From Luteitalea sp. (GTDB lineage: Bacteria; Acidobacteriota; Vicinamibacteria; Vicinamibacterales; Vicinamibacteraceae): a DNA stretch of 64,000 nucleotides. Made by a program: the position numbers and the translations under genes. How positions within the stretch are numbered: the first letter of the stretch is position 1; every line of letters begins with the position of its first letter. The stretch is taken from positions 1 to 64,000 of the forward strand of contig WHTT01000001.1 of NCBI GenBank assembly GCA_009377605.1, read 5' to 3'. Of this stretch, positions 1 to 64,000 are shown piece after piece. The notes below the pieces were generated by a model. It was given only the letters and a program-made list of their open reading frames with translations. It searched no databases and had not been told where the DNA came from.

Positions 1-3
1 CTT

Positions 4-38
4 AGGGGACATTTCTATTTCGCTCGCGAGGGGACATT
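4..38. repeat. Direct repeat AGGGGACATT, possible insertion-sequence end
   Basis: The decamer AGGGGACATT occurs at 4-13 and again at 29-38, 25 bases apart start to start, at the extreme left edge. Repeated GGGGACATT motifs in direct orientation are reminiscent of terminal transposase-binding sites of some insertion sequences, but no transposase lies within the window and the rest of the element, if any, would be to the left. Downstream, 39-217 holds no gene that I can support. Confidence 0.25.
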
Positions 39-217
39 ATCACTTCGCTTCAACAGCAACCGCCGTCGCGGCGGAAGGCCTTCACGTCGGGCGGCGATCA
101 GCGTGTCGATTCTTCGCACCGGCGAGCGACTAACCTACGTACGGCAGGTCGGCCAAGACGCGGCCGATCCTGCGAGCGCCCAGGCGGCTCTCATTACGCC
201 GACAGGAGCAAGGGAAC

Positions 218-1642
218 ATGACGGAATCGATCGAAGCTGTGACCGGCGGCGCGCCGACCGGCTCCCTTTGGTCCGGCCTCAAGAGCGCCATCCGCGGCAC
301 CGAGGCGGACTACACTCAGATCCCCCTGCGCCGAGCGGTCTTCCTGCTGGCGGTGCCGATGATCCTGGAGCTGGTGATGGAGTCCACCTTCGCGGTGGCG
401 GATATCTACTTCGTCGGCAAGCTGGGCTCTTCGGCGGTGGCGACGGTGGGCCTCACCGAAACCTACCTGTTCCTGCTCTATTCGATCGCCATGGGCCTGT
501 CCATGGCGGTGACCGCCATCGTCGCCCGGCGCATCGGCGAGAAGCAGCGCGACGAGGCCGGGAAGACTGCCGTGCAGGCGATCTTCATCGGCTTGGCGAT
601 CTCGCTGCCGTTCATCGTGGCGGGCATCCTCTACGCACGCGAGCTGCTGGCGCTGATGGGTGCCGACGAGTGGAGCCTGGCCCATGGCTACCGCTACACG
701 CGATGGATGCTCGGCGGCAACGCGGTGATCGCGCTGCTGTTCGTCATCAACGCGATCTTTCGCGGTGCGGGCGACGCGGCGATCGCCATGCGCGTGCTCT
801 GGGTGGCCAACATCCTCAACATCGCGTTGGACCCGATCCTGATCTTCGGGCTCGGGCCGATCCCGGCAATGGGCATCGAGGGCGCGGCGATCGCCACCAA
901 CATCGGCCGCGGCGCCGCCGTGCTGATGCAGCTCTGGCTGCTGTTCAAGGGCGGCAAGCACATTCGCGCCACGCTCGACCACGTCACATGGAACGGTGCG
1001 ATCGCGCTGAACATCGTCCGCACTGCGCTGGGTGGCATCGGCCAGATGATCGTGGCCATGACGGCGTGGATCTTCCTGATGCGGATCCTGGCCAGCCTCG
1101 GCAGCGAGGCGGTCGCCGGCGCGACCATCGCGCTGCGGACCATGATGTTCACGATGATGCCGGCCTGGGGGCTTTCGAACGCCGCCGCGACGCTGGTGGG
1201 CCAGAACCTCGGCGCCGGTCAACCGGAGCGCGCCGAGTCGTCGGTGTGGCGGATCGGCCGGTACAACATGGTGTTCATGGTCGCGGTTTCGGTGGTGTAC
1301 TTCCTTTTCAACGAGCCGATCGTCGCGATCTTCTCGCAGGACACGCGGGTGGTCGCGATCGGTGCGGAGTGGTTGCGGATCCTGTCGTATTCGTACTTCG
1401 TCTACGGCTGGTGGATGGTGGCGGTGCAGGCCTTCAACGGCGCCGGCGACACCATCACGCCGACCAAGATCAACCTGGTGTTCTTCTGGCTGATCCAGAT
1501 CCCGCTGTCGTATGCGCTGGCCATCCCGCTGGGCTGGGAGCACTCCGGGGTGTTCTGGGGCGTGTTCGTCTCGGAGACTGCGGTGGGCCTGTTCACCCTG
1601 TGGCTGTTCACCCGCGGCGGCTGGAAGCGGGCACAGGTATAG
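218..1642 (+). CDS. MATE family multidrug efflux transporter
   Basis: A 474-residue polytopic inner-membrane protein of the MATE (NorM/DinF) family, which exports cationic drugs and dyes in exchange for Na+ or H+. The length matches the family and about twelve hydrophobic segments are visible, starting near residue 33. The two halves are internally similar, with the typical small-residue motif GAGDA/GAGDT in each (near residues 184 and 408). The ATG at 218 is preceded by AGGAG about nine bases upstream. It stands alone and converges on the SMP-30 gene; an unusual GGGGACATT repeat lies just upstream at the window edge. The substrate cannot be told from sequence. Confidence 0.93.
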   Translation: MTESIEAVTGGAPTGSLWSGLKSAIRGTEADYTQIPLRRAVFLLAVPMILELVMESTFAVADIYFVGKLGSSAVATVGLTETYLFLLYSIAMGLSMAVTAIVARRIGEKQRDEAGKTAVQAIFIGLAISLPFIVAGILYARELLALMGADEWSLAHGYRYTRWMLGGNAVIALLFVINAIFRGAGDAAIAMRVLWVANILNIALDPILIFGLGPIPAMGIEGAAIATNIGRGAAVLMQLWLLFKGGKHIRATLDHVTWNGAIALNIVRTALGGIGQMIVAMTAWIFLMRILASLGSEAVAGATIALRTMMFTMMPAWGLSNAAATLVGQNLGAGQPERAESSVWRIGRYNMVFMVAVSVVYFLFNEPIVAIFSQDTRVVAIGAEWLRILSYSYFVYGWWMVAVQAFNGAGDTITPTKINLVFFWLIQIPLSYALAIPLGWEHSGVFWGVFVSETAVGLFTLWLFTRGGWKRAQV

Positions 1643-1681
1643 CCAATAGGTATTGACTTGATTAGTCGCCCTCTATATCAC

Positions 1682-1704
1682 GGCGGCCCTAAAGGACCGC
1701 CCTA
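1682..1704. repeat. REP-like palindrome with GTAG foot (minus strand)
   Basis: Read on the minus strand this is GTAGG followed by an imperfect hairpin GCGGTCCTTTAGGGCCGC with a single mismatch. It lies between the convergent stops of the MATE and SMP-30 genes, so it could act as a bidirectional terminator. Confidence 0.6.
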
Positions 1705-2730
1705 CCACCCATTGCCCTTTGTCTTCGTGCGGATGCGACAGACATAGGCGTCTGCAGTGATATAGAGTACCGATCCATCATCGCCCCAGGCGCAGTTGGC
1801 CGTGGCCTGCTCGGTGTCGATCCGGCCGAGCAGCGCTCCCTCGGGTGTCATCACGTGGACGCCGCCTGGACCCGTGGCGAACAAGTTGCCCTGATGGTCC
1901 ACCTTGAGACCGTCGGGCAGTCCCTTGTGCGCGTCGACCATGCTCGTCACGTCACGGAACACGCGGCCCTCGCCGAGCGTTCCATCATCCTCGACGGGAA
2001 ACGCCATCCACACCGCATGCTCCGGATCGGAGTTGGCAACGTAGAGCGTCTTTTCATCTGGCGAGAACGCGATGCCGTTCGGTCGTGTCAACGCCTTCGT
2101 CAGGAGCGTCACCTCGCCGGTCTTTGCCGACCTTCGGTAGACTCCGTAGAAATCGAGCTCGCGCCGTCGGTCCTCCGCTCGCTCCGGTAAGCCGTACGGC
2201 GGGTCGGTAAAGTACAGGTCGCCGTTGGACTTGAAGACGAGGTCGTTAGGGCTATTGAAGCGCTTGCCCTGATAGTTGTCGGCCAGCGTCCGCTTCCCCC
2301 CATCCCACTCGAGCCGTGCGATGCGTCGATCGCCATGCTCGGCGAGCGTGAGCCGTCCCTCCCCATCGAGCGCCAATCCATTGCTACCCGGCTCACGTCC
2401 ATAATCGTCGACGCCAGTGTATCCGGCAGGCTTCATGAACGTTGTCACGCCGCTGCTCGCCGTCCATTTCATGACGGCGTTCCCAGGAATCTCCGAGAAG
2501 AGCAGGAAGCCCCCTTCCCGGGCGACCCAGACGGGCCCTTCCGTCCACTCGAAGCCGTCGGCCACGACCTCGATCTGCGCATCTGGTGCGATGAGCTCGT
2601 CGAAGCGGGCCTGTTCTTGCACGAGGCGACCAATGGTCGGCGGGCTCGTGTGCTCGGGCTCTTGACTCGAAACCGCGGCCGAGAGCAACCCCGCACAGAC
2701 CGCCAGCGTGGTGACGTGACGAAGACGCAT
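1702..2730 (-). CDS. Exported SMP-30/gluconolactonase-like protein
   Basis: A 342-residue SMP-30/gluconolaconase/LRE-like six-bladed beta-propeller, a family of metal-dependent lactonases. An N-terminal signal peptide (positively charged start, hydrophobic stretch, AAVSSQ near residue 20) suggests a periplasmic location. Family motifs include the EGPVW stretch near residue 62, the NGLALDGEGRL segment, the SPNDLVF motif with metal-binding Asn, and PNGIAFSPDEKTLYVANSD. ATG 2730 is chosen over an in-frame start nine codons upstream because GGAGG lies seven bases before it and the signal peptide then starts correctly. It is divergent from the molybdenum hydroxylase genes, separated by a heptamer hairpin repeat. 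The lactone substrate is unknown. Confidence 0.9.
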   Translation of the reverse strand: MRLRHVTTLAVCAGLLSAAVSSQEPEHTSPPTIGRLVQEQARFDELIAPDAQIEVVADGFEWTEGPVWVAREGGFLLFSEIPGNAVMKWTASSGVTTFMKPAGYTGVDDYGREPGSNGLALDGEGRLTLAEHGDRRIARLEWDGGKRTLADNYQGKRFNSPNDLVFKSNGDLYFTDPPYGLPERAEDRRRELDFYGVYRRSAKTGEVTLLTKALTRPNGIAFSPDEKTLYVANSDPEHAVWMAFPVEDDGTLGEGRVFRDVTSMVDAHKGLPDGLKVDHQGNLFATGPGGVHVMTPEGALLGRIDTEQATANCAWGDDGSVLYITADAYVCRIRTKTKGNGW

Positions 2731-2810
2731 AGAAAGTCCTCCCGAGGAGGGAATCATAACGGTTCAGAAGCCATCGCGATATACTGAGATCTTCCGTGTG
2801 CCCCCAATAG

Positions 2811-2920
2811 TAGTGCTTGGTCCCTGGTTCTTAGTGCTTGGTGCGCCTAGTACGCTTCGATGCTTCATGACGCCCAAGCGCACCAAGGACCAAGGACCAA
2901 GAACTAAGGACCAAGGACCA
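2811..2920. repeat. Heptamer-periodic inverted repeat, TTGGTCC family, copy 1
   Basis: The left arm (2811-2849) is built of degenerate heptamers such as TAGTGCT, TGGTCCC and TGGTTCT, ending in TTGGTGCGCCTA. The right arm (2873-2920) is its imperfect complement, GCGCACCAAGGACCAAGGACC and so on. The roughly 25-base centre is unique. The second copy at 19168-19267 has the same GGTGCGCCTA/GCGCACC core. Confidence 0.75.
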
Positions 2921-2925
2921 GCCTC

Positions 2926-3414
2926 ATGCCTCGATACACTCTGCGCGTCAACGGCCGGGAGCACGCGATTGAGGCCGAGCCTGGCGACAGTCTGCTCTCA
3001 ATCCTTCGCGACGACCTCGAGTTGACCGGAAGCAAGTACGGCTGCGGCGAGGGCCAATGCGGGGCGTGCACGGTGCTCGTCGAAGACGAGGTCACGCGAT
3101 CATGCGTGACCGACGCGGGCTCGGTCTCTGGCAAGTCCATTACCACGATTGAAGGGCTTGCCACGGACGAGCAACTCCACCCGGTGCAAGAAGCCTTTGT
3201 CGAGGCGGAAGCGCTCCAGTGCGGATACTGCACGCCCGGGATGGTCATGGCCGCGGTCGGCCTTCTGCGAAGCAATCCGAGCCCGTCGCAAGCAGAGATC
3301 ACCAAGAGCATGAACAACAACATCTGCCGGTGCGGAACCTACGGGCGCATCGTGCGCGCCGTCGAGCTCGCCGCAACGCGCACCTCATCCAGGACGAGCA
3401 GCGGGAGCAAATGA
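2926..3414 (+). CDS. (2Fe-2S)-binding subunit of a xanthine dehydrogenase-family molybdenum hydroxylase
   Basis: A 162-residue small subunit of the CoxS/IorA type, which passes electrons from the molybdenum centre to an external acceptor. The N-terminal plant-type ferredoxin cluster motif CGEGQCGACTVL (residues 45-56, with a further Cys near 68) and the C-terminal second cluster motif CGYCTPGM plus CRCGTYGRI are both complete. The length is typical. There is no FAD subunit nearby, so the enzyme is probably of the two-subunit isoquinoline oxidoreductase type that passes electrons to a cytochrome. The stop overlaps the start of the large subunit gene in ATGATGA, implying translational coupling. 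The start at 2926 comes directly after the heptamer hairpin; no strong ribosome site is seen. Confidence 0.92.
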   Translation: MPRYTLRVNGREHAIEAEPGDSLLSILRDDLELTGSKYGCGEGQCGACTVLVEDEVTRSCVTDAGSVSGKSITTIEGLATDEQLHPVQEAFVEAEALQCGYCTPGMVMAAVGLLRSNPSPSQAEITKSMNNNICRCGTYGRIVRAVELAATRTSSRTSSGSK

Positions 3415-5554
3415 TGAGCGACGAGAGCGCCTTCGACACGGCGCAAGAGCCGGAGCGCTACGAGCTCCAAGAGCGTTCGCGTTCACCGATGACGTTGGAG
3501 CGACGCGAGTTCCTGCAGATCGTCACCGGCCTGCTCGTGGTGGTGACGACGGGCGAGGCGCGTGCGCAGGAGTCGGGCAGGGGAGCTCGTGGCTCCCGAG
3601 GTCGTGAAGAGACACCGGAGCTCTCGGCCTGGCTCCACATCGACGAGAGTGGCCGCATCACGGCGTACACCGGAAAGGTTGAGATCGGTCAGAACATCCG
3701 GACCTCGCTTGCACAGGCGCTTGGTGACGAGCTGCGCGTCCCGCTCGATGTCATCACGCTGGTCATGGGCGACACCGACCTCACACCGTACGACGCCGGA
3801 ACGTTTGGCTCGCGTACCACGCCCGCGATGGCGCCACAGTTGGCACGCGCGGCTGCCACGGCGCGCGAGATGCTGATCGATCGAGCCGCTTCGCAATGGC
3901 GGATTCGGCGTGACACGCTGCGCGCAAAGAACGGGCGGGTGCTTGGCCCAGACGGACGTTCGGCGTCGTATGGGGAGCTGACGCGGGGGGAGAAGCTCAC
4001 CGGCACGGTTGCCGCCGATGCCCCGGTCGCAGCGCGGGACGGCTGGAGACTCAGAGGCCAGACCACCAAGAAGGTGAATGGTCGCGAGATCGTGACCGGT
4101 CATCATCGGTACACGCCAGACATGGTCAGGCCCGGCATGCTCTATGGGGCCATCGTCCGGCCTGACGCGTTCGACGCCACGCTCGAGTCCGTCGACGACA
4201 CCGCCGTGCGGCGGATGGAAGGCGTCACCGTGGTGCGCGAGGCCGACCTGCTCGGCGTCGTCGCAGCCCACCCGCGCCTCGCGACGCGCGCGGCGGCTGC
4301 GATTCGCGCGCGCTGGCGCGTGCCACCAGGTCAGCCTTCGTCCAAGACCATCTTCGATTACTTGAAGAAGAGCCCCGCCTCGAGCAGCGGCGGACGCGGC
4401 AGGCGGGAGCCAGACGTGGTTGGGGACGTCGCAGAAGCGCGGACGCGTGCTGCCCGCACGTTCAAAACGACGTATCTGATCCCGTACATTGCGCACGTGC
4501 CGCTGGAGCCTCGCGCGGCGGTCGCCGAGTGGAACGACGGCAAGCTCACCGTCTGGGTCGGCACGCAGCGCCCGTTCGGCGTGAGGAGTGAGCTCGCGGA
4601 AGCCTTCGGTCTTCCGGAGAGCCGTGTGCGGGTGATCGTGCCAGACATGGGCTCGGCGTACGGCGGCAAGCACACGGCCGAGCACGCGGTGGAGGCCGCT
4701 CGGCTTGCCGTGGCGGCTGGTCGGGCCGTCAAGCTGGTGTGGACGAGAGCCGAAGAGTTCAGCTGGGCGTACTTCCGTCCAGCCGGTGTCATTGACGTGG
4801 CAAGTGCCGTCGATGGCGACGGCCGGCTTCTCGCATGGGAGTTCGACAACTGGAACTCGGGCGCGGCCGGCATCGAGACACCTTACGAGGTGCCGAATCG
4901 ACGCGTCGCGTTTCATGCATCGGAATCACCATTGCGGCAGGGCTCGTACCGCGGCCTGGCGGCAACCGCCAATCACGTCGCCCGCGAGATCCACATGGAC
5001 GAGATCGCGCGCGCGACTGGGATCGATGCCGTGGAGCTCCGCTTGAAGAACCTGAAGGATGCTCGGATGCGCGCCGTTCTGACGGCCGTTGCCGAGCGTG
5101 TCGGTTGGCCTCGCGATGCTGGAGCCGAGCGGGCGCTCGGCCTCGCCTGCGGCACGGAAAAGGACAGCTACGTGGCGACGGCCGCAGAAGTATCGAAGAC
5201 CGAGTCTGGCTTTCGCGTCGAGCGTCTCGTGGCCGCCTTCGAGTGTGGCGCGATCGTCAATCCGGATGGTGTGCGCAATCAGGTGGAGGGCTCTCTCGTC
5301 AGGGGCTCGGCGGCGCGCTGTTCGAGGCGATCGAGTTCGCCAACGGGCGGATACTCAACGGCAGCCTGGCCAAATATCGTGTCCCGCGCTTCGCCGACAT
5401 GCCCGCGCTCGACGTGTTGCTCCTGGACAGGCCCGACCTCCCATCTGCAGGCGCCGGTGAGACACCAATCGTTGCCGTGGCTCCGGCGATTGCCGCCGCG
5501 GCGCGCACGTTTGGCCCTGTCGGTGCCGCCCTGCCCATTCGCCTCGAAGCCTAG
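3411..5554 (+). CDS. Molybdopterin-binding subunit of xanthine dehydrogenase-family hydroxylase, frameshifted near 5299
   Basis: Large catalytic subunit of the IorB type, which hydroxylates a heterocycle or aldehyde with the molybdenum cytosine dinucleotide cofactor. A RREFLQ twin-arginine-like signal followed by a hydrophobic stretch (about residues 29-48) suggests export. Family segments run from TGKVEIGQNIRTSLAQAL to GSAYGGKHTAEHAVEAARLA and QGSYRGLAATANHVAREIHMDE. The frame is broken: after NQVEGSLV the protein continues as GLGGALFEAIEFANGRILNG only in the +1 frame, which runs to 5554 and contains the GAGETPIVAVAPAI segment carrying the likely catalytic Glu. Adding one base near 5299 gives 715 codons, a normal length. 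Unrepaired, the frame runs to 5612 with an unrelated tail. It could be a real mutation or an assembly error. Confidence 0.85.
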
Positions 5555-5559
5555 GGGTG

Positions 5560-5584
5560 GTAGGGACGCCCCGCCGAGGCGTTC
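5560..5584. repeat. REP-like palindrome GTAGGGACGCC...GGCGT
   Basis: A GTAG foot followed by a hairpin with arms ACGCC and GGCGT, between the hydroxylase large subunit and the phosphate transporter. It belongs to the GACGCCTCG/CGAGGCGTC family also seen at 6717, 21764, 28445 and 42141. Confidence 0.6.
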
Positions 5585-5596
5585 GGCTGTTGTGGA

Positions 5597-6709
5597 GTGG
5601 ATGTGTCGCTAACGGTATTGCTTCTCGTGGTCGCTGCCGGTGCGCTCGCGTACGTGAACGGCGCAAACGATAACTCCAAAGGTGTCGCAACGTTGGTTGG
5701 CGCGCGTCTGGCGACCTATCCGCGCGCGCTCGCGTGGGGCACCGCGTGGACCGTCGCCGGCGGCCTCGCGGCGCTCGTCGTCTCGAGCGGTCTCGTGAAG
5801 ATGTTCAGCACGGCGCTCGTTTCTGGCGGCGTTGCCGCCTCTCCACGCTTCTCGCTCGCGATTGCGGTCGCGAGCTGGGCGTGGGTGCTGTTGGCGTCAC
5901 GCCTTGCGCTTCCCGTCTCGACGACCCACGCGCTCACCGGCGCGATTGTGGGTGCCGCCGTGGCTGGAGGCGGAGTGGAGGGTGTCCAGTGGGCGCTCCT
6001 GGCGGGTGTCGTGGTGCTGCCCCTTGCGTTCAGTCCCGTGGCATCGGCGCTGCTCGCCTACGCGATGCACGCCATATTCGCGCAGCCAATGAAGCGCGCC
6101 GCCCGCTACTGCGTCTGCGTCGAGAAGGGACAGCGCATCGTGCTCGCGCCCGCCAGCGGCACGGCGCAGTACACGGCGCTCTCGCAACCCGTTGTCGCGA
6201 CCGGGGATGGGGCCGAGTGCGACGCGGCGGGATTCCAACATCGACTACCGCTGACGACGGTTGCACATTGGGGCGCCAGCGCGGCGCTCAGCTTCGCGCG
6301 CGGGCTCAACGACACCCCGAAGATCATCGCGATTGCGGTGCTCGTAGGTGCGAACAGCGCCGTGCCATCGGCGTCGCTCTTCGTGCTCGGGGCGCTGATG
6401 ATGGGACTCGGCGGTTATCTCTCGGGCTGGCGCGTGACACATACTCTCGCTGAACGCGTGACTACCATCGATCCGCTGGAGGGGTTGTCGGCCAGCACCG
6501 TGGCGTCAGGGTTGGTGCTTGCCGCATCCTGGTTCACGCTGCCCGTTTCAACGACGCACGTGTCCAGCGGCGCCATCGTAGGCGCCGGGTTGCGCGGCGG
6601 CGCATCCGCCGTCTCCTGGCGAACCGTTTCCACGCTCGGCGCGGCGTGGGTCATCACGGTCCCGGTCTCAGCGCTTCTGGGCTTCTCCATCTACACGCTT
6701 CTCTGGTGA
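5597..6709 (+). CDS. PiT family inorganic phosphate transporter
   Basis: A 370-residue inner-membrane permease of the PiT family, which imports metal-phosphate with protons (or Na+). The two inverted signature motifs are present: GANDNSKGVATLVGA near residue 22 and ARGLNDTPKIIAIAVL near residue 234, each followed by a PVSTTHA/PVSTTHV loop (near 111 and 315). About ten hydrophobic segments and the length fit the family. The start is probably GTG 5597; GTG 5603 is an alternative. It lies 42 bases past the hydroxylase gene with a REP-like element between, so cotranscription is possible. No PhoU-like regulator is adjacent. Confidence 0.93.
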   Translation: MDVSLTVLLLVVAAGALAYVNGANDNSKGVATLVGARLATYPRALAWGTAWTVAGGLAALVVSSGLVKMFSTALVSGGVAASPRFSLAIAVASWAWVLLASRLALPVSTTHALTGAIVGAAVAGGGVEGVQWALLAGVVVLPLAFSPVASALLAYAMHAIFAQPMKRAARYCVCVEKGQRIVLAPASGTAQYTALSQPVVATGDGAECDAAGFQHRLPLTTVAHWGASAALSFARGLNDTPKIIAIAVLVGANSAVPSASLFVLGALMMGLGGYLSGWRVTHTLAERVTTIDPLEGLSASTVASGLVLAASWFTLPVSTTHVSSGAIVGAGLRGGASAVSWRTVSTLGAAWVITVPVSALLGFSIYTLLW

Positions 6710-6716
6710 GCGACAG

Positions 6717-6781
6717 CAGGGACGCCTCGACGAGGCGTCGCTACGGCCCCGATGGTAGGGGGGAGCCCGACCCGCCTCCCT
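6717..6781. repeat. Two REP-like palindromes in a convergent gap
   Basis: The first has a perfect nine-base stem, GACGCCTCG/CGAGGCGTC (6721-6739), with its GTAG foot on the minus strand (CTAC, 6741-6744). The second starts with GTAG at 6755 on the plus strand and has arms GGGGGGAG/CCTCCC. They sit between the convergent phosphate transporter and terpene cyclase genes. Confidence 0.6.
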
Positions 6782-6857
6782 GAGTGCTAAATGCATGGCA
6801 ACACGAGAATGACCGTGACAGCAGAAACGAGAAACCTCGCTGAATCCCATCTGACAA

Positions 6858-8738
6858 TCACATCGTCGGTGTATCGGACAAGCAGTCGCGCGCCGCAGAG
6901 AGTCCACCGATGGCAAAGATCAGTGGATAGAGCTCTTCGAAGTACCACAGTCGTGCGAAGTACAAACCGATCGGCGAAGCGGGTGTGCACTCGCCTCGCT
7001 TCGTCGCCTTCAGCAACCACTCCGCTCCGCGCGCAACGGCGCGCGTGACTCTGTCAGGGTCTGCATCCGACTTCGCGCGCGACAGCGCCGTCAATGCAAC
7101 GCCGGTCTCTTCGATGGATGAGGCCACGCCGCGGCTTCCACCCCAGCCGCCGTCCGCGTTTTGCGCGTCGAGCAACCAGGCCGTTCCTTGACGACGACAG
7201 TTGACCGCCTCCGCCGCGTCTCTGACGAGTGGCGCGTGCAATCCTGTAAGGACCCGCGCCGTTCCGTACGTCCCGTTCTCCTCGTCTGATGCGTGCTCGT
7301 TGCCGAACCAGAGTGGAATCCAGGCTCCCTCTGCGCGTTGTGCTCGGGCGATGTATCGCAACGCGCGACCGGAAGCGCGCAGAATCGCGGCGCGGACCGG
7401 GGGATCGAGCAGCTCGTGCCACGCGCTCAGAGCTTGCAGCGCGTGCGCGGTAATCTCGGGCGTGCTGCGATCGAAAGGTAGCGCGCCCCATCCGCGGCAG
7501 AAGGTTGGTATCCCACCGTCGCGATTCTGTACGCCGAGGAGCCAGCCGGCGCCCGCAGCTGCTTGGCGCCGGATCTCTGCATCGGGTGGACCGAGCCGGC
7601 GGAGTGCCAGCAGGGCGCCTGCGGTGTCGTCTGCGTCTGGGACGCCGCCGCTCAGATTGGTCCAGGCCCAGCCGCCAGGCGCCGCGTGGGTAAACGGATG
7701 CTCGCAGACAGGCTGCTGCGAGAGCAGCCAGGCACGCACACGCTCGGTGTCGATGCGCTCGAGCTCTCCCGCAGCCGCCAGCGCAGACACCGCCAGCGTC
7801 GTCACCCACGTCGCCAGGTTCGTATCGATTGGCCAGCTCCCATCACCTCGAGCGGACTCCTCGAGGAATCGAAGACCACGCTGGACGACGGGATGCCGAG
7901 CGTGCCCGGCGGCGGCGAGGCTCATCACGACGAAGCTGGTCAGCGGCGCTGCCTCGAGATAGCCGCCACTCTCTGGTTGCATGTTCCTCAGCACGTCGAG
8001 CGTTGGCCGGCGTAGGCGATTGCGGACGAGGCGCAGCACCGGATTGGAAGTTGGCGCGAAGTAATGGCGCACCTGGCCGATCGCGATGAGCGCAGGCAGC
8101 GCGTAGCTCACCACGGGAAGCCGCGCATGGTGAAACCATCGATGCGGAAGGGCGGCGAGCTCGAATGGAAGCTGCGGCACGCGCCGCCACGCTGTTGCAT
8201 CGTCGTGCCCCAGCTTGCCGGCCAGGGCGAGCACGGTCAGGATCGGGACCGAGAACGTCTTGTCTTTCCCGTATCGCCGGAGAATGGCCTCACGCAGCGC
8301 TTCCGGCTCGAGAGCATCCGCGCCGGACCCGAGCATGCCGCGTGAAGACTTCCGCAGCCACGCCTCCGCCCGTTCGCGATGAGCGCCGGTGAATGCGGGT
8401 CCCTCGCTTGTCTTCAGGGCAGGATGCGACGAAGCAATCGAGAGCGCCGACCACACGAGCGCCGTGGTGCTGAGGTTGCTGCGACTGCGCACGGTGTCTC
8501 CCCAGCCGCCATCTGCGTTCTGATGCGCCAGAAGCCACCGTGCGCCGTTGTCAACGAGGTGATCGAAGGGACCGAGACCTTCGCGGCTGGAGAGGGTCAG
8601 CGCCATAACCGCAGTTGCCGTGGAGAGCGCGCTGCTGGCCAGCGCACCTTCCCAGTGACCAGCCAGGACGCGGCGCTCGAGGAGTCGACGGGTCAGAGTC
8701 GCCAGCGTCGTGTCGAGGCTTTCACGGGATGGGCGCAT
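6858..8738 (-). CDS. Squalene-hopene cyclase-like class II terpene cyclase
   Basis: A 626-residue protein of the squalene-hopene/oxidosqualene cyclase fold, close to the 630-residue family norm. QW-type repeats are clear: QNADGGWGD at 73-81, a QNRDGG repeat near 415 and QNADGGWGG near 555. The catalytic class II motif is present as DADDTA (residues 368-373), preceded by the family context GGWAWTNLSGG. The C-terminus GLYFARLWYFEELYPLIFAI matches the conserved Tyr-rich end. It should cyclise squalene or a related polyprene by protonation at the membrane surface. No squalene synthase (HpnC/D/E) or other hopanoid gene is adjacent, so the substrate is open; a polyprenyl synthase lies 9 kb away. 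Confidence 0.85.
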   Translation of the reverse strand: MRPSRESLDTTLATLTRRLLERRVLAGHWEGALASSALSTATAVMALTLSSREGLGPFDHLVDNGARWLLAHQNADGGWGDTVRSRSNLSTTALVWSALSIASSHPALKTSEGPAFTGAHRERAEAWLRKSSRGMLGSGADALEPEALREAILRRYGKDKTFSVPILTVLALAGKLGHDDATAWRRVPQLPFELAALPHRWFHHARLPVVSYALPALIAIGQVRHYFAPTSNPVLRLVRNRLRRPTLDVLRNMQPESGGYLEAAPLTSFVVMSLAAAGHARHPVVQRGLRFLEESARGDGSWPIDTNLATWVTTLAVSALAAAGELERIDTERVRAWLLSQQPVCEHPFTHAAPGGWAWTNLSGGVPDADDTAGALLALRRLGPPDAEIRRQAAAGAGWLLGVQNRDGGIPTFCRGWGALPFDRSTPEITAHALQALSAWHELLDPPVRAAILRASGRALRYIARAQRAEGAWIPLWFGNEHASDEENGTYGTARVLTGLHAPLVRDAAEAVNCRRQGTAWLLDAQNADGGWGGSRGVASSIEETGVALTALSRAKSDADPDRVTRAVARGAEWLLKATKRGECTPASPIGLYFARLWYFEELYPLIFAIGGLSAARDCLSDTPTM

Positions 8739-8981
8739 CCTTGGGGGAAGGGATGAAGGGGTAAGGATCTCATTCTACTGACTTGGGTCCGGAAGCGGAA
8801 CGAGCGCGGAGCGATTGCCCGAGGCGTCGACCGCGCGGATCCAGCCACCAAGACCGGGGTGGTCGACCGGCGATGTGACATTGTAGTTGGTCACCTCACA
8901 TTGTCCCGTCTTTCGGGTTTGAAACTGCTTACGCGAATGGGAGGGAAGACTCATGCGGGCGATTTCTCTCCGGGGTTCGCA

Positions 8982-9953
8982 TCAAGATATGTCTCTCACG
9001 GAAAACCGCCGGCGATAGGCGGTGGGTGTGGTTCGTAGTGAACGACGGAAGTGCAGCCGCAGCGTCGCAGCGGTCTGGAGGCCGACCGCTTCCGCAATGT
9101 CATCGACCGACTCGGGGCTCGTTTCCAGACGACGTTGGGCCGCGAGGAGACGCTGATGGGTCAGCCACTGATGCGGTGTCGTTCCCGTTTCTGCCTTGAA
9201 GCGCCGCGCAAACGTTCGCGATGACATCGCCGCACGTCGTGCGAGCGTGTCGACGCTCAGCGGCTCAGCGAGCCTGCTCTGCGCCCACTCGAGCACGGGC
9301 GCGAGTCCATTCGTCGCTTCGGTCCGAAGTGGTGCGGGAATGTATTGCGACTGTCCGCCGTCACGCTGCGGCGGAACGATGAGCCGGCGGGCCACCTGGT
9401 TGGCGACTTCTGCCCCGTAGTCGCGGCGCACGATGTGCAGACAGAGATCGATCCCTGCAGCGCTCCCGGCCGACGTCAGGATGTTGCCTTCGTCGACGTA
9501 GAGCACGTCCGGCTCCACATGCACGTTCGGGAAGCGTGCCCGCAGCCGATCCACGTGACGCCAGTGTGTCGTGGCGCGCTTGCCATCGAGCAGTCCCGCC
9601 TCGGCGAGGACGAATGCCCCGGTGCAGATCGTGACGAGACGGGCGCCGCGCGCGTGGGCGCCGCGCATGGCGTCAAGCAACGCCTCCGGGGCGGGATCGT
9701 CCACATCCCGACAGCCGGGAATCACGATCGTGCCCGCATGCTCGAGCGCGCGCAGGCCCGCGGTTGGCTGAAGCACGAGGCCTCCAGTGATCCTCAGCGG
9801 ACCGCGATCGGCCGAACAGACCTGAAACCGATACCAATCGACGTCCAGCTCTGGGCGAGCGAGCCCGAAGATGTCGACGACGATGCCGAACTCGAACGCC
9901 GAGAGGCGGTCGTATACCAGCGCAACGACGCGACGGTAATCGAGGCGCCGCAT
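8982..9953 (-). CDS. GlxA/FtrA family AraC-type transcriptional regulator
   Basis: A 323-residue regulator with an N-terminal DJ-1/PfpI-like domain (about residues 8-185, including the ICTGAFVLAEAGLLDG segment around the vestigial nucleophile Cys) and a C-terminal AraC double helix-turn-helix (about 215-320; motifs SVDTLARRAAMSSRTFARRF and the PTAYRRRF end). Such proteins usually act as activators of nitrogen or sulfur compound catabolism. It is divergent from the PLP enzyme at 10037 with an 83-base shared promoter region, so it probably controls that gene or itself. Confidence 0.92.
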   Translation of the reverse strand: MRRLDYRRVVALVYDRLSAFEFGIVVDIFGLARPELDVDWYRFQVCSADRGPLRITGGLVLQPTAGLRALEHAGTIVIPGCRDVDDPAPEALLDAMRGAHARGARLVTICTGAFVLAEAGLLDGKRATTHWRHVDRLRARFPNVHVEPDVLYVDEGNILTSAGSAAGIDLCLHIVRRDYGAEVANQVARRLIVPPQRDGGQSQYIPAPLRTEATNGLAPVLEWAQSRLAEPLSVDTLARRAAMSSRTFARRFKAETGTTPHQWLTHQRLLAAQRRLETSPESVDDIAEAVGLQTAATLRLHFRRSLRTTPTAYRRRFSVRDIS

Positions 9954-10036
9954 GGCAGGATCTTAACGCATATTGGCGTTTCTGCCTATCGACCGTCTGC
10001 ACGAGATCTGTGAGACTACGTCGAAGAGGTGAACAG

Positions 10037-11215
10037 ATGGAGCCTTTTCGAATGACGCGCGCAGTTCATGGCGGTCGTGATCCCCGCGACGGTGGTCCGG
10101 TTGTGCCCCCGATCTATCAGTCGGCGATGTTCGCGGCACGCACGCTCGAAGAGCAGGCTGAGCTGAGCACCACTGACCGCTTCTACATGCGCTATGACAG
10201 TCCGAACTTTCGTAGCGTCGAACGCGTGCTCGCCGACCTCGAGGAGACCGAGGACGCCGTTGTCTTTGGATCTGGCATGGCCGCGATCAGCACCGTGTTT
10301 CTGAGTCTCCTCGAGGTAGGCGATCACGTCATCGCGCTGCGCGATCTCTACGGCGGCACCGTGGAGTTCCTCGATCATCACCTGAAGCGCTTCGGAATGT
10401 CATTGACCTATGTCGATGCGGTCGAGCCAACTCATCTCGCCGAGGCGGTTCAGCCCAGGACGCGCCTTGTGTACGTCGAATCGCCAAGCAATCCGCTGCT
10501 TCGTCTCGTGGACTTGGAGAGCATGGCGCGCTTCTGCCGGGAGCATCGGCTGCTGTCGGTCATCGACAACACATTCGCGTCTCCTGTCAACCAGCGACCA
10601 CTGCGTCTGGGAATCGACGTGAGCCTCCACTCGGGCACGAAGTATCTCAGTGGTCACTCGGACGTGATTTGTGGTGCAGTGTGTGGAAGTCGTACGGTAA
10701 TGGCGCGTGTGCGCGAAGGCCGACGTGATTTCGGCGGCATTCTCGATCCGCACGCGGTCTTCCTGCTGCAGCGCGGCTTGAAGACGCTGGCACTGCGCGT
10801 CGAGCGCCAGAGCCAGAGTGCATTGACGCTCGCGACGTACCTGCAAAGCCGCCAGGAGATCCAGACGGTTCACTACCCGTTTCTGGACAGTCATCCGCAG
10901 CACGCGCTTGCGCGGCAGCAGATGGCCGGAGGTGGCGGGATGCTCAGCTTCGAGTTGACGAGCGGCCTGAACGCGACGCGTGTGTTCACCGAGTCGCTGA
11001 AGAGCTTCACGCTCGCAGGCAGCCTCGGCGGCGTCGAATCGCTCGTTACCGTCCCGGCGATCACCACGCACGGTCGATTGAGCCCGGAAAGGCGAGCGGC
11101 CATGGGCATCTCGGACGGTCTGATCCGGCTGTCGGTCGGCATCGAGGACGTCGAGGAGCTTCAGGCTGATCTGGATCAGGCGTTTCAACGGGTGGCCGAC
11201 TCCCGCGTCGCATGA
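10037..11215 (+). CDS. Cystathionine gamma-synthase/methionine gamma-lyase family PLP enzyme
   Basis: A 392-residue Cys/Met-metabolism PLP-dependent enzyme. Typical elements are PPIYQSAMFAA near the start, the YDSPNFRSVERVLADLE region, FGSGMAAISTVF, the cofactor-binding VIDNTFASPVNQRPL, and the Schiff-base lysine in LHSGTKYLSGHSDV. The C-terminus SLGGVESLVTVP and IRLSVGIEDVEELQADL is complete. Reactions in this family include cystathionine gamma-synthesis and beta- or gamma-elimination; sequence alone does not settle which. ATG 10037 is preferred over an upstream in-frame start because AGAGG lies seven bases upstream. The divergent GlxA-type regulator is the likely controller. Confidence 0.9.
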   Translation: MEPFRMTRAVHGGRDPRDGGPVVPPIYQSAMFAARTLEEQAELSTTDRFYMRYDSPNFRSVERVLADLEETEDAVVFGSGMAAISTVFLSLLEVGDHVIALRDLYGGTVEFLDHHLKRFGMSLTYVDAVEPTHLAEAVQPRTRLVYVESPSNPLLRLVDLESMARFCREHRLLSVIDNTFASPVNQRPLRLGIDVSLHSGTKYLSGHSDVICGAVCGSRTVMARVREGRRDFGGILDPHAVFLLQRGLKTLALRVERQSQSALTLATYLQSRQEIQTVHYPFLDSHPQHALARQQMAGGGGMLSFELTSGLNATRVFTESLKSFTLAGSLGGVESLVTVPAITTHGRLSPERRAAMGISDGLIRLSVGIEDVEELQADLDQAFQRVADSRVA

Positions 11216-11793
11216 CACGGCGACCACGAATAGCTCATGGACATTACCCAGCGACGACCTGCGAGGCTGGGCGTCCGAGGCGTTAGCTGAGGTTACTCGG
11301 CGCTCTGTACCTGGTGGCTAACCGTTTGACGTGCGCTGGCGATCGGCGTCTTGCGGGATCGTCCGGCGAGTGGTGCCCCCAGGCGGTGACGTTTCCGCGG
11401 AAACGTAGGGCGGCAACGTTGCCGCGTTGTCGCTACAGGCTACCCGTTATCTTTCCTCTTGGTGGGGCGCCCACCGAACATTTCTTGCGTCCAGGCGGGA
11501 TTGGATCTAGAGTCGGGGTTACGCGCGTTGGAAGGCTATCGGTTGGCTCTCCGAATCCTAGGAGAGTCGCATGGTCGTGGACGTCCCCTCCTTCGCTGAA
11601 TTGGGATGCGCACGCTCGGTGGAGCCGGCGCACCTTTGTTCGCCCCGTTTCCCTCCACGCATCTTTTTGGCAACAGCCCCACCACGTCCTCGAAGCGATG
11701 CCAAGCGTGGCTCGTTGGCGAGCCGCGTAGCCGGCCGGCGTATCGGCGCGTCACGTACGGCCATCACGCGCGCATGAGGAATGAGGTGCAACG
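11216..11793. other. 578-base gap without a supported gene
   Basis: Apart from tandem palindromes at 11389-11426 (listed separately) and a small hairpin CTCTCC...GGAGAG around 11550-11569, I see nothing here. Several short open frames exist on both strands but none has protein-like composition or a ribosome site. The promoter of the following gene presumably lies near the right end. Confidence 0.5.
11389..11426. repeat. Two adjacent perfect palindromes, the second with a GTAG foot
   Basis: ACGTTTCCGCGGAAACGT (11389-11406) is an 18-base perfect palindrome. GCGGCAACGTTGCCGC (11410-11425) is a 16-base one, and it is immediately preceded by GTAGG (11405-11409), as in the other REP-like elements. 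Confidence 0.6.
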
Positions 11794-12783
11794 ATGACCC
11801 CGAACCAGATCAATTCGCTCAGGCTGCACACGCGCCCCTTGCCAGCGGAATGGACGCCCGCGGAAGGCCGGGAAGCCGCCCGCGCGGTCGTGCTCTGCTA
11901 CAGCGACGGACGGTTCTCCTGCCAGTCCTTCTTCACGCAGCCCTTGCTCGGTCAGCTCAACCGTGTCGAGGGACTGACGCCGGATGCAGAGGTGTACTTT
12001 CGGGAGATCGCGCTGATTGGGATGGATCTGTTCCACGTTCGCCTCGCCGGTCCAGAGAAACAGATCCAGAAGATGTGCCGTGAGCCAGGTTTCTACGACC
12101 TGCTGCGCGCGATCGACACGACACTGACGCCGGAGGTGCGTTCCAGGTGGTTTCTGGAGACCACGGGCGGGAAAGAACGCTCGGACGTAGTTGCCGCCCT
12201 CGATCTCAGGACCTTCTACCTGGCCAACTATGTCAGCCTGAACGGAGCGCGCACGAAGATCCACAACATCATCGTGGTTGGCGACCGGTTGGTCGGACGG
12301 ACCGAGCGGCAGGAAGTGGTCATTGGGCAGCTCACACCCGACGTCATCGAGAAGGAGCACATGCTGCTGGAGGTGCAGCCGATGCGCAGCGTCAACGAGC
12401 TCGGCAAGATCGATCTCTTGGCGCGCGTCCCCAACTCGGATGACGTGTTTTTGGTCGCAGTAGAGAACCGCGTGTATGAGTTCGACCTCTGGGGCGAGAT
12501 GACGCGGTTCCACGAGTTGGACGAGCGTGTCAAGGAGATCCACTCGATCGACTTCAACCGAGTTCGTTCAGTGCTGGCGACGAATGCGGGGCTCTTCGAA
12601 ATCGACATCCAGGAGATGCCGAACATGGTGCGGGCCACCAGTCTGCCGCGGCAGATCGCTCATACCGAGCTCTGGAAGAGCTTCTCGCTTGCTCGCTACG
12701 TCGAGGATCCGCTGGTCCTTGGGATCCATCCGGCCATGGCCATCATGGCGAAGACGAAGGACGAGAAGGTGGTCATCGCCTGA
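11794..12783 (+). CDS. Hypothetical protein, 329 aa
   Basis: I do not recognise this protein. It has no signal peptide or obvious membrane segment and a balanced globular composition. The N-terminal part contains AARAVVLCYSDGRFSCQSFF; the middle is rich in charged residues with IHNIIVVGDRLVGRTERQEVVIGQLTPDVIEKEH; the C-terminal third has beta-propeller-like phrases such as FLVAVENRVYEFDL and VRSVLATNAGLFEIDI. GAGG lies seven to eight bases before the ATG, supporting the start. It stands alone after a 578-base gap and converges on the DinB-fold gene, so context gives no clue to function. It is very likely a real gene by length and composition. Confidence 0.75.
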   Translation: MTPNQINSLRLHTRPLPAEWTPAEGREAARAVVLCYSDGRFSCQSFFTQPLLGQLNRVEGLTPDAEVYFREIALIGMDLFHVRLAGPEKQIQKMCREPGFYDLLRAIDTTLTPEVRSRWFLETTGGKERSDVVAALDLRTFYLANYVSLNGARTKIHNIIVVGDRLVGRTERQEVVIGQLTPDVIEKEHMLLEVQPMRSVNELGKIDLLARVPNSDDVFLVAVENRVYEFDLWGEMTRFHELDERVKEIHSIDFNRVRSVLATNAGLFEIDIQEMPNMVRATSLPRQIAHTELWKSFSLARYVEDPLVLGIHPAMAIMAKTKDEKVVIA

Positions 12784-12902
12784 ACGCGGATCACTCGCTC
12801 GCGTTGAGAACTACCGAACCTTCGTTCCAGGAGCGCCGGTCCACGCCACGGTGGGCCGGCGCATGTTTTCAATGGACCGATTCCTTCACGCGCGGCTTCT
12901 GC

Positions 12903-13397
12903 TCAAACGGCCTCGTCCGCGGAAGGGCCGTAGATCGACGGCAGCGGGACATCCTGCAGGCGCAGGTACACGGTGAGCTGACCACGATGGTGAATCAGGT
13001 GGTTCAGGAACATCGTGCGCAAGGCGCCGATCTTCGGCTGCGTAACTATCACGCGTCCGTCATTCTTGAATGTCCAGGGCACCAGCAGCTCCGCGTCAGT
13101 CTTGCCGACCATGGCGGCACGTGAGGCGCTGACCTGCTCGTCGAAGGCTGCCAGCAGCTCGTCGACGTTCGCGTACGGCGCGCGCGGCGGTTGTGCCGCG
13201 CGGTCGAACTCGCTCAGCGTCATCGCCCGTACCACCAAGCGGGGAATGTCCGCGAGGTGCGAGGCGAGCTGCCGCAGCGTACGTGACTTCTGATGCGGCG
13301 TCCATTCGCCATCCTGCAGCGGCGTGCGCTCTAGCAGACGACGAGTCAGCCCCATCTCGCGATCGAATTCCGGTAAGAAGGCATCCATCATAGCCAT
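12903..13397 (-). CDS. DinB family protein
   Basis: A 164-residue protein of the DinB/YfiT four-helix-bundle fold, which includes metal-dependent thiol transferases (bacillithiol, mycothiol or glutathione) and many uncharacterised members. The putative zinc ligands are visible: a His in LASHLADIP near residue 47 and HxxxH in FLNHLIHHRGQLTVYLR near 131-137. The length is typical. The start may be ATG 13397 or the second ATG at 13391. It is followed upstream by the ankyrin protein gene on the same strand, 108 bases away, with no sign of overlap. Unrelated to the DNA polymerase IV that shares the DinB name. Confidence 0.85.
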   Translation of the reverse strand: MAMMDAFLPEFDREMGLTRRLLERTPLQDGEWTPHQKSRTLRQLASHLADIPRLVVRAMTLSEFDRAAQPPRAPYANVDELLAAFDEQVSASRAAMVGKTDAELLVPWTFKNDGRVIVTQPKIGALRTMFLNHLIHHRGQLTVYLRLQDVPLPSIYGPSADEAV

Positions 13398-13505
13398 GCG
13401 TGCTTCTCCGTTCCAGAGCGAACCATTGCCCGAGCGAGTTGTATCCGATTCATGAACGGCTCGGGCGCCTTGATCTCGTTCGGCAGGCCGCCCGCGCCCG
13501 GGAGG

Positions 13506-14762
13506 TCAGCGACCGCTTCCGAGCGCGGCGCGCATGCGGGCATCCTCACGGATCCTTCTTGCAAGTGGAAAACCTCGCTCCGATTCGGCAAGCCAGTCCC
13601 CGTCGACGGTGGCGCCCGCATCGACCAAGATCTCTACCACATCGTAGTGGCCGCTGCTGCTGGCAGTGCGCCGCTCGCTGCCGCCCCAGGCGTACAGCGC
13701 CCAACCGAGGGGCGTCCCGCCAAAACGTTCGTCCTTCGCATTGACATGTGCGTTTCGGCGGAGCAGCACTCGGACCGTGCCCGGATGGCCGCCATAAGCG
13801 GCCCAATGCAAGCCCGTCTGGCCATCATGTTTGAGCTTTGCGTTGACGTCCACACCTTGCTGCAGCAGGAAATCGACGACGTCGCTTCTGCCGTACTCGC
13901 AGGCCCAGGTGAAGCCGTCCCTCATCTGCGTCTCGGTCGTGTTTCCTTTCAGTGGCCCGTCCGATGTGAAGAAGCTCTTGACCACATCGAGCCGTCCGGC
14001 CCCTGCGGCGGCTTCGAGATCCAGCCCTGGAGCGCGCTTGGCGAGGAACTCTGCGGCCTTTCCGCGACCATTTGCATGGCACCCGTTAATCAAGTGTGAC
14101 CATGCCGCTGTTCCTGTCGCGTCGCCCACCGATGCGCCGCGATCGAGCAGGAAAGCCATCAGCTCCTCCTGGACGCCCGCGGTCACGGGATGAATGCTTG
14201 TTGCCATGAGACCCAATGTGGTCGACCCGCCGTACATGCCTGCCGTTGCGTCGATGTCTGAACCCGCGCTCAGAAGGATGTCTGCAATCCTGACCGCATT
14301 CTTTGGTGTCCGCTGGCGGAAGCCCTCGACTCCATTCGCGCCGACGTAATGGAGCAGGGTCGAGCGGTGCGTGCGTGTGGAGCGCGCGTGAACCAGATCC
14401 GGATTGGCGTGAAGCAAGCGCTCGACGGTACGGGCATCACCGGTCACGATGGCATCGACGGCTTCCTCCGCCGCCCGCCATATCCTGTCCGACGGACTCT
14501 GTTCAGTCACTGCGCCAATGTGCTTGGCGAACTTCGGCCAGCTCTCGAAGCCATGCTCCCGCGCAAGGACGAACTGCGCGTCCGCAAGCGTGAATGTCGC
14601 CGGCCGGAGGTCGGGGTCCGGCCTCGCACTCAAACGCGGATGGTGTTTCCTGATCCGTGCGAGCGCGGCTGGGTCGCCGGCCTTCCACGCTTTGACGAGC
14701 TCCTTTGCTTGCTTCTTGTACTGCTCGAGGTCGGGACGGGCGGGTAGTTCTCTGGCAGCCAT
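13506..14762 (-). CDS. Ankyrin repeat protein
   Basis: A 418-residue ankyrin-repeat protein without a signal peptide. The N-terminal segment with LEQYKKQAKELVKAWKAGD and the FTLADAQFVLAREHGFESWPKF motif is a known lead-in of bacterial ankyrin proteins. Repeats are clearest at about residues 230-370, with FTWACEYGRSDVVDFLLQQG, LHWAAYGGHPGTVRVLLRRN and a final DVVEILVDAGATVDGD. It should be a cytoplasmic protein-interaction scaffold; partners are unknown. AAGGAGA lies about six bases before ATG 14762. Monocistronic, or loosely linked to the DinB-fold gene downstream. Confidence 0.88.
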   Translation of the reverse strand: MAARELPARPDLEQYKKQAKELVKAWKAGDPAALARIRKHHPRLSARPDPDLRPATFTLADAQFVLAREHGFESWPKFAKHIGAVTEQSPSDRIWRAAEEAVDAIVTGDARTVERLLHANPDLVHARSTRTHRSTLLHYVGANGVEGFRQRTPKNAVRIADILLSAGSDIDATAGMYGGSTTLGLMATSIHPVTAGVQEELMAFLLDRGASVGDATGTAAWSHLINGCHANGRGKAAEFLAKRAPGLDLEAAAGAGRLDVVKSFFTSDGPLKGNTTETQMRDGFTWACEYGRSDVVDFLLQQGVDVNAKLKHDGQTGLHWAAYGGHPGTVRVLLRRNAHVNAKDERFGGTPLGWALYAWGGSERRTASSSGHYDVVEILVDAGATVDGDWLAESERGFPLARRIREDARMRAALGSGR

Positions 14763-14955
14763 ACGAATCTCCTTTCATCACATGCCTGGAGTCCGCCCGA
14801 CTCAGGCTGAAAGAAGCTTCGTAGCGGTCGCTGTTGGTAGGGTGGGCACGGCCCTTTCCGCGGACTGGATGCGCCCCTCGCGCTGACGTGGATTATACGG
14901 CGTTTTCGGGGCGTCCGACCGGTTTCAACCGCTTATCGCGCTCAACTTCGCGCAG

Positions 14956-15372
14956 TCAGCGTCGCCGAGCGTTCCAGTCATCGACACGCAGGCCCGGGAT
15001 GCGCGTCATGTGCTCGAGATTCGCTGTCACGAGCGTCGAATCGAGGGCGAGGGCATGCGAGGCAATGGCCACATCGAAATCCTCGACGCGCCGTCCCCGT
15101 CGTTCGAGGGTGGCTTTGACCCGGCCGTAGGCCAGGCTGACGGCGTCCGTCCACTCGGCCCGCGCCAGTGTTGCGCAAATGAGATCGAAGCGTGCCTGGA
15201 GTGCCGCGCGACGTTTCGATCGCGGCAGCCGCTCGATCCCGTAGGCGATCTCTGCAATCACCGGATGCGGCACGGCGACCTCCGTCGGGGCGACCGCTGC
15301 CAAACGGTCCACGACGTTCGGCGTTCCCTTCATCAGCGCGGATACCGCGTTCGTGTCGAGCAGGTACTTCAC
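14956..15372 (-). CDS. vapC: VapC-type PIN-domain toxin
   Basis: A 138-residue PIN-domain ribonuclease, the toxin half of a type II toxin-antitoxin pair. The acidic active-site residues are present: Asp6 in KYLLDTN, Glu in PVIAEIAYGIERLP, and the Asp pair in VEDFDVAIASHAL, followed by LVTANLEHMTRIPGL. The start is GTG 15372 in a GTGA overlap with the antitoxin stop, typical translational coupling. Members cleave tRNA or rRNA when the antitoxin is degraded. Complete and apparently intact. Confidence 0.9.
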   Translation of the reverse strand: MKYLLDTNAVSALMKGTPNVVDRLAAVAPTEVAVPHPVIAEIAYGIERLPRSKRRAALQARFDLICATLARAEWTDAVSLAYGRVKATLERRGRRVEDFDVAIASHALALDSTLVTANLEHMTRIPGLRVDDWNARRR

Positions 15373-15617
15373 AGATCCTGCGGCCGCTTCGACCGCCGCG
15401 CGTGCTTGACGTGGGCGACCAGGTCGTCGACCGCCGCGGCCGTCTCGGCGTCGACCTCGCGCAATCGATCGAGGAATTCTGTCGGCCAACCCTGTCGCTC
15501 ATTGACCGCCTGCTGCAGAGTCTGGACAATGAGGCGGTTGCGACTCAGCCGGAGGGCCTTGGCTTGCCGGTCCACGGCACGCAACAGGGCGGGAGGAATG
15601 TGCACAGTCGTCGGCAT
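15369..15617 (-). CDS. vapB: VapB-type ribbon-helix-helix antitoxin
   Basis: An 82-residue antitoxin preceding and overlapping the PIN toxin by four bases. The N-terminal TTVHIPPALLRAVDRQAKA and LSRNRLIVQTLQQAV segments match a CopG/RHH DNA-binding fold; the C-terminal half, ending in a basic KHARRSKRP stretch, should wrap the toxin. The preferred start is ATG 15617; an in-frame ATG twelve bases upstream is possible. Both starts sit within a double palindrome that probably is the autoregulatory operator. Confidence 0.85.
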   Translation of the reverse strand: MPTTVHIPPALLRAVDRQAKALRLSRNRLIVQTLQQAVNERQGWPTEFLDRLREVDAETAAAVDDLVAHVKHARRSKRPQDL

Positions 15618-15636
15618 GAATATATTCATGAATATA
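15615..15636. promoter_or_regulatory. Putative VapB operator: overlapping palindromes over the vapB start
   Basis: CATGAATATATTCATG (15615-15630) is a perfect 16-base palindrome. It overlaps a second, TATTCATGAATA (15625-15636). Both cover the antitoxin start codon in otherwise GC-rich DNA. RHH antitoxins usually bind short palindromes at their own promoter, so this fits an autoregulatory site. Confidence 0.6.
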
Positions 15637-15969
15637 CCACAGTGCCTGTGACATTCGCCAGTTGGAGGCGAGTTGGGAATTGCTTGTTTGCATACATGCC
15701 TCACGCTGGAATTTCGGCCGTCGGAACTTCATCGGCGGCGGCGCTGGTCACGGGGAGGGTGCATGCTCGCGTACAGTTTTCAAGCCGCTCACAGTGCGCA
15801 AGAACCATGCCCTACGGGCCGCGGGGCGAGTTTCTGTAACACCGCACATCATATATAACGGGCGATAGAAGCTGGGTGAGCTGCCACGCGCAGGTTTGGA
15901 TGGGATTGGCTCCGAAGCTCGGTTTCGTCGCACTGTGAGATACTGACAGGGAATCGGAGATCTTCGGAA
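15618..15969. other. 352-base divergent gap between vapB and the DUF2442 gene
   Basis: Apart from the palindromes at its left edge I see no gene, repeat or clear promoter. The stretch around 15845-15865 is locally AT-rich (CATATATAACG) and could be part of a promoter. Short open frames on the plus strand lack protein character. Confidence 0.4.
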
Positions 15970-16254
15970 ATGCGCAAGATCGTCGAAGTGCGGCCCTTAG
16001 ATGACTATCGGATCTGGCTCAGGTTCAGTGACGGCGCGAAAGGCGAAGTCGATCTGAGCGATCTCGCGGGCCGTGGCGTCTTTTCAGCGTGGGCCGACCG
16101 AAACGTGTTCACGGCGGTTCATGTTGAGAGCGGTGGCGGGATCGAGTGGCCTGTGGAGATCGACATGTGCCCAGATGTGCTGTACCTGCGGTTGACGGGC
16201 AAGGCGGTCGAGGACGTCTTCGCCAGTCTCAAGCCGACGCCGGTTGATGCCTGA
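15970..16254 (+). CDS. DUF2442 domain-containing protein
   Basis: A 94-residue protein of the DUF2442 type, with the typical KIVEVRPLDDYRIWLRFSDG start, the GEVDLSDLAGRGVFSAW middle and the IEWPVEIDMCPDVLYLRL end. Function is unknown; members often pair with DUF4160 proteins in toxin-antitoxin-like loci, but no DUF4160 gene is seen here. It lies next to the VapBC pair, so this may be a small accessory island. CGGAGA about ten bases upstream may serve as the ribosome site. Confidence 0.8.
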   Translation: MRKIVEVRPLDDYRIWLRFSDGAKGEVDLSDLAGRGVFSAWADRNVFTAVHVESGGGIEWPVEIDMCPDVLYLRLTGKAVEDVFASLKPTPVDA

Positions 16255-16562
16255 GCTCAGCCGGCAAGATCGATCCACTACCGCAAGCGCCAACGGTGTA
16301 CTGCTGGGTTCCGAGACCTGAAAAGATTCCTGAAACGCTGCGCACGAAACGGGCCGTCCCCTGAGGCTGGCCACGCGTCCGGACTGCAGTCCCGTCGTGA
16401 ATCAAGAACCGTCGGTGTGGGGCCTATTCTGGTCGGCGCTTTCGTCACACCCGCAAGAACGGCCATCCCGCTCGCCGAGATCGGAGCCGGGTATCATACA
16501 GGCCGATCGCGCGATTCAGGAACCGATCGGTTGCGGCGTGACGAAATCGGGAAGGAGAATTC
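16255..16562. other. 308-base convergent gap
   Basis: Lies between the convergent DUF2442 and prenyltransferase-repeat genes. I see no gene, clear terminator or repeat of the kinds found at most other convergent junctions in this window. Confidence 0.4.
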
Positions 16563-17489
16563 TCAGAGTACGTCTATCCGTTTCCCACGTCGCTCGGCCG
16601 CTGACCCTGCCACCGCCAGGTGCCCGAGCGCGAGGAGGCCGTAGTAGGTGTACTCGCAATCGAGACCGTCATCCGCCCAATTGCCGTAGAAGCCGCCGCG
16701 GTTCGTCCACAGTGAGTCGATGAAGTCGAGGCAGGGCTCGAGAACGCCGGCCAGCGGGACGTGCAGCGTGGACAGGGCATGGAGCGCCGTAGCCGTGGAG
16801 AGCAGATCGGGGATTGGCGCGCCCGGCGTGGCGAAGAAACCGCCTTGAGGGTGACAGCGATCCAGCAGCCACACGCCGTGCTGAGGATCGATCGGCGCAT
16901 CGAGATACCGGCGCAACAGCACGGCAGCAGCCGTCGTGGCGGTGACGCCGTGCTCGAGGCCAGGCTGATTCCCATAACCTCCATCACGCGAGCGCAGGCC
17001 TTCGATTGAGCGCACGAGCGCCTCGGGATTGGGCAGCGCGCAACCGAGGTCCTGGTAGATGCCGAGTGCGAGAAACGCCGCGTAAATGGTGCCGCGCGGC
17101 GATCGCGCCACCTGCGCATAGCCGCCATCGTCGCTGCGGTAGGTCTCGAGTCGTGCGAGGAACCGATCGGCGGGCAGGCCGTCGAGCCGGTGCGAGAGCG
17201 TCGCCCAGCTGCGTACGAGACACGCGAGATGCACGAAATCCAGGCTCTCGCCGCTCCCGAACCGACCGAGATAGGTGGACGTACGCTCGGCCGGTAGGCC
17301 GGCCTGCAGAGCAACTAGGCCCTCCAGCCCGAACACGGTGTAGTAAAGATCGCTGACGCCAGCGCGATCTCGGAAGCCGCCTTCATCGCTCATCTGCTCG
17401 AGCAGGAAGGCGCGGACGAGCTCGGCCGATTCACCCAGCTGCGTGGGTGCGAGCCTCGCGATCTGCAGCATCTCGAGCCTGAAACTCAC
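16563..17489 (-). CDS. Prenyltransferase/squalene-oxidase repeat protein (protein prenyltransferase beta-like, zinc triad not evident)
   Basis: A roughly 308-residue alpha-alpha toroid protein resembling geranylgeranyl transferase beta subunits. Five or six GGF/GGY repeat turns are visible (DEGGFRD, DDGGYAQ, DGGYGNQ, PQGGFFA, RGGFYGN). In true protein prenyltransferases an Asp-x-Cys and a later His bind zinc; the matching places here read PDLLS and DCEYTYYG, so the triad seems lost, and there is no DxDD motif. It may therefore be a non-zinc enzyme or lipid-binding partner. The gene overlaps the end of the polyprenyl synthase gene. GTG 17489 is chosen because AAGGG precedes it by eight bases; ATG 17471 and GTG 17513 are alternatives. 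Last gene of the cluster. Confidence 0.75.
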   Translation of the reverse strand: MSFRLEMLQIARLAPTQLGESAELVRAFLLEQMSDEGGFRDRAGVSDLYYTVFGLEGLVALQAGLPAERTSTYLGRFGSGESLDFVHLACLVRSWATLSHRLDGLPADRFLARLETYRSDDGGYAQVARSPRGTIYAAFLALGIYQDLGCALPNPEALVRSIEGLRSRDGGYGNQPGLEHGVTATTAAAVLLRRYLDAPIDPQHGVWLLDRCHPQGGFFATPGAPIPDLLSTATALHALSTLHVPLAGVLEPCLDFIDSLWTNRGGFYGNWADDGLDCEYTYYGLLALGHLAVAGSAAERRGKRIDVL

Positions 17490-19158
17490 TGCACCAGCCC
17501 TTGATCTCGACACGGAAGATCTTGCCCACCACGCGCCGCAGCAGTCCCTTCAGGCTCGCGTGCTGCAGATCCGGCAGCGTCCGGATGGCATGTTCTTTGT
17601 ACCCTTCGAGCAGCGCGTGGGCACGTGCCTCGGCGCCAAGCTCGGTGACCAGCGTCCGGACTGCGTCTGGGCCGGCCGTATCCTGCAAGCGCCGGCGCCA
17701 GAGCTGATCCAACGTCTCACGCGCCGACCCCTTGGCCTTTTCGAAGGCGAGCGCCAGCGGCAACGACGGCCGCATGGCGCCCACGTCATCCGGCGCGTGG
17801 CTCTCGACGAGATCCTCGAGGTCGTCTCGAATCTGATAGGCAACACCGAGCGCTTCGCTGTAGCGGTGCAAGACGTCGTGCACCTCTGTCGATGCGCCGC
17901 CGAGCACGCCGCCGAGTCGGAGCGCTACCTCGAACGCCGGCGCCGTCTTGCGACGGAAGATGTCGATGACCTCGGCGGATGGGAGCGGCGCCGGTGTGCG
18001 GGCCCACGCGAGCTCCGCCCCTTGGCCCAGCGTGAGTTGTCGATGACCCTCTGCCGCGATCCTCACGAGCTCTGCACGCGATACGGCCGTGGTGTCGGCT
18101 GCTGCCAAGAGCCGGTAGCCCTCACCGACCAGCAGGTCGCCCACGTTGAGTGCGACAGGAACGCCCTGCTCGACGTGGAGTGTCTCTCGTCCATACCGCT
18201 GCGCGTCATCGTCCTCGATATCGTCATGGACGAGCGAGGCCTTGTGAAAGCATTCGACCGCAACAGCGACCTGTCTGAGCGCTGTGGGAAGCGGCGCCGT
18301 CGGGTCGTCTTGCAGGGCGCGATAGACACACGCCGTCAGGAACGGCCGCCACCGCTTGCCCGCGGCCGCGAGCCATCGCCTGGCAACGATATCGGCGTCG
18401 CCTTCCGTTGGGCCCATCAACTCATCGAGCGCCTCGGGCGCGAACCAGCCCTCGACCTCGTCGCGCAGCGCATCCAAATCGAGGCGACGTGTCCGGTCGT
18501 CGCTCGTGAGGTGCACCACGCTCCAGATCCACTCCAGATCGACCGCTGTGTCTTTGCAATCATCTTGGAGCAGCGGGATCGCGACGCCGGGAACGGCTGC
18601 GGACTCCATGTAGGGGAACGCGCGCTCGAGCACCGACAAGCAGCTCACCCCCACGATCGCGTCGACCTTCCCGGTCTGGATGAGCGCCATGACGATCGCC
18701 GATCCCTCCGCGACGAGCACAGCGTAGCCCAGACGTTCCGCCTCCACTTGCAGGTCCTGAATCGTGCAGAGCCCACACTGCTTACACAACAGACCGAACT
18801 CGTCGAAAGGAGCGGGGCATTTGTCCTCGACGCGCAGACACTTCGGCAAGAGCAGCAGTCGCCGCTCGTACGGCACGGTCGCGAGCTGTTCGTGCCACAC
18901 TTCGTTATTGATGAGCACGCCGATGTAGTCCCGATAGATCGGGTCGGTGTCGGTGAGCGCGACGAGCGTATCGGCCTGCTGACGCAACTCGTCCAGCACG
19001 AGCGGCGGTACCAAGGTCGACCGCCGCGCCTCGACATAGCGCACTACCAGCGAGCGCAGCTGCTCGCGCTCCGGTAAGGTCTGCGGGATGTTCGCCTGCG
19101 GCGGCCGTTCCGGCATCGACGGGAGGACACGCAGGAGCTTGGGTGCGGGCAAAGTCAT
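17431..19158 (-). CDS. DUF116-polyprenyl diphosphate synthase fusion
   Basis: A 575-residue two-domain protein. Residues about 95-215 are DUF116, with a cysteine pattern C107, C114, C125, C128, C131 (the CKQCGLC motif) that should bind an Fe-S cluster or zinc, then AIVGVSCLSVLERAF. Residues about 255-540 are an all-trans polyprenyl synthase: GKRWRP (268-273), first aspartate-rich motif DDIEDD (312-317), LTLGQG (376-381), and second aspartate-rich motif DDLED (445-449). Both motifs are intact, so chain elongation of isoprenoid diphosphates is expected. The fusion places an isoprenoid synthase under a possible redox domain. It overlaps the prenyltransferase-repeat gene downstream and is preceded by a heptamer hairpin. 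Confidence 0.88.
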   Translation of the reverse strand: MTLPAPKLLRVLPSMPERPPQANIPQTLPEREQLRSLVVRYVEARRSTLVPPLVLDELRQQADTLVALTDTDPIYRDYIGVLINNEVWHEQLATVPYERRLLLLPKCLRVEDKCPAPFDEFGLLCKQCGLCTIQDLQVEAERLGYAVLVAEGSAIVMALIQTGKVDAIVGVSCLSVLERAFPYMESAAVPGVAIPLLQDDCKDTAVDLEWIWSVVHLTSDDRTRRLDLDALRDEVEGWFAPEALDELMGPTEGDADIVARRWLAAAGKRWRPFLTACVYRALQDDPTAPLPTALRQVAVAVECFHKASLVHDDIEDDDAQRYGRETLHVEQGVPVALNVGDLLVGEGYRLLAAADTTAVSRAELVRIAAEGHRQLTLGQGAELAWARTPAPLPSAEVIDIFRRKTAPAFEVALRLGGVLGGASTEVHDVLHRYSEALGVAYQIRDDLEDLVESHAPDDVGAMRPSLPLALAFEKAKGSARETLDQLWRRRLQDTAGPDAVRTLVTELGAEARAHALLEGYKEHAIRTLPDLQHASLKGLLRRVVGKIFRVEIKGWCSEFQARDAADREARTHAAG

Positions 19159-19167
19159 GCGGATGTT

Positions 19168-19267
19168 CCTAGGTTCCTAGTCCTTGGTCCTTGGTCCTTG
19201 GTCCTCGGTGCGCCTATTGCCCCGATGCCAAGGCGCACCAAGCACCAAGGACCAAGCACCTCTAGGA
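19168..19267. repeat. Heptamer-periodic inverted repeat, TTGGTCC family, copy 2
   Basis: The left arm carries three TTGGTCC-type heptamers and ends in CGGTGCGCCTA (to 19215). The right arm (19232-19267) reads GCGCACCAAGCACCAAGGACC and ends in TCTAGGA, complementing the CCTAG start. It shares the core with the copy at 2811-2920. It lies between the radical SAM and DUF116-polyprenyl synthase genes. Confidence 0.75.
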
Positions 19268-19270
19268 CCG

Positions 19271-20464
19271 CTAGCTATAGGCGCCGAATCCGAAAAACCA
19301 CCGTTTCTTGGCAAAGCGATACGCCCAGTGTTCTTCCGGGATCTCATGGCCCGGATTGTGTTGGCTGCGGCGTGGCGTCATCGCCTCCACTTCCGCAAGC
19401 GCGGTGCCGCGCTGTGTCGTGTCGCGGGCGCCATGCTTCTGCACGAGGTCGCGTACGAGATCGGGCCGTTCGAGCACGATGCAGCCGCGCGTGGCGCGAG
19501 CCGCCGTCTCGCGGAAGTCCTGCAGGAACGGGGATCGCGTCATGGTCTCGTAGAACGACGCGCCGTCGCGGACCGTGCTCGTGGCGAACTGCAGGATTGG
19601 ACAAGGCTCGATGTCGCCCGACGGTCCGATGTGATGACTCACGCCGGTCGCCATGGGACAGAGAGCCTCGCCGCGATCATCCCAGTACGCGTCGACGATG
19701 GCGATGGGCAGCCGCGCACGCATTTCCACGATGAAGCGGCGGACTGCAAGCGTCTGCTCCGGTCTGAGCGCCAGCTCCGGCGACGGCTTTGGACCCGCGA
19801 CTCGATACGTGTGAAACCACACGTAGTGGACGCCGAGGTCGATCAAGCGCCGCAGCCAGCTCTCGGACACGAGATCGTCGATGTTGCTCTGGCACACGCT
19901 CGTCGCGACGCCAACGAGGAGCTTGTGTCGGCGGCAGGCCTCCAGACCAGCGAGTGTGCGTGTGAGCACCTCGGTGCGTCCGCGCCGCTGGTCGCTCACC
20001 ACCGCTGTTCCCTCCACGCTGATGAGCGGCGTGACGTTGCCCAGTCGGCGCAGCTCGCTTGCGACAGCATCGGTGATGAGCTGTCCGTTCGTGAAGACCT
20101 GAAAGTAACAATCGCGATGGGTCGCGAACAGCTCGAGCAGCTGCGGGTGCAGAAATGGCTCACCGCCCAGAATCCCGAAGTACGCATTGCCGTGTGCCTT
20201 CGCGTCCCCGACGATGCGGTTCAGGTCGTCGAGCGAAAGCTTCTCGGCTGGTGCTGCCACATCGACCCAGCAGCCGTGGCAGCGTAGCTGGCAGCTCGAG
20301 ATCACGGAGATGAACAGGAATGGCGGAAAGTACTCGCCGCGACGAAGGCGCCGCTTGTACAGCTCGACCGAGCGGATCCCCTTGACCCCGAAGTTGTACA
20401 CGAACTTGCCAACGACCTTGGGGTCGGCTTCGGTCAGCACGCGGCGAGCAAGCTGGAACAGCAT
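19271..20464 (-). CDS. Radical SAM enzyme with auxiliary cysteines
   Basis: A 397-residue radical SAM protein. The cluster motif is C58-x3-C62-x2-C65 in SSCQLRCHGCW, followed by the SAM-binding GGEP at 100-103. C-terminal cysteines (C269 in ALCPM, C288 in EPCPI, C328 in RGCIV) suggest an auxiliary SPASM-like cluster site. It does not match lipoyl synthase or the hopanoid HpnH motif. The substrate is unknown; the position between an Fe-S/lipoyl carrier operon and isoprenoid genes suggests modification of a polyprenyl lipid or a protein. It is separated from the ferredoxin gene upstream by a REP pair and from the synthase downstream by a heptamer hairpin, all on the same strand. Confidence 0.87.
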   Translation of the reverse strand: MLFQLARRVLTEADPKVVGKFVYNFGVKGIRSVELYKRRLRRGEYFPPFLFISVISSCQLRCHGCWVDVAAPAEKLSLDDLNRIVGDAKAHGNAYFGILGGEPFLHPQLLELFATHRDCYFQVFTNGQLITDAVASELRRLGNVTPLISVEGTAVVSDQRRGRTEVLTRTLAGLEACRRHKLLVGVATSVCQSNIDDLVSESWLRRLIDLGVHYVWFHTYRVAGPKPSPELALRPEQTLAVRRFIVEMRARLPIAIVDAYWDDRGEALCPMATGVSHHIGPSGDIEPCPILQFATSTVRDGASFYETMTRSPFLQDFRETAARATRGCIVLERPDLVRDLVQKHGARDTTQRGTALAEVEAMTPRRSQHNPGHEIPEEHWAYRFAKKRWFFGFGAYS

Positions 20465-20478
20465 AAAGGACGAACTCC

Positions 20479-20554
20479 GTAGCGCAGGCCTTTAGGCCTG
20501 CTTTTGCCGTGGCCTCTCTTCGCCGCGGTTGGCAGGCCTGAAGGCCTGCGCTAC
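20479..20554. repeat. Inverted pair of REP-like elements (GTAGCGCAGGCCTTTAGGCCTGC)
   Basis: A GTAG-footed hairpin (20479-20501) and an oppositely oriented copy (20531-20554, ending GCGCTAC), 29 bases apart. It is BIME-like and lies between the ferredoxin and radical SAM genes, which could attenuate transcription into the latter. Confidence 0.75.
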
Positions 20555-20564
20555 GTACGAATAT

Positions 20565-20620
20565 CTGACGCCTAACCCCTGACGCCTACTGACCCCTGAC
20601 CCCTGACGCCTGATCCCTGG
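20565..20620. repeat. Heptamer-periodic tract (CTGACCC/CTGACGC)
   Basis: Degenerate heptamers CTGACGC, CTAACCC, CTGACCC and CTGATCC repeat about eight times. The tract overlaps the 3' end of the ferredoxin gene, encoding its last residues (QASGVRGQ) and its stop at 20586. Confidence 0.65.
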
Positions 20621-21431
20621 CGCGTGCCCTTGCCGCCTCGGACTTCTCGCGAATCTCGTCCGGCGATGGGAGCGCGGCCAGCACTTCGGCCGGCACGCCG
20701 AGCTCCTTCTGCAACTTCACCAGACAATTCTGCCGTTCCTTGAGCGCGCGCTCATCGTCGCGCTCTTTGGAGAAGCGCGACTGTGCCTTCGCGCTGCGAT
20801 CCCGGAGCGCCGCGTAGATGTCGCCGCCAAGGAGCGAGGAGATGTCGACCTTCATCGCCTCGCGGCGCACGTCATCCACATCCACCTTGTCACCGTTGAT
20901 CGGCCCGTGGCGATACTTCGGAAACATGATGGCCACTTCCGGGCACACGCGCGAGCAGGCCGGACAATCCGTCTTGCAGTTGGTCTGGTTCTGCACCTGG
21001 ATCTTGCCGTCCGACGACACACCGTAGACGTCGAATAGGCAAAAGCTCAGACACTGCATGCAGTTCGTGCAGCGTGTGTAGTCGATCACCGGAAACCAAG
21101 GCTTCCAGGGCTTGGAGGTCTCCGTCCTCTCGGCGGCGCGGAGGCTGTCCATAGCGTCCGCCAGCGCGCTCGGTGCGAGCCCGTCTACTTCCTGGAACTG
21201 CGTGCCGGCGACCGGAGGCTCGGGCACGCGGCCACCGTAACGGCCGACAACGATCGGCGGCTCGCCAGCGACGGCGCTGCCGACCGACGCTGCTTCATCA
21301 CCGACGCACGAGACCTCATAGCCGCGCTCGAGCAGGGTCCGCAGGATCGCACCACGTTCGCCCGCCGCAAGAGCGGCGCTCCCGCGCGTGATGACCAGTG
21401 CCCGTGGCGCCCTCGGAACCGGCATCGTCAT
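20586..21431 (-). CDS. Double [4Fe-4S] ferredoxin-domain protein
   Basis: A 281-residue protein. The N-terminal third (RALVITRGSAALAAGERGAI) is unrecognised. Then two cluster sites: C121-x2-C-x2-C-x3-C131 in CTNCMQCLSFC and C152-x3-C156-x2-C159-x3-C163 in CKTDCPACSRVC. The C-terminal region is charged and probably coiled-coil. It should be an electron carrier for the neighbouring radical SAM or HdrA-like partner. ATG 21431 overlaps the preceding stop in ATGA, so it is translationally coupled to the small cysteine protein. The extreme C-terminus is encoded by a heptamer repeat and is unlikely to be functional. Confidence 0.85.
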   Translation of the reverse strand: MTMPVPRAPRALVITRGSAALAAGERGAILRTLLERGYEVSCVGDEAASVGSAVAGEPPIVVGRYGGRVPEPPVAGTQFQEVDGLAPSALADAMDSLRAAERTETSKPWKPWFPVIDYTRCTNCMQCLSFCLFDVYGVSSDGKIQVQNQTNCKTDCPACSRVCPEVAIMFPKYRHGPINGDKVDVDDVRREAMKVDISSLLGGDIYAALRDRSAKAQSRFSKERDDERALKERQNCLVKLQKELGVPAEVLAALPSPDEIREKSEAARARARDQASGVRGQ

Positions 21432-21847
21432 CGCGAGCTCTCCATCTCGCCAGCGTCGCTCTCCGGCGCGAGCAGCCCGTGCGCGACGTCGTCTGCGGTT
21501 TCTGTGCGCATGTTGAGAATCTGGACCCGGTCGTCTGCCAGCTCGGCACCGGCTGCGGCAAACAGCCAGCGCACGGCACGCGGATAGCACGCCGCGATGC
21601 GGAGACGTCCCTGCGCCGCAAGCTCACGCAAGCGCGGATCCGCTCGCGCGGCCATCTCGCAAAGGTCAGGGACGGCGTCGAACTCGACATCCGCTTCGGC
21701 GAGCCGATCCAACACCGCCGTCTTGACGTCCACTGGCAGCACTCGGGCATGTACGCAGTGACAGTAGAGGACGCCTGGGCGAGGCGTCCGTCCCTCCCCA
21801 TCGTCAGGTGCGTTCGCCGAAGGCGCCGTGTCAGGTGTCGTCTTCAC
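21428..21847 (-). CDS. Small cysteine protein resembling the HdrA N-terminal cluster domain
   Basis: A 139-residue protein with C29 and C31 (LYCHC), C63 (DLC) and C87 (RIAACYPR). The layout, a CxC start, a middle Cys about 30 residues on, and an AACxPR-like segment, recalls the N-terminal domain of heterodisulfide reductase subunit HdrA, which binds a [4Fe-4S] cluster; this is a pattern judgement, not a proven homology. There is no FAD domain. Residues 20-28 are encoded by a REP-like palindrome, so the conserved part begins about residue 25. Both ends overlap neighbours by ATGA, placing it tightly between CobW and the ferredoxin. Confidence 0.72.
   Translation of the reverse strand: MKTTPDTAPSANAPDDGEGRTPRPGVLYCHCVHARVLPVDVKTAVLDRLAEADVEFDAVPDLCEMAARADPRLRELAAQGRLRIAACYPRAVRWLFAAAGAELADDRVQILNMRTETADDVAHGLLAPESDAGEMESSR
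21764..21789. repeat. REP-like palindrome inside a coding sequence
   Basis: A GTAG foot, then GGACGCC/GGCGTCC arms around a GGGCGA-type loop. It encodes residues 20-28 of the HdrA-like protein, just before the first conserved cysteine. Confidence 0.65.
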
Positions 21848-22959
21848 AGGTCCGCTCCAATCGTTGCCATGCGATGCGTCGGACTCGGTCTGCCTGGGCG
21901 GAAATATTCGCTGTGCTCGATTGTGGCGTCGACGCCCATTTCTCGCGACGCTTCGACCAATGTTTCGCCGACCACCACATGTAGATGGTTCGGGTCACCC
22001 TCGGCGCGGAGATTGAGAATCAGCTGTCCCTCGGCCACGGCCTCGTCGAGGCGATGCGACAGCTCCGGCTCCCCGTCCGTTCGCACGAGGTTGAGTGCTG
22101 CAATGTCGTCCCCTTCGACCGGTGTGAGCGTCATCTTCAGGTGCGCAATCTCGAGCCCATCTGCGGCGAGTCGCCCACGGATGCCGCTTGCCAGCCGTTG
22201 CAAGAAACGGTTCCCGTCAACCGGCGCCGGCGCTGCGATGCGCACCGTCGCGTTGAGCCAACCAAGCAACGCTTCGCCCTCGGCATACATGTCGTAGTCG
22301 ATATCCATCGCACGACGGTCGGCGAGCGTCGTCGCGGCGAGGCGGCCGAACCACTGGTCGAGGTTCGAGCCGGTCCGCGCGCTCACCGTGAAGATTTCTG
22401 CCTGCGGGTAACGGTCGTGCAGCGCCCCCTGAAGCGTGCGCTGCTCGTCGGCGGTCAACAGATCGCTCTTGTTGATGACAATGAAGTCTGCTTCCTCGAG
22501 CTGTTTCTCGTACACATAGAGCACTTTGGGTGAGAACGTGCGGCCAGGCTCGAGGCCCAGGATGCGTCGCGCGCGCATCGGATCGACCAGCACGCTCAGC
22601 GGCGCAATCCGGTAGTCGTTCCCATAGAGGCGGCTCAGTGGGTACTGCACGGTTGCGCGGAGATCGGTGCAGCTCCCAACTGGCTCGGCGAGGAAGACGT
22701 GGGGCTTGGCCTCCTGCATCAGTCGGTCCGAGGCCTCGGTCAGGGAGTTGAAGCGACAGCAGAAGCAGCCACCGGTGATCTCCTGAACGGGGTAGCCGTG
22801 CGCGGTGACAAACGAGGTATCGACCAGCCCATGGCTTTGGTCGTTGGTGATGAGGCCGACTCGGCGTCCCTGTTTTGTCAGATGCTCCGCCAAGCGCAAC
22901 AATGCTGTCGTCTTCCCAGCCCCTAGGAAGCCCCCCACCATCATGTAGTCAGCGCTCAT
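21844..22959 (-). CDS. CobW/HypB/UreG-family GTPase (COG0523 metallochaperone)
   Basis: A 371-residue P-loop GTPase of the CobW family, which handles metal delivery. Walker A is GGFLGAGKTT (9-18), the metal-binding CxCC motif is GCFCC (C65, C67, C68), and NKSD gives base specificity. The C-terminal domain is divergent, with HLHVVVGE near the end rather than the His-rich tail of classical CobW. ATG 22959 follows family norms; an in-frame start fifteen codons upstream lies within the preceding gene. It overlaps the H-protein-like gene by 11 bases and the downstream gene by ATGA. It may insert or protect a metal for an Fe-S or radical enzyme in the cluster. Confidence 0.9.
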   Translation of the reverse strand: MSADYMMVGGFLGAGKTTALLRLAEHLTKQGRRVGLITNDQSHGLVDTSFVTAHGYPVQEITGGCFCCRFNSLTEASDRLMQEAKPHVFLAEPVGSCTDLRATVQYPLSRLYGNDYRIAPLSVLVDPMRARRILGLEPGRTFSPKVLYVYEKQLEEADFIVINKSDLLTADEQRTLQGALHDRYPQAEIFTVSARTGSNLDQWFGRLAATTLADRRAMDIDYDMYAEGEALLGWLNATVRIAAPAPVDGNRFLQRLASGIRGRLAADGLEIAHLKMTLTPVEGDDIAALNLVRTDGEPELSHRLDEAVAEGQLILNLRAEGDPNHLHVVVGETLVEASREMGVDATIEHSEYFRPGRPSPTHRMATIGADL

Positions 22960-23434
22960 CGTTCGCTCCCTCGTCAGCGTGGCGGCTTGCGAGCATCTTG
23001 TCAATCGTCACATCGAGAATCGCGGTGTAGCCGTGCACGTCCACCGCGTCCTCCGCCGGCTGGCCTTCGAGCCGATACAACCAGCCCTGTCCGTATGGGT
23101 CCGACTCGATGAGCGTGATGTCGCTGCCAATCGGGCCGCCGGCATCCAGGAACCGTCCGGTTCCCACCGAGAAGATCGTCGTCACCGCTTTCAATCCCTC
23201 CATCCAGCCGATATCCTCACCGACTGAGATGGCCGCGCCCGGCGACCGCGTGAGCTCGTATTCCACGACGTCGCCCAGCATGCGCGTCGCGAACTTCGTG
23301 AAGCCAATGCGCCAGATGCCCGATGCTTCCTCGGCCAGCCAGTAGTGCGCCGCGGTATACCGGCGGTCGACTGGCAAGTGCGTCGTGAAGCGCGACCGGC
23401 GATAGTAGACCGACTCGCCGCGCCATCGGCTCAT
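22949..23434 (-). CDS. GcvH-like lipoyl-carrier protein
   Basis: A 161-residue protein with the glycine cleavage H-protein fold: GIWRIGFTKFATRMLGDVVEYEL, then GWMEGLKAVTTIFSVGTGRF with Lys82 in the position of the lipoylated lysine, and SDPYGQGWLYRLEG near the end. It is longer than classical GcvH (about 129 residues), with an 18-residue N-terminal and about 25-residue C-terminal extension. No gcvT or gcvP is adjacent, so it is probably not a glycine cleavage component; H-like proteins serve as lipoate carriers in sulfur-oxidation (sHdr) systems. Coupled by ATGA overlap to the cysteine desulfurase and by 11 bases to CobW. A lipoate ligase lies just beyond. Confidence 0.87.
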   Translation of the reverse strand: MSRWRGESVYYRRSRFTTHLPVDRRYTAAHYWLAEEASGIWRIGFTKFATRMLGDVVEYELTRSPGAAISVGEDIGWMEGLKAVTTIFSVGTGRFLDAGGPIGSDITLIESDPYGQGWLYRLEGQPAEDAVDVHGYTAILDVTIDKMLASRHADEGANDER

Positions 23435-24603
23435 GAAGCTCGACTCCCGACGGCTCGGACGCCGCTGGGCTCCGGCGCTTGCAGCCGTTCGAGTGCCGCG
23501 ACCATGGCCGAACAGTCAGGGAGCTCCGACGTCGCACACCATGACAAGCGCAGCGCACCTGCTTGTCGCCATTCCGGCAGTCGCATCGCGCTGAGCACGT
23601 GACTGCAGGTGTAGGTTTGTGACGTGCAAGCGGCTCCGTTGGAGATCGCCACGAGGTCGCGCCACCGATCGATCGCTGTCTCGGCATCGATGCCGGGGAA
23701 TGAGACATTCAGGATCTCCGGCACGGACCGATCCGGATCGCCATTGATCACCGGCTGCAGCGGAGCCAAGCCATCGAGCAACGCGCGTTTGAGCTCACGA
23801 CACCGTTCACGCCGTCTGGCGCCCTCGACGACAGCCAACTCGGCAGCCTTGCCGAAGGCCACGATGAGCGGCACCGCCAGCGTGCCAGGTCGCAGGCCCC
23901 GTTCCTGCCCGCCGCCGAACATCAGCGGCCGCAGGCTGGGTCGCACGCCTCCTCGTCGCCGCACGATTAGCGCGCCGATACCCTTCGGTCCATGCATCTT
24001 GTGTGCGCTCGCGCTGATGAGGTCGATCCGAGGATGGCTCAGCGCCGCGCACTCACGACCGAAGCTTTGCGCCGCGTCGACGTGGAAGTAGATGTCGCGC
24101 TCCTGGAGGAGGCGTGCCACCTCCGCGACGGGCTGAATCACCCCGGTCTCGTTGTTCACGTGCATGAGGCTCACGGCGAGTGTGTCAGGCCGCAAGACCG
24201 CGCGGATGGCCTCGGGCTCGACCCAGCCCGCACCGTTCGGGGAGACCAGCGTCACCTCGAAGCCGCGTCCTTGCAATTCGGCCAGTGGCTCGAGGACGGC
24301 GTGGTGCTCGATCTCGCTCGCAACGATGTGCCGCCGATCCTCGGCGCTGGCAGCCGCCAGTCCGAGAAGGGCAAGATTGTTGCTCTCCGTGGCACCGCTC
24401 GTGAAGACCACGTCACCGCGTGAGGTGCCGATCACTGCTGCAACACGGTCGCGCGCCTGCTCGACGGCGGCCCGAGCCCGTTGGCCGAAGTCATGCGTGC
24501 GGCTTCCGGCATTGCCGAAGTCCTCGTCCAGATATCGCAGCATCTCCGCGCGCACGCGAGCATCGAGCGGCGTTGTTGCAGCACAGTCCAGATAAACTGG
24601 CAT
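23431..24603 (-). CDS. Cysteine desulfurase (NifS/IscS family)
   Basis: A 390-residue PLP enzyme that takes sulfur from cysteine as a persulfide. Features are YLDCAATTPLDARVRAEML at the start, FTSGATESNNLALLG, the PLP-binding ASAHKMHGPKGIGALIV (Schiff-base Lys) and NGAACTSQTYTCSHVL containing the likely catalytic Cys loop. ATG 24603 gives the standard MPVYLD start. No IscU/SufU scaffold or regulator is next to it, which sets it apart from a housekeeping isc operon. First gene of the five-gene overlapping unit; divergent from the lipoate ligase gene across a REP pair. Confidence 0.94.
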   Translation of the reverse strand: MPVYLDCAATTPLDARVRAEMLRYLDEDFGNAGSRTHDFGQRARAAVEQARDRVAAVIGTSRGDVVFTSGATESNNLALLGLAAASAEDRRHIVASEIEHHAVLEPLAELQGRGFEVTLVSPNGAGWVEPEAIRAVLRPDTLAVSLMHVNNETGVIQPVAEVARLLQERDIYFHVDAAQSFGRECAALSHPRIDLISASAHKMHGPKGIGALIVRRRGGVRPSLRPLMFGGGQERGLRPGTLAVPLIVAFGKAAELAVVEGARRRERCRELKRALLDGLAPLQPVINGDPDRSVPEILNVSFPGIDAETAIDRWRDLVAISNGAACTSQTYTCSHVLSAMRLPEWRQAGALRLSWCATSELPDCSAMVAALERLQAPEPSGVRAVGSRAS

Positions 24604-24645
24604 CACCCGCGTCCTAAGCCCTGAGCTCACTTGACGGGCCTCGTA

Positions 24646-24705
24646 GTAGCGCAGGCCTTTAGGCCTGCCGGCGGCGGGATTGGCAGGCCTGAAGGCCTGC
24701 GCTAC
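24646..24705. repeat. Inverted pair of REP-like elements in a divergent promoter region
   Basis: The GTAGCGCAGGCCTTTAGGCCTGC hairpin (24646-24668) and its inverted partner (24682-24705) are 13 bases apart. They fill most of the 118-base space between the cysteine desulfurase and lipoate ligase starts. Confidence 0.75.
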
Positions 24706-24721
24706 GAGTACCCTGATTCAG

Positions 24722-25345
24722 ATGCACCTCATCGCCGACCAACCAGATCTCAGCGCCACGGACCAGGTCGCTCAGGACTGGGCGCTGTTTCGCGCAGCCG
24801 AGGACGGATCGGCCAATGAGACGCTTCGGTTTTGGGAGACGATCCACCCCACTGTCGTCATTGGACGCGGCGGTCACCTTACTGACGAGGTCTTCGAACA
24901 GTCGTGCGCGTTGGACGGCGTGCCCATCGCCCGTCGCTGCTCCGGCGGCGGCGCCGTCGTCCTCGCATCCGGCTGTTTGAATTACGCCTTGGTGCTCTCA
25001 CTTGTTCAGCGTCCGGACCTGGTGGACTTGCGCCGGAGCTACCACATCATCCTCGAGCGGTTGGCCGAGGCGCTCGCGGTGCCGGGTCTCAGGCCCTCTG
25101 GCACGTCTGACCTCGGGGTGGACGGCCGTAAAGTCTCGGGGAATGCCCAACGCCGGGGCCGGAGAGCCCTCCTCCACCATGGGACCTTGCTCTATGCCTT
25201 CGACCCGCGCCTGTCGGAACGATACGTACGGGAGCCGGTTCGTCAGCCGCCTTACCGTCGCGGCCGGCCACACGTCGACTTCCTGACCAACCTCCCCCTT
25301 CCGGTGCATGCCATTCGTAAGCGCGTTGCCGCCGCCTGGCTGTGA
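24722..25345 (+). CDS. Lipoate-protein ligase A family protein
   Basis: A 207-residue BPL/LPL-fold enzyme, short for LplA because it lacks the C-terminal accessory domain. Motifs are the RRCSGGGAVVLASGCLNYALV loop for lipoyl-AMP binding and the catalytic lysine in GVDGRKVSGNAQRRGRRALLHHGTLLY. It is likely to attach lipoate (or octanoate) to the GcvH-like protein encoded by the divergent operon. ATG 24722 is chosen because the upstream in-frame codons lie in a REP element. Whether it is a ligase or a transferase cannot be told from sequence. Confidence 0.88.
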   Translation: MHLIADQPDLSATDQVAQDWALFRAAEDGSANETLRFWETIHPTVVIGRGGHLTDEVFEQSCALDGVPIARRCSGGGAVVLASGCLNYALVLSLVQRPDLVDLRRSYHIILERLAEALAVPGLRPSGTSDLGVDGRKVSGNAQRRGRRALLHHGTLLYAFDPRLSERYVREPVRQPPYRRGRPHVDFLTNLPLPVHAIRKRVAAAWL

Positions 25346-25537
25346 AAGGGAACCCGGTCCCTTTCCGATCCCGGGTACAATAGCTCATCCTCGCCGACGG
25401 TGCTGTTCCGTGCCTGCGAAACAGCGTTATGATGCAAGCTTCGAACATTCCTTTCTCTTCTTCGACTCCGCCTCTGGGTGCCAACCCACGGAGCTGGGTC
25501 GCGTCGCCCGAACACTCGGGCTTGGGGGGTGCGAATC

Positions 25538-28444
25538 ATGAACGTCAGACCGATTCTGGTGCTGGTCGCGGCCTGCGCTTTCGCAGCACCGACAGCGGCA
25601 CAGCAGGGGAGCACGGAGATCCGCGGGCAGGTCGTCGACGAGCAAGGTGCGGTGCTACCGGGCGTCAGCGTGACGGTGCGCAATCAGGAAACCGGCATGT
25701 TCCGCGAGACCGTGAGCAACACCGAAGGCACCTACTTCATCAGCGGCGTCACTCCCGGCCAGTACGAGATCACCGCACAGCTCGAGGGCTTCAAACGCTA
25801 TCAGAGACGCGACGTTTCGCTCGCGATCGGCCGGACGTCGACGGTCGACATCCGCCTGGAGGTTGGCGCCCTCGAGGATGCCATTACAGTCACGGCAGAG
25901 ACACCGCTGGTCGACGTCACCTCGAAAGAGGTGGGCGGTAACATCACCAGCCGCGAGCTCGTCGCGCTGCCGTCGATCAACCGTAACTACATCGGCTTCA
26001 TCGGACTACTCCCGGGCGTGATCCCCAACATCAGCACGGAGTCGTTTGGCTCCGATTCCATCAACGTGAACGGCCAGGATGCCCGCAACAACAACTACAT
26101 GCTCGACGGCGCGAACAACAACGACGATGTCATCGGGCAGCGCGCAGGCACCCAAGCGCGGACGCCCCTCGAGGCGATCCAGGAGTTCCAGGTGCTGACC
26201 AGTCAGTTCGACGCCGAGTTCGGCCGGACGACAGGGGCGATTGTCAACGCGATCACCAAACAGGGGACCAACGCGTTCCGGGGCAGTCTGTTCGAATACT
26301 TCCAGGACGCACGCCTCACCGAGCGGGACTACTTCGCGAGCAAAGAGGGCCTCCCAAAACCGGATACGCAGCATCAGCAGTTCGGCGGCACCCTGGGCGG
26401 ACCCATCATCCGCGACAAGGCGCATTTCTTCACGAGTATCGAGCGCGTGCTCGTCGACGAGGGCATTACGGTCAACATCCCGGCGCGTCCCGAGCTCAAC
26501 GCCACGACGACGGAGGCGACGCGCGTGTGGAACACGCTGCTCCGCTTCGATCATCAGCTCAACGCCAACACGACCTGGGGTGTGCGCTGGCTGCGCGAGG
26601 CCTCGCCTCAGTTCAATCAGATCATCACGCCGCCCCTCGTCACGCTGGCAGCGTCACGGGAAGAAGACGACGTCGACCAGACGGTGGTCGGGACGCTCAG
26701 CACGGTGCTCGGCAATGCCAGCGTCAACACATTCCGTCTGGCCTGGACACAGGAAGATGTCGCCTTTGCCAACCCCTGCTTCAACGGCAACGGTCAGCGC
26801 CAAGATCTGTGCGATCCCACGCTGGCCTTCCAGACGTTCGACGACCAGCAGAGCGACGTCGCGCAGGCGCGCGTCAACGATGCCGTTCAAATCGAAGACA
26901 CGTTGTCCTGGTTCGTCCCGGGCTGGCACGGTGACCACGACATCAAGGTCGGAATGCAGTATCAGTACTCGTCGAACGATTTCGTGTCGCAGGACAACTT
27001 CAACGGCACGTTCACCTTTGGCGGGAACGATGCATTCGACGCCGCCAACCCGGCGAGCTATCCGGAGCGGTTCTCGATTCGCGTGCCGGGGCCGCTGACG
27101 TATTTCATGAAGGCGCATCACTTCGGCGCCTTCGTCCAGGACAAGTGGAAGGTGAGCGATCGGCTCACGCTCAGCGTGGGTGCGCGCTACGACCTCGAGG
27201 TGATCCCACTCCGGGAAGAAGCGAACCCTGCCTTTACCGACGTGGATGACTATCCCGTGGACACCAACAACCTGGCTCCGCGGGTTGGCCTCACCTACGA
27301 CCTGAGCGGCGACGGCCGGTCGGTCGTGCGTGGCGGCTACGGCCTCTTCTACGACAAGACGCATTTCGAGTTGATCACGGCGCTCATCGCATCCGGTGTC
27401 TTCTCGAACTCGTTCGTGGCGCAGTTCCCCGCGAATCAAGCGGATCCTGGACCCGCGGCGGGAGAGCTCCCCACCGATGCATTCCTGCGTCAGGGGCCAG
27501 TTGTCGATCGCGATCGACTGCAGGCGCTCTTTCCTCCGGGATCGCGGCTACAGAACGCCGGCAACGTCTTCCTCGACAATCCCGATCGGCACATCCCGTT
27601 CACGCACCAACTGTCGGCAGGATACGAGCGGCAGCTCTGGTCCAGCGTGTCGCTCAGCCTGGACTACGTGCATGCCTTTGGCCGGGCGCAGTTCATGACC
27701 CAAGACCTCAATCCGCCCGAGCGGCTCGGCGAGGGGCGGACTGACCCGGTCGTGCGTCCCAATCCGGAGTTTCGTCAGGCGGTGTTCACCCGCATCAACG
27801 CGGGTGAGACCGACTACGATGCGCTGCAGCTTCAGCTCGAGAAGCGTTTCGCGCAGAGCTTCAGCTCGCGCGTCGCGTACACTCTGGCGTACTCCCGCGG
27901 CAACACGAGCGGCGTGGGCATTCCCACCAGCTCCTTTCAGCTTGCGGACGACCTGCGGCTCGATCGCAATACCGGACCTACCGATATCGATCGCCGGCAC
28001 AATTTCGTGTGGAGCGGGGACGTCTTCGTGCCACGCACGGGCGGCTTGACCTTCAGCTGGGTGGCCCGGGCGCTCAGCGGCTTACCGTTCACGATTATCG
28101 ACACTGACGTGGATCCGGATCGCAACGGCATCCTCTTCGATCCATTGGCGGCGGGAGCTTACAGCGGAGAGGGTGAGGACGCCTTCGATGTGGAGTTCGA
28201 CGGTGGACGCAACGGCGCGCGTGGTCCCGGTTTCTTCCAGCTCGACGTACGCTGGGGCTACAAGTTTCGCGTGGGCGATTCCCGGGCGCTCGACCTCTTC
28301 GTCGACGTGTTCAACCTGACGAATCGGTCGAACTTCGATAACCCTGACGGAGACCGCCGGTCGGTCGACTTTCTTCGCCTGACGGAGCTTCGGCAGGGCG
28401 GCGTGCCACGCACGCTCCAGCTCGGTGCGCGCCTGCAGTTTTAG
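25538..28444 (+). CDS. TonB-dependent receptor with N-terminal carboxypeptidase-regulatory-like domain
   Basis: A 968-residue outer-membrane receptor of the Oar-like type, very common in Acidobacteriota. A signal peptide (to about residue 22, ATAAQQ) is followed by a CarboxypepD_reg-like beta-sandwich (TEIRGQVVDEQGAVLPGVSVTV, about 27-110), a plug domain with LPSINRNYIGFIGLLPG and an NGQDARNNNYMLDGANNND motif (about 120-260), then a long beta-barrel ending in an aromatic C-terminus (QLGARLQF). It should bind and import large substrates, probably glycans or peptides. GGGGGG lies about eight bases before ATG 25538. It follows the lipoate ligase gene on the same strand but probably has its own promoter in the 192-base gap. 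Confidence 0.94.
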   Translation: MNVRPILVLVAACAFAAPTAAQQGSTEIRGQVVDEQGAVLPGVSVTVRNQETGMFRETVSNTEGTYFISGVTPGQYEITAQLEGFKRYQRRDVSLAIGRTSTVDIRLEVGALEDAITVTAETPLVDVTSKEVGGNITSRELVALPSINRNYIGFIGLLPGVIPNISTESFGSDSINVNGQDARNNNYMLDGANNNDDVIGQRAGTQARTPLEAIQEFQVLTSQFDAEFGRTTGAIVNAITKQGTNAFRGSLFEYFQDARLTERDYFASKEGLPKPDTQHQQFGGTLGGPIIRDKAHFFTSIERVLVDEGITVNIPARPELNATTTEATRVWNTLLRFDHQLNANTTWGVRWLREASPQFNQIITPPLVTLAASREEDDVDQTVVGTLSTVLGNASVNTFRLAWTQEDVAFANPCFNGNGQRQDLCDPTLAFQTFDDQQSDVAQARVNDAVQIEDTLSWFVPGWHGDHDIKVGMQYQYSSNDFVSQDNFNGTFTFGGNDAFDAANPASYPERFSIRVPGPLTYFMKAHHFGAFVQDKWKVSDRLTLSVGARYDLEVIPLREEANPAFTDVDDYPVDTNNLAPRVGLTYDLSGDGRSVVRGGYGLFYDKTHFELITALIASGVFSNSFVAQFPANQADPGPAAGELPTDAFLRQGPVVDRDRLQALFPPGSRLQNAGNVFLDNPDRHIPFTHQLSAGYERQLWSSVSLSLDYVHAFGRAQFMTQDLNPPERLGEGRTDPVVRPNPEFRQAVFTRINAGETDYDALQLQLEKRFAQSFSSRVAYTLAYSRGNTSGVGIPTSSFQLADDLRLDRNTGPTDIDRRHNFVWSGDVFVPRTGGLTFSWVARALSGLPFTIIDTDVDPDRNGILFDPLAAGAYSGEGEDAFDVEFDGGRNGARGPGFFQLDVRWGYKFRVGDSRALDLFVDVFNLTNRSNFDNPDGDRRSVDFLRLTELRQGGVPRTLQLGARLQF

Positions 28445-28471
28445 GTAGGGCCGCCTCGCCGAGGCGTCCTA
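28445..28471. repeat. REP-like palindrome, GACGCC family
   Basis: GTAGGGCCGCCTCG with the complementary CGAGGCGTCC follows the receptor stop directly and abuts a heptamer repeat. Confidence 0.6.
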
Positions 28472-28611
28472 ACGAGTGACGAGTGACGAGTGACGAGTGA
28501 GGGTGTACCCGACTGTATAGCCTACCGACCACAATCGGGGCGCTTCATGCGTGCGTCGCCAGCCGGAGTGCCGCCAAGCTGTGGCTCGTCACTCGTCACT
28601 CGTCACTCAGT
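28472..28611. repeat. Heptamer inverted repeat (GAGTGAC)n
   Basis: Four GAGTGAC heptamers (28474-28501) are mirrored by about three GTCACTC heptamers (28587-28609) around an 85-base unique centre. The right arm reaches the stop codon of the small protein encoded on the minus strand. Confidence 0.75.
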
Positions 28612-28969
28612 GCACGGCACCGTGCGGCGGAGACGGTTCCTCCTCGTCCACCATGCCGTGGGCGACGACGAAGTAGTACGCCGCGAGGCGCCGGCTCTTC
28701 GTTTCTTTGATCGCTTCGAAGAGGTGCTCCCCCTCCTGTTCCTCACCGAGGCTCTCGACGTAGGTGATTTCCTCGGGATCGACCACAACCTCGCCGACCA
28801 CGCGCTTGCCACGAATGAGCTGGACCACCATCCGTGGCCCATCCTCGCCCAGGTGCCAGTGCAGGTCATCGTCGTCGTACAGCGCCCCCTTGGGCGTGCC
28901 GACGCGCTGCACGCAGTTGGGGTGTTGCCGCAGCCACGCCCAGAAGAGGTCGAACGGGAGGGTCGACAT
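28607..28969 (-). CDS. Hypothetical protein, 120 aa
   Basis: A small acidic globular protein I do not recognise, with PFDLFWAWLRQHPNC near the start, then LHWHLGEDGPRMVVQLIRGKRVVGEVVVDPEEITYVES. It has no signal peptide or membrane segment. ATG 28969 is preferred over an in-frame start 22 codons upstream because the protein-like composition begins there. The stop lies at the edge of the GAGTGAC repeat. It converges on the receptor gene. Confidence 0.65.
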   Translation of the reverse strand: MSTLPFDLFWAWLRQHPNCVQRVGTPKGALYDDDDLHWHLGEDGPRMVVQLIRGKRVVGEVVVDPEEITYVESLGEEQEGEHLFEAIKETKSRRLAAYYFVVAHGMVDEEEPSPPHGAVH

Positions 28970-29332
28970 GACAGAGCACGGTAGCATGAAAAACGTCCCT
29001 GCGACGCTGCTCCGTTCTCTTTGTGAGGCTGTCAAAGCGGAGGCCGAAGAGAAGATGCGGGAGGGGGCATCGATCCCGCGTTCTATCAGAACAGGTCTTC
29101 AGAACCTCGAGGGCAGGATTCGGAACCGCTTTCGCCCACCAATGCGATAGGTTTCAAAGTCGTCGTGCTAAATCTCGGTCTTTCGCATGGTGCATTGCAT
29201 GGTAATGCAGGCGAGTGTAAGTGTCGATTGGGAGCTCAACGTCGACCTGGAACGAGCCGCGGAATAAAGGGAGGGCAGTCATGGTCTAATCGAGAGATGC
29301 CGTTGGCGCTGACGCGATGTAGAGAGCCCTGA
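28970..29332. other. 363-base divergent gap before the ECF sigma gene
   Basis: Holds promoters for the flanking divergent genes, though I cannot place them with confidence. A 54-codon plus-strand frame (28986-29150) has plausible composition but no ribosome site. Nothing else is seen. Confidence 0.4.
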
Positions 29333-29986
29333 GTGGATGCCGATCGGACGCTCGTAGCCGAGGCTGCGGCTGGGAGCCGGGAGGCGTTTGACGAGCTCGT
29401 CAGGCGCTACCAGGCACGCATCTACGGGTTGGCGCGCACGCTCACCGGCGGCGACCCTGATGCCGAGGATCTCGTCCAGGAGACGTTTGTGCGAGCGTTT
29501 CGCGCGGTTGGCGACTTCCGCTGCGAGAGCTCGTTCCATACCTGGCTGTACCGAATTGCGGTAAACGTCATGAAGTCGCACCTCGAGCGACGTCGCCGGC
29601 TAGACAGCGTGACGGCGCGGCCGGCCGGGGAGACCTTCAAGTCGGCGACCGAGCAGTTGCCGTCGGTCGAGGACTTGGAAGCGACCGTCGCGCGCCGGCA
29701 GGCCATCGATCGCGCGCTCGCGTCGCTCCCGGAGGAGCTTCGGATCGTAATCACGCTCCGCGACGTCCAAGGACTTGAGTACCGTGAGATTGCGACAATC
29801 ACCCATCTGCCCATGGGGACCGTCGAGTCCCGGCTGTTTCGCGCACGGCAGCGGCTGCGACCGCTCCTCGAGCCGCTGCTGGGAAGTGCGTCCGGCGGCC
29901 GTGGTCCTTCGGCCAAACGCCGAAGGGATGACCGAGCGGATGGCCGAGCGGATGGCCGAGCGGATGATAGAGACGAGAGATGTTGA
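29333..29986 (+). CDS. ECF RNA polymerase sigma factor (RpoE-like)
   Basis: A 217-residue group 4 sigma factor. Region 2 spans about residues 10-80 (SREAFDELVRRYQARIYGLA, DAEDLVQETFVRAFRAVGDF, SFHTWLYRIAVN) and region 4 about 120-175 (LASLPEELRIVITLRDVQGL, the helix-turn-helix EIATITHLPMGTVESRLFRARQRL). GTG 29333 is the likely start. It overlaps the anti-sigma gene by seven bases and the Spy-like gene follows, forming an envelope-stress-type operon. The C-terminal tail is a low-complexity RADGRADGRAD run made by a 12-base tandem repeat and is probably dispensable. Confidence 0.93.
   Translation: MDADRTLVAEAAAGSREAFDELVRRYQARIYGLARTLTGGDPDAEDLVQETFVRAFRAVGDFRCESSFHTWLYRIAVNVMKSHLERRRRLDSVTARPAGETFKSATEQLPSVEDLEATVARRQAIDRALASLPEELRIVITLRDVQGLEYREIATITHLPMGTVESRLFRARQRLRPLLEPLLGSASGGRGPSAKRRRDDRADGRADGRADDRDERC
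29927..29962. repeat. 12-base tandem repeat at the 3' end of the sigma gene
   Basis: Three units of GATGGCCGAGCG (the first with one change) encode the repeated ADGR tail of the sigma factor. Confidence 0.7.
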
Positions 29987-30552
29987 GTTGCGATGAATCG
30001 GTGCCGCTGCTCGCTCGCGCCGTGGACGCGCTGCTCGATCAGGAGGAGCTCGACCGGCTCAGAGAGCACCTCTGGCAATGTGGCTCGTGCCGCAAGGAGG
30101 TGGAGGCACAGCTCTCCGTCAAGTGGGTCCTCGCCGAGCGACCGGAGGAGGCGCTGCCGGCTGGCTTCGGCGAGCGTCTTGCGCGGCGGCTCAACCGAGA
30201 AGCACGGCACCAGCAGCGCGGGCGTCGAGGTCTCGAGCGCCCGCCGGTCTCGGGGCGTCGCAGCGTTGACGTGAACGGTGGAACGCTACGCTGGCTCGAG
30301 CTGCTCAACTGGCGCAAATGGAGCATCCGGCTCCTGCCCGTGGCGCTGGCGCTCATCGCCTGGGCGGCGATCGCCGGACACACCGATCGGGGAGTCGCAT
30401 CGATCGACCTCGCGACGGCTGTCGAGGCGTGGACGCTTCCGGGCGAGGCGGCGACGACGCTGCTCGTGGACCCAGAGGTCAGTGACGACTCGCTGCTGTT
30501 CGTCTTGCTGTCTCATGACCCGGAGCGGCCGGCCCAGGAGAATCCCCCATGA
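29980..30552 (+). CDS. Zinc-finger anti-sigma factor
   Basis: A 190-residue membrane protein with an N-terminal ZAS-type motif, H-x3-C-x2-C in REHLWQCGSCRKE (about residues 29-41) with a Cys near residue 4, and a membrane segment around 118-133 (LLPVALALIAWAAIAG), leaving a short periplasmic C-terminus. It should hold the preceding sigma factor inactive until an envelope signal. Overlaps the sigma gene by seven bases and the Spy-like gene by ATGA. Confidence 0.88.
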   Translation: MLSCDESVPLLARAVDALLDQEELDRLREHLWQCGSCRKEVEAQLSVKWVLAERPEEALPAGFGERLARRLNREARHQQRGRRGLERPPVSGRRSVDVNGGTLRWLELLNWRKWSIRLLPVALALIAWAAIAGHTDRGVASIDLATAVEAWTLPGEAATTLLVDPEVSDDSLLFVLLSHDPERPAQENPP

Positions 30553-30977
30553 CCGCCTACTCACGTACGGCGCGCGCCTGGTTCGGAGTCTTCGTCGCGG
30601 TGGTATTCGGCGCAGGTGTCGCGACCGGACTCCTCCTGCATCACTACCTCGAGCCGCCTCTGGCAGCGGACACCCCTCCTCGATTCTTTGTCGCCCCCCC
30701 AGGGGCGCGACTGACCACCCTCATGGCTGACGAGTTGGAGCTCACCCCTGAGCAACAACAGCAGCTCGCCTCCATCCTCGCCGCCCGCCGGCAGAAGCTC
30801 GGCGAGCTTCGGCAGACCCTGCGCCTGCACTTCGAGCGTGAAGCGACAGGGGTCGGCGCCGAGATCGCACACATCCTGACGCCGGCGCAGAGAAGGCGGT
30901 TCGATGCCCTCCAGTCAGAGATGCGGTCCCGCTTCTTGTTTCGGGAGCCACGGCCACCGGAGAGGCCCGGTTTGTAG
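30549..30977 (+). CDS. Spy/CpxP-like periplasmic sensor or chaperone
   Basis: A 142-residue protein with one N-terminal membrane anchor (VFVAVVFGAGVATGLLL, about residues 14-31) and a helical periplasmic part. Two LTPEQ-type motifs, LELTPEQQQQLASIL and ILTPAQRRRFDAL, are the hallmark of Spy/CpxP/ZraP proteins that bind metals or act as chaperones. Third gene of the sigma operon, so it is probably a sensor or output of the stress response. It ends six bases from the convergent NIPSNAP gene. Confidence 0.85.
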   Translation: MTAYSRTARAWFGVFVAVVFGAGVATGLLLHHYLEPPLAADTPPRFFVAPPGARLTTLMADELELTPEQQQQLASILAARRQKLGELRQTLRLHFEREATGVGAEIAHILTPAQRRRFDALQSEMRSRFLFREPRPPERPGL

Positions 30978-30983
30978 ACGCTC

Positions 30984-31769
30984 TCAGATCTGTGACGCCG
31001 CCGCCGGCGAGAGGATGACGCTCGCAATGCTCGACATGATTCGCGCATCCAGGTACTCTTCACGGCTCGACAGCGCCTTCCACTCCGAATCCTCACGAAA
31101 CGCCGCCCACCGGGCCTCGCGTTCGGAGGCCGATGGGAACGTCAACAGATACTCGAAGCACGGCATGCGCTGGCCGACGACGGTCTGACCGAAGAAGACA
31201 GGTGTGAGGCCAACCCGCTGGAAGATGCTCAGCTCGCCACCCGTGTTGAACATTTCAATCTTCTTCAGATGTGTCGCATCGCTGGGCTGCTCGTAACGCC
31301 GCAGCTCGAAGATCCGCGGCTGAGACGCGTCAGGCGGCACGAGACGTGGGATACCCTCGAACGCGACGAGCAAGCTGCTTTCGATGCGCTCGAAGGCCGG
31401 GCTCGAGGCGGTGCCTTCGCGGAACGCGGCCGCGGCCTTGAGATAGGCGGCGTCCTGCTCCAGCCGGCTGCCGAGCGTCAGGACCGACTCGCTGTTCCGA
31501 TGCGTGATGAGCAGGACAATGCCGGGGTCGCCGAACGTCACGTTGAAGACGCCGGTCGGACCGAGACCGGCGCGGCCCAGCGCCGGAACGAGCGCCTTCT
31601 CCAGATACTCGCTGGTGGCTCTGCGCTGCTCGCCGACACGCACGAGGTACCGCCTGAGCTCGTAGATGTCGCGCTCGATCCGTGTCTCCCGGGTCTGTGC
31701 GCTGGTGGTGCCTGCGGCGGACATGGCCGCGAGCGTAGTCGAAGAGGCGAGAAAACGACGTCTGGTCAT
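30984..31769 (-). CDS. Exported NIPSNAP family protein
   Basis: A 261-residue protein with a twin-arginine signal (TRRRFLASSTTLAAMSAAGTTSAQ) and two NIPSNAP-type ferredoxin-like repeats, each starting with an ELRRY motif (IYELRRYLVRVGE near residue 36 and IFELRRYEQPSDATHLKK near 150). Family function is poorly known. The Tat signal suggests the protein folds before export to the periplasm. Monocistronic, and divergent from the mutarotase. Confidence 0.88.
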   Translation of the reverse strand: MTRRRFLASSTTLAAMSAAGTTSAQTRETRIERDIYELRRYLVRVGEQRRATSEYLEKALVPALGRAGLGPTGVFNVTFGDPGIVLLITHRNSESVLTLGSRLEQDAAYLKAAAAFREGTASSPAFERIESSLLVAFEGIPRLVPPDASQPRIFELRRYEQPSDATHLKKIEMFNTGGELSIFQRVGLTPVFFGQTVVGQRMPCFEYLLTFPSASEREARWAAFREDSEWKALSSREEYLDARIMSSIASVILSPAAASQI

Positions 31770-31873
31770 TGACAGGACACTATACGATACGTAACAAGGT
31801 TGCGGTACCGTCAGGTTGGAACGACTGCGTCCCGGCGACCCGCCTCAGGGGGATGATCGGGAGGAGTGACCGG

Positions 31874-33031
31874 ATGGCCATCAAGCGCTCAGTGGTGCTT
31901 CCGTCGTTGGCGATGGTGATCCTGGCCGGCGCGATGGCGTCTCAGCGGAGCTCGCTGACCGCGCCTCGTGACGTCGACCGTCGTGCGTACGGTGAAACCT
32001 CGAATGGAGAGGCTGTGGATCTGTACACGTTGAGTAATGCGAACGGCGTCGAAGTAAAGGTGACCAACTACGGCGGCATCGTCGTATCCATCTCGGTGCC
32101 GGACAGAAATCGCATGAAGGCCGACGTCGTCTTGGGCCACGATACGATTGCGGGGTACGAGAAGAGCTCGCCTTACTTCGGGGCGATCGTCGGCCGATAC
32201 GGCAACCGCATCGCCAACGCTCGATTCGCGCTCGAGGGCGCAAGCTATACCCTCGCCCGTAACGATGGCCAGAACCACCTCCACGGCGGCCTGCGCGGAT
32301 TCGACAAGGTAGTCTGGCAGGCGTCGGAACGCGGGGATCCAAACGGCATGGCGATCGAGTTGCGCTATCGCAGCGAGGACGGGGAGGAGGGCTATCCCGG
32401 CAACGTCGAGGCGAGGGTGACCTACACGCTGACGGAGAAGAACGAGCTTCGCATCGACTATTCGGCGACGACCGACAAGCCCACGGTGCTCAATCTGACG
32501 AACCACTCGTACTTCAATCTTGCTGGCCACGGTGAAGGTGACATCCTCGGCCACGAGCTCATGATTGATGCCGACCAGTTCACACCTGTCGATGAAGGGC
32601 TCATCCCAATCGGCGAGCTGCGGCCCGTCGAAAGCACACCGTTTGATTTTCGGACGCCGACGCCGATCGGCGCGCGCATCGACCAGAAGGACCAGCAGCT
32701 CGCCTTCGGCAAGGGGTACGATCACAACTATGTGCTCAACGACCCTGCTGGTTCACTCCGGCTCGTTGTGCGGGTCACCGAGCCGAAATCTGGGCGCGTG
32801 CTCGAAGTGCTCACGACCGAGCCGGGTTTGCAGTTCTACAGCGGCAATTTCCTCGACGGCACCATTCGGGGGAAGGGGGGCAAGGTCTATGGCCATCGCG
32901 CGGGCTTCTGCCTCGAGACCCAGCACTTCCCAGACTCGCCGAACAAGCCCCGCTTTCCAACGACCGTCCTGCGCCCGGGTGAGCAGTACAGGACCACGAC
33001 CGTGTATCGCTTCTCTACCCAGCGTTCGTAG
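31874..33031 (+). CDS. Exported aldose 1-epimerase (galactose mutarotase)
   Basis: A 385-residue mutarotase that interconverts alpha- and beta-aldoses. Catalytic segments are NDGQNHLHGGLRGFDK (His), NLTNHSYFNLAGHG (His) and TTEPGLQFYSGNFLDG (Glu). A signal peptide at the start (LAMVILAGAMASQ) sends it to the periplasm. ATG 31874 is chosen over an in-frame upstream start because the signal peptide begins there. It converges on galactokinase, the next enzyme of the Leloir pathway, with a REP pair between. Confidence 0.92.
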   Translation: MAIKRSVVLPSLAMVILAGAMASQRSSLTAPRDVDRRAYGETSNGEAVDLYTLSNANGVEVKVTNYGGIVVSISVPDRNRMKADVVLGHDTIAGYEKSSPYFGAIVGRYGNRIANARFALEGASYTLARNDGQNHLHGGLRGFDKVVWQASERGDPNGMAIELRYRSEDGEEGYPGNVEARVTYTLTEKNELRIDYSATTDKPTVLNLTNHSYFNLAGHGEGDILGHELMIDADQFTPVDEGLIPIGELRPVESTPFDFRTPTPIGARIDQKDQQLAFGKGYDHNYVLNDPAGSLRLVVRVTEPKSGRVLEVLTTEPGLQFYSGNFLDGTIRGKGGKVYGHRAGFCLETQHFPDSPNKPRFPTTVLRPGEQYRTTTVYRFSTQRS

Positions 33032-33042
33032 AGAATTCCCTT

Positions 33043-33148
33043 ACGTAGCGCGCGGCCTTTGAGCCCGGAGCTCGTTGGATTGACGGTCGTAGCGCAGGCC
33101 TTTAGGCCTGCCTGACCCGCAGTTGGCAGGCCTAAAGGCCTGCGCTAC
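33043..33148. repeat. REP-like elements, one degenerate plus an inverted pair
   Basis: GTAGCGCAGGCCTTTAGGCCTGC (33089-33111) and its inverted partner (33125-33148) are 13 bases apart. A decayed copy, GTAGCGCGCGGCCTTTGAG, begins near 33044. They lie between the convergent mutarotase and galactokinase genes. Confidence 0.7.
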
Positions 33149-33152
33149 GTGG

Positions 33153-34301
33153 TCAAGCGGTGACGGCGGCGCCGTCCGTCGCTCGACAGACGTAGACATC
33201 CGGTGGACGTCCCTCCTGTGCCAGGTATCGCTCGGTAACACGTGCGGTGAACGCGTCGATCGTTCCGGCGTCGATGAGCGCAACGACACAGCCACCAAAG
33301 CCGCCACCTGTCATTCGCGCACCGTAGCAGCCGGCCTGCAGAGCAGCCTCCACCATGACGTCCAGGGCGCGACTGGACACTTCGAAGTCGTCTCGCAAGC
33401 TGCAGTGGCTTTCGTTCATCAAGCGGCCGAATGTCGCGGCGTCCGCGCCGGTAAGCGCGTCGGCGGCGCGCAGCACGCGCTCGTTCTCGCTGACGACGTG
33501 CCGAGCGCGCCGGCCCATGAGACCGTCGAGCGGTCGAGGGTGGTCCTCCAGCGCGGCGATGCTCACGTCGCGCAGCGCCGGCACGCCGAGCGCCCGGGCC
33601 GCTTCTTCACACTGCTGCCTCCGTTCGTTGTACGGCGAGTCGGTGAGCCCGCGCCGTGTCAACGTATCGAGCACAATGACGGCCGTGCCTGGCGGCAGCG
33701 GCATGGCGGCGAGCGCCAGCGAGCGGCAGTCCATCAACAATGCATGGCCGGCGCGGCCCGCAGCCGCCACGAGCTGGTCCATGATGCCGCACTGCAGGCC
33801 GACCCATTGATTCTCGGCGAGCTGCGCGGCCCTCGCCATGCGCACCGGATCCCACGTCAGATGCGAGACGCTCGCGAAGACCCGTGCCGCGGCGAGCTCC
33901 AACGCAGCCGACGAGGAGAGCCCGGCGCCGATTGGCACATCGCCGGCCAGCACACCCTCCCATCCACCGAGCGGGAGGTCCTGTTGTCGAAGCGCCCACG
34001 CAACACCCTTGATGTACTCGGACCAGGCTGGTCGGCCGTGGGAAAGCTCCAGCAGATCGAGCTCACACCACTCGTCGAAGTCGTCCGAGTAGAGACGCAC
34101 GACCGCTTGCGTGATCGGCCGGAACGCAATCCAGACGGCCCGATCGATGGCCATTGGCAGCACGAAGCCGTCGTTGTAGTCGGTGTGCTCGCCAATCAGG
34201 TTGACGCGGCCGGGCGAGCGCACGACACTGGACGGTGCAGAGGTGAATAGACGCGCAAACGCACGGCGTGCGCGTGTGTCGGGCGACGCGGAGTGATCCA
34301 T
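33153..34301 (-). CDS. galK: Galactokinase
   Basis: A 382-residue GHMP kinase that phosphorylates galactose at C1. The family signature GRVNLIGEHTDYNDGFVLP is at about residues 31-49, the ATP-binding GDVPIGAGLSSSAALELA near 118, and the C-terminal TGGGFGGCVVALI near 334. Length and motifs are complete. galT and galE are not in the window. It converges on the mutarotase gene and is divergent from aconitase. Confidence 0.95.
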   Translation of the reverse strand: MDHSASPDTRARRAFARLFTSAPSSVVRSPGRVNLIGEHTDYNDGFVLPMAIDRAVWIAFRPITQAVVRLYSDDFDEWCELDLLELSHGRPAWSEYIKGVAWALRQQDLPLGGWEGVLAGDVPIGAGLSSSAALELAAARVFASVSHLTWDPVRMARAAQLAENQWVGLQCGIMDQLVAAAGRAGHALLMDCRSLALAAMPLPPGTAVIVLDTLTRRGLTDSPYNERRQQCEEAARALGVPALRDVSIAALEDHPRPLDGLMGRRARHVVSENERVLRAADALTGADAATFGRLMNESHCSLRDDFEVSSRALDVMVEAALQAGCYGARMTGGGFGGCVVALIDAGTIDAFTARVTERYLAQEGRPPDVYVCRATDGAAVTA

Positions 34302-34417
34302 GTACCGCCCGCGATCTTACGCGAGCCGGTCTGATGCGCAAAGCCGCTCCTCGTACGCGGTGATATCATGAAGGATCTTGCAGTCCGACGAACGACACTC
34401 ATGCACAGGACACTCAG

Positions 34418-37165
34418 ATGAGCAGCCTCGATTCCTTCGACACCCGAACAACCTTGAGCGCCGGCGGCGAGACGTTCGACTACTTCAGTTTGCCAGCGCT
34501 CGCCGAGAAGTTTCCTCAGGTCTCGCGTCTTCCGTACTCGCTGAAGATACTGCTCGAGAACCTCCTCCGGCGCGAGGACGGCGGCTTCGTCAAGGCGTCG
34601 GATATCGAAGCGTTGGGGACGTGGGACGTCACAGCTGGCGTTGAGAAGGAGATTGCCTTCTCGCCCGCTCGTGTGCTGCTGCAGGACTTCACAGGGGTTC
34701 CCGCCATCGTCGATCTGGCCGCCATGCGAGAGGGCATCGTCAAGCTCGGCGGCGACGCGAAGAAGGTGAACCCGCTTCAGCCGGTCGAGCTCGTCATCGA
34801 CCATTCGGTGCAAGTGGACGTCTTCGGCTTGCGCGACGCGCTCGAACGAAATGGCGAGCTGGAGTACGAGCGGAACCGAGAGCGCTACGTGTTCCTGCGC
34901 TGGGGCCAGAACGCCTTTTCGAACTTCCGTGTCGTGCCGCCAGAAACGGGCATCGTGCATCAGGTCAATCTCGAGTACCTGGCGCGGGTCACATGTCGTG
35001 ACCAAGACGATGGCCGCCACATCCTGTTTCCAGACACGCTGGTTGGCACCGATTCGCACACCACCATGGTCAACGGCTTGGGCGTGGTGGGTTGGGGCGT
35101 CGGCGGGATCGAGGCGGAGGCCGCGATGCTCGGCCAGCCGATCTCGATGCTGATTCCAGACGTCGTGGGCTTCCGCCTGAGCGGCCACCTACCCGAGGGG
35201 GTCACGGCGACGGACCTCGTGCTGACGATCACCGAGATCCTCCGCCAGCAAGGCGTGGTGGGGAAGTTCGTCGAGTTCTTTGGTCCTGGTCTCGCCGCGC
35301 TGACCATTGCCGACCGCGCGACGCTTGGGAACATGTCGCCCGAGTACGGGGCGACCATCGCCATCTTCCCCATCGATACGATGACGCTCGAGTATCTGCG
35401 TTTGACGGGACGTGACGAGGCGCAGGTGGCGCTCGTCGAGACTTACACGAAGGCGCAGGGGCTGTTCCGCTCGGAGGGGGCGCCAGAGGCGAGCTATGCC
35501 AGCCTCATCGAGCTGGACTTGGCCAGCGTCGAGCCGAGCGTCGCCGGGCCGCGGCGCCCGCAGGATCGCGTACGCCTCGGACAGGCCAAGGCGCGGTTCG
35601 GTGAAGCGCTTCAGTCCCTGCTCACCGCACCGAAGAAGGAGCCCCGTGTGACGGGCACGGCGACCGGCGGCGGGGGCGGCGCCGCCCTCGCGAGCGCCGG
35701 TGCCGCCGCCGCAACCGAGGCGCCCCCCTGGGTCGATGAGCTCGATCATGGCGCCGTTGTCGTTGCCGCTATTACGAGCTGCACGAACACCTCGAACCCG
35801 AGCGTGATGATCGGCGCCGGCCTGCTCGCGAAGAAGGCCGTCGAGAAAGGGCTCACACGAAAGCCTTGGGTGAAGACGAGCCTCGCCCCGGGGTCGAAGG
35901 TGGTGACGGAGTATCTCCGCGAGGCCGGTCTGACGGAGTACCTGGACGCGCTGGGGTTCAATCTCGTTGGCTACGGGTGCACCACCTGTATCGGAAACAG
36001 CGGCCCGCTTCCCGAAGAGGTGTCCGCTATCGTCGACGAGCGCAACCTCGTCGTCTGCTCGGTGCTGTCGGGCAATCGGAACTTCGAAGGGCGCATTCAG
36101 CCGCAAGTTCGTGCGAACTACTTGGCCTCACCGCCGCTCGTCGTCGCCTATGCACTCGCCGGTCGGATGACGATCGACCTGACGACCGAGCCCCTTGGAA
36201 CGGATCGTGACGGGGCGCCTGTCTATCTTCAGGACGTCTGGCCCAGCAGCAGAGAGATTCAAGACACGATGGCGGCTGCGGTGCAGGCGGAGATGTTCCG
36301 CCGGCAGTATGCCAGCGTGTTCGAGGGCGACGCACGCTGGCGCGCGCTTCCGGTGCCGGAGGGCGAGCGCTACGTGTGGGATTCCGACTCCACGTATGTC
36401 CGACACCCACCCTATTTCGAGGGGATGACGCTCACGCCGCAGCCGCTCGAAGACGTCGCCGCAGCGCGTGTCCTTTGTGTGCTCGGGGACAGCGTGACGA
36501 CAGACCACATCTCGCCGGCGGGATCAATCAAGGCCGACAGCCCGGCTGGGAAGTACCTCGAGGAGCATGGCGTCCGTGTGCGCGACTTCAACTCGTATGG
36601 TGCACGGCGCGGGAATCATGAGGTCATGGTCCGTGGGACCTTTGCAAACATTCGGCTGCGCAACCAGCTCGTGCCAGGCGTGGAGGGCGGCTTCACGATC
36701 CATCTGCCAGACGACGAGCAGATGACGATCTATGAAGCGGCGATGCGGTACCAAGCCGAAGGGGTGCCGCTCATTGTCTTGGCGGGGAAGGAGTACGGCT
36801 CTGGGTCGTCGCGCGACTGGGCCGCAAAAGGGACCAAGCTGCTGGGCGTGCGAGCGGTCATCGCCGAGAGCTTCGAGCGCATTCACCGGAGCAACCTGGT
36901 GAACATGGGGGTGCTGCCACTGCAGTTCAAGTCTGGTGATCACGCCGCGAGCCTGGGACTGACAGGACGCGAGCGCGTCGACATTGCCGGGATCGCCGCC
37001 GAATTGCAGCCGCGCGGAGAGCTCACCGTCCGTGCGACGCCCGATGAGGGCCATCCCATCACGTTCACCGTGACCGTGCGCATCGACACGCCGGAGGAGC
37101 TCGTCGCGTTCAAGCATGGCGGCATCCTGCCGTACGTGCTTCGCAAGTTAGTGCAGGCGGGCTGA
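34418..37165 (+). CDS. acnA: Aconitate hydratase AcnA
   Basis: A 915-residue aconitase of the AcnA/IRP1 type, converting citrate to isocitrate in the TCA cycle. Cluster ligand cysteines are in [19 protein letters not shown] (first Cys) and [13 protein letters not shown] (two Cys). The substrate loop [10 protein letters not shown] and the swivel-domain [10 protein letters not shown] are present. A glycine/alanine-rich insert ([20 protein letters not shown], about residues 412-431) between domains is unusual. Cytoplasmic. Followed 16 bases later by queG, probably cotranscribed. Confidence 0.97.
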
Positions 37166-37181
37166 GTGGATTCCTTGCAGC

Positions 37182-38243
37182 ATGCTGACAGCCGCTGCAA
37201 TCAAATCGCGCGCTTCGGAAATCGGCTTCGACCTCTGTGGCATTGCGCCTGCGGAGGCGTTTCCAGAGCTCGGCCGATTCCGCGAATGGCTCGCGCGGGG
37301 ATACGCAGGCGAGATGCAGTATCTCGCCAGAACGGCCCACAAGCGCGCAGACCCGCATCTCCTTCTCCGAAACGCTCGGTCCGTCATTGTCACGGGGACC
37401 ATCTATAACGTTGACCGGCCGTACTCGGCGACGTGCGGACCTGGCGAAGCACGTATCGCGCGCTACGGCTGGGGTGACGACTACCATGACGTCATCGGCC
37501 AGCGGCAGCATTTGCTTCTGGGTTGGATGAAGGATGCGGCTGGTGAGCTGTTCGACGCGGTCTCCTACGTCGATACAGGCCCGGTTCAGGAAAAGGTCTT
37601 CGCCGCGCGTGCTGGCCTGGGCTGGATTGGTAAGAACACGTGCGTCATCAACCAGGATGTCGGCTCGTGGATCTTCCTGGGCGTGATCTTGTGCGGTCTC
37701 GAGATCGAGCCGGACGCGCCTGCGCTGGACCACTGCGGTAGCTGCACGCGGTGCCTCGAGGCCTGCCCAACCGGTGCGCTGGTCGAGCCGTATGTGCTCG
37801 ATGCAACCCGGTGTATCTCGTACCTGACGATCGAGGTGCGTGGTGCCATCCCACGGTCACAGCGGCCCGACGTGGGAGAACATGTCTATGGGTGTGATAT
37901 CTGCCAGGACGTGTGCCCCTGGAACCGGCGCGCGCCGACGAGCGACGATCCGGCGTGGCTGCCGCGGACGATCTTCGATCGAACGCGCACCATCGATCTC
38001 TGGCGCCGATCGGACACCGATCTGCGGGCGGCGCTCAAGGCGAGTGCCATGACTCGGGCCGGGCTCCGCCGCTTCCGTCGCAACCTCTCGGTTGCGCTTG
38101 GCAACAGCGCCGGCCCGGAGAGTGAAGCGGCACTGTGCGATGATGACCGAGCCGACGCCCCGTCACTCGCGGATCCAGCCGTGAGGGAGCATGTGGAATG
38201 GGCGAAGGGCGGTAGGGCGCGTTCGCCGAACGCGCCAGATTAG
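37182..38243 (+). CDS. queG: Epoxyqueuosine reductase QueG
   Basis: A 353-residue cobalamin-dependent Fe-S enzyme for the last step of queuosine synthesis in tRNA. Two [4Fe-4S] sites are seen: CGSCTRCLEACPTGAL (about residues 186-201) and CDICQDVCPWN (about 239-249). The N-terminal IGFDLCGIAPAEAF and the middle GWIGKNTCVINQDVGSW segments match the family. The C-terminal GRARSPNAPD and stop are encoded by a REP palindrome, so the native end has been replaced. Overlaps the convergent yqgE by four bases. queD lies 21 kb away. Confidence 0.95.
   Translation: MLTAAAIKSRASEIGFDLCGIAPAEAFPELGRFREWLARGYAGEMQYLARTAHKRADPHLLLRNARSVIVTGTIYNVDRPYSATCGPGEARIARYGWGDDYHDVIGQRQHLLLGWMKDAAGELFDAVSYVDTGPVQEKVFAARAGLGWIGKNTCVINQDVGSWIFLGVILCGLEIEPDAPALDHCGSCTRCLEACPTGALVEPYVLDATRCISYLTIEVRGAIPRSQRPDVGEHVYGCDICQDVCPWNRRAPTSDDPAWLPRTIFDRTRTIDLWRRSDTDLRAALKASAMTRAGLRRFRRNLSVALGNSAGPESEAALCDDDRADAPSLADPAVREHVEWAKGGRARSPNAPD
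38212..38236. repeat. REP-like palindrome GTAGG + GCGCGTTCG/CGAACGCGC
   Basis: A GTAG foot and a perfect ten-base stem (GGCGCGTTCG, one-base loop, CGAACGCGCC) at the convergent end of queG and yqgE. It encodes the last residues of QueG. Confidence 0.7.
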
Positions 38244-38809
38244 TGGACCCCTTGGCCGCCCTGGAGAAACGCGGGATCCGCGCCGAGCATGCGAATGCCC
38301 CGATCCCACATCTGATCTGCCGGCGTGTCGAAAATGAGTCCGGCGTCTGCTTCCATGGTGAGCCACGCCGAAGCGGCGAGCTCGGCATCGAGCTGGCCAG
38401 GGCCCCAGCCGGAATAGCCGGTGAGCACGCGCGTGCGGGGCGGCGTGTCGATCAGGACACGCCGCAGCAGCTCGAGTGAGGTGGAGAGATAGAGACTTGG
38501 TGCGACCTGGGTGACGTCATCATCGACGCCCGAGGGCAGTCCGCCAAGCAGGATCCAGCCGCGCTGGGGCTCCACAGGACCACCAAACCACAGGAGAGGG
38601 CCGCTCGTTGCGCGGACGGGCGGCGCGAGGTTCACAACCTCCGCGGCGGCGGTGGTGGTCGGCCGATTCAGCACGAGACCGAACGCGCCATCCGGCGTGT
38701 GCTCGCAGAGGAGGAGCACCGTTCGCTCGAAATTCGGGTCCGTCAGTTGGGGCATCGAGAGCAAGAGCGTCGGTGCCAGGCCATTCACATGGTCGCCATC
38801 GATCGACAT
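38240..38809 (-). CDS. YqgE/AlgH family protein
   Basis: A 189-residue protein of the UPF0301 (YqgE/AlgH) family, with LLLSMPQLTDPNFERTVLLL at the start, GAFGLVLNRPT, LWFGGPVEPQRGWILL and VLTGYSGWGPGQLDAELA. Function is not settled. ATG 38809 fits the family start. A TTG five codons upstream is possible. Its stop shares four bases with queG. Downstream of RsgA on the same strand, 37 bases away. Confidence 0.9.
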   Translation of the reverse strand: MSIDGDHVNGLAPTLLLSMPQLTDPNFERTVLLLCEHTPDGAFGLVLNRPTTTAAAEVVNLAPPVRATSGPLLWFGGPVEPQRGWILLGGLPSGVDDDVTQVAPSLYLSTSLELLRRVLIDTPPRTRVLTGYSGWGPGQLDAELAASAWLTMEADAGLIFDTPADQMWDRGIRMLGADPAFLQGGQGVH

Positions 38810-38846
38810 GGCTCCATCATACAAGACAGGATTCAGGAATCAGGGG

Positions 38847-39821
38847 TCAAGGGCGTCGAAGCTTCTGGTACTGCGCGAGCCGCACGGCGGGGAGACGGCC
38901 GTCTGCGACAGCCTGCTTGACCGCGCAGCGCGGCTCTCGATCGTGCCTGCAATCCGTGAAGTGACAATCGGTTGCCAGCGCCTCGATGTCTGGAAAGGCT
39001 GCTTCCAACGCCCCATCCCCTTCCCAGAGCTGCAGCTCCCGCATTCCTGGCGTGTCAATGAGCAATCCACCGCCGGGCACGGCGATCAGCTCCCGATGCG
39101 TCGTCGTGTGTCGTCCGCGCTGGTCCGAGGCGCGCACTTCGCGTGTGGCCTGACGGGCCTCTCCCAGGAGCCGATTGATCAGGGTCGACTTGCCGACGCC
39201 CGAGGATCCGAGGAAGGCGACCGTACGTCGCGGTCGCACGTGGCTACGGAGCTTCTCGAGCCCATCGCCTCGACCCGCGCTGGTGACCACGATGGGGACG
39301 CCGGGAGCGATCGCCTCCACGTCCCGCAGTCGCGCATCGATATCGTCGCACCTGTCGGCCTTGTTGAGCACGACGACCGGCGCCGCGCCACCCGCCCACG
39401 CCGTGACGAGATAGCGCTCGATCCGGCGCGTGTTGAAATCGTGATCCAAACCGCTCACGAGGAAGACCGTGTCGACATTGGCCGCCAGGACCTGTTGCTC
39501 AATCACCCGGCCAGCCGCCTTGCGCGAGAAGTGGCTCCGACGCGGCAGCACGCCCTCGATGAGCGGGGTCCGATCGTGCGCCGCCAGGCGAAGCGCCACC
39601 CAGTCGCCGACGGCTGGAAACGCGTCGCGCGCGCGCCAACGATGCCGGGCGCGCCCTGCGACACGGACGAGCATCTCTGCTTCGTCCGTGCTCACCCGAT
39701 AGATGTGCTGATGCTCGGCGACGACACGCCCCGGGACCAGGCCTGCGGCGGCGTAATGCTGGAATTCTCGGGCGAAGCGGTCGTCCCATCCCAGTGTCAC
39801 GAGACGAGCTGGTAATGTCAT
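38847..39821 (-). CDS. rsgA: Ribosome small subunit-dependent GTPase A
   Basis: A 324-residue circularly permuted GTPase that assists 30S maturation. Motif order G4-G1-G3 is clear: NKADRCDD, GSSGVGKSTLINRLLG and DTPGMREL. The N-terminal OB fold and the C-terminal zinc site CHFTDCRHDREPRCAV are present. Length is typical. Divergent from the ECF-kinase pair. Confidence 0.95.
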   Translation of the reverse strand: MTLPARLVTLGWDDRFAREFQHYAAAGLVPGRVVAEHQHIYRVSTDEAEMLVRVAGRARHRWRARDAFPAVGDWVALRLAAHDRTPLIEGVLPRRSHFSRKAAGRVIEQQVLAANVDTVFLVSGLDHDFNTRRIERYLVTAWAGGAAPVVVLNKADRCDDIDARLRDVEAIAPGVPIVVTSAGRGDGLEKLRSHVRPRRTVAFLGSSGVGKSTLINRLLGEARQATREVRASDQRGRHTTTHRELIAVPGGGLLIDTPGMRELQLWEGDGALEAAFPDIEALATDCHFTDCRHDREPRCAVKQAVADGRLPAVRLAQYQKLRRP

Positions 39822-39910
39822 GATGACTGATGTGCTCCCGCGTGCGGCAGCGAGCCCACCGCTCGTGTGGCGCCCGGAGCCGACATATCCGCACCCCTAT
39901 TGTGCGCGCG

Positions 39911-40504
39911 ATGGACGACGATCGAGAATCGCGGAGATTCATGAATGGACCGGACGGACGCCGCAGGGCCGATGAGCGGCAGCGCGCCGACGCGCTCGAG
40001 ACGTTGCTGCCAGTGGTGTACCGGGAGCTCCGGCGGCTTGCGGCGCACTACCTGCAGCGCGAGCGACCGGGTCATACGCTGCAGGCCACCGCGCTCGTGC
40101 ACGAAGCGTACTTGCGCCTTCTCCGTGAGCACAACACCGCCTGGCAAAACCGCGCACACTTCTGCGCGATTGCGGCCGGCGCCATGCGTCAGATCCTGGT
40201 CGAGCACGCGCGCGCGCGACACGCGCAGAAGCGGGGCGGACACGCGGCTCGCATCACGCTCGATGAAGCGCTCGTCGCCACATCGCCGGGCTCGATCGAC
40301 GTCGAGGCGTTGCATGGCGCGCTCGAGGAGCTTGCGGATCTCGATCGGCGCCAGGCGCGATTGGTCGAGCTGCGGTTCTTTGGTGGCCTGTCGATCGAGG
40401 AGGCGGCAGGGCAACTCGATGTCTCGCCGGCGACAGCCAAGCGCGATTGGACCGTCGCGCGTGCCTGGCTGCGGCGCCGGCTCGTCGGGAGCGAGGCGCC
40501 GTGA
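39911..40504 (+). CDS. ECF sigma factor of the TIGR02999 type, paired with a Ser/Thr kinase
   Basis: A 197-residue ECF-like sigma factor with ALETLLPVVYRELRRLAAHYLQRE and the diagnostic TLQATALVHEAYLRLL, then region 4 with LVELRFFGGLSIEEAAGQL and SPATAKRDWTVARAWL. This type is usually beside a Ser/Thr kinase rather than an anti-sigma factor, and is probably controlled by phosphorylation. The stop overlaps the kinase start in GTGA. ATG 39911 is the likely start. Confidence 0.9.
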   Translation: MDDDRESRRFMNGPDGRRRADERQRADALETLLPVVYRELRRLAAHYLQRERPGHTLQATALVHEAYLRLLREHNTAWQNRAHFCAIAAGAMRQILVEHARARHAQKRGGHAARITLDEALVATSPGSIDVEALHGALEELADLDRRQARLVELRFFGGLSIEEAAGQLDVSPATAKRDWTVARAWLRRRLVGSEAP

Positions 40505-42105
40505 GCCGTCGGGAGGAATGGCGCCGCATCAACGAGCTATTTCATGCGGTGCTGGCACGGCCTCGAACCGAGCGAGCGGCCTTCCTCGAGGGGGCGTGCG
40601 CGGACGCGCCTGCCCTTCGGCGCGAAATCGAGGCGCTCGTCACCGCCCACGAAACCGACCCGGACTTCCTCGAGCAGGGGCTCGATCCACTCGACTTGCT
40701 CGCCCGCGGAGCCCTGTCCTCCATTGGTCCGTCGGTAGACGCACAACCGTTGTCGGCCGGCTCTCGCCTGGGCCGCTACGCCATCGAGGAGGAGCTCGGG
40801 CGAGGCGGCATGGGCATCGTCTATCTGGCCCGCGACACCGAGCTGAACCGCTCCGTGGCGATCAAGCTCCTGCCAGCCGCAGTTGCCAGCGATGACGGCC
40901 GCCGGGCCCGCTTGCGGCGTGAAGCACGCGCGGCGGCGGCGTTGTCGCATCCCGGTATCGCCACCGTCTACGCCCTCGAAGAGGTTGGACGCGTGCTCTT
41001 CATCGTGTCGGAGTACGTGCGCGGCCGAACCCTTCGGGATGAGTTGGAGGCGTTGGGCCCTTTCAAAGGTGGGCACCTTCTGAGCACCGTTTTGGACATC
41101 GCCCGCGCGTTGGCGGCTGCGCATCGACAGGGTGTCGTTCATCGCGACCTCAAGCCAGAGAACGTCGTGCGGAGTGAGCACGGCATCAAGATCGTGGACT
41201 TTGGCTTGGCGCAGGTCGCCCCTGCGGAGCGCGCCGGGTCGCTGCCCACACGGCTCACGCAGACTGGCATGATCGTGGGGACGCCGGCGTACATGTCGCC
41301 CGAGCAGCTGCGCGGCGAAGAAGCGGACGCACGATGTGATCAGTTCATGTTTGGCGTCTTGCTCTACGAGCTGATCACCGGGCAGCATCCGTTCCGTGGA
41401 CCGGAAGTGCCGGCGACGTGGGCGCGGATCTTGCGCGACGAGCCGCAACCGCTCAGCGTCGTCGGTGACACAGTGGCGAGGCAGCTGCAGCCCGTGGTCA
41501 CACGTTGCTTGGCGAAGGACCCTGCCGAGCGGTTTACGGCGACCGACGACCTCGTGTCTGCCATCGTGGAAGCGCGCGGCTCACTTGCCAGCGAGACGCG
41601 CAGGCAGGGTCACGCGGCCGAGAGCGTGGAGCCGGACGGCTCGGTGCCGATGACGCACGGCGGCGCACCCGGCGAGCGTCAACCGGCAACGCGGTTGGGA
41701 TGGGAGGTTCACCAGGTCGTCGTGTCGCTCGTCTACGGCGTGATGCTCTGGCCCATGTGGCTGGTGCGCGCACACATGACGCCGGGACCATGGCGCACGC
41801 TGTGGTTCGTCGTCAATGTGGCGGTCGTGGCGCTCGCGGCGACGCTGCGCTTCAACCTTGCGTTCACGTCTCGTTGCTATCCTGCGGCACTCGATCTGCA
41901 GCGGCGCCGCGCTTCCTGGCTGGTGCGCAGCGCGGACTGGGCGGTTGCGCTCCTGTTGATGCTCGGCGCCGCCATCGTCGGTGGGGCGGATGTCGGTCTC
42001 ACGGCGCTGCTGGTTGGCGTGGCGATTGGCGCCGGCGTGGCCTTCCTCTTCATCGAGCCCGCGACCGCGCATGCGACGCTGGGTGAGGGTGGGCCCGACC
42101 TTTAG
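40501..42105 (+). CDS. Membrane-anchored Ser/Thr protein kinase
   Basis: A 534-residue Hanks-type kinase starting at GTG 40501. An N-terminal helical segment (EEWRRINELFHAVLARP) common in these pairs is followed by the kinase domain at about residues 92-360: GRYAIEEELGRGGMGIVYLA (P-loop), VAIKLLP (Lys), VVHRDLKPENVV, KIVDFGLA and GTPAYMSPEQL. The C-terminal 120 residues carry about four membrane helices rather than an extracellular sensor. Coupled to the ECF sigma gene, which it may phosphorylate. Confidence 0.93.
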   Translation: MSRREEWRRINELFHAVLARPRTERAAFLEGACADAPALRREIEALVTAHETDPDFLEQGLDPLDLLARGALSSIGPSVDAQPLSAGSRLGRYAIEEELGRGGMGIVYLARDTELNRSVAIKLLPAAVASDDGRRARLRREARAAAALSHPGIATVYALEEVGRVLFIVSEYVRGRTLRDELEALGPFKGGHLLSTVLDIARALAAAHRQGVVHRDLKPENVVRSEHGIKIVDFGLAQVAPAERAGSLPTRLTQTGMIVGTPAYMSPEQLRGEEADARCDQFMFGVLLYELITGQHPFRGPEVPATWARILRDEPQPLSVVGDTVARQLQPVVTRCLAKDPAERFTATDDLVSAIVEARGSLASETRRQGHAAESVEPDGSVPMTHGGAPGERQPATRLGWEVHQVVVSLVYGVMLWPMWLVRAHMTPGPWRTLWFVVNVAVVALAATLRFNLAFTSRCYPAALDLQRRRASWLVRSADWAVALLLMLGAAIVGGADVGLTALLVGVAIGAGVAFLFIEPATAHATLGEGGPDL

Positions 42106-42140
42106 GCCGCGCGTTCGCTGTAAGATGAAAGATCCGGGCC

Positions 42141-42163
42141 GGACGCCTCGGCGGGGCGTCCTA
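42141..42163. repeat. REP-like palindrome, GACGCC family, variant foot
   Basis: GGACGCC/GGCGTCC arms around TCGGCGG-type loop between the kinase and ABC exporter genes. The foot on the minus strand reads CTAG instead of GTAG. Confidence 0.5.
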
Positions 42164-42236
42164 GCCTCACGACCTACCCGATCGGCTGATCCGCATCACG
42201 GCGGCGCGCGGATAACCTGAGTGATCGACGCTGATT

Positions 42237-44084
<1,848 letters not shown>

Positions 44085-44123
44085 GGCGGCCCTTCCGGAT
44101 TCCAAACATAGCTGTGTATAGTT

Positions 44124-44162
44124 TCACGCGTGTCTATCTGTGCTCATCTCTGGATCAAAGAT
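44124..44162. repeat. Degenerate heptamer-like tract (TCTGTG/TCATCT)
   Basis: A tract of related CTATCTG, TGCTCAT and CTCTGGA blocks upstream of the lactonase start. Period is imperfect. Called by resemblance to the other heptamer tracts. Confidence 0.35.
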
Positions 44163-44180
44163 TCCTTGTGCCCACCGGTG

Positions 44181-45341
44181 ATGTCCTGTCTCATCGGCGT
44201 TGCCTTGATCGGCGCATCGCTCTTGACGAATCAGCCGGCCGAGGCCTCGCAAGGCGGTGAGACAACCGGCGAGCTGTTCGTCTACGTCGGCACCTATACC
44301 AACGGCGAGAGCAAGGGCATCTACCTGCTGCGGATGGATCCGCGCACGGGACAGCTTTCCGAGCCCACGTTGGCCGCCGAGGCGAAGAGTCCAAGCTTCC
44401 TTGCCGTTCACCCGACCAAGCGCGTGCTCTACGCCGTGAACGAGATAAGCGGCAACGACGGCGACCGCCCGGGCGGTGCCGTGAGCGCGTTTGCCATCGG
44501 TCCCGACGGCTCGCTGACACTCCTGAACGAGCAATCGTCCCGCGGAGCAGGCCCATGCTTCGTGGCCGTAGACGAGGCGGGAGCGCACGTGCTCGTCGCG
44601 AATTACGGGGGCGGCAGCGTTGCCGTGCTGCCTATTGACGAGGATGGTCGCCTCGAATCAGCCTCTGCGACCGTGCAACACGAAGGATCGAGCGTCGATC
44701 CGAAGCGGCAGCAAGGGCCGCATGCCCACTCCATCAATCCCGACCCAAGCAACCAATTCGCGTTGGCGGCGGACCTAGGGCTCGATCGCATCCTGGTTTA
44801 TCGGCTCGATGCCACGGCAGGCACGATTACACCGCACGATCCCCCAGATGCCCGAGTCGAGCCTGGGGCCGGGCCACGGCATCTCGCGTTCCACCCCAAC
44901 GGCCGCTTTGCCTACGTGATGAACGAGCTCCAGTCGACCGTGACATCCTTTGCCTGGGACGCGGCGGAGGGCACGCTCGAGGCTCTGCAGACGCTGCCCA
45001 CGTTGCCAGCCGATTTCAGCGGCACCAACCATACGGCCGACGTCCAGGTACATCCGTCAGGCCGCTTCGTCTACGGATCGAACCGTGGCCACGACACCAT
45101 CGCAGTCTTCGGCGTAGACGAAGCAAACGGGCGTCTCAGCCCGGTGGAGCATCGAGCCAGCGGCGGTAAGACGCCACGCCACTTCGGCATCGATCCCAGC
45201 GGCACCTATCTGCTCGCCGCCAATCAAGATTCCAACTCGCTTGTGGTTTTTCGCATCGACCAGCAAAGTGGCCGACTCGCACCCACTGGCACGCAGGTCG
45301 AAGTCCCTTCACCAGTCTGTGTCAGGTTCGTACGCCGGTAG
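44181..45341 (+). CDS. Exported lactonase family protein (6-phosphogluconolactonase-like beta-propeller)
   Basis: A 386-residue seven-bladed propeller of the YbhE/Pgl type. A signal peptide (LIGVALIGASLLTNQPAEASQ) is followed by LFVYVGTYTNGESKGIYLL, the HAHSINPDPSNQFALAADLGLDRI segment with the family histidine, and GPRHLAFHPNGRFAYVMNEL. Cytoplasmic Pgl has no signal peptide, so this secreted form may act on other lactones. ATG 44181 is preferred to GTG 44130 because the signal peptide begins there. It converges on the channel gene. Confidence 0.88.
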   Translation: MSCLIGVALIGASLLTNQPAEASQGGETTGELFVYVGTYTNGESKGIYLLRMDPRTGQLSEPTLAAEAKSPSFLAVHPTKRVLYAVNEISGNDGDRPGGAVSAFAIGPDGSLTLLNEQSSRGAGPCFVAVDEAGAHVLVANYGGGSVAVLPIDEDGRLESASATVQHEGSSVDPKRQQGPHAHSINPDPSNQFALAADLGLDRILVYRLDATAGTITPHDPPDARVEPGAGPRHLAFHPNGRFAYVMNELQSTVTSFAWDAAEGTLEALQTLPTLPADFSGTNHTADVQVHPSGRFVYGSNRGHDTIAVFGVDEANGRLSPVEHRASGGKTPRHFGIDPSGTYLLAANQDSNSLVVFRIDQQSGRLAPTGTQVEVPSPVCVRFVRR

Positions 45342-45411
45342 GGTGACTCGGTGACAGGGTGACTCGGTGAGTTTCACCCTGTCACCCCCTCACCCCGTCA
45401 CCCTGTCACTC
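45342..45411. repeat. Heptamer/octamer inverted repeat (GGTGACTC/GTCACCC)
   Basis: Left arm GGTGACTCGGTGACAGGG and so on (45342-45370), right arm TCACCCTGTCACCCCCTCACC and so on (45374-45409), an almost continuous long hairpin. It contains the stop codon of the minus-strand channel gene and is directly after the lactonase stop. Confidence 0.75.
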
Positions 45412-46887
45412 GGGCCGGCGTACGGATCGAACCCACGACTCGACCTCTCGGCCAGCGGCGTCTCGTGCACCAAGACCAAACGCCAAGGCCACCGCCACGG
45501 CGATGGCCCCCACGAGGAGCCCAAAGGCGAGGTTGATGATCTCGTTGGCGAGCCCCATCTGACGGAGCGCCATGGCGCCCGCCAGCACGAGCACCGCCAC
45601 GCGTGCGGCACTGGCCAAGAACCGCGCGTTGGTCACGTTGCTGTCTCGGATCACGTTGGCCGCCAGGTTCGCGAGGTAGAGCCCGACGCCAAACACGACG
45701 AGGCCGAGCAAGATGTGGCCGCCCAAAACGATGAACGACGACAGCAACGCTTGCAGTTCCGTGAAGCCCATCAGCCCCGCCGCTTCGATGGCAGCAAACA
45801 GGAGGATGGCGACGAGAATCAGCTGCCCCACGATGGTCGAGGGCTTCCGCGTGGGGGCTGCGCCCGCTTGCCCGACGACGCCGAGCTTGGCCAGGAAGTT
45901 ATCGAAGCCAACCGCAGACAGCGTTCGGGCGACCAGCTCCGCTATCACACGGCCGATCACGTACGAGAGCACGATGACCAGCGCCGCGCCAAAGATCGCT
46001 GGCACGGAGCTCAACAGCGTATCGAGCATGTTGCTCGCCGGGCGAGTGACCGCCTCGAGCTGGAGAGCATTGAGCGCAGCAATAGCAACCGGGAGGAGCA
46101 CCAGAACATACACCACCGTGCCGATGGCCCCGGAGACCGACGTGCCACCTAGGGCTTGCTGCAACCCGTGGCGCTCACCCAAGCGGTCGACGCCAATCGC
46201 CGCGAGCAGGCTCGACACGATGCGGCGGACCAGGTGTGCCACGAACCAACCGACGCCAAGCACCAGCGCCGCCGCAAGGATGTTCGGCAGGAAGGCGAGC
46301 GCTTTGTTGAGCATGCCCTGGATTGGTGTCAGCAATCCGTAGAGCTGCAGCGTGCTCAGGATCGCTGGGAGGAAGAGCAGCCACACGATCCAGTAGATGG
46401 CTTCGCCCAACGTCTGGCTGAGAGGGGGGCCCCCTTCTACGGCGAGTCGTTGGTCAGCACCGGTCGCAGTCAACGCGCGCGTGACGATTGCTCGCGCGAT
46501 GGCGGCCAGCACGGCAGCGACGATGAGCAGCACCAGCACGCCCAGGAGCCGGGGGGCGAACTCGGTAATCTGCTGCAGCAGGGCGTTGAGTGGCTCGGTG
46601 ACGGCCGTGAGCTGCAGGGCCTGGAAGAAGGCCATGAGCACGAACAGCATCACGCCCCAGAAGACGATCTGACCCAAGTACCGCTCGATAGGCACTTTCG
46701 CGCCGCGGGCGCCGAAGATCCATCCGGCCAGCTTGTTGTCGAAGTCGGTACGTTTCAGCAAGCCGCGCACGATTCCGGCCGCGATTAGGGCCACTAGCCA
46801 GCCCACGATGAGAATAACCAGCGCGCCAAGCACGCTGGGAAGAGACGCACCCACGTGCTCGTTGAACCGGTCCATCATGTTCTGCAT
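45406..46887 (-). CDS. MscS-related membrane protein with conserved TM-helix repeats
   Basis: A 493-residue polytopic protein made of about five repeated units, each a paired hydrophobic segment with small residues (LGALVILIVGWLVALIAAGIVRG; LLGVLVLLIVAAVLAAIARAIV; ILAAALVLGVGWFVAHLVRRIV; FGAALVIVLSYVIGRVIAELV; LLGLVVFGVGLYLANLAANVI). These are the conserved TM helix of cyanobacterial and acidobacterial mechanosensitive-channel-like proteins. The soluble beta domain of MscS is not obvious. AAGGAGGA lies about nine bases before ATG 46887. The stop lies within a repeat. Confidence 0.85.
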   Translation of the reverse strand: MQNMMDRFNEHVGASLPSVLGALVILIVGWLVALIAAGIVRGLLKRTDFDNKLAGWIFGARGAKVPIERYLGQIVFWGVMLFVLMAFFQALQLTAVTEPLNALLQQITEFAPRLLGVLVLLIVAAVLAAIARAIVTRALTATGADQRLAVEGGPPLSQTLGEAIYWIVWLLFLPAILSTLQLYGLLTPIQGMLNKALAFLPNILAAALVLGVGWFVAHLVRRIVSSLLAAIGVDRLGERHGLQQALGGTSVSGAIGTVVYVLVLLPVAIAALNALQLEAVTRPASNMLDTLLSSVPAIFGAALVIVLSYVIGRVIAELVARTLSAVGFDNFLAKLGVVGQAGAAPTRKPSTIVGQLILVAILLFAAIEAAGLMGFTELQALLSSFIVLGGHILLGLVVFGVGLYLANLAANVIRDSNVTNARFLASAARVAVLVLAGAMALRQMGLANEIINLAFGLLVGAIAVAVALAFGLGARDAAGREVESWVRSVRRPE

Positions 46888-47283
46888 CAGGTTGGTCCTC
46901 CTTTCTGCGATTGTGCCGAAAAGGGATACGCCGGGCCGTTGCTCGGGCCAAACACACCGCCACCGGCTCATCCGTTGCGTCTAACTGGGAGCATACTGTA
47001 TCAACTGCCTGTCAAATCAGCAGTTTCGACTCAACTATACTCTTCATACCCTCGCGACGTCCGCCCCGTTGCGCGGCGCGACCCCCGTCGAGCAGCCCGG
47101 GAGCACCCCTGTACATTTCGGCCGTCGCACTCTACCAATCCAGGTCGTCAGTACCCTTGACACCCGAGCGCAAATGGGGCGTTGAACAAGCCGCACGTCG
47201 GCAGCTCAGCACTGAGGACCGGGGACGACAGCGCCCAAACCGCGGCCCGCCCAGCACTTCAGACCCTCTGAGGCTGTCCAATG
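46888..47283. other. 396-base gap between channel gene and polymerase IV gene
   Basis: Contains the promoter of the channel gene and the 3' end of dinB. A locally AT-richer patch lies at 46990-47050. No gene or repeat is supported. Confidence 0.4.
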
Positions 47284-48375
47284 TCACGTGTCACTGTCGA
47301 AGGGGAGGCGTGGTGTGAGGTCGTCGGTACGTGTGGGCCCCCAGGGTGACTCGCACAGATTGTGCACGCTCACGCCGAGGAGGCGCACCGGCCGTACGCC
47401 CGCGTCCGTGCGATTCAACAGGCTCAGGGCGCGGCTGACTATCTCTGGTTCGTCACGGGAGGCCGGGCTCGCGGTGCTGCTGCGGGTGATGGTCGTGAAG
47501 TCGTCGTACCGCACCTTCAGGGTGACGGTTCTGGCCCACAGGCTCTTTCGCACGAGCCAGGTGGCGCTGTGGCGCGCCATCGCTGCAACCTCATGTTGAA
47601 TCTCAGCAAGGCTCGTGAGGTCCGTGGCGTACGTGTTCTCTGAACCGCGCGACTTCAGGGGACGGTTGGGCTCAACCGGCCGATCATCGATGCCGTGCGC
47701 CAAGCGGACGAGCGACTCCGCAAACGAGCCAACGCTCTCATGGAGGAGCTCAGGGCGTGCGGCACGCACGTCCACGAGGCGACCGATGCCGCGCTCGCGC
47801 AAGCGACGAGCCGTAACGGGGCCAACACCCCAGAGGGCTTCGATCGGGAGCTCACGCAGGAACGCCTCGACACGCTCCGGGGCGATGACCGTGAGGCCGT
47901 CGGGCTTCTTCCAGCCCGACGCGATCTTCGCGAGAAACTTGTTGGGCGCGGCGCCTGCCGACGCGGTGAGCCCGGTGACGTCGCGGATGTTCGCCTTGAG
48001 CCGGCGTGCAACGTTGGATGCGAGCGGCTCGTCCCAGGTGTTCTCCGTGACATCGAGGTATGCCTCGTCGAGCGAGAGCGGCTCGACAAGGGAGGTGACG
48101 CTGCGGAAGATTGCGAAGACCTCACCGGAAACCGTGCGGTACTTCGCAAAATCAGGTGGGACAACAATGAGGTCGGGACAGAGACGGAGGGCGCGCGCCG
48201 TCGGCATCGCCGAAGCGACGCCAAACTTGCGTGCCTCGTAGCTGGCCGCGCAGACAACGCCCCGCCCGCTCGGGCTGCCGCCCACGGCCACGGGACGTCC
48301 GCGCAGCGTGGGGCGATCGCGCTGCTCCACCGACGCGTAGAAGGCGTCCATGTCGATGTGCAGAATGCGCCGCAC
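47284..48375 (-). CDS. dinB: DNA polymerase IV
   Basis: A 363-residue Y-family translesion polymerase. Catalytic motifs are HIDMDAFYASVEQRD (metal-binding Asp) near the start, SYEARKFGVASAMP, and LSLDEAYLDVT (second Asp and Glu); the helix-hairpin-helix region and little-finger domain follow. It should bypass lesions with low fidelity, often under SOS control, but I see no clear LexA box. It overlaps no neighbour; the gene ends near 47284 with a short hydrophilic tail. Upstream is the glycine-zipper protein. Confidence 0.95.
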   Translation of the reverse strand: MRRILHIDMDAFYASVEQRDRPTLRGRPVAVGGSPSGRGVVCAASYEARKFGVASAMPTARALRLCPDLIVVPPDFAKYRTVSGEVFAIFRSVTSLVEPLSLDEAYLDVTENTWDEPLASNVARRLKANIRDVTGLTASAGAAPNKFLAKIASGWKKPDGLTVIAPERVEAFLRELPIEALWGVGPVTARRLRERGIGRLVDVRAARPELLHESVGSFAESLVRLAHGIDDRPVEPNRPLKSRGSENTYATDLTSLAEIQHEVAAMARHSATWLVRKSLWARTVTLKVRYDDFTTITRSSTASPASRDEPEIVSRALSLLNRTDAGVRPVRLLGVSVHNLCESPWGPTRTDDLTPRLPFDSDT

Positions 48376-48379
48376 TTTC

Positions 48380-48430
48380 CAGGATTCCCGACTCCTGATT
48401 CCTGAATCCTGAATCCGAAACCTGATTCAG
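48380..48430. repeat. Heptamer-periodic tract (CTGAATC/CTGATTC)
   Basis: GATTCCCGACTCCTGATTCC and further degenerate heptamers between polymerase IV and the glycine-zipper protein. The stop codon of the latter (48427-48429) lies in it. Confidence 0.6.
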
Positions 48431-49365
48431 TTCTTCACAGTCACTTCCAGCGGTGCCGCCAGCGTCGTCGTCACGCGAGATCCGGAAGGGAGACGTACTT
48501 CCTGGCCGCGAGTGGCGAGCACCGCGCCGCCGCCGGCAGCGGCGCCTGCTGCTGCGCCGATCGCCGCACCTTTCCCACCACCGGCGATCGCGCCGATCAC
48601 ACCACCAGCGGCCGCCGGGACGGCGACTTTTTGCGCGTCCTTCTTCGTGGTGGCCTTCGCTTGTCGCGCGACTCCTGCCGTGCGGATATCGTAGCTCTGT
48701 TCGCCGATGACCAGCGTGTGAAAGCGAATGCCAAGGTGAGCGACGCCCTTCACGCGGCCCGAGCGTTGCACCTCGGAGACGGTCCCGGAAACGACGGAGC
48801 CTTCGGGAATGACCGTCGTGCCCTCGACATCCACGGCGCTCGCGAGCCGTGCATCGACCGGGTCCTCTACCTCGCTCGTGTCCGATGCTACCGCGCCCGT
48901 CAAAACGAGCGGCAGGGAGGTGCCGTCGGGCACCGTGATAACGCGGGTGAGCGGAACGGCAGGTGCGGAAGGTGCCGGGCTGGCCGTCTCGCGTGAATCG
49001 CTACGGGCTTCACGACCGGCCGGTGCCGTATCGGGGCGGTCGGTCGTCGCGGTACGCGGCTCGCTGACCGAGTCCGACGCGCTGGGGCGATTCGTCCTCT
49101 CGGCGTCGGGCTCCGGTGCCGGTGCCGGTTCTGTCGCCTCGCCGGTCGCCGGCGCCGTGGCCGCATCCGGCGCATCGTCATTCGCCAGGCGATTGCCGGC
49201 CGTCGGTGCAAACGTCTCGTCGGCCCCCGCCGCCTCGGTCGGCGCCGGCCGTCCCTCCTCGGACCGCGCGGGCCGTTCCGGCTCCGCCGTCCTCGTGCAG
49301 GCGCCAGCCATTATGACGAGGCCGCCGCACAGCAGGCTCAGGCCAATATCGCGAATGCTACGCAT
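48427..49365 (-). CDS. Glycine-zipper envelope protein, Pro/Ala/Glu-rich
   Basis: A 312-residue secreted protein. A hydrophobic leader ends in MAGAC, an atypical lipobox, so it may be a lipoprotein. Residues about 28-135 are disordered and rich in Ala, Pro, Glu and Thr. Residues about 140-230 are a beta-rich domain (VITVPDGTSLPLVLTGAVASD, TTVIPEGSVVSGTVSEV), then a glycine zipper (GGVIGAIAGGGKGAAIGAAA), and the end VRLPSGSRVTTTLAAPLEV. Similar beta-domain plus zipper proteins are known in acidobacteria without assigned function. The stop lies in a heptamer tract. Confidence 0.8.
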   Translation of the reverse strand: MRSIRDIGLSLLCGGLVIMAGACTRTAEPERPARSEEGRPAPTEAAGADETFAPTAGNRLANDDAPDAATAPATGEATEPAPAPEPDAERTNRPSASDSVSEPRTATTDRPDTAPAGREARSDSRETASPAPSAPAVPLTRVITVPDGTSLPLVLTGAVASDTSEVEDPVDARLASAVDVEGTTVIPEGSVVSGTVSEVQRSGRVKGVAHLGIRFHTLVIGEQSYDIRTAGVARQAKATTKKDAQKVAVPAAAGGVIGAIAGGGKGAAIGAAAGAAAGGGAVLATRGQEVRLPSGSRVTTTLAAPLEVTVKN

Positions 49366-49511
49366 CAGTTGTCCTCTCTGCGCCGCATGTGCGCGGACGC
49401 CTTTCCCAATCCTGTGACGATGAGCTGCAAGCGTCGTGCCGGCCGACGTACACTATCCTGACGGAGCCGCCTTCGCGTTGGCGGACGGATCGCAACGCTG
49501 ACCATTGTGCA

Positions 49512-50027
49512 ATGACGGAGACACCGAATTCCCGACCATCTATTCTCTGGAAGCAGATGACCGCTGCGCAACGGCGTGCCGCGGCAGATGCGTTCTGGCG
49601 CGAAGACACCCCTTCAGCCGAGCAAGCCGAAGCCGTGAGCCTCATCGCCGAGCGGCTGCATTTTCGGCCAAAATCGGTGATGGGCATGCCGCTCGAGCGC
49701 CGGGTCCGCGCGCTCGCGTCGGCGAGCGCGCTTTCGGAAACGCTTGCGGCCAGCTTGTTGGTCGCCTATCACCTGGCGTCGCAGCGCCCGATGATGTCCA
49801 CGTTTCTCGATGCGCTGGGCATTCCACACGAGAATGGTCTGATTGCAGAGGATGTCACGCCGCAGCTCGACGAGGCGCGGCTCGACGAGGCCGTCGGGCA
49901 GGTTCGTGCGTCGTTCCCTCCGGAAGACGTCTCGCTCTACTTCGCCACGCTGTCGATGCAGGATCCCGATAGGTGGAAGGTCCTGGCGCGCTTTCAACAA
50001 GATCAGAAGGCGGACGAAGGTCGGTGA
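49512..50027 (+). CDS. Hypothetical protein, 171 aa
   Basis: An unrecognised cytoplasmic protein, mostly helical by composition, with ILWKQMTAAQRRAAADAFW, a helix pair around LHFRPKSVMGMPLERRVRAL and LLVAYHLASQRPMMSTFLDAL. The latter part looks acidic. No signal peptide. ATG 49512 is chosen over an upstream in-frame start 41 codons earlier because composition becomes protein-like there. It converges on the GntR regulator and is divergent from the glycine-zipper gene. Confidence 0.7.
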   Translation: MTETPNSRPSILWKQMTAAQRRAAADAFWREDTPSAEQAEAVSLIAERLHFRPKSVMGMPLERRVRALASASALSETLAASLLVAYHLASQRPMMSTFLDALGIPHENGLIAEDVTPQLDEARLDEAVGQVRASFPPEDVSLYFATLSMQDPDRWKVLARFQQDQKADEGR

Positions 50028-50093
50028 TGCACCTGTCGTCTGCCGACGTGTCTCATGAGCGAGCTCCTCAGCCGCCGGACAGTGAGAATCCGG

Positions 50094-50945
50094 CTACGTC
50101 TCTTCGGATATCTGAGCCTGCCAACTTTGCTGGAGGTGCTCGTTCATCAGGGCGCGCGCGGCTGTGGTGTCGCGTTGGCGGATGGCCATATAAATGCGCC
50201 GATGCATCTCGGCCGATTCTTTGAGATCTCGCGCTCGTGCGACCGTTTCTCGCCGCCGCTTGTAGAAGACGGCGGAGACCATCTCGACGAGCGAGGCGAG
50301 GATGGGATTGCCGGACGCGGCCGCCACGGCTCGATGGAAGCGGATGTCGTGGACGAGGAAGTCGTGTGGGATCTCGATCGAGGCGAACATACTCGTCACC
50401 TCCTCCGCGATAGCGGCGAGGTCTTCGCCAGTGGCCCGCTCTGCGCTCAGGCCGGCGACGCCCACCTCGAGCAACCGGCGCGCCTCGAACATCTCATCGC
50501 GGCTGAAGCCATGTAGCGTCGCCAGGTAGCGAAGTGGCTCGCTCTCGAGCATCGGCGGTCCGTCCACCACGTAAGTGCCCGAGCCGTGACGCGACTGAAT
50601 CACGCCCATGGTCGCGAGCGCGCGCAGGCCGACCCGCACGCTCGACCGACTCACACCCGCTTCCACGGCGAGCTGTCTCTCCGGTGGCAGGCGATCGCCC
50701 GGCTTGAGCAGCCCTTGTTCGAGCAGCACTCGCACGTGGTGCACGACGCGCTCGGACGCGCTGGGCACAGCATCCTCGAGGGCCGCCTCCGCGTTCTGTG
50801 CTCCGGGGAACCCAGGTGCCTCCGCGTCCTGCGAGTCGGTGCGCCGAGCCGAAGCAGCGCGAAGGCGGGGCCTGCCCGCTGAACGGCTGGCGCGACGCGC
50901 GGTCGGTGAACGGCCGGGGCCAGGCGCGTCCATGAACTCTGACAT
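50094..50945 (-). CDS. FadR-type GntR family transcriptional regulator
   Basis: A 283-residue regulator. After a disordered basic N-terminus (first 60 residues) comes the winged helix (RQLAVEAGVSRSSVRVGLRA, VIQSRHGSGTYVV) and a helical FCD effector domain with the HDIRFHRAVAAASGNPIL motif and later His residues, as in metal-dependent FadR-type regulators of organic acid metabolism. The true start may be further downstream than ATG 50945. It lies downstream of threonine synthase on the same strand, 69 bases away. Confidence 0.9.
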   Translation of the reverse strand: MSEFMDAPGPGRSPTARRASRSAGRPRLRAASARRTDSQDAEAPGFPGAQNAEAALEDAVPSASERVVHHVRVLLEQGLLKPGDRLPPERQLAVEAGVSRSSVRVGLRALATMGVIQSRHGSGTYVVDGPPMLESEPLRYLATLHGFSRDEMFEARRLLEVGVAGLSAERATGEDLAAIAEEVTSMFASIEIPHDFLVHDIRFHRAVAAASGNPILASLVEMVSAVFYKRRRETVARARDLKESAEMHRRIYMAIRQRDTTAARALMNEHLQQSWQAQISEET

Positions 50946-51014
50946 GCCAGCAGTTGTATCACATTCACTGTGGCCTCAGACCAGGCTGAGGTCCAGGAAG
51001 GCTGCGGGGCCGAG

Positions 51015-52322
51015 CTACTCGATGGCGCGTCTCACGGCGTCGTAGTCGTTTGGCAATTCGATGGGTGTGTTTGCATACCGCGGTACGACATTGTCCAGGG
51101 CGCGCTCATGGTAACGCTCCTTGAACTCGGTGAACTTGAGACCATTGGCCGTCGAGATCACGACAACCCGATCGCCTCGATCGATCTCTCCACGAGCAAC
51201 GAGCTTTTCCAGCACCGCCAAGGCGACACCCGTGTGGGGACAGTTGTACATGCCTGACTGATCCGCGCGTGCCGCCGCGTTGGCGAGCTCCTCTTCGGTG
51301 GCCTGCTCGACGATGCCGTCATATTTCTCGAGGGTGCGGATCGCCTTCTGAATCGAGACGGGATTACCAATCTGGATGGCCGACGCGAGCGTGGGCTGCG
51401 CGACGACCGGTTCGAACTGCCAGCTGCGCTGAGAGGCGAGATACAGAGGATTGGCGGCGGCCGCCTGCGCGACGACGATGCGCGGTCGCTTGCGGATCAG
51501 CCCGAGCGCCTCCATCATGTCGAAGCCAGCGCCGAGCGCGCTCACGTTGCCCAGGTTCCCGCCTGGGATGATGATCACCTCCGGGACCTCCCAGTCCCAC
51601 TGCTGGACGATCTCGATGGCCACCGTCTTCTGGCCTTCGAGACGCAGACTGTTCATGGAATTGGCGAGGTAAACCCCTTCTTCTTCGGCCAACCGCTTGA
51701 CGATGGCCATGCAGCCATCGAAGTCCGTGTCGAGCGCCAGCACCGTGGCGCCGTTCGCCAGCGGCTGAATCAGCTGCGCCACCGACACGCGTCCCCTCGG
51801 CAGAATGACGATGGCCGGAATGCCCGCCGCCGCCGCGTAGGCGGCGAGCGAGGCGGAGGTGTCGCCGGTCGAGGCGCACCCGACCGCGCGCACCGGCTGG
51901 CCCAGCGCGATCATGTAGCGCACGACCGACACGAGAACGGTCATGCCGAGATCCTTGAACGAGCCGGTGTGCGAGTTCCCGCACTGCTTCACCCACACGT
52001 CTTCGAGGCCGAGCGCACGGCCGTAACGCTCGGCCCACAGCAGGTTGGTTCCGCCTTCGTCCATGGAGACGATGTGCTCGTCGGGAAGGCCCGGGCACAC
52101 CCACTCCTTCTTCCCCCACACGGACGATCCGTAGGGCCAGGCCGTTCGCTTGTAGCGGTCGTCGAAGAGCCGCATCCAGGCGGCGGGTGAGCGATCTCCC
52201 AGCGCCGCGAGATCATGGGCGACTTCCAGCAGATGCTGGCAGTGAGGGCAGCGATAAATGGGCTGCGTCAGCGGATACTCACCGGGGCACCCGTTGATGC
52301 AGCGAAAGGAAGCGCGATACAT
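51015..52322 (-). CDS. thrC: Threonine synthase
   Basis: A 435-residue PLP enzyme converting O-phosphohomoserine to threonine. N-terminal zinc-ribbon-like cysteines (CINGCPG and CPHC) precede the core. The PLP lysine is in [15 protein letters not shown] (about residue 124), with the phosphate loop [13 protein letters not shown]. Length is typical. No homoserine kinase is adjacent. It follows the NYN protein gene by 32 bases. Confidence 0.94.
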
Positions 52323-52354
52323 CGTTGGAAGAGCCGTTGACGAGAGACGTCGCC

Positions 52355-53911
52355 CTATGACCGGCCCGGCTCGGTCTGGGGTGCCTTTCGCGCTCGCTTG
52401 CGTGTGGTCGTCGTCTTTCGCGCACCGCTCGACGGGCTTGCAGCCTTGTCCGCCGAAGCGCGAGGCGCGAAGGCGGAAGCGCCAGCCGTCGACGTGGCGC
52501 GTGTGGGACGTCGAGCCGTCTGCTTGCCGACGCGCGTGCGACGGGCCGTTGGCTTCCGCGTGGGTTCCTCCTCCATGGACGTCCCGCCGGCATCGGGTTG
52601 CGCCTGCTCGCTCGGCGGGGCCTGCTCAGCGCTCTCGAACAACCCGGTTTGCTCGCGCTCGCTCCGCTGGTCAGGCTCTGCAGAAGTCTCGCGCTCGTCG
52701 ACGAGCGGCTCCGGTCCGGGGGCGCCTTCTGCCTCCTGTTCTTTCACGTCTGGGGCACCGGCGGCTGTAGTGGCCGTCGACGGCTGTTGGAATAACGCAC
52801 CGGGATAAACCCGGATGACCCCTTGCCGGTCACGGTCGAGACGGAAGAGGCCTTCGCGTTGACCATAGCGCAGCGCGTCGACAATGCCCCCGAAGCCGTA
52901 GCGGCGCTCGTCGAAGCGCTCTTGCGTCGACCGGAGAATCTGCTTCACCTGGCGCACATAGAGCGGCCAGCGTTGTACGGCCCCGGGGCGCAGGAATGTC
53001 TCGCGCAAGATCGTGAAGCCGTCGGCTTGGGTGCCCGCTGGCGCGCCGTTCTCACTGACGGGACCTCCCTCCGTGCTCTCGCGAGGCTCGGTTTGCGCCA
53101 CGCTGTCCGCCGCGACCTCTGGGGCATCCGACGCGCTCTCAGCGCTTGCCGCGTCGGCGTCTCCAGACGATTCTTGCTCCTTCAGCTCGACGTGTAGGCT
53201 CCGGTCCGTGCCCTTGAGTGTCACGTGGCCGCCGCGCGCCAGCCGCTCGGCGAAGTCGCGGAAGCTGCTGACGCCGTACTCCCGCTCGGAGAACGTCGGG
53301 TCGAGCTGGAGCAGCGTGCTCTTGAGGACGCCAAGCTGAGGCGTGACCTCACGATCCGCGAGAATCTTGAGCGCGCGCTTGACGAGCGGCATGCCCTCCG
53401 CGGGGTTCTTGACCGGCCCCCGCCGAGCGCCCGGGCGGCGGTCACGCGTCACGTTCTCGTACGCGATGAACTCGTGGCAGTTGCGCTGGAGGATGATGCT
53501 CGTGAACTGGCGCCCGCCGACCACCATCACCTTGCGATCGTACTGTTTCAGCTTTTCGACCAGGGCCATGAAGTCGCTGTCGCCACCGACGATGACGAAT
53601 GCGTTGATGTGGCTGTGCGTGAACGCCATTTCGAGGGCGTCGAGGGCGAGGTTGATATCTGCGCCGTTCTTGTCGCCACCGGGGGTCAAGCTGCGCTGGA
53701 CCATCTGGATGCCATGCTGCGTCAGCTCCCGGCTGTAGTCGCCTGCGCGCGTCCAGTCACCATAGGCAATCTTGGTTGCGACCTCCCCGCGCTCCTTCAC
53801 GGCTTCGAGGACGGCGCCGGGGTCGAAACGGCCACCGAGGGTGGTTTTGACGCCGATCTCGATGTTGTCGAAGTCGATGAAAACGGCAATCTTCAGTCGT
53901 GGTTCCGGCAA
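52355..53911 (-). CDS. NYN-domain protein with two OST-HTH/LOTUS domains
   Basis: A 518-residue protein. Residues about 5-160 are a LabA-like NYN nuclease domain ([50 protein letters not shown] with conserved Asp residues), likely an RNase. Two OST-HTH domains follow (about 185-255 with [21 protein letters not shown], and about 320-385 with [18 protein letters not shown]), which bind RNA. The C-terminal third is disordered and rich in Lys, Thr, Arg and Ala. TTG 53911 is favoured because AAAGGA lies eight bases upstream; ATG 53965 lacks a ribosome site. Confidence 0.85.
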
Positions 53912-54225
53912 GCGGGATGTCCTTTCACACCGGTCTGTCGGGACACCAGCGTCGCTGGTGTCCATCTATTGGCAGCTGATCATCGGGCGCATGTCGTTGG
54001 TTCGGCAGAGGAAGGGATCGTCTCCTCCTCCTAACCGACAGCACGCGGCCGGAGCACAGACCGTCTCCTTCACTATACGGGACCGTCAGCCCTCAAACAA
54101 GCGGATGAGGTTGTATTGCCTGGTTCGCACACCTACAGTTCTCTGCTAGACTGACGCGGTTCCGCAGGCGCGCACGGGGTGTGCGCACGAGCCCGTGCCC
54201 CCGTTCAGCGATCGAGGAGACGCTC

Positions 54226-54822
54226 ATGCAACAGCGATGGTCAGTCGTAGGGTTTGGTTTGGTCCTGATGGTGTTAATGGTGCAGGCGGAATCCCGCACG
54301 ACGGCACTGAGTCTGCCACAGGTGGCGGCGCCGCCGGCGTCCAGTGAGTCGGAGAAGAGCGAGCCGGATGTCATCTTCGTTCCAACTCCGCCCGAGGTCG
54401 TGGAGGCGATGCTCAAGACCGCCAACGTGACCAAAGACGATGTGGTCTACGACCTCGGATGCGGCGACGGCCGCATCGTCGTGGCTGCCGCTCGTGACTT
54501 TGGCGCGCGCGGCGTCGGGATCGACATCGACCCACAGCGCATCAAGGAGGCGAACGAGAACGTCCAGGCCGCCGGTGTCGAGGATCGCGTCGAGATCCGG
54601 CAGGACGACTTGTTTGGCACCGATATCAGCGAGGCGACCGTCGTCACGCTGTACTTGCTCCCAACGCTCAACGTGAAGCTCATGCCAAAGCTGCAGAGCG
54701 AGCTCAAGCCAGGCACGCGGATCGTCTCGCACTCGTTCGACATGCAGGGGGAATGGGAACCTGAAGAAGAGGTCGAGGTAGACGGCCGCAAGGTGTACTA
54801 CTGGACCGTTCCGGAGAAGTAG
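54226..54822 (+). CDS. Class I SAM-dependent methyltransferase with a signal peptide
   Basis: A 198-residue protein. A hydrophobic leader (VVGFGLVLMVLMVQAESR) comes before a methyltransferase core: TPPEVVEAMLKTANV, VYDLGCGDGRIVVAAA (motif I), GIDIDPQRIKEANENV and LYLLPTLNVKLMPKLQSEL, similar to Dot1-like or FkbM-unrelated small methyltransferases. Export of a SAM-dependent enzyme is odd, since SAM is cytoplasmic; the leader may anchor it. ATG 54226 is preferred. It converges on the sugar kinase with an octamer repeat between. Confidence 0.87.
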   Translation: MQQRWSVVGFGLVLMVLMVQAESRTTALSLPQVAAPPASSESEKSEPDVIFVPTPPEVVEAMLKTANVTKDDVVYDLGCGDGRIVVAAARDFGARGVGIDIDPQRIKEANENVQAAGVEDRVEIRQDDLFGTDISEATVVTLYLLPTLNVKLMPKLQSELKPGTRIVSHSFDMQGEWEPEEEVEVDGRKVYYWTVPEK

Positions 54823-54828
54823 GGAAGG

Positions 54829-55010
54829 AAGGGATCAAGGGATCAAGGGATCAAGGGATCAAGGGGCACGTTGGTTCGAGCGTATAGGGCGTGCGCCGTC
54901 GGACGCTGGGCCCAACACCGACCATCACCTCCGACTGCCGAGTCGACCCCTAGATCCCTAGATCCCTAGATCCCTAGATCCCTAGATCCCTAGATCCCTA
55001 GATCCCTAGC
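54829..55010. repeat. Octamer tandem arrays in inverted orientation (GGGATCAA)n and (CCTAGATC)n
   Basis: Four GGGATCAA units (54831-54865) and about eight CCTAGATC units (54949-55010) flank a unique 80-base centre. The unit sequences are near-complementary (GGGATCAA vs GGGATCTA), so the arms can pair. It lies at a convergent junction. Confidence 0.8.
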
Positions 55011-55028
55011 CCCCTTGCCCTTTCCGGC

Positions 55029-56141
55029 CTACCCCAGCCGCTCGATGATTCGGTCCATCGTATCGAGTTGTGCCTCCATCGATTCCACCATCTTGAACTG
55101 CGTGCGGGCGCGGTCCACGTTGTGATCGGGACGCGACGTCTTGAAGTAAACGTCGCCCTGCAGGTAGTCGGTCAAGAATCGAAGACCGTTCTCGAGGGTG
55201 ATGAGCCTGGCACCCACAGTGAGCGATTCTCGTTCAGGTGGCGTGAGGAAGGCACCTGCGGTGGACAAATAACCTTCCGCGAGCGCCTCGAACATGTCCA
55301 TGCGTGCGCAGACTTTGTCGAGGTTCTGCTCGTCTTCGGCGGCTGCCGCCGTCGCGGTTCGCACCAGGTCGCCAAAGTCATACGCCGCAAGTCCCGGCAT
55401 GGTTGTGTCGAGGTCGATCACACAGAGCCCTTCCGACGTCTGATCGTCAATCATCACGTTGTTGAGCTTCGTGTCATTGTGCGTGGTACGTTCTGGGAGC
55501 TCGCCGTGAGCTTGCCGTGCCAGCAGCGCATCGATACCGGCCTCGCGCGCGTCCGCGAACGCGATCTCGCTGGCCACCCGCGCCGCGCGGTTGCAGATGT
55601 CGGCGTCGATCGCCCGCTGCAGAGCGCCGAAGCGCCGGCGCGTGTGGTGGAAGTGCGGAATGGTCTCGTGCAGCCTGACGCCGGGGAGGTCGGCGAGGAG
55701 CCGTTGATACTCACCGAAGGCTCGCGCCGCGGCCCGCGCCTGCCGGTCCGTCTCGATGACATCGTAGGTCCGCGCGCCCTCGATGAAGAGATACATACGC
55801 CACACGGCGCCTTCTTCGTCGATGACGTAGGGCTTGCCGTCCGATGAGGGGACGAGGGTGAGGACCCGTCGCGAGATATCCCCGCTGCCGTTGGTGGAGA
55901 GTCGCGCGCGGGCATGAGCGGTCACGCGCGCGACATTCTCCATGAGCGGAATGGGTTGCCTGAAGACGTCGTGATTGATGCGCTGCAGGATGTAGCGGAC
56001 TGGTGCGCCCGACTGGTTGAAGGTGAGGGCGTAGGTTTCGTTGATGTGGCCGCTGCCGTAGCGAGGGGTGGCGAGGCAATCGCCGTACACTTGGAACTGG
56101 CTGATGACGGTGAGGAGACTATGTTGGACGTGCGCGCGCAT
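55029..56141 (-). CDS. Aminoglycoside-phosphotransferase-fold sugar kinase (N-acetylhexosamine kinase-like)
   Basis: A 370-residue kinase of the APH fold. It has GSGHINETYALTFNQSG near residue 29 (nucleotide loop), YILQRINHDVF, the catalytic THNDTKLNNVMID (with Asp) near 225, and VIDLDTTMPG (DFG-like, second Asp). The pattern resembles NahK/mucin-desulfatase kinases that phosphorylate N-acetylhexosamines at C1. ATG 56141 is likely. The nucleotidyltransferase gene lies eight bases upstream on the same strand, so the pair would make a nucleotide-sugar by salvage. Confidence 0.85.
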   Translation of the reverse strand: MRAHVQHSLLTVISQFQVYGDCLATPRYGSGHINETYALTFNQSGAPVRYILQRINHDVFRQPIPLMENVARVTAHARARLSTNGSGDISRRVLTLVPSSDGKPYVIDEEGAVWRMYLFIEGARTYDVIETDRQARAAARAFGEYQRLLADLPGVRLHETIPHFHHTRRRFGALQRAIDADICNRAARVASEIAFADAREAGIDALLARQAHGELPERTTHNDTKLNNVMIDDQTSEGLCVIDLDTTMPGLAAYDFGDLVRTATAAAAEDEQNLDKVCARMDMFEALAEGYLSTAGAFLTPPERESLTVGARLITLENGLRFLTDYLQGDVYFKTSRPDHNVDRARTQFKMVESMEAQLDTMDRIIERLG

Positions 56142-56149
56142 CAAACAGG

Positions 56150-57067
56150 TCAGCTCCAGAGCGGGGAAGGGTAGCGGCCGGCCTCGACGAGGTGCTGGAT
56201 GGCTTCCATGACCAGGGGCTTGTCTTCCCGGTAGGTCACGCCGAACCAGGACGCGGAGGTCGGCAGCACGTGCACGCGCGCCCGGTTGCGGGCAATGAGC
56301 GTATCGACCGCCGCCGGAATATAGCATTCGGCCGTGAGATCCGCACGGCGCGCGCGCAGGAAGCGCTCGAAGATCTCGGCAAGCTGTGCGAACACCGACG
56401 GCGCGAAGCCCCAGAAGTTGAGCGAGACCACCTCGTCACCGGTCAGCTCGACCGGGTGTGCGGGATCCTCGCGGTTCTCGACGCGTCCGTCCACTCGGAC
56501 CACCTTCGTCATCTCGCGCACCGACCGCAACAAGCCCTGCCCGTTGGTCTCACACACGCCGCGCGCCACGCTGCCGTGGGCGGAGAGCGTCTGCCGGAGC
56601 TGGTAGCCGATCATCGCGTAATCGGCGACGGCAGCGGGCGACTGCTGCGATCGGGTGACGAGGAAGTCGTGCATGATCCGGTACGATTCACGCCCGTAGA
56701 AGTCGTCTGCATTGATGACCGCGAACGGTTCGTGGATGATATCGCGTGCCGCGAGCACCGCTTGCGTCGTCCCCCACGGCTTCTCACGTCCGGGCGGCAC
56801 CTCGAAGTCGGACGGCAGATCCTCCAGTGTCTGGAAGGCGTAGTCGACTCTCGTCTGGCTCGCATACCGCTCGCCGATCGTGGTGCGAAACAGGTCGGCG
56901 AACTCGGGCCGGACGATGAACACGATACGGGCAAACCCTGCGCCGATCGCATCGAACACGGCGTAGTCCATGACGGTCTCCCCGTGAGGCCCCATGGGAT
57001 CCAACTGTTTCAGGCCACCGTAGCGACTGCCGATGCCTGCTGCAAGAATGAGAAGAGTCGGGTTCAT
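56150..57067 (-). CDS. Sugar-1-phosphate nucleotidyltransferase-like protein
   Basis: A 305-residue nucleotidyltransferase with GT-A fold. The N-terminal TLLILAAGIGSRYGGLKQLDP is the NTP-binding motif, KPWGTTQAVLAARDII and VINADDFYG (metal Asp) follow, then FNFWGF-like LNFWGFAP. It should join NTP to a sugar 1-phosphate, probably the product of the downstream kinase. First gene of the pair; its start region faces the symporter gene across a REP pair. Confidence 0.87.
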   Translation of the reverse strand: MNPTLLILAAGIGSRYGGLKQLDPMGPHGETVMDYAVFDAIGAGFARIVFIVRPEFADLFRTTIGERYASQTRVDYAFQTLEDLPSDFEVPPGREKPWGTTQAVLAARDIIHEPFAVINADDFYGRESYRIMHDFLVTRSQQSPAAVADYAMIGYQLRQTLSAHGSVARGVCETNGQGLLRSVREMTKVVRVDGRVENREDPAHPVELTGDEVVSLNFWGFAPSVFAQLAEIFERFLRARRADLTAECYIPAAVDTLIARNRARVHVLPTSASWFGVTYREDKPLVMEAIQHLVEAGRYPSPLWS

Positions 57068-57097
57068 ACGGACACAGGAGACGATACAGGCAAGTGC

Positions 57098-57167
57098 GTA
57101 GCGCAGGGCTTTAGCCCTGCCGCCGTCTGGCCCACGCCTCGCTGGCAGGCCTGAAGGCCTGCGCTAC
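57098..57167. repeat. Inverted REP-like pair with a covarying stem
   Basis: GTAGCGCAGGGCTTTAGCCCTGC (57098-57120) and an inverted standard copy (57144-57167). Relative to other copies the first has GGC/GCC changed together in both arms, keeping pairing. It lies in the divergent region between nucleotidyltransferase and symporter genes. Confidence 0.75.
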
Positions 57168-57271
57168 TGTTTTTGACCACTGAACTTGCGCCCGTCACGC
57201 GTTCCCGAGAATAATGCGCGAGCTACGCATCTTCAAGCCTTGAATGCGCTGCGACGTGGCTGGGGTCTTCG

Positions 57272-59110
57272 ATGCAACTGCAGGCGATTGATTGGCTCAT
57301 CGCGCTCGGATCCGTGGCGATCTGCTTCGTTCCGGCACTGTTCTTCGGCCGGCGGTCTGGCCGCAGCACGTCCGAATACTTCGGGTCGGGTCGGGCGGTG
57401 CCCTGGTGGCTTGCCGGTATCTCGATGGTGGCCACGACGTTCAGCAGCGACACACCAAATCTGGTGACCGACATCGTGCGCCGGCAGGGCGTCGCCGGGA
57501 ACTGGCAGTGGTGGGCGTTCACGCTGACCGGCATCGCGACCGTGTTCTTCTACGCGCGGCTCTGGCGTCGATCCGGCGTCCTGACGGATCTGGAGTTCTA
57601 CGAGCTTCGCTACTCCGGTACAGCGGCCAGCGCCGTCCGGGGGTTCCGGGCCGTCTATCTCGGCTTGTTGTTCAACTGCTTGATCATGGCGACGGTCAAC
57701 CTGGCGGCCTGCAAGATCGCCGGCGTGCTGTTTGGACTGGCGCCGTGGCAGACGCTGATGTTCGTCGGTCTCCTGAACGTGGCGTTCGCGGCGCACTCGG
57801 GTCTCTGGGGTGTGCTCGTCATCGACATGATCCAGTTCGGGATCATGATGACCGCCGTGATCGCCGCGGCGTACTTCGCGCTCGGGCTCCCGCAAGTGGG
57901 TGGTCTCGACGGTTTGGTGACCAAGCTCTCCGCGATGGAAGGTCCCGGCGGCGTGCACTATCTCAACCTGCTGCCAGACTTCACCAACACGTGGGACATC
58001 GCGCTCGCAGTGTTCGTCATGCCGATCGCCGTGCAATGGTGGGCCGTGTGGTACCCGGGCTCGGAACCAGGCGGTGGAAGCTACATTGCGCAGCGCATGC
58101 TGGCCTCGAAGTCGGAGCGAGACTCGCTCGGGGCGGTGCTGTTCTTCAACCTCGCCCACTACGTGCTCCGGCCGTGGCCCTGGATCATCACAGCGCTCTG
58201 CTCGATCTTGGTGTACCCGGAGCTCTCCGACATCCAACGGGCTTTTCCCCACCTCGACCCGAGGCTGCTCGGTCACGACATCGCGTACCCAGCGATGTTG
58301 AAGTTCCTGCCCGCCGGCTTCGTGGGATTGATGGTTGGAGGCCTCATAGCGGCCAATTCGTCCACGATTCTCACACATCTCAACTGGGGCGCCTCGTATC
58401 TGGTGCACGACTTCTACCGTCGGTTCATCCGGAGAGAGGCGGACGAACAGCACTACGTGCGCGTGGGGCGCATCACGACGGTGCTGTTGTTTGTGTGTGC
58501 TGCCGGCCTCACGTTCGTCCTGGACACCGCCAAAGACGCCTTCGACATCATCTTGCAAGTGGGGGCCGGCACCGGATTGCTCTATCTCGCGCGTTGGTTC
58601 TGGTGGCGCGTGACCGCCTGGTGCGAGGTCGTCGCCATGGTGAGCTCGTTCGTGATCTCGGTGCTCCTCATCGGGCTCGCGCGTTATGATGTGCTGCAAC
58701 CCTCGACCTTCATCGGCTTGAAGGACATCAACCTGCTCATCACCATCGCCGTGACCACCGTCTGCTGGGTGCTGACCGCGTATCTCGGTCCGCAGACCGA
58801 TCGTCAGACGCTCGTCGAGTTCTACCGAAGAGTGCGCCCGGCGGGGCCCGGTTGGGCGCCCATTCGCCGGCTCGCCGGCATCTCGAAAGAGGAGGCTGCA
58901 CGCACAGGAGACGACTTGCCGCTGGCGCTCGTCGGGTGGGTCGCGGGCTGCACGATGACCTGGTCGGCGCTCTTCACCATCGGCAACTTTCTCTACGGTC
59001 GCATGGGATACACGATCCCGTTGGGCCTCGTGGTCCTCGTCAGCGCTTCCGTCCTGTTGTACGTGGTCAACCGCCTCTGGTCATCGCCACTCAAAACTCA
59101 ACACTCATAG
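57272..59110 (+). CDS. Sodium:solute symporter family protein
   Basis: A 612-residue SSS family permease with about fourteen membrane helices. Typical features are the start WLIALGSVAICFVPALFFGRR, STSEYFGSGRAVPWWLAGISMVATTFSSD (family motif with Na+ site residues), and GFVGLMVGGLIAANSSTILTHLNWGASYLVHDFY (Na2-site Ser residues). The substrate is probably a sugar or organic acid; the divergent kinase/nucleotidyltransferase pair suggests a sugar such as N-acetylhexosamine, by inference. Confidence 0.92.
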   Translation: MQLQAIDWLIALGSVAICFVPALFFGRRSGRSTSEYFGSGRAVPWWLAGISMVATTFSSDTPNLVTDIVRRQGVAGNWQWWAFTLTGIATVFFYARLWRRSGVLTDLEFYELRYSGTAASAVRGFRAVYLGLLFNCLIMATVNLAACKIAGVLFGLAPWQTLMFVGLLNVAFAAHSGLWGVLVIDMIQFGIMMTAVIAAAYFALGLPQVGGLDGLVTKLSAMEGPGGVHYLNLLPDFTNTWDIALAVFVMPIAVQWWAVWYPGSEPGGGSYIAQRMLASKSERDSLGAVLFFNLAHYVLRPWPWIITALCSILVYPELSDIQRAFPHLDPRLLGHDIAYPAMLKFLPAGFVGLMVGGLIAANSSTILTHLNWGASYLVHDFYRRFIRREADEQHYVRVGRITTVLLFVCAAGLTFVLDTAKDAFDIILQVGAGTGLLYLARWFWWRVTAWCEVVAMVSSFVISVLLIGLARYDVLQPSTFIGLKDINLLITIAVTTVCWVLTAYLGPQTDRQTLVEFYRRVRPAGPGWAPIRRLAGISKEEAARTGDDLPLALVGWVAGCTMTWSALFTIGNFLYGRMGYTIPLGLVVLVSASVLLYVVNRLWSSPLKTQHS

Positions 59111-59117
59111 CTCACAA
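59085..59117. repeat. Short heptamer tract (ACTCAAA/ACTCAAC)
   Basis: ACTCAAA, ACTCAAC, ACTCATA and GCTCACA follow each other in seven-base steps across the end of the symporter gene, encoding its last residues, into the eight-base gap before the Trm112 stop. Confidence 0.5.
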
Positions 59118-59366
59118 CTACGTGAGCGAGATCGCTTCGTCGACGAGCATGACAGGAATATCATCGCGGATAGGATAGAGGTAACGGCCGTCCTCCCGAA
59201 CGAGACCTTCCGTCAGGGCCTCGGTCACGGCTTGGCCGCTTCGATTCTTCAGCGCGCCTGCCTCGATCCGCTGGTTCAGCGCGCCGATCTCTTCCGCCGT
59301 CGCTGGCCGTACCGGCGTCTTGTCTTCTGGGCACACGAGAATCTTGAGTAGCTCATCGTCGATCAT
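59118..59366 (-). CDS. Trm112 family protein
   Basis: An 82-residue small protein of the Trm112/YcaR type. MIDDELLKILVCPEDKTPV at the start and YLYPIRDDIPVMLVDEA at the end are characteristic. Eukaryotic Trm112 activates methyltransferases; bacterial function is uncertain. ATG 59366 is chosen because GGAGG lies five bases upstream. Downstream of queD with a 12-base gap. Confidence 0.88.
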   Translation of the reverse strand: MIDDELLKILVCPEDKTPVRPATAEEIGALNQRIEAGALKNRSGQAVTEALTEGLVREDGRYLYPIRDDIPVMLVDEAISLT

Positions 59367-59378
59367 TGCAACCTCCAC

Positions 59379-59816
59379 TCACACCGTGACCGTCTTCTGC
59401 ACGACGAAGATGTTGTTCTCCGTCTCCTGAATGGACACCTCGATCGTGTAGTCGACCTTGTGTTCCGGGTACTTGCGACGAATCAGCTCGACGACGTGAT
59501 CGAAGACGTAGTGCGTGACGTTCTCGACGCTTGGTCCCTTCCCGGGCAGCACCACAACGCCTTCCGGCTCGAACTGGTCTTGATCCAAGAACGCCTGGTC
59601 TTGCGACGTCGCCAGCATCTTGTGGTCCAGGAAGCGCATGATTGCCTTGATGTCGCCGAAGTCGAGTGACATGTCGAGATCGTCGCGCGGGAACGCTTCC
59701 GTCGTCACGGTGACCGTCCCGCGCCAGGTGTGACCGTGCACGAACCGGCACTTGCCTGGATAACCGAGCTGACGGTGGCCCGTGTGAAATTTCGTATGGA
59801 CGATGACCTTTTCCAT
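59379..59816 (-). CDS. 6-carboxytetrahydropterin synthase-type enzyme (QueD/PTPS family)
   Basis: A 145-residue T-fold enzyme. It has the zinc/catalytic motif CRFVHGHTW (about residues 23-31), MSLDFGDIKAIM, LDHKML and the substrate PSVENVTHYVF. QueD makes 6-carboxytetrahydropterin in queuosine synthesis; family members can also make 6-pyruvoyl tetrahydropterin. Presence of queG elsewhere in the window supports the queuosine role, without proof. The central gene of a three-gene operon with the PHP protein (seven bases upstream) and Trm112. Confidence 0.88.
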   Translation of the reverse strand: MEKVIVHTKFHTGHRQLGYPGKCRFVHGHTWRGTVTVTTEAFPRDDLDMSLDFGDIKAIMRFLDHKMLATSQDQAFLDQDQFEPEGVVVLPGKGPSVENVTHYVFDHVVELIRRKYPEHKVDYTIEVSIQETENNIFVVQKTVTV

Positions 59817-59823
59817 GTCTAGA

Positions 59824-61665
59824 TCATTCTACCCGGATGTCATCGAGCCACACCGTGCCGCGCGTGCCAGGACGCGTATTGACCGTGTCGACGACCAGCA
59901 GCAATGACTGCAGCTCCGCGGTGGGAATGCGCGGCGGAGCATCCGCCACTGGACGAAAATCGTCCAACCGAACGGTGACCTCGCGGGCGGTGGCATCGAG
60001 GTACACCGAGCGTGTCCAGCGGTCGCCAACCTCGCCGGTTGGCTGTCGCACCTGCACCGACAGCCGCATCGGCCTGCTCGCCCGCGCCCGGAATCGAAGC
60101 AGACGCCAGGTGTCGACCCGCTTCAGCGCGTCGGTTGCCGCCGCGGCGAACTGGCTCGCGCGTGGTCCCGGCCCAAGGGCGTACTCGAAGGTCAGTCCCT
60201 TGCCGGCGCCGCCACGCCCGACGCGTCCCGCGGACCGAGCGTCGTGCTCGACGTGCCACTTGACCTTTCGCGTGCTGAGGAGGACGGGCCCCCGAGAGCC
60301 GGTGCCGGTGCCGGTGTCAGCGCCCGCCCGCCCAGCGGGCGTGCCGCTCGCCGTTCGGCCTGGTACGTCCCCCGATGCCTGCGATCGCCGTGGCGGCTCC
60401 CGAACGAAGATCGGGTTGCTGACGATCCACGGGATGGCCGGCTCCCTACGGCGGCGTGGCAACCAGACCTCCGCACGGTACACCGCCGGATGCCCGCTCG
60501 CACGATACGTGAGCACAGGCGCCGGGCCATCCTCGATGAGCCGCCCGTTCTCGAACAGCCGAAGGCGCGTGCCGGCCGGTCCGATCGCGCGAGCCTTCAC
60601 CTCCAGTGGGCTGCCTGCCGAGATCTCGTCGCCCATGCGGACGCCGACAGTACCCCGCGACGCGGTGAGGTCGAAGCGAGCCGGCGCTGCGAGCGCCGTG
60701 ATGGTCGAGAACATGTGTCCGCGGCGCAGCGCGTCCAACAGGCGACGGCCATCCTCTGGGCCGGACCCAGTGAGCGGCCGGTCGAGCTGGACCTGTAACG
60801 CGAAGAGTTGAAACGAGCTTTCGTACGACGGCGCGCGGAGTGTGCCCGGCATGGAGAACGAGCGCACTTCCAGACGCCTCCAGAGCCGCGCATGCGCATC
60901 CGCCGCCGCAAACGCCACGACCCGCCGTGTTGCTGCCAGGCGATCCCACCGTGCCAGGAGACGTTCTGGGTAGGCCAGCATGGTCATGAGTGTGGCGGCC
61001 GGGCGATACGGATAGCGAAGGAAGAGCAGCGCGGTCGCTGGCCACGACTCGTCGCGCCACTCGCTGTCGGCGTTCAGCCATTCGAGGCCGTCGATCGGGA
61101 CGCTCCAATCGGTCCAGGCGAGGTTTGCCTTGCGGGAGTCGGGATGCGCCGCCACACCGAATCCCCCGAGCCGCTGTACGTCCTCGGCGACGTCGCGTGC
61201 TTCGCCCGCCAGCGGATACGGCGCCGCCGGTAGATCGAGGGCAACATAGTGTCCGTGAGCCGTGCTGATCTCGACCGCATCCAGAACCAGCACGCCGTGA
61301 CTGTACCTTGGGGGATCCGGCCCCCGCGTGGCGTCACCGTGATCCGTGAGAACGACGAACTGCAGGCCCGCCGAAGCAGCAGCGGCGGCCACCTCGTTTA
61401 CCGACCCGCTGCCATCCGAGCGGGTCGTGTGGATATGATAGGCCCCAGCAACGGTGGCGGGCAGCGTTTCTGGAGACCAACCTGGGTTGCCCTCGGCCTG
61501 CCGCCCTTGTGAATCCGTGAGGGCCCGCCCGTCGAGCAGGCTCAGGCCGAGCTGGCCCAGGTCGCGCGGGTTTGGCGGCAACGTGAGGATGACGACCGCG
61601 AGGCCGGCACCCACCGCGAGCAGCAGTGCTCGCAGCACGTAGAGCAGCCGTCGCATTGCCCGCAT
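59824..61665 (-). CDS. Membrane-anchored PHP-domain metallohydrolase (CehA/McbA type) with C-terminal sugar-binding-like domain
   Basis: A 613-residue protein with an N-terminal anchor (YVLRALLLAVGAGLAVVILTL), then a PHP domain from about residue 70: GAYHIHTTRSDGSGSVNEVA (His-x-His metal site), VVLTDHGDATRG and VEISTAHGHYVALDL. The last 150 residues (WHVEHDARSAGRV to GTVWLDDIRVE) resemble a CIA30/CBM11-like beta-sandwich. It is probably a periplasmic phosphoesterase. ATG 61665 is the likely start. Heads the operon with queD and Trm112. Confidence 0.83.
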   Translation of the reverse strand: MRAMRRLLYVLRALLLAVGAGLAVVILTLPPNPRDLGQLGLSLLDGRALTDSQGRQAEGNPGWSPETLPATVAGAYHIHTTRSDGSGSVNEVAAAAASAGLQFVVLTDHGDATRGPDPPRYSHGVLVLDAVEISTAHGHYVALDLPAAPYPLAGEARDVAEDVQRLGGFGVAAHPDSRKANLAWTDWSVPIDGLEWLNADSEWRDESWPATALLFLRYPYRPAATLMTMLAYPERLLARWDRLAATRRVVAFAAADAHARLWRRLEVRSFSMPGTLRAPSYESSFQLFALQVQLDRPLTGSGPEDGRRLLDALRRGHMFSTITALAAPARFDLTASRGTVGVRMGDEISAGSPLEVKARAIGPAGTRLRLFENGRLIEDGPAPVLTYRASGHPAVYRAEVWLPRRRREPAIPWIVSNPIFVREPPRRSQASGDVPGRTASGTPAGRAGADTGTGTGSRGPVLLSTRKVKWHVEHDARSAGRVGRGGAGKGLTFEYALGPGPRASQFAAAATDALKRVDTWRLLRFRARASRPMRLSVQVRQPTGEVGDRWTRSVYLDATAREVTVRLDDFRPVADAPPRIPTAELQSLLLVVDTVNTRPGTRGTVWLDDIRVE

Positions 61666-61673
61666 TGTATCGG

Positions 61674-61745
61674 GATTCAGGAATCGGGAAACAGGGAACC
61701 TCGAACTGCTAACCTTGAACCTCGCCCCTCGTCCCTTGCCCCTTG
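61674..61745. repeat. Heptamer-like tract (CTTGAAC/CCTCGCC)
   Basis: GATTCAGGAATCGGGAAAC and CCTCGAACTGCTAACCTTG blocks with about seven-base spacing, between the PHP and BNR genes. It overlaps the proposed TTG start of the BNR gene. Confidence 0.45.
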
Positions 61746-63109
61746 CTGTGCTCGCGATCGTCGCGCTTGTGGGCGCCACTGGTTCCAAGCCGGCGGCCGG
61801 CACCCAATCGCGCCACCGCATCGTCCGGGTCACGCCCGCGGATGTGCAGAACCCCGCTGAGGTCTCGGTGGCCATCAACCCGACCGATCCAAACAACTTC
61901 GTCGTCTCGATGTACGCGCGTGGGCCGAAAGAGGGGCCGCGCGTGACGAACCGCATCTCCGTTACCCGTGACGCAGGGCGCACGTGGCAGGGCGCCGCAG
62001 CGGCCAATCCCGAGAAGCGCGTACAAGGAGACGACGCGGTATTGTTCGACGGCGATGGCCGCGCGTTGCATAGCTACATCTCGTTCGAGGGCATTCGCGC
62101 GCCGCGCCCCAGCCGCGCCGTCAACGGGATCTTCGTACGACGATCAGACGACGATGGCCGGACGTGGGGACGACCGGTGGCGGTCGTCGATCATCGCAAC
62201 ACGGTCACGCCATTCGAAGACAAGCCGTGGCCCGGCATTGATCGCGTCAGCGGGTCTCCGCATCGGGGCAACGTCTACGTCGCGTGGACGCGCTTCGACG
62301 AGTACGGCAGCAAGGATCCGGAGTGCCGGACGGAGATCCATTTCAGCCGTTCGACCGACGAGGGCAAGACGTTTGCGATGCCCTTTCGTATCTCCGACGA
62401 TTCCGGAGACTGTCTCGACAGCGACAACACGGTCGAAGGCGCTGTGCCGGCGGTCGGACCGCACGGTGAGGTGTATGTCGCATGGAATGGCCCCAAGGGG
62501 CTCATGTTCGACCAATCGGAAGACGGGGGCCTGACGTTTGGACGAGATCGCCAGGTCGCGATCACGCCCGGTGGGTGGGACATCGACATCCGCGGGATTG
62601 CCCGGAGCAACGGCATGCCTGTCACGGCCGCGGATGTCAGCGATGGCCCGCGGCGCGGGACGATCTATGTGAACTGGATCGATGAACGAAACAGTGATCC
62701 GGATGTGTTCGTCGTCTCGTCCACCGATGGCGGTCACACGTGGAGCGCGCCCGTCAGAGTCAACGATGACCCTGCGAAGAACGGCGCCGCGCAGTTCTTC
62801 ACGTGGATGGCGGTCGATCCAATCGACGGCTCGGTCAACGTCGTGTTTCACGATCGGCGCGGGTTGAAGGGCACTCAGACACGCGTGACGCTCGCCCGCA
62901 GCGTCGATGGTGGCAGAACGTTCGTCAACCACGCCCTGGATCTGGCGCCGTTCGAGTGCAACGAGAACGTGTCGTTTGGCGACTACAACGGCATCGACGC
63001 GTACAATGGCCGTGTGGTGGCCGTGTTTCCTCACTTCATCGAAGAGGAGGCGCTCGCCGTGTCGGCCGCTGTCTTCGACTTCGCGCTCGGCACGCAGGAG
63101 ACGCGCTGA
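61715..63109 (+). CDS. Exported BNR/Asp-box repeat protein (sialidase-fold)
   Basis: A 464-residue beta-propeller with at least six Asp-boxes (TRDAGRTWQG, SDDDGRTWGRP, STDEGKTFAMP, SEDGGLTFGRD, STDGGHTWSAP, SVDGGRTFVNH). A signal peptide is at the start (LAVLAIVALVGATGSKPAAG). The fold is that of sialidases, but catalytic Arg triad and Tyr/Glu pairs cannot be asserted, so a sugar-binding or glycosidase role is open. The start is probably TTG 61715 (within a repeat) or GTG 61748. Confidence 0.82.
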   Translation: MNLAPRPLPLAVLAIVALVGATGSKPAAGTQSRHRIVRVTPADVQNPAEVSVAINPTDPNNFVVSMYARGPKEGPRVTNRISVTRDAGRTWQGAAAANPEKRVQGDDAVLFDGDGRALHSYISFEGIRAPRPSRAVNGIFVRRSDDDGRTWGRPVAVVDHRNTVTPFEDKPWPGIDRVSGSPHRGNVYVAWTRFDEYGSKDPECRTEIHFSRSTDEGKTFAMPFRISDDSGDCLDSDNTVEGAVPAVGPHGEVYVAWNGPKGLMFDQSEDGGLTFGRDRQVAITPGGWDIDIRGIARSNGMPVTAADVSDGPRRGTIYVNWIDERNSDPDVFVVSSTDGGHTWSAPVRVNDDPAKNGAAQFFTWMAVDPIDGSVNVVFHDRRGLKGTQTRVTLARSVDGGRTFVNHALDLAPFECNENVSFGDYNGIDAYNGRVVAVFPHFIEEEALAVSAAVFDFALGTQETR

Positions 63110-63123
63110 GGATAATCGCTGTC

Positions 63124-63228
63124 GAGCCCGACCTAAAGGTCGGGCCTACACCTTGGCTGTTCCGTGCGCCAGACCTAAAGGTCGGGTTTGCGCTTCCGTA
63201 TTCTGTAGGCCCGACCTTTAGGTCGGGC
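63124..63228. repeat. Three REP-like palindromes (GTAGGCCCGACCTTTAGGTCGGG)
   Basis: Copies at 63124-63149 (foot on the minus strand), 63171-63190 (decayed) and 63205-63228 (foot on the plus strand), with stem CCCGACC/GGTCGGG. The last supplies the stop of the LigD-type gene. Confidence 0.75.
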
Positions 63229-64000
63229 GTGACCCCTTTCGCGCCTTGCGTCGAGTGGTGGACGTTCGAGACTTCGGCGTGGTACGGGGCTGTTCGTCCG
63301 GCTTCTCCGATTCTGTCGGCGGTTCCAGCTTTTCGACGCGCTCGACCAGGCGCCGTAGGGTCTGGACCGATGCGGTGCTCGTGCCACCCCGGTTCGACAG
63401 CCAGAAATCCGGGGCCTGCTGTGTGAGGATGTCGCGGAAACCGCCGCCGCTCTTGACGCTGTTGGGTGCGAAGGTCGCGATGTCGAGCGGCCCAGACCAG
63501 TCGTCCCGATGCTTGATCAGCAACCATGAGCGGCCGTCGGGCGAGGCACCGGCGGCCCGACTTCCAGGGACCCCCCGCGTCCGCACGAGCACCCAGGATC
63601 CTTTCAGCTTGTAGCCATTCAGCGTGAACTTGAGGTCGCCCTTTTGGAGGGCCGCGTCGATGTCGTCCACCTCTGGCTCCCACGTGCCCTGATCCCAGAG
63701 CATGACGACGCCGGCACCGTAGCCCTCGGGAATAACCCCTTCGAAATCGCCGTAGTCGATGGGATGATCCTCGACGTGCATCGCGAGTCGCTTCACGCTT
63801 GGATCGAGCGAGGGACCTTTGGGGACGGCCCAGGAGAGCAGCACCCCGTTGTGCTCGAGCCGGAAGTCGTAGTGGAGCTGTGTCGCGAGGTGCTTCTGAA
63901 CGCAAAAGAAGCCGCCACGCGGTGTGACCCGACGCTGCGCCGACGGCTTCTCATCGCCGCGTGGCTCTGGCGACTTCGTGAAGTCGCGCTTCTCTCGGTA
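63218..64000 (-). CDS. LigD-type DNA repair 3'-phosphoesterase, stand-alone, start beyond the window edge
   Basis: At least 260 residues of the LigD 3'-phosphoesterase domain, which trims 3' ends in bacterial non-homologous end joining. From the edge: YREKRDFTKSPEPRG, then FCVQKHLATQLHYDFRLEHN (catalytic His/Asp), SWAVPKGPSLDP, DYGDFEGVIPEGYGAGVV (Glu) and KGSWVLVRTRG. The start codon lies a few residues past 64000. The frame ends with a Lys/Arg/Thr tail and stop in a REP element, so no ligase or polymerase domain follows; it is either a stand-alone enzyme or a truncated LigD. Confidence 0.88.
   Translation of the reverse strand, partial: YREKRDFTKSPEPRGDEKPSAQRRVTPRGGFFCVQKHLATQLHYDFRLEHNGVLLSWAVPKGPSLDPSVKRLAMHVEDHPIDYGDFEGVIPEGYGAGVVMLWDQGTWEPEVDDIDAALQKGDLKFTLNGYKLKGSWVLVRTRGVPGSRAAGASPDGRSWLLIKHRDDWSGPLDIATFAPNSVKSGGGFRDILTQQAPDFWLSNRGGTSTASVQTLRRLVERVEKLEPPTESEKPDEQPRTTPKSRTSTTRRKARKGSRPT

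Follow-up and report, generated by a model that had tools for sequence, protein, structure and literature searches.

A stand-alone remote relative of the HdrA N-terminal cluster domain, coupled to a ferredoxin in a conserved operon with terpenoid-type genes

Background

To our knowledge, the N-terminal cluster domain of HdrA is known only from inside the large, flavin-containing Hdr enzymes of anaerobes. Its cluster sits between the flavin and a ferredoxin domain inserted in HdrA, and is completed by a cysteine of a partner subunit (PMC9012536). In sulfur oxidisers, the sHdr system goes together with the lipoyl protein LbpA and dedicated LplA ligases (PMC6067878).

Here we describe a locus in a stretch of 64,000 nucleotides from Luteitalea sp. 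(contig WHTT01000001.1, referred to as the window), in which a domain of the HdrA N-terminal type is encoded as a free subunit, in a genome that also carries a haem-copper oxidase. The original prediction for this DNA was that a small protein resembling the start of HdrA and a double-cluster ferredoxin together look like parts of a heterodisulfide-reductase electron chain that has been split into small subunits. The likeness to HdrA and the coupling to the ferredoxin stand in our analysis, but the heterodisulfide-reductase chain is not supported. We refer to the small protein as HdrN, to the ferredoxin as Fd, and to a fusion of DUF116 with a polyprenyl diphosphate synthase as DUF116-PPS. Coordinates and main characteristics of all features are given in Table 1.

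Table 1 Genes of the HdrN locus in the window, with coordinates, strands and main characteristics
Feature	Coordinates	Strand	Characteristics
HdrN	21428..21847	-	GTG start, 139 aa; C29, C31, C63, C87 invariant; stand-alone, remotely homologous to the N-terminal cluster domain of HdrA
Fd	20586..21431	-	281 aa, ATG start; N-domain of about 100 residues (alpha/beta), two [4Fe-4S] motifs, helical tail
CobW/COG0523-type GTPase	21844..22959	-	Pfam cobW 5.6e-25; GGCFCC motif, conserved
GcvH-like lipoyl H-protein	22949..23434	-	Invariant E79, lipoyl lysine K82
Class V aminotransferase, NifS/IscS/DndA-type cysteine desulfurase	23431..24630	-	
Single-domain LplA-type lipoate-protein ligase	24680..25345	+	Divergently transcribed; 18/89 loci
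Radical SAM enzyme	19271..20464	-	CX3CX2C plus further conserved Cys; Pfam 7.3e-14
DUF116-PPS	17431..19158	-	Seven invariant Cys; both Asp-rich motifs
Tor1, single alpha/alpha toroid (Pfam Prenyltrans)	16563..17489	-	Start overlaps end of DUF116-PPS
Tor2, squalene-hopene-cyclase-type class II cyclase	6858..8738	-	DxDD; SQHop_cyclase_N and SQHop_cyclase_C

Results

Cysteine layout and conservation of HdrN

The cysteines of HdrN are spaced as CxC-X31-C-X23-C, with C87 lying within AACYPR, and the protein stops after this N-terminal type of domain, so that both the predicted layout (CxC, Cys, AACxPR) and the predicted lack of a flavin domain were found as described. About 90 relatives, spread over Acidobacteriota, Verrucomicrobiota, Planctomycetota and further phyla, have the same four cysteines without exception. 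In alignments this was true of 54 relatives and, once divergent ones had been added, of 62 of 62, the latter being the widest set; conservation in homologues, which had been named as a check of the prediction, therefore held in every aligned member. The pattern CxC-x29-34-C-x21-26-[AVSTG]C-x-P-[RK] has 87 matches among the 15,718 open frames of the loci and none outside HdrN genes. Taken together, the invariance and a pattern that matches HdrN genes alone argue that the layout is not due to chance, and the four cysteines are predicted to hold a [4Fe-4S] cluster. Selenocysteine in HdrN relatives was considered and rejected, as the frames flagged with one TGA were cases of read-through of a stop upstream of the true start.

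Relationship to the N-terminal domain of HdrA

No match to HdrN was found in Pfam, in NCBIfam or among PDB chains, the last searched with the single sequence as well as with a profile, and a search of its own genome with a profile of the HdrA N-terminal domain gave no hit. About 50 diverse HdrA N-terminal domains were taken from other Acidobacteriota. HHalign against four HdrA sequences only had given a probability of 7%, which rose to 47% and then to 76% as both families were diversified. The comparison of HdrN with the set of about 50 domains scored 28.0 (P 1.9e-4); among the corresponding controls, 150 column-shuffled profiles scored 12.0 ± 2.5 with a maximum of 19.8, the reversed profile scored 15.5, and eight unrelated families did not exceed 20.5. 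Addition of eight divergent HdrN domains raised the score from 28.0 to 32.7 (probability 76%, single-comparison P 2.3e-5), compared to 11.9 ± 2.5 and a maximum of 20.2 for shuffled profiles. In this alignment the cysteines, the AAC-PR motif and N-x-R are collinear across the whole domain. HdrA sequences taken from PDB matches read CxC-X32-C-X24-AAC-SPR where HdrN reads CxC-X31-C-X23-AAC-YPR, and N-x-R lies near the end of both. The alignment of C29, C31, C63 and C87 with HdrA, also proposed as a check, thus gave collinear cysteines with nearly identical spacing. On this profile-profile evidence we accept HdrN as a remote homologue of the HdrA N-terminal domain, which bears out the likeness originally noted.

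The AlphaFold model of HdrN is confident (pLDDT 87) and Rossmann-like. A Foldseek search of the PDB with this model returned no significant match; generic Rossmann folds ranked at the top and HdrA (5odc) was at rank 43, with 104 columns and 19% identity, an outcome that fits the relationship but does not decide it. Membership of HdrN in HdrA itself was also tested and rejected: the flavin domain, HdrBC partners and a match to the family model are all absent, and motifs beyond the cysteines are shared only in part.

Two further observations were made on HdrA and HdrA-like proteins of other Acidobacteriota. In five loci (L115, L119, L120, L122 and L129), an in-frame TGA lies in the HdrA context TMDCSI(TGA)ILGPKM. 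It is likely a selenocysteine, at or near the cysteine that completes the N-terminal cluster of the neighbouring subunit (Cys197 of structural papers); selenocysteine-containing HdrA is already known. Separately, a divergent domain similar to the N-terminal one of HdrA, but with a different first motif (C-S/x-GC-xIG), opens proteins of about 750 residues in eight loci (L146, L147, L150, L155, L157 and L161-L163).

Search for an Hdr complex in the same genome

The genome that contains the window (6.8 Mb, 97.5% complete) was searched for components of an Hdr complex. FlpD/MvhD (PF02662) was found neither in the genome nor as a domain in HdrN, and the genome has no HdrA. Candidates for HdrB were rejected, as the CCG-domain matches belong to LutA in a LutABC operon, to GlcF-type proteins and to ETF-linked proteins. 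No HdrB or HdrC partner was thus found in the genome, where a search for hdrB and hdrC had been suggested, or among the neighbours of the operon. While this agrees with the original statement that an Hdr complex is lacking, it goes against the interpretation of the locus as a split heterodisulfide-reductase chain, of which the flavin domain of HdrA, HdrB and HdrC are all absent. The same interpretation is further opposed by Fd, which is at least as similar to generic dicluster ferredoxins of the PorD/HgcB type as to HdrA, and by the terpenoid and radical-SAM neighbourhood. HdrN and Fd could also be left over, or split off, from a genuine Hdr complex and serve to reduce a heterodisulfide. This would accord with the HdrA-N homology, but given the lack of HdrA, FlpD and HdrBC in the genome, the terpenoid context and the haem-copper oxidase we regard it as very improbable.

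Coupling of HdrN and Fd

HdrN ends in a TGA that overlaps the ATG of Fd by four bases (ATGA), which confirms the predicted overlap; on the other side, the start of HdrN overlaps the stop of the CobW gene by 4 nt. Fd accompanies HdrN in 87 of 89 loci, and the two form the tightest pair of the operon. A 4-nt start/stop overlap joins them in 59 of 87 loci, whereas Fd overlaps the radical SAM gene in this way in 8 of 69 and the radical SAM gene overlaps DUF116-PPS in 7 of 63. Genes unrelated to the pair (HicBA-like, four-helix and DUF433-like ORFs, as named by eye) have been inserted between HdrN and Fd in Verrucomicrobiota, with order and strand kept. Moreover, at least six divergent Planctomycetota loci (L190-L195, L197) encode HdrN and Fd as one polypeptide, some 250-330 residues long. 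In these fusions the HdrN domain is followed immediately by the W-x-PWFP ferredoxin part and replaces the N-domain of Fd, which is missing. Together, gene fusion and coupling argue strongly that HdrN and Fd function as a unit, a tighter relationship than had been claimed.

The cluster motifs of Fd are CTNCMQCLSFC and CKTDCPACSRVCP. They have weak and generic matches to PorD, HgcB, FwdF and HdrA models, none of which is over the cut-off, and the fold search with Fd was uninformative, its predicted model being poor in the cluster region. The possibility that the N-domain of Fd is a copy of HdrN without cysteines was rejected; by eye the two line up in register, yet they score 14.2, which lies inside the shuffled range.

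Composition and order of the operon

Clustering of open reading frames from 89 loci gave a recurrent order of NifS, GcvH-like protein, CobW GTPase, HdrN, Fd, radical SAM enzyme, DUF116-PPS, Tor1 and Tor2, preceded in some loci by a divergent LplA gene. In the window, the predicted lipoyl carrier is present but not adjacent to HdrN, as it lies two genes upstream with the CobW-type GTPase in between. It is a second copy, with a canonical GcvH elsewhere in the genome. In 53 of the 89 loci NifS is part of the operon or lies elsewhere on its contig. The LplA-type ligase stands beside the operon mainly in loci labelled Acidobacteriota and is similar to the ligases dedicated to LbpA in sulfur oxidisers (PMC6067878).

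The radical SAM enzyme has the motif of its fold family and matches that family, with C58, C62 and C65 invariant. Its closest sequence matches in the PDB are SkfB and BlsE, and no NCBIfam family scored above its cut-off. A defence function was considered and rejected, the only similarity being a weak one to viperin-type radical SAM proteins. The gap between the genes of Fd and the radical SAM enzyme (20478-20555 and 20565-20625) contains a 24-nt REP-like inverted repeat and CTGACSCCT direct repeats. In the synthase part of DUF116-PPS, D312, D313, E315 and D316 of one motif and D445, D446 and D449 of the other are conserved, as in polyprenyl synthases. The overlap of DUF116-PPS and Tor1 is 50-60 nt long and is kept across phyla in most loci, which points to translational coupling or to a pair of subunits. 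A second, divergent fusion of DUF116 and a polyprenyl synthase (338 bits) stands alone at 9074-10975 of a planctomycete locus (L181, genome G294), with no other gene of the operon. Tor2 adjoins Tor1 in most loci and lies about 8 kb downstream in the window; with both SQHop_cyclase domains and the DxDD acid, it has the features of a class II terpene cyclase. Neither plasmid-borne copies nor RNA elements were found.

Two of the loci with fused HdrN-Fd, L191 and L194, have the fusion directly upstream of the radical SAM enzyme, DUF116-PPS, Tor1 and Tor2, with no GcvH, CobW or NifS nearby. The core of the operon therefore appears to be HdrN-Fd and the terpenoid genes; the lipoyl carrier is common but absent near the fused genes, and so is not the core partner. 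The radical SAM gene is itself missing from a few HdrN-Fd loci that have DUF116-PPS (L190, L058 and L093) and lies away from the pair in others (L023 and L067), for which reason its role as direct acceptor is not certain.

Distribution

HdrN was found in 9 of 60 genomes consisting of the window's own and near relatives. In GTDB genomes, a wider scan detected 169 HdrN coding stretches, the best 80 of which are in MAGs assigned to Acidobacteria/Vicinamibacteria, Verrucomicrobia, Planctomycetes, KSB1, Hydrogenedentota and others, some of the labels looking unreliable. The gene is present in 5 of 247 sampled Acidobacteriota genomes, and within this sample Tor2 is found in precisely those five and no other. 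In the phylum to which a planctomycete member belongs, 36 of 294 genomes carry HdrN. Full-length DUF116-PPS was present in 10 of the 12 genomes tested, genomes with a split operon included; in one of the remaining two the operon is cut at a contig end, and the other is a small MAG of 3.3 Mb. The functional link thus goes beyond synteny, as seen in the co-occurrence of HdrN with Tor2 and in the presence of the synthase in split-operon genomes.

Discussion

We propose that HdrN-Fd is a small, dedicated and flavin-free electron-transfer module that serves the radical SAM step, the DUF116 step or both in a terpenoid pathway. This is the simplest reading, and we give it about an even chance. Fd would take electrons from the reductant of the cell through its two [4Fe-4S] clusters and hand them to the cluster of HdrN, which may then pass them to a low-potential acceptor, namely the radical SAM enzyme and/or the Cys-rich DUF116 domain. 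The pair would in effect do the job of the N-terminal cluster and the inserted ferredoxin domain of HdrA, freed from flavin and HdrBC. DUF116-PPS would supply a polyprenyl diphosphate, which Tor2 together with Tor1 would cyclise and radical SAM chemistry would modify, leading to a modified and probably cyclised polyprenyl compound. Most members add the lipoyl H-protein, the cysteine desulfurase and the CobW GTPase, perhaps for sulfur or cluster supply. We base this reading on the invariant cysteines, the HHalign relationship to HdrA, the confident HdrN model, the constant pairing, kept order, overlap and fusion with Fd, the gene sets of L191 and L194, the shared occurrence of HdrN and Tor2 and the wide presence of DUF116-PPS, and also on HdrA itself, in which electrons bound for the inserted ferredoxin domain have the N-terminal cluster on their path (PMC9012536). 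Points against it are the Foldseek outcome, the poor Fd model in the cluster region, the loci in which the radical SAM gene is missing or set apart, and the partner-subunit cysteine of HdrA, which has no evident equivalent here.

The dedicated second GcvH with its invariant lipoyl lysine, the NifS gene in the operon or on the same contig, and the single-domain LplA that adjoins the operon in many Acidobacteriota, as LbpA and LplA do in sulfur oxidisers (PMC6067878), would also suit a function similar to that of sHdr. The desulfurase would then load sulfur onto the lipoyl H-protein, and HdrN-Fd would reduce or oxidise the lipoyl-bound sulfur for its insertion into the terpenoid. However, this does not explain the loci in which fused HdrN-Fd stands with the radical SAM enzyme, DUF116-PPS, Tor1 and Tor2 and with no GcvH, CobW or NifS nearby, and the recurrent neighbours include no recognisable TusA, DsrE or HdrBC family. 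We consider it the main rival, though an unlikely one. Those same loci bear on another idea, in which HdrN is not an electron carrier but works with CobW and the desulfurase in assembly or repair and supplies the radical SAM or DUF116 enzyme with an Fe-S cluster. A NifS-type desulfurase and a CobW-type metallochaperone GTPase in one operon speak for such a factor, but neither is found near the fused HdrN-Fd genes, and the partner that persists where others have gone is a ferredoxin, joined to HdrN in frame; this seems to us a quite improbable function. There is also a slim chance that HdrN holds zinc or acts as a dithiol/disulfide protein, and that the likeness to HdrA reflects a shared fold without a cluster, as four cysteines can bind zinc too and the fold match is not specific. 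Against it are the order of the cysteines and their spacing, near-identical to that of the HdrA N-terminal domain, and the ferredoxin partner.

Returning to the electron-transfer module, the operon as a whole could encode an undescribed pathway for a new class of cyclic terpenoid, possibly sulfur-bearing, in which radical-SAM and DUF116 chemistry on a polyprenyl diphosphate is powered by a purpose-made donor composed of an HdrA-N-type protein and a ferredoxin, with a lipoyl carrier assisting, in Acidobacteriota, Verrucomicrobiota, Planctomycetota and others. We advance this wider proposal tentatively, as somewhat short of an even chance. No description of the operon was found in the open-access literature searched, a body that lacks most subscription papers. 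HdrN is a marker of a conserved operon that unites terpenoid cyclases, a radical SAM enzyme, DUF116 and a lipoyl carrier, and the fusion to a polyprenyl synthase gives DUF116 a context. A new lipid or terpenoid pathway, if it is one, becomes directly testable in three environmentally abundant phyla.

Comparison to known systems

The N-terminal domain of HdrA (PDB 5odc, 7bkb, 8rvu and 9sfi) shares with HdrN the cysteine spacing, AACxPR, N-x-R, a Rossmann-like fold and a dicluster ferredoxin beside it. Unlike HdrA, HdrN is free-standing or fused directly to the ferredoxin, and it has neither the CxCGxN, SPRxHE and NIRE motifs nor the flavin domain; the cluster cysteine that HdrA receives from a partner subunit has no obvious counterpart around HdrN. 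Ferredoxin domains of the PorD, HgcB and HdrA types have two [4Fe-4S] motifs as Fd does, whereas the N-domain, the C-terminal helices and a second motif of the form CX3CX2CX3C set Fd apart. In the same way, Tor2 resembles squalene-hopene cyclases in its domains, its DxDD motif and its matches to their structures in the PDB, but it scores far below curated hopene-cyclase cut-offs and is clustered with DUF116-PPS, the radical SAM enzyme and HdrN-Fd. The sHdr system with LbpA and LplA is comparable in having a dedicated GcvH-like lipoyl protein distinct from GcvH (K82 is invariant here and its lipoylation is predicted), a single-domain LplA, an HdrA-related protein and ferredoxin-type clusters. 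The operon differs from it in that the cluster has no sHdrA, sHdrB or sHdrC gene and neither HdrB, HdrC nor a full HdrA, in the presence of a polyprenyl synthase, cyclases and a radical SAM enzyme, and in a lipoyl part that is not universal. Compared to these systems, the HdrN-Fd module may be seen as a known domain in a new variant, and the complete pathway may itself be new.
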